Origin: Candidatus Poribacteria bacterium
GTDB taxonomy: Bacteria; Abyssobacteria; SURF-5
Reading direction: 5' to 3'
DNA: 11,120 bases
NCBI GenBank assembly: GCA_016215705.1
Contig: JACRIR010000230.1
Span: 1 to 11,120, forward strand
Shown: positions 1 through 11,120 of the stretch, in pieces
Layout: each line of letters begins with the position of its first letter
Position numbering within the stretch: position 1 is the first letter of the stretch
Notes under the pieces: model-generated
Databases searched by the model: none
Told to the model about the DNA's origin: nothing
Seen by the model: the letters and a program-made list of their open reading frames with translations, nothing else
Translations under genes and position numbers: made by a program

Positions 1-672
1 GCCTTGCAGGCCGGTCGCATCGCCAACCCACTTACCTTCTTTATCAATAACCTCTTTTTTGGTGCCATCATCCTTGGAAATCGTCACGCTCTTCGGATTG
101 ATTTGTTTGTCAAGCACGTCGTCGGCTTGAGCAGCCTTATCAGCTTCGGTAGCCTTGTCGGCCTGCACGGCTTTGTCAGCCTGGGTGGCTTTGTCGGCCT
201 GAATAGCTTTGTCGGCCTGGGTGGCCTTATCAGCCTGAATGGCTTTGTCGGCTTCCTTTGCCTTTATTGCTTCTTCGGCCTTTCGTGACATTTCGGCATA
301 GGGAACCGTGGTCAGTTTGGTCCGTGGAAGCATCTCCGGACGACCCGAAAGCATGATCCCAAGAAATAGGTCACCGTAAAAAGCCGGGTCAATCATTATC
401 GGATTAACCGTGCCCAATATAACCCTAAAGGAACCATCTCTCTGAGTTGTGACTTGCTGAACTTCTGACCACATCGGCGGTCCGCCTTGTTGGGCCGAAT
501 ATATGGAGAATTGGATTTGCCAAGGACCTGGATTCGGTGGAGGCTGACCTTGATACAGCAGTCTCCCGACGTAATTCATTGTACGCGGAACCTCAGCGAA
601 GGCTGCTGATGTGATGCTCAAGATGACGAAGAGTGCGACCAGAATAATGAGTCCATTCCTTTTCGACATCAT
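1..672 (-). CDS. Secreted protein with hexapeptide-repeat tract (C-terminus outside window)
   Basis: 224 codons are visible and the frame stays open to base 1, so the C-terminus is missing. The start is ATG at 670-672; a second ATG follows directly. An AAAGGGG Shine-Dalgarno-like stretch lies about 6 nt upstream. Residues 1-26 form a typical signal peptide: positive MMSKRNG, a hydrophobic core, and cleavage after AFA. Residues 30-125 contain NYVGRLLYQG, the pattern FSIYSAQQGGPPMWSE, then FRVILGTVNPI and LPRTKLTTVPYAE. I recognise this as the N-terminal domain often found in bacterial secreted proteins ahead of coiled-coil, fibre or collagen-like regions. Seven ADKAxQ hexapeptides follow at residues 141-182, then a region with alternating charged and polar residues. 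The likely role is an exported or surface fibre-like protein; no catalytic motif is seen. It appears monocistronic in this window. Function is unknown. Confidence 0.85.
   Translation of the reverse strand, partial: MMSKRNGLIILVALFVILSITSAAFAEVPRTMNYVGRLLYQGQPPPNPGPWQIQFSIYSAQQGGPPMWSEVQQVTTQRDGSFRVILGTVNPIMIDPAFYGDLFLGIMLSGRPEMLPRTKLTTVPYAEMSRKAEEAIKAKEADKAIQADKATQADKAIQADKATQADKAVQADKATEADKAAQADDVLDKQINPKSVTISKDDGTKKEVIDKEGKWVGDATGLQG
127..252 (-). repeat. Seven tandem 18-nt units coding ADKAxQ hexapeptides
   Basis: Seven in-frame 18-nt units encode ADKAIQ, ADKATQ, ADKAIQ, ADKATQ, ADKAVQ, ADKATE and ADKAAQ. The fifth residue alternates I/T in the first four, suggesting a 36-nt higher-order unit. 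The codons differ synonymously (GCC/GCT, GAC/GAT, AAA/AAG), so the tract is not freshly expanded. Regular A/D/K/Q composition favours an extended or helical stalk. Confidence 0.9.
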
Positions 673-1017
673 ACAACGCCCCTTTCTACACATGGATATC
701 ACCACGTTAACCAAGAGATTCATTCCCGTCGTCTCTCATCTCTCCTGTCTCCGAAAGAGCATTGCCCCCTTCCTTTGTCGTTGGTTGTTGAGGCGGCAAC
801 CATCGATATGTGAGACCCCCCCCTTGCGGCTGGCACAAGAGACACAGTTAGCCCCTTCTGCTGTGCCCAACGACGTCCGTGGTTGTAAAACGTGGGGTGA
901 AACTCATACCGGGAAAGCCTTCTCCCCGGAGAGAGTGCTTAGGATCTTTCGAGAATAGTAGCATATCGAATCCCGCGCGACGTGCTATATGCCAACTCGG
1001 ATGCCAGTTTCCGAGGT
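673..1017 (-). other. Long 5' leader of the secreted-protein gene, no gene seen
   Basis: If transcription starts about 7 nt past the -10 box at 1024-1029, the leader is about 345 nt. It contains several short inverted repeats: 995-1000 with 1009-1014 (CTCGGA/TCCGAG), 909-913 with 925-929 (CCGGG/CCCGG), 832-837 with 862-867 (GGCACA/TGTGCC), and 783-787 with 797-801 (GGTTG/CAACC). The transcript also carries a run of eight G at 816-823. I could not match it to a riboswitch class. Plus-strand open frames here look non-coding. Confidence 0.4.
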
Positions 1018-1023
1018 AGCGTT

Positions 1024-1052
1024 GTTATATCACAGTTTCACCAATGAGTCAA
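1024..1052 (-). promoter_or_regulatory. Sigma-70 type promoter reading toward the secreted-protein gene
   Basis: On the minus strand, TTGACT (1047-1052) is followed after 17 nt by TATAAC (1024-1029). Both boxes are 5/6 to consensus at ideal spacing. It lies downstream of the small hypothetical gene ending at 1148 and is the only good promoter I see between that gene and the start at 672. Confidence 0.7.
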
Positions 1053-1147
1053 GTGCCTAGAAACTACGCAATGTCTGACACTTTCTCTCAAACTGTGAGG
1101 CGACACGTTCGTGCAAACCATTGAGATGCGATCCGTGATCCGATACT

Positions 1148-1477
1148 TTAGTGGAAATCGACGACCTGGACGAGTTCGGTTTTCTTGATGAGTTCGGTGA
1201 TTTCACGGCGAGATTTTTCGTCGCGGATGGGTTCGACTTCGGTGACTGGGAGTTTATCCGGGTTGACGCCCGATTTCCATTTAAGGATGTAGCCGGGTAC
1301 GACGGCGTAATGACAGCCGCCCATGCCGCAGCATGAGGAATCGATGATACCTGTGCCAACGATGTATAGGACTTCGCGGCCATTGTATGGTAAGCGGACT
1401 TCTTTCTCGAGCGAGTAGTGGCCGCCGATGGCCTGGACTTCTTCGTTGAGTTGGATGTGAGTGTATGTGCGAATCAT
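1148..1477 (-). CDS. Small conserved-looking hypothetical protein with CC-x4-C motif
   Basis: The product is 109 aa from ATG at 1475-1477. An upstream in-frame ATG at 1487-1489 is possible, but sequence beyond about 1490 belongs to dispersed repeats, so I take the shorter form. No strong Shine-Dalgarno is visible. The protein is soluble with no signal peptide. Features are EKEVRLPYNGREVLYIVGTG, then Cys49, Cys50 and Cys55 in SSCCGMGGCHY, then VPGYILKWKSG and a charged C-terminal helix (residues 84-102). The clustered cysteines and a nearby His57 could bind a metal or be redox-active, but this is inference. It follows the thiolase in the same direction, 171 nt downstream, with repeats between, so it may be the last gene of that operon. 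I do not recognise a named family. Confidence 0.7.
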   Translation of the reverse strand: MIRTYTHIQLNEEVQAIGGHYSLEKEVRLPYNGREVLYIVGTGIIDSSCCGMGGCHYAVVPGYILKWKSGVNPDKLPVTEVEPIRDEKSRREITELIKKTELVQVVDFH

Positions 1478-1490
1478 GCAGAAGATCATC

Positions 1491-1637
1491 CACGAAGGCC
1501 ACGAAGACAAATTGTAGGGGCACGGCGCGCCGTGCCCCCACATGAGATTCTTCGCTGCGCTCAGAATGACGGAGGTGGCGTCTCCGACGCCCCCCTGCCC
1601 TGTCAAATCCCTCTTAATCCCCCTTTGCGAAAGGGGG
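1491..1637. repeat. Cluster of four or five dispersed repeat elements
   Basis: In order: a CCACGAAGGCCACGAAGA motif (1491-1508); a perfect 22-bp palindrome with half GGGGCACGGCG (1517-1538); a GATTCTTCGCTGCGCTCAGA type element (1547-1571); a GGCGTC/GACGCC hairpin (1577-1582 with 1586-1591); and a CCCCCTTT-GCG-AAAGGGGG hairpin (1619-1637) ending 11 bp from the thiolase stop codon. All resemble short intergenic repeats common in environmental bacterial genomes. They extend some reading frames spuriously into 'VILSAAKNL'-like peptides. The last hairpin could act as a 3'-end stabiliser or attenuator for the thiolase message. Confidence 0.75.
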
Positions 1638-1648
1638 AAATCAGCAGA

Positions 1649-2857
1649 TTACACGCCGTATTTGCCGACGATGGCGATGCTGCACACGTTCATGAACGGG
1701 AAGCCGCCCAGATTGTGAGTAAGGCCGATTTTCGGGTCTTTCAGTTGGCGTTTGTCGGCCCGTCCGTGAAGTTGCAGATACATTTCGTAGACCATCCGCA
1801 GGCCGGAAGCGCCAATCGGATGCCCGAAGCACTTGAGGCCGCCGTCAACCTGACACGGCACTCCGCCGTCGAGATTGTAGAAGCCGTCCATCACGTCCTT
1901 GAGAGCGCCGCCGCGCGGCGAGATGTGCAGGTCTTCCATCGTCACGAATTCGGTGATGGAGAAGCAGTCGTGCACTTCCATCATCGAAATTTCTTTGCGC
2001 GGGTCTTTGACGCCTGCCTCTTCGTACGCTTTGAGACTCGCCTTCGATGTGGTCACAAAATGGTCGCCGTCCCATGAGTTGAATCCGAGTTCCTCGCCAC
2101 TGCTCAGCGCGAGTTGCAGCGCTTTGATAGTGACGAAGTCCTTCTTCCCGAGGTCTTTTGCTATTTTCGGAGTTGTTACGATTGCGCATGCAGCGCCGTC
2201 ACTCACTCCACAGCAGTCGAACAGGCCGAGCGGATGCGCGATAATCGGCGCAGCCAGTATTTGCTCGACGCTGACCGGTTTCCTCAAATGAGCTTTCGGG
2301 TTGAGCGCGCCGTTCGCGTGGCTTTTGGCCGACACGTGGGCGAGCGCAAGTTTCAGGTCGTCATCCGAAATCTTGTACTTTGCGGCATACGCGCTGGCGA
2401 GTTGAGCGAACGAGCCGGGCGCGGTAATCGCAGGCAGCCACAACCAGTTAAGCGTGCCGGAACTCGAGCCGCCGGCCGGCAGTCCGCCGTAGCCGGTGTC
2501 CTTCAGTTTCTCGGCGCCCATAGCGAGACAGATATCGTATGCGCCCGATGCGACCGCGTAGACTGCGCCACGCAACGATTCGGTGCCGCTGGCGCAGAAG
2601 TTCTCGACGCGCGTGCACGCAATCTTGTCGAGACGCAAAGACAGCGAGAGAGGAAGCGCGCTCTTGCCAACGTTCACTTCGTCCATGCACGTGCCGAGCC
2701 ATGCTGCCTGAATGTCTTTTTTCTCAATACCGGCGTCCTGGATACATTCCTGGAACGCCTCGACCATGAGTTCTTCGGACCCGACGTCCCATCGTTCGCC
2801 GAATCGCGTGCAACCCATTCCTATGATTGCGACCTTGTCTTTGATTCCGGTAGCCAT
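1649..2857 (-). CDS. Thiolase-family acyltransferase (acetyl-CoA acetyltransferase-like, SCP2-thiolase type)
   Basis: The product is 402 aa, the usual length for SCP2-type thiolases. The start is ATG at 2855-2857 with GAGGAG 8 nt upstream. The N-terminal beta strand is VAIIGMGCTRFGER. The nucleophile is Cys88 in ENFCASGTESLRGA. His296 sits in MEVHDCFSITE and His346 in FGHPIGASGLRM, both expected thiolase active-site positions. Glycines near the C-terminus (HNLGGFPFMN) fit the fold. The known reaction of the family is CoA-dependent Claisen condensation or thiolytic cleavage of 3-oxoacyl-CoA; this subtype often needs a DUF35 (Zn-ribbon/OB-fold) partner. Such a domain is fused to the gene just upstream, as in archaeal thiolase-DUF35-HMGCS complexes and, from memory, the benzoylsuccinyl-CoA thiolase BbsAB. 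Cytosolic. The substrate is unknown. Confidence 0.9.
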   Translation of the reverse strand: MATGIKDKVAIIGMGCTRFGERWDVGSEELMVEAFQECIQDAGIEKKDIQAAWLGTCMDEVNVGKSALPLSLSLRLDKIACTRVENFCASGTESLRGAVYAVASGAYDICLAMGAEKLKDTGYGGLPAGGSSSGTLNWLWLPAITAPGSFAQLASAYAAKYKISDDDLKLALAHVSAKSHANGALNPKAHLRKPVSVEQILAAPIIAHPLGLFDCCGVSDGAACAIVTTPKIAKDLGKKDFVTIKALQLALSSGEELGFNSWDGDHFVTTSKASLKAYEEAGVKDPRKEISMMEVHDCFSITEFVTMEDLHISPRGGALKDVMDGFYNLDGGVPCQVDGGLKCFGHPIGASGLRMVYEMYLQLHGRADKRQLKDPKIGLTHNLGGFPFMNVCSIAIVGKYGV

Positions 2858-2975
2858 CGTTCATTCTCCTCTATGTTTCCGCCGCCATCGATATCCTTCG
2901 CTCCGCTCAGGATAACAGTGAAGGGCTCAGAATGAGGGCGGAGAACCATTGTTCATCCTGCTCTATGCTTCCGCC
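2854..2975. repeat. Repeat insertion flanked by a 30-bp duplicated gene junction
   Basis: Copy A (2854-2883) and copy B (2946-2975) are direct repeats with 26 of 30 identical bases. Each contains the end of the upstream gene (GCGGAA.CATAG on the minus strand) and the Shine-Dalgarno/start region of the thiolase (ATGAAC.ATGG). Between them lie about 62 bp holding a TCCTTCGCTCCGCTCAGGAT type dispersed repeat (2893-2935). Copy B supplies the real stop codon of the upstream gene (2963-2965); copy A supplies the real start of the thiolase. Confidence 0.75.
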
Positions 2976-4417
2976 TGTGGGATTGCTTTCCAGAAGTATC
3001 CATGAAAACCGCGTTCCTTGTCGTACACCCTTTTGCGGAACTCCATCTTCATCCTCCTGCCGACTTTCAGGTCGCTCATCTCGCAGTCACTGAAATCGGC
3101 AAGTATTCTTCCGCCGCCATCGAATTGGACCATGCCGTACATATTCGGCGGGTCGACGGATACCGAGAGCATGTCCGCCGTGAAAGTCTTGATGATGGCA
3201 GGCGTATCGGCAAACTCGGCCGGCTCTTGCGACTTGACAGAGCCGCAGTCCGGATTGACGCAAACGTCTTTGCTTGGGATTTGCCGCGTGCCGCACTTCC
3301 TGCATTCGCCGCCGACGAACCCGAGTATGAACTTGCGGTTTCGATACAGCGTGGTCAGAGCCGTCTGGGTCGGCGCCTCGCCGCGTATTCCCATTTCGGT
3401 CTGCATCAAATCTCTGAATTTGAGGAACTTCGGATATGTATCAACTTCTTTCCGATTGGCGAGCGAGCCCTTGATTCCCACGCGAGCGGGCAATTTCTTG
3501 ATGTTCTCGGTGACTTCAAACAGGAGCGCATCTGAGCCCTGGCCGAAGCTGGCGACCAGAATCTTGTCGCCCGGATTGGCTTCCTCGAGCGCCGAGATAA
3601 ACATGACGAGCGCATGGGCCGCGCCGGTTTCGCCGCAGACTTCGTGCATATTGTCGACGAGTTGTGTCGGCTTCACGCCCAGGCCCTTCGCGATCACTTG
3701 ATGCTCGCGCTTGAAGAAACACGGAAACACGAACTTCGACAAATCACCGATGGAGACGTTGCATTTCTTCAGGACACCGTTGACAACTTCAGGGATTATC
3801 TTCGAGTAGCCCTCGTCACGGACCCATCTCTCTTCCCAGTTGTAGTCGTACTTGTTCAGCGAGCCACGATAGTGGTCGACGAAATCGCGCGAGAGCGAAT
3901 ACGAGCCCAGGCACTCCGCGATCACGTTTTCTGTTCCCAGCAGGAGTGACGCTGCTCCGTCGCCGAACCACATCTCATGGAAATAGGCCGACTTCGTCTC
4001 GCGCTTGTCGGCAGCAACAACGAGGGCCGATCTCTTCTCGCCACCCCTTATCGCGTCAAGAGCGGCCACGAAACCGGTTGTGGAAACCTTCTGCGACGCC
4101 GTAAAGTCGGCGGTCAACAGGTTCTCATTCAGATTCAGGGCAGTGGCTATGATTCCTGAATTCTGCCGGTCGGCAAACGGGAATGTTGTCGAGCACCCGT
4201 ACAGCGCATCCACCTTGCTTTTGTCCATTCCGGTCAGGCAATCACGCGCGGCGGCGACCGCCATAGTCAGCGAATCTTCATCCCAGTTGCACATTGACCT
4301 TTCGCCCTGGGCAACCGCCATGATTGCCGGGGCAAACCATCCCATGCTCTGAAAGATGGCCATACGCTGCAGCCTCAGTCTTGGGATGTAACCTCCGTAA
4401 GAAACAATACCGGCCAT
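2963..4417 (-). CDS. HMG-CoA synthase-fold protein fused to C-terminal DUF35 Zn-ribbon/OB-fold domain
   Basis: The product is 484 aa from ATG at 4415-4417, with GGAGGAG 5 nt upstream. Residues 1-305 form a thiolase-superfamily, HMG-CoA synthase-like domain: IVSYGGYIPRLRL, EDSLTMAVAAARDCL, ALYGCST, FGDGAASLLLG (151-161), and GDKILVASFGQGSDALLFEV (283-302). At the position where I expect the catalytic Cys (archaeal form EFACKAGTAG), this protein reads FTASQKVSTTG with Gln109. The expected His and Asn regions read FVFPCFFKREHQ and CGETGAAH. Residues 365-484 form a DUF35 domain: zinc ribbon Cys372, 375, 386 and 391, then an OB-fold with YGMVQFDGGGRILADFSD. First gene of the operon, with a promoter about 195 nt upstream and the thiolase downstream. 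Catalysis is doubtful; a scaffold or CoA-binding role is inferred. Confidence 0.85.
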   Translation of the reverse strand: MAGIVSYGGYIPRLRLQRMAIFQSMGWFAPAIMAVAQGERSMCNWDEDSLTMAVAAARDCLTGMDKSKVDALYGCSTTFPFADRQNSGIIATALNLNENLLTADFTASQKVSTTGFVAALDAIRGGEKRSALVVAADKRETKSAYFHEMWFGDGAASLLLGTENVIAECLGSYSLSRDFVDHYRGSLNKYDYNWEERWVRDEGYSKIIPEVVNGVLKKCNVSIGDLSKFVFPCFFKREHQVIAKGLGVKPTQLVDNMHEVCGETGAAHALVMFISALEEANPGDKILVASFGQGSDALLFEVTENIKKLPARVGIKGSLANRKEVDTYPKFLKFRDLMQTEMGIRGEAPTQTALTTLYRNRKFILGFVGGECRKCGTRQIPSKDVCVNPDCGSVKSQEPAEFADTPAIIKTFTADMLSVSVDPPNMYGMVQFDGGGRILADFSDCEMSDLKVGRRMKMEFRKRVYDKERGFHGYFWKAIPQAEA

Positions 4418-4468
4418 TTTCTCTCCTCCATTCTGTTGTGTTATTGTCTCTGCCTGAGCTGAAAGAAG

Positions 4469-4531
4469 GCGACCACCCGGAGGGCGCTACCGATTTCCGG
4501 GTCGCACCCGTGTGTCTTTCGGGGAGAAAGA
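4469..4531 (-). promoter_or_regulatory. Two hairpins in the leader of the HMGCS-like/thiolase operon
   Basis: The leader runs from about 4605 to 4418. GCGA-CCA-CCCGGA (4469-4481) pairs with TCCGGGTCGC (4496-4505), giving 10 bp with a 3-nt bulge. TCTTTC (4515-4520) pairs with GAAAGA (4526-4531) with a 5-nt loop. No U-run follows, so neither is a plain terminator. They may be a structured leader or another dispersed palindrome; no riboswitch class recognised. Confidence 0.35.
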
Positions 4532-4611
4532 ATGGGACATTTGAATCCGTCCGGTGGTCTCTGGGGCTGCGCCTTCCCTGTTCAGCAAAGCGTCAAACCC
4601 TGACGACTAAT

Positions 4612-4641
4612 AATATATGGGAAAATGACGCAATAGGTCAA
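4612..4641 (-). promoter_or_regulatory. Sigma-70 type promoter for the HMGCS-like/thiolase operon
   Basis: On the minus strand, TTGACC (4636-4641) is followed after 18 nt by TATATT (4612-4617). It begins 23 bp past the stop codon of the DUF362 gene, so the operon can be transcribed independently of it. Confidence 0.6.
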
Positions 4642-4663
4642 GAAAAATTTCGAGAAGGCAGTT

Positions 4664-5968
4664 TTACCGAGGGATGGTATACCGCAGACCCTTCAGGCGG
4701 CCCGTCAGGAATTGGCGGTACACTTCAAGCCGGCTGAGGGGTGAAAGGTCGAACACATCAACATTCATATTGCGTGCGACGCAAGCCACTATGTTATCGC
4801 ACCGGCCGCACGTGTTAAGCGCGTCGACTTGAAGGTATTTGTTCTTCAGGGTCTCGTGCAATTCCTTGCAGGCGCATTCTCCGAGCAGGATAACGGGTTC
4901 CACGAGGTTCTCAATCTGACCCGCCTCAAAACCCTTACCCGTCACAATTGTCAGAGGCAGACTGCTGAAATCATTGGGAGAGTATTTCTCATTTACCAGT
5001 AGTTCGATGACTTGTTCGAGGTGACCGAGACACCCCTCATAGCATGCCCCTCCCTTTCCGACAACTACACGGAGGCTGTCCGGGAAATGCGTATTCAGTT
5101 CCCACGGGATTTTCTCGGAACAGGGAGGCATTTCTCCCTCTATCTCGATACTGTTAAGGTCAGCGACACCCAGGCCCTGTTCCGCCGCGAGAGCCACATG
5201 CTTTATCTCGACGGGTTCATGACCGAGAATCCTGGCGCAAACGGCATCGACAGCGACAACGTCTTCACCTCCCACAATGACATCCTTTTCGTGCAAGAGG
5301 TCCTTGGCGAACCTGCCTGGCGGCATCGGCCCTCTGGCAAGAACCTTAAGCGCATCCACAAGGGTGAAGTCAGGCCTGATAAACTTCAGGATGTTTACCA
5401 GCTTTTGATGCAGGTGGCGATTATGGTTCTTCGCCTTGTCAATATCATAGAGGAGGCCCATTTGGTTCTTGATGCCGGCGGTCATCTGCGTCTGGCAGTG
5501 AGCCTTCAGGACCGGCATATTCACGTAGATGCTATTCTTGCGTTCCACTATCAGGTTATCGTAGAGTATCTTCGGAAACCTTATCTTCTCTTCTCGCTCT
5601 CCCTCCCCTATCGTCACTCTCACCGATTTCTCTTCGTCCAGAAAAAGACACCGGAGCCGCAGGCGTCGGGCGAGACCATCGAGGCCGATGGTTGTGAAAC
5701 AAAGGCGCGTGAAGTTGCCCTGAGAACAATTCTCAACGAGAAAGATTTCTTTCTTTGAGTCGATGCTCCTCACGTACTCTACGACCGACTCAATCAATGG
5801 GAGCGACGTATGAAGATGGGGGTGAAAATAAACGGCGTTTATTTTGATAAACACTTTCTTGCAGTCATGCAGTCGCCGGACAATTTCGGGAAATCTTGCG
5901 AGAAGCTTATTGACAGCGAGGGGGGGACTGCCGGCCAGCTTTTCAATAGCGACTCTTGATTTTTTCAT
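4664..5968 (-). CDS. DUF362 domain protein with Cys-rich C-terminal region
   Basis: The product is 434 aa from ATG at 5966-5968. A TTG five codons upstream (5981-5983) is possible, but neither start has a strong Shine-Dalgarno, and MKKSRVAIEKL is a typical DUF362 beginning. The DUF362 core spans about residues 1-270: VFIKINAVYFHPHLHTS, EIFLVENCSQGN, YVNMPVLKAHCQTQMTAGIKNQMG (148-171), and VVAVDAVCARILG (237-249). The C-terminal third (300-400) carries Cys309, 313, 365, 367, 387, 390 and 396 in ACYEGC, GECACKEL and NTCGRCDNIVAC. This is not the CxxCxxCxxxC ferredoxin pattern seen at the C-terminus of some family members, but could bind Fe-S or another metal. Cytosolic, with no signal peptide. 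The biochemical role of DUF362 is not established. It lies downstream of tRNA-Phe and upstream of the thiolase operon, same strand. Confidence 0.85.
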   Translation of the reverse strand: MKKSRVAIEKLAGSPPLAVNKLLARFPEIVRRLHDCKKVFIKINAVYFHPHLHTSLPLIESVVEYVRSIDSKKEIFLVENCSQGNFTRLCFTTIGLDGLARRLRLRCLFLDEEKSVRVTIGEGEREEKIRFPKILYDNLIVERKNSIYVNMPVLKAHCQTQMTAGIKNQMGLLYDIDKAKNHNRHLHQKLVNILKFIRPDFTLVDALKVLARGPMPPGRFAKDLLHEKDVIVGGEDVVAVDAVCARILGHEPVEIKHVALAAEQGLGVADLNSIEIEGEMPPCSEKIPWELNTHFPDSLRVVVGKGGACYEGCLGHLEQVIELLVNEKYSPNDFSSLPLTIVTGKGFEAGQIENLVEPVILLGECACKELHETLKNKYLQVDALNTCGRCDNIVACVARNMNVDVFDLSPLSRLEVYRQFLTGRLKGLRYTIPR

Positions 5969-6014
5969 TGTCGTTTCGCTCAAACCAACCGATAGGGTTC
6001 CGAGAATCAGGACA

Positions 6015-6044
6015 ACTGTATCATCGGGGCTCTATTTGCTGCAA
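6015..6044 (-). promoter_or_regulatory. Weak candidate promoter for the DUF362 gene
   Basis: On the minus strand, TTGCAG (6039-6044), an 18-nt spacer and TACAGT (6015-6020). It lies between tRNA-Phe and the DUF362 start. Read-through from the tRNA promoter is an alternative. Confidence 0.35.
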
Positions 6045-6082
6045 GTCTTCAAGGGCGGGCGCATCATACATCTAACCAATTA

Positions 6083-6158
<76 letters not shown>

Positions 6159-6193
6159 AGTGAAGATGACAATCTCTGTTTCAATTTGACATT

Positions 6194-6222
6194 ACGATAC
6201 ACAATTTTGGCTTGGTTGTCAA
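6194..6222 (-). promoter_or_regulatory. Sigma-70 promoter for tRNA-Phe
   Basis: On the minus strand, TTGACA (6217-6222) is followed after 17 nt by TATCGT (6194-6199). The promoter lies inside an imperfect inverted repeat (TCTCTGTTT at 6172-6180, AAACAGAGA at 6226-6234, with inner TTGACA/TGTCAA). The remaining sequence from 6235 to the sucC promoter shows nothing I can support. Confidence 0.75.
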
Positions 6223-6374
6223 GCAAAACAGAGACGAAAATTCCGGTATGAATCGCATAAATTTGACCAACCTTCATTCTTTCCCGGCCCTATTGACATA
6301 TGGCCTGAAGGACTTGCGGTATGGCATGGCGATTCCCAAATGCCTTGCATCTCTCACTGTTTGCAGAAATTCTT

Positions 6375-6403
6375 TTGACACAATGCGCCTCATTTGGTAG
6401 AGT
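6375..6403 (+). promoter_or_regulatory. Candidate sigma-70 promoter for sucCD
   Basis: TTGACA (6375-6380), a 17-nt spacer and TAGAGT (6398-6403; 4/6 to consensus). It lies about 80 nt upstream of sucC. A second TTGACA at 6294-6299 has no properly spaced -10 box. Confidence 0.55.
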
Positions 6404-6481
6404 AATTGTGCTCGGTGTCGGATTCATCGGCATACACCCCATGCCGCACGATTCGTTCCTTTCACACGGTGAGGTATTGAC

Positions 6482-7639
6482 ATGAAAATCCATGAGTATC
6501 AGGCGAAGGACCTCCTGAAGAAATTCGGAGTGCCCGTGCCGCGTGGTCGGGCGACCGACAATCCCGAAGAAGCTCGCAAGATAGCAGAGGAACTAGGCTG
6601 TCCCGTGGTTGTCAAGGCCCAGATTCATGCAGGCGGCCGCGGCAAAGGAGGCGGCATCAAGCTCGCCAATTTGCCGGAGGATGCTGAGAAGGCTGCCCGC
6701 TCGATCATCGGCATGAACCTCGTGACGCATCAGACCGGACCCGCAGGACGCCTAGTAAAACGTGTTCTCGTCGAGGAAGAAGGCAAAATCGCGCGCGAAC
6801 TGTATCTTGGGATCGTGATAGACCGTGCTTCCGCCAGTCCGGTGGTCATGGCCAGCGAGGCCGGCGGAATGGATATTGAGGAAGTCGCTGCCAATACACC
6901 CGAGAAGATTCTCAAGGTCGGGGTCGATCCCGCTGTCGGGTTGCAGCCGTTTCAGATTCGCAAACTGTGCTATGGACTTAATCTCACAAAGGAGCTTATT
7001 GGAAAGGTTGGTCGGATCATCTCGGGCCTGTACAACGTATTTGTTCAATCAGATTGTTCCCTCGCAGAAGTGAATCCGCTTGCCATCACTGAGAATGGTG
7101 ATGCGCTCGCAATGGATGCGAAGATCAATCTTGACGACAACGCCCTTTTCAGGCACGAAGACCTCCGCGCGCTCCGTGACACCAACGAAGAGGACGCCCT
7201 CGAGGTCGAGGCGTCGAAGCATGATCTGAGCTATATCAAGCTCGACGGTTCGGTCGGCTGTATGGTCAATGGCGCGGGCCTGGCTATGGCGACGATGGAC
7301 ATAATCAAGCTGCATGGCCTCATGCCGGCGAATTTCCTCGACGTCGGCGGCGCGGCCAGTTCCGAGCGGGTATCGAACGCTTTCCGTATCCTGACCTCCG
7401 ATCCAAACCTTCGCGCCGTTCTCATTAACATATTCGGCGGGATCGTCCGATGCGATCGCGTCGCCAACGGAATTGTCGAGGCCCTCAAGGAAGTCGAGGT
7501 GCGCGTGCCAATTGTGGTCAGACTCGAAGGCACGAACTCAAAAGAAGCAAGAGAGATTCTTCAGAAATCAGGCCTGAAATTCATGGTTGCAGAAACCCTC
7601 GACGACGCCGCGCGGAAAGCCGTCGCGGCCGCGCGCTAG
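6482..7639 (+). CDS. sucC: Succinyl-CoA synthetase (ADP/GDP-forming) beta subunit
   Basis: The product is 385 aa, the standard length for SucC. The start is ATG with GGTGAGG upstream, and MKIHEYQAKDLLKKFGVPVPRG is the family's signature N-terminus. The ATP-grasp domain spans about residues 1-240: Lys45 in VVVKAQIHAGGRGKGGG binds nucleotide, Glu98-Glu100 lie in the adenine region, and AEVNPLAI (Asn198) with MDAK (Asp212) bind Mg2+. The C-terminal CoA-ligase domain has KLDGSVGCMVNGAGLAMATMD, NFLDVGG, INIFGGIVRCD and VRLEGTNSKEAREIL. With SucD it interconverts succinyl-CoA + ADP/GDP + Pi and succinate + CoA + ATP/GTP in the TCA cycle. Unlike most sucCD pairs, 144 bp separate it from sucD. Confidence 0.98.
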   Translation: MKIHEYQAKDLLKKFGVPVPRGRATDNPEEARKIAEELGCPVVVKAQIHAGGRGKGGGIKLANLPEDAEKAARSIIGMNLVTHQTGPAGRLVKRVLVEEEGKIARELYLGIVIDRASASPVVMASEAGGMDIEEVAANTPEKILKVGVDPAVGLQPFQIRKLCYGLNLTKELIGKVGRIISGLYNVFVQSDCSLAEVNPLAITENGDALAMDAKINLDDNALFRHEDLRALRDTNEEDALEVEASKHDLSYIKLDGSVGCMVNGAGLAMATMDIIKLHGLMPANFLDVGGAASSERVSNAFRILTSDPNLRAVLINIFGGIVRCDRVANGIVEALKEVEVRVPIVVRLEGTNSKEAREILQKSGLKFMVAETLDDAARKAVAAAR

Positions 7640-7642
7640 TGC

Positions 7643-7716
7643 GGAGAATCGGGAACACGAAGCCGCAGCAGAGAAAATTGAGGACATGATGCAACATCGT
7701 GTTCCCAATTTCCTCC
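7643..7716. repeat. Palindromic element between sucC and sucD
   Basis: Perfect arms GGGAACACGA (7651-7660) and TCGTGTTCCC (7697-7706) are extended outward by GGAG..AAT-type similarity to about 7643 and 7716. The loop is 36 nt. The left arm plus loop start (GGGAACACGAAGCCGCA) matches GGGGACACGAAGTCGCA of the element at 9248-9290 in 15 of 17 bases, so the two belong to one family. No reading frame in this gap looks like a gene. Confidence 0.75.
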
Positions 7717-7783
7717 AAAACCATCAAAGACATCCCGTTTCGGTAAATAATCCTATGACGCACAAGACTGGTGGAGGCACACA

Positions 7784-8659
7784 ATGAGCATTCTGGTTGA
7801 CGACAAAACCCGCCTTCTCGTACAAGGAATCACGGGGAAAGAAGGGGCTTTCCATACAAAACAGTGCATTGAATACGGGACGCGAGTGGTCGCGGGCGTC
7901 ACTCCCGGAAAAGGGGGAACCAAACAGGAAGAAGTTCCGGTTTTCGACACGGTCGAACGCGCCGTCCGGGAGACCGGCGCAAACGCCTCCATGATCTTTG
8001 TGCCTCCCGCTTTCGCGGCCGACGCTATCTTGGAGGCCGCCGATTCAGGTTTGCCGCTGGTCGTTTGCATTACGGAAGGCATCCCGACGATCGACATGGT
8101 GCGCGTGAAGCGGTACCTGGCAGGAAGGTCCACTCGTCTCGTGGGACCAAACTGCCCCGGAGTGATTACCCCCGGCAAATGCAAGGTCGGCATCATGCCG
8201 GGATTCATTCATAAGCCGGGCAACGTCGGCGTCATATCGCGCAGCGGCACACTCACCTACGAGGCGGTCGATCAATTGACTCGCCGCGGAATCGGGCAAT
8301 CTACCTGCATAGGAATCGGCGGAGACCCCGTAATAGGGAGCGCTTTCATCGACCTCTTACGGCTGTTTCAGGCCGATGCGGAGACGTGCGCCGTGGTCAT
8401 CATCGGCGAGATTGGTGGAACTGCCGAGGAAGAAGCCGCAGCTTTTGTGAGGGCGAGCATGACGAAGCCGGTCGTAGGTTTCATTGCGGGTCGTACGGCG
8501 CCCCCTGGAAAACGGATGGGGCATGCGGGAGCGATAATTGCGGGTGGCAAAGGAACCGCAGCAGAGAAGATCACAGCCATGACGGCGGCAGGTATAGCAG
8601 TCTGCGAGAGTCCTGCGAAAATCGGAGAGACCGTGGCCTCGGCGCTCAAGGCCACTTGA
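7784..8659 (+). CDS. sucD: Succinyl-CoA synthetase (ADP/GDP-forming) alpha subunit
   Basis: The product is 291 aa, the normal SucD length. The start is ATG with GGTGGAGG 7 nt upstream. The CoA-binding Rossmann domain has [23 protein letters not shown] (residues 11-33), then [16 protein letters not shown] and [10 protein letters not shown]. Following motifs are [20 protein letters not shown] (121-140), [15 protein letters not shown] and [14 protein letters not shown]. The phosphorylated histidine is His247 in [19 protein letters not shown]. It forms the catalytic complex with SucC, carrying the phospho-His intermediate and CoA site. All key residues are present. No canonical U-run terminator follows. 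Confidence 0.98.
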
Positions 8660-8668
8660 TTTGCTACT

Positions 8669-8688
8669 CCGGGCTTTGCTCGGCCCGG
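8669..8688 (+). terminator. GC-rich hairpin after sucD
   Basis: CCGGGC (8669-8674) pairs with GCCCGG (8683-8688), loop 8 nt, starting 9 nt after the sucD stop codon. There is no U-run, so it would be a factor-dependent or stabilising 3' structure at best. Confidence 0.3.
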
Positions 8689-8835
8689 CGCCAAATCCTA
8701 CTTACGTTCTTACTCAGCAGACTGATTACTGCAGACACTGCGACCAAACTGAAAATAATCCCCGCACAAACAGGACACATAATGGATACCCCTAAACGTA
8801 CACTGCTGACATATTTCCATATAACAACTTAACGG

Positions 8836-8909
8836 CGGGAGCGACGAGACTCGAACTCGCGACCTCCTGCGTGACAGGCAGGCGTTCTAACCAACTGAAC
8901 TACGCCCCC
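8836..8909 (-). tRNA. tRNA-Asp (GTC)
   Basis: A 74-nt cloverleaf to the discriminator base. The acceptor GGGGGCG pairs with CGCTCCC (one G-U); the D arm is GTTC/GAAC. The anticodon arm CCTGC-CTGTCAC-GCAGG carries GTC. The T arm is GCGAG-TTCGAGT-CTCGT. Discriminator G is followed by CCG, so the CCA tail is not encoded, in contrast to the tRNA-Phe gene in this window. Confidence 0.97.
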
Positions 8910-8985
8910 ACTGCTTCTCAACCTCCTATGGCCTGGCGCCACTAATCTTGTGGTGCACGGCGCCACAGACATCCAAAGCACTCCA

Positions 8986-9014
8986 TTTATAACCTAAAAA
9001 CCCTAAAAAGTCAA
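8986..9014 (-). promoter_or_regulatory. Sigma-70 promoter for tRNA-Asp
   Basis: On the minus strand, TTGACT (9009-9014) is followed after 17 nt by TATAAA (8986-8991). It would give a precursor with about 70 nt before the tRNA, including two GGCGCCAC copies. Confidence 0.7.
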
Positions 9015-9165
9015 GCGGTTTACTAACAGTCATCATAGGCTAACGCCCACACGAACGAACTCACATCATCAAATGACATGTGTCTGCGCCGGAATTCCAC
9101 TTATCGAATCTGTCCCGCACTTGACCATTTGGCGCGGGCTGCCGTCCATGTCCTGAAAAAGAATC

Positions 9166-9195
9166 AACGTTCATTCGCATGTGCGAGCGAACGTT
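9166..9195. repeat. Near-perfect 30-bp palindrome
   Basis: AACGTTCATTCGCA (9166-9179) pairs with TGCGAGCGAACGTT (9182-9195), with 12 of 14 Watson-Crick pairs and a 2-nt centre. It could be a protein-binding palindrome or the arm of a small repeat. No flanking gene explains it. Confidence 0.7.
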
Positions 9196-9247
9196 GCCGT
9201 TCCGCTACAACTAAACAGCACATGTCGGGCGCGAGGATTTGCGTCTC

Positions 9248-9290
9248 AGAAAAACGGGGACACGAAGTCGCATCGTGTCCCCGTTTTTCT
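9248..9290. repeat. Perfect 18-bp inverted repeat, same family as the sucC-sucD element
   Basis: AGAAAAACGGGGACACGA (9248-9265) is perfectly complementary to 9273-9290, loop AGTCGCA. The A-tract/T-tract ends make it terminator-like in both directions, but no gene ends next to it. The core matches the element at 7643-7716. Confidence 0.8.
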
Positions 9291-9409
9291 TCATTCGCGC
9301 CTCTACGGACACAATTCATTGCGCCCTTGTAGGTTAGCTCTCTGATGTTCGTGTATGAAAGTCGCGACAGAACTCCAAAAGAGAGTGAATAGCGCAGCAG
9401 AGGATGCTC

Positions 9410-9429
9410 CCCCGGAAACGGGGTCTTTT
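9410..9429 (+). terminator. GAAA-tetraloop hairpin followed by TCTTTT
   Basis: CCCCG (9410-9414), loop GAAA, CGGGG (9419-9423), then TCTTTT. It has the shape of a weak intrinsic terminator on the plus strand. No plus-strand gene is visible upstream, so if real it may end a small untranslated RNA. Confidence 0.35.
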
Positions 9430-9563
9430 GGGACAAATTAGAGTGATTCCATCTATTATTATTTCTTCTTATGCCTCTAGGTTTTGCCTTGAAATGTCAT
9501 AACTAGTGTAAATACAATAAGTTACGATAATAATAAATTATTTTTGAAAAAAGCAAAATCCTC

Positions 9564-9592
9564 TTGACAGATAGCGGGTCGTATGGTATTAT
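9564..9592 (+). promoter_or_regulatory. Strong sigma-70 promoter for the sigma-factor gene
   Basis: TTGACA (9564-9569), a 17-nt spacer and TATTAT (9587-9592), preceded by an AT-rich UP-element-like tract. The predicted start is near 9599, giving a leader of about 110 nt. The gene is thus probably read by the housekeeping holoenzyme. Confidence 0.8.
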
Positions 9593-9598
9593 TACGGT

Positions 9599-9630
9599 AG
9601 ACTAACTAGACCAATTTAGTCTAGTAGTCT
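9599..9630. promoter_or_regulatory. Operator-like inverted repeat at the transcription start
   Basis: AGACTAACTAGAC (9599-9611) and GTCTAGTAGTCT (9619-9630) are inverted with a single-base indel. The repeat overlaps the predicted transcription start, where a repressor could act or where a 5' hairpin could form in the mRNA. Confidence 0.5.
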
Positions 9631-9707
9631 GAAATCTGAACCAGAAAGCTACTAAACATAGACAAATGGACACAGAAAACAGGCAAACTAAACCGGAGGC
9701 TCGTCAG

Positions 9708-10913
9708 ATGAAATCAGTGAAGAAGGTGTACAGGAAGAGTCAGCCCAGAGCAAACACCAAGAGGTCCGAAGGACATGCTCAGTCCGACCTGGGACATTCC
9801 AGGAGCTTCAGGGGAGAGTTTAACGAGACCTTTGAGCATCATTCTGATTTTGGCGACTCGAGCATTGCCGTGGTCGAAAAAGACGATATTGCGGATATTC
9901 ACACTCCCGAAGGAGCGACGGAAGAGAGCAGCGCTGATTTCCATTTTGCGAAGGTAGAAAGCGATGAGGTAGAAGCAGCGCTTAGTGATGAAGCAGATGA
10001 AGACGAGGCATCGGCCGAAGAAGAAGCCGAACAACTCCCGGAAGAGCGCTCTGCCGGGGAGGATTTGCTGCGCCTTTACTTCAAGGATATAGGTAAGATT
10101 CCGCTGCTGTCGGACCAGGAAGTCATTAGACTTGCCAAAAAGATTGAGCAAGCAACCAAGAAAAAGGATAAGGCGACAATTACGAAGGCCAAGAAAGAGC
10201 TCGTATCAGCCAATTTGAGGCTTGTCGTCAGTATCGCCAAGAAATTCTCGTCATGTGGCATGCCTTTGCTCGACCTTATTCAGGCCGGGAACATGGGGCT
10301 CATGAAAGCTGTTGACGGCTTTGACTACCGGATGGGATTCAAGTTCAGCACATATGCCTCCAAATGGATACAGGCGGCGATAACCCGAACGATATCGAAC
10401 CAGGTCCGCACTGTTCGAATTCCCGTGAATGTTATACCGGCCTTGAAAAAGGTCGACCGGTCAAGCCGAAAACTGACTAGGGACCTGGGCCGCAAGCCAA
10501 CCATCGCCGAGATAGCGCGAGACGCAGGGATCGAGAGCGAGAAAGTGCGCTCGATGGCTCGGATTCCGCAGCGCTCCATTTCGCTCGATTTCCCCGTTGA
10601 CGGTGACAACGGCGATTGCACGCTTGGCGAGATTCTGGGTGACACGCATTCACCTTCGACGTCGGATATCGTCGACAAGCACTTTTTCCGCGACGAACTC
10701 GAGTCCGTTATGAAGGAAACACTGGATGAGCGCGAGCAAGAAGTGATCAGGCTCAGGTACGGTCTGCAGGATGGCACGGAGCACACGCAGTCGGAAATAG
10801 CGGAATACCTGAAGTTGTCGCGCCAGCGTGTGTCGCAGATCGAGAGCAAGGCCTTGATGCGTTTGCGTCATCACAGTGGCAGCAAGTCTCTGAGGGGTTT
10901 TCTCCTCAACTAG
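9708..10913 (+). CDS. RNA polymerase sigma factor, sigma-70 family (group 1/2-like)
   Basis: The product is 401 aa from ATG 9708, chosen because GGAGG lies 8 nt upstream; an in-frame ATG at 9666 lacks a Shine-Dalgarno. Residue numbers here count from 9666. The N-terminus is basic and then very acidic (residues 96-128), unlike RpoD region 1.1. Region 1.2 is EDLLRLYFKDIGKIPLLSDQE (132-152). Region 2 (178-254) includes LDLIQAGNMGLMKAVDGFDY and GFKFSTYASKWIQAAITRT. Region 3 is about 255-310, and region 4 about 340-415, with helix-turn-helix HTQSEIAEYLKLSRQRVSQIESKALMRL. Against E. coli RpoD, the -10 readers W433, R436 and Q437 become K233, Q236 and A237; in the -35 helix, E585 and R588 become Q387 and S390. 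It is probably an alternative sigma factor with shifted promoter preference. A strong promoter and terminator suggest a single-gene unit. Confidence 0.93.
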   Translation: MKSVKKVYRKSQPRANTKRSEGHAQSDLGHSRSFRGEFNETFEHHSDFGDSSIAVVEKDDIADIHTPEGATEESSADFHFAKVESDEVEAALSDEADEDEASAEEEAEQLPEERSAGEDLLRLYFKDIGKIPLLSDQEVIRLAKKIEQATKKKDKATITKAKKELVSANLRLVVSIAKKFSSCGMPLLDLIQAGNMGLMKAVDGFDYRMGFKFSTYASKWIQAAITRTISNQVRTVRIPVNVIPALKKVDRSSRKLTRDLGRKPTIAEIARDAGIESEKVRSMARIPQRSISLDFPVDGDNGDCTLGEILGDTHSPSTSDIVDKHFFRDELESVMKETLDEREQEVIRLRYGLQDGTEHTQSEIAEYLKLSRQRVSQIESKALMRLRHHSGSKSLRGFLLN

Positions 10914-10916
10914 CAA

Positions 10917-10996
10917 TAAAAGGCCGGAATAGCTGGGCTTTCAGAACTAGGGGGGTGGCCGCATCTCAAAGAGATGCGGCCTCGTGTTTGGCCTTT
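10917..10996 (+). terminator. Terminator structure after the sigma-factor gene
   Basis: A perfect 11-bp stem GGCCGCATCTC / GAGATGCGGCC (10957-10967 with 10971-10981) has an AAA loop. An outer pairing AAAAGGCC (10917-10924) with GGCCTTTT (10989-10996) ends in a short T run. Good shape for transcription termination. Confidence 0.7.
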
Positions 10997-11051
10997 TACT
11001 ATATTTCATTTCCATTCTGCTGACTAATTTCCCTCAGCGTCACGATTTTCC

Positions 11052-11080
11052 TTGACATTTCTCTCCTTTTATGTTATCTA
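11052..11080 (+). promoter_or_regulatory. Sigma-70 promoter for the gene at the right edge
   Basis: TTGACA (11052-11057), a 17-nt spacer and TATCTA (11075-11080). The -10 box is the left end of the palindrome described next. Confidence 0.65.
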
Positions 11081-11096
11081 GTTATATAACTAGATA
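11075..11096. promoter_or_regulatory. Perfect 22-bp palindromic operator
   Basis: The half-site TATCTAGTTAT is perfectly mirrored through 11096. It overlaps the -10 box and start region, and ends before the AAAGGAG Shine-Dalgarno. This placement is typical of an autoregulated repressor operator, for example of PadR or GntR/YtrA type regulators; that family guess is inference. Confidence 0.7.
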
Positions 11097-11112
11097 GAAA
11101 GGAGAACCGCTC

Positions 11113-11120
11113 ATGGGATA
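11113..11120 (+). CDS. Start of a gene cut by the right edge
   Basis: ATG GGA TA preceded by AAAGGAG with 8-nt spacing, a promoter and a palindrome. Only two complete codons are visible, so the product cannot be identified. The operator arrangement suggests a small transcriptional regulator. Confidence 0.6.

Follow-up and report, generated by a model that had tools for sequence, protein, structure and literature searches.

The HMGCS-like/DUF35 gene and its surroundings

The window, that is the whole 11,120-nt stretch analysed (Candidatus Poribacteria bacterium, contig JACRIR010000230.1), carries on its minus strand a gene in which an HMG-CoA synthase (HMGCS)-like domain is fused to a DUF35 domain. 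The next gene downstream encodes a thiolase, such that the HMGCS-like, DUF35 and thiolase parts are encoded together, as follows.

2963..4417, minus strand: fused HMGCS-like and DUF35 gene (ATG start, 484 aa, open ORF; Pfam and predicted structure)
3398..4417, minus strand: HMGCS-like (thiolase-superfamily) domain, residues 1-340 (superposition on 6ESQ_I; dN/dS)
2978..3346, minus strand: DUF35 zinc-ribbon and OB domain, residues 358-480 (Pfam; phmmer match to 6ESQ_E)
1649..2857, minus strand: thiolase, 402 aa, probable catalytic partner (C88, H296-D-C-F, H346, N382-x-G-G)

Directly upstream of the pair lies a gene for a DUF362 protein (4664-5983, minus strand), with counterparts at L098:1069-2391 and L099:16088-17404; as both relatives have this neighbour, the small phylum shows one conserved gene order, DUF362, HMGCS-like/DUF35, thiolase. 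Downstream of the thiolase, a small conserved ORF (1148-1606, minus strand) contains a Cys-rich stretch (SSCCGMGGC) and returned no Pfam match; its homologue in the related genome G002 (L099:12615-12971) is likewise positioned downstream of a thiolase. At the end of the window, an open-ended ORF (1-723, minus strand) encodes imperfect AxKADKAxQADKA-type repeats, to which Pfam gave a weak, low-complexity match.

Two Pfam families scored above cut-off in the 484-aa protein, ACP_syn_III_C and OB_ChsH2_C (ChsH2-type OB fold, DUF35), with Pfam coverage of the ketosynthase-III/HMGCS fold confined to its C-terminal half. Residues 1-339 matched the NCBIfam HMGCS models well below their cut-offs (TIGR00748, 130.6 vs 353 bits), and the protein scored 195.9 against PRK04262 (cut-off 244); these curated models are passed by an unfused relative with E-C-H-N at the catalytic sites (560). 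Among solved structures, the best matches were PhlA (9SKH, 5M3K) and the HMGCS subunit of the archaeal complex (6ESQ), while phmmer matched residues 358-482 to the DUF35 chain 6ESQ_E.

Structure prediction and superposition on the archaeal complex, a check proposed in the earlier note, gave the protein the same overall fold as the HMGCS subunit of 6ESQ: 334 residues of the AlphaFold2 model (mean pLDDT 89.1, pTM 0.92) superposed on chain I, at 1.7 Å (Z 47.2, 27 % identity), and the next-nearest folds were PhlA (Z 44-45) and then MucA (Z 42). The DUF35 domain retains the four zinc-ribbon cysteines (C372, C375, C386 and C391), each of which is kept in 87-94 of 95 relatives.

Loss of the HMGCS active site across the fused family

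The four catalytic residues of HMGCS are all replaced in the window protein. The codons concerned are listed here, with fractions referring to the 122 fused homologues described below.

4187..4189, minus strand: codon of T77, at catalytic Glu82 of the Methanothermococcus thermolithotrophicus HMGCS (MAFFT; Thr in 113/122, Glu never)
4091..4093, minus strand: codon of Q109, at the HMGCS nucleophile Cys (HMMER, MAFFT; CAG, read as 'ctg' on the plus strand)
3722..3724, minus strand: codon of P232, at the catalytic His (MAFFT; Pro in 95/122, His in 1/122)
3629..3631, minus strand: codon of E263, at the catalytic Asn (MAFFT; Glu or Asp in 101/122)

Residues 104-115 read DFTASQKVSTTG. A gapless HMMER alignment pairs Q109 with Cys114 of the 6ESQ HMGCS ('EFACKAG'), HMMER likewise pairs it with a Gly of PhlA ('FAGKSG'/'FSGKSG'), and a MAFFT alignment of 101 rows places Q109 in the Cys column and T77, P232 and E263 in the Glu, His and Asn columns, respectively. 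Both the position assigned to Q109 in the earlier note and its impression that the Glu, His and Asn segments are altered are thereby confirmed. In the model, residue 109 lies just ahead of helix 111-124, where the nucleophile elbow of a thiolase fold should be; the pairing of Q109 with Cys is based on the HMMER and MAFFT alignments and on this position, the VIA-align superposition having come without residue pairs.

Our set of 95 fused relatives was assembled from named genomes by a peptide pattern, from plasmid loci and from close relatives, and its Cys column (MAFFT) contains Gln in 58, Leu in 26 and other residues in 11, with no Cys. As a single peptide pattern was used to choose the named-genome relatives, which were then ranked by similarity, Gln is over-represented among them; an independent sample of 386 genomes, 383 of which lie beyond the window's phylum, corrects this bias and shows mainly Leu at column 109. 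Enlarged to 122 by this sample, the fused set has Cys at 109 in none, Glu at 77 in none and His at 232 in one, column 109 being Gln in 59, Leu in 46 and one of several other residues in the rest. Weighted for redundancy, the column is 46 % Leu and 33 % Gln, plus R, V, T, N, M, A, P and E. The loss of Cys, which the earlier note suspected of being a family-wide trait, is indeed so, and what the fused family has in common is the absence of Cys at 109, not the presence of Gln.

In the 386-genome sample, unfused relatives likewise neighbour a thiolase gene, and 19/20 retain E-C-H-N, the sole exception being PhlA-like (S-G-H-D). The split is clean: DUF35-fused relatives lack the active site, whereas unfused thiolase neighbours nearly all keep it. 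Unlike active HMGCS, the fused family conserves T77 (87 % weighted), R139 (91 %), D153 (89 %) and H268 (65 %). A haloarchaeal fused HMGCS-like/DUF35 protein, encoded on a Natronorubrum plasmid (L014:3826-6422) with a thiolase before it, is also without the catalytic residues (S/T/Q/D) and is possibly a separate fusion.

The HMGCS-like domain is under strong purifying selection, with a dN/dS of 0.05-0.07 (window protein vs two relatives at 84-85 % identity) and equally low values in the DUF35 domain. Pseudogene formation or chance decay was rejected on the basis of a dN/dS of about 0.06 and an intact frame also present in L003 and L004. The fused gene was found in all three genomes available for the window's phylum, with one copy in the searched assembly of the window's own genome; both relatives contain in addition a second, diverged fused copy (L098:10036-12645 and L099:8831-11452; about 38 % identity), each a few kb from a thiolase gene of its own. 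In a maximum-likelihood tree of 80 HMGCS-like domains, obtained by a quick search and containing long branches (L014, MucA and L148), the fused, unfused-active and PhlA-like groups each form one side of a single branch with support of 97-99. In it, the window protein and its two relatives from the phylum cluster together, with a sister set of eight proteins, among them the four-domain proteins of sulphate reducers.

The genomic context agrees with the loss of the active site. A search for HMG-CoA reductase (PF00368) found none in the three genomes of the phylum, the window's genome being 92 % complete, while the window's own genome encodes Dxr, an enzyme of the MEP pathway; an HMGCS serving isoprenoid synthesis is therefore not expected, and a mevalonate role for the fused protein was rejected on these grounds. 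With neither the nucleophile Cys nor the catalytic Glu, His and Asn, with scores below the model cut-offs and with no HMG-CoA reductase found, the subunit is not an HMG-CoA synthase, as the earlier note had argued.

The thiolase partner and comparable systems

The thiolase (1649-2857) scored 688 bits against NCBIfam PRK06157 (cut-off 403) and failed the BbsB equivalog model NF053628 (143 vs 750 bits); its closest solved structures include 6ESQ_A. A thiolase adjoins the fused gene in 76 of the 79 loci with enough sequence, and C88, HDCF, H346 and NxGG are invariant in 75/75 partner thiolases.

Several known systems share parts of this arrangement. The acetoacetyl-CoA thiolase/DUF35/HMGCS complex of M. 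thermolithotrophicus (6ESQ, 6ET9) has the same fold and the same three parts as are encoded in the window; however, its HMGCS forms a chain of its own and retains Cys114 and Glu82, whereas in the window all four catalytic residues are lost and the HMGCS-like and DUF35 parts form one chain. Closer with respect to the active site is PhlACB (the DAPG acyltransferase PpATase, 5M3K/5MG5), with its relatives CsATase (9SKH) and MucABC (9VBO), in which the HMGCS-like subunit is likewise without Cys and Glu. The Cys position is occupied by Gly in PhlA and Glu in MucA, compared with Gln in the window protein. PhlACB also has a DUF35 partner, and its thiolase-fold subunit PhlC keeps Cys88 just as the window thiolase keeps C88; unlike the fused chain of the window, systems of the PhlACB kind have separate chains, perform biosynthetic C-acylation and form their own group on the HMGCS-domain tree. 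PhlA has Gly115 and Cys83 in place of the Cys and Glu, the substrate is touched by PhlC residues only, and activity nevertheless requires all three subunits (PMC6392133).

Pairs of a thiolase-fold enzyme and a DUF35 partner are found in other degradative systems. The benzoylsuccinyl-CoA thiolase BbsAB pairs a thiolase with a DUF35 subunit and is not known to have an HMGCS-like one. The DUF35 component of this enzyme (7PXP) is a zinc-finger subunit, and it belongs to the beta-oxidation of aromatic degradation. In the steroid aldolases Ltp2-ChsH2 and Sal-Shy, a thiolase-fold enzyme is held by a DUF35 domain, like the pair in the window; Ltp2 and Sal are, however, retro-aldolases with changed thiolase motifs (YDHF and YDCY, respectively) (PMC12329534), whereas the window's thiolase keeps HDCF and C88, a combination that fits an SCP2-type degradative thiolase rather than Ltp2 or Sal.

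A further candidate member comes from steroid degradation. In work on estradiol degradation by Novosphingobium tardaugens, EGO55_13555 was named 'HMG-CoA synthase', lies beside a thiolase and was given no role in the edc cluster (PMC7793797). The gene order of L015 (Novosphingobium sp. ES2-1 plasmid p3) matches that published cluster, and the L015 gene at the place of EGO55_13555 is a fused family member with T/L/S/F at the four catalytic sites (28 % identity to the window protein). Given this match in gene order, EGO55_13555 is probably a member of the family of fused, catalytically dead HMGCS-like/DUF35 proteins. It also bears on the earlier note's concern that automated annotation misnames such proteins, which held in part: the NCBI HMGCS models stay below their cut-offs and plasmid records use other names for the relatives ('OB-fold domain-containing protein', '3-oxoacyl-ACP synthase III C-terminal domain protein'), but a published paper gave an apparent member the name of the enzyme.

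Several Proteobacteria and Actinomycetota carry the pair in beta-oxidation gene sets, together with acyl-CoA dehydrogenase, MaoC/enoyl-CoA hydratase, SDR and CoA ligase or transferase genes. Acyl-CoA dehydrogenase genes were present in 26/80 loci and AMP-ligases in 12/80, both clusters having been named by sequence and not by family search. In 26 of the 95 fused relatives, one of them in the complete genome of Desulfosarcina alkanivorans, the ORF is extended in frame by at least 300 residues. This extension is an SDR with a C-terminal SCP2 domain (Pfam, two examined), and all 22 complete extended proteins retain the SDR motifs TGxxxGLG and YxxxK. The resulting order of HMGCS-like, DUF35, SDR (hydroxyacyl-CoA dehydrogenase type) and SCP2 domains, followed by the thiolase gene, is seen at L020:7962-10733, L027:7977-10727 and about 24 other loci, from Desulfobacterota and relatives. 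The window's genome has free SDRs of the extension type (50-52 % identity) and a match to the SCP2 region elsewhere.

A probable structural role in a degradative thiolase complex

The reading that fits the data best is one of two offered in the earlier note, a pseudo-enzyme scaffold for the adjacent thiolase. We consider it likely that the HMGCS-like/DUF35 fusion is catalytically dead and, having no HMGCS activity, acts as a structural and substrate-handling subunit of the degradative thiolase encoded at 1649-2857; the partner is most likely a fat- or steroid-breaking thiolase held by its HMGCS-like structural partner. From the sequence, the fold, the loss of four residues across the family, the conservation of the thiolase site, the adjacency of the genes and the purifying selection, all of which are observed, we infer a physical complex, the thiolysis direction and the kind of substrate. 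Thiolase C88 would perform the chemistry, a thiolysis of 3-oxoacyl-CoA of the beta-oxidation type, while the DUF35 domain would tie the thiolase to HMGCS-like dimers, as separate subunits do in the archaeal thiolase/DUF35/HMGCS complex and in PhlACB. Since the polypeptide of sulphate reducers continues into an SDR of the 3-hydroxyacyl-CoA dehydrogenase type and SCP2, the dead domain may be an assembly platform uniting dehydrogenase and thiolase. By analogy, PhlACB offers a direct model for this scaffold explanation; the earlier note missed both the PhlA/MucA precedent and the SDR and SCP2 fusion. Two observations count against the scaffold reading, namely that no dehydrogenase, hydratase or ligase gene lies beside the window's pair and that T77, R139, D153 and H268 are well conserved, something not obviously required of a pure spacer.

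The same residues could instead serve an HMGCS-like pocket with a new reaction (e.g. hydrolysis, decarboxylation or retro-aldol cleavage of a CoA ester) via T77, R139, D153, E263 or H268. In favour of this idea, T77, R139 and D153 hardly vary among fused proteins and set them apart from unfused HMGCS, and the thiolase fold has been repurposed elsewhere, as in the aldolases Ltp2 and Sal (PMC12329534); nonetheless, we regard it as unlikely, given that there is no invariant nucleophile, His or acid at the old sites (109, L/Q/other; 232, P/Y/A/S; 263, D/E/N) and that PhlA, equally without Cys and Glu, has no part in the acyl-transfer step (PMC6392133). A biosynthetic C-acyltransferase of the PhlACB/MucABC kind, in place of a beta-oxidation thiolase, would account for the same three-part organisation with its dead HMGCS-like subunit. 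This is very unlikely, however, as the HDCF motif of SCP2-thiolases is intact in the window's thiolase, which also matches thiolase models; moreover, beta-oxidation gene sets surround many of the relatives, and the HMGCS-domain tree sets PhlA and MucA apart.

A genuine HMGCS with a displaced nucleophile (C75, C233 or C261) is highly improbable. Of the protein's twelve Cys, four serve the zinc ribbon; no other was found at the nucleophile position or is conserved well enough to replace it, either in the 95 close relatives or in the weighted set of 122. C75, C169 and C219 are poorly conserved, and although C233 and C261 fall within the former His and Asn segments and occur in 66/95 and 65/95 close relatives, respectively, they are missing in many others (28 % and 22 % weighted). 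In addition, Glu, His and Asn are also gone, the scores lie under the HMGCS cut-offs, and the genome has the MEP pathway with no HMG-CoA reductase found. Replacement of Cys by Gln converts ketosynthases into decarboxylases (KSQ), in which His and Asn residues assist decarboxylation. Structures of E. coli FabH C112Q exist (9ka5/9ka6), and the earlier note had brought in KSQ for comparison; on such a reading, Gln at the nucleophile site would support decarboxylation of a malonyl-type thioester. Since the trait is the absence of Cys and not the presence of Gln, this comparison falls: column 109 is mostly Leu or Gln (weighted, Leu 46 % vs Gln 33 %, also R, V, N, A and P), and the His and Asn positions are P232 and E263, leaving a KSQ-like decarboxylase with scant plausibility.

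That an HMGCS-like subunit in a thiolase complex can be dead is a principle already known from PhlA, whereas we found no description of the fused degradative branch or of the SDR/SCP2 fusion in the literature that could be searched. The SDR and SCP2 continuation in sulphate reducers suggests a beta-oxidation metabolon. As a more tentative extension of the scaffold reading, one that we hold possible but would not favour, the fused HMGCS-like/DUF35 protein might be the hub of a widespread metabolon of this type, in which the four-domain polypeptide would dock the thiolase and channel bulky CoA esters from dehydrogenase to thiolase via the retired HMGCS pocket, the window protein being a simpler form.

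The same arrangement occurs in many bacteria, and the scaffold reading provides a testable role for a wide range of proteins that look like HMG-CoA synthase yet are unable to be one; judged by gene order, the 'HMG-CoA synthase' of the edc cluster for bacterial estradiol degradation is probably among them. The split between fused and unfused relatives should help genome annotation, and it suggests that a retired enzyme has been retained as an assembly platform for the degradation of bulky compounds.
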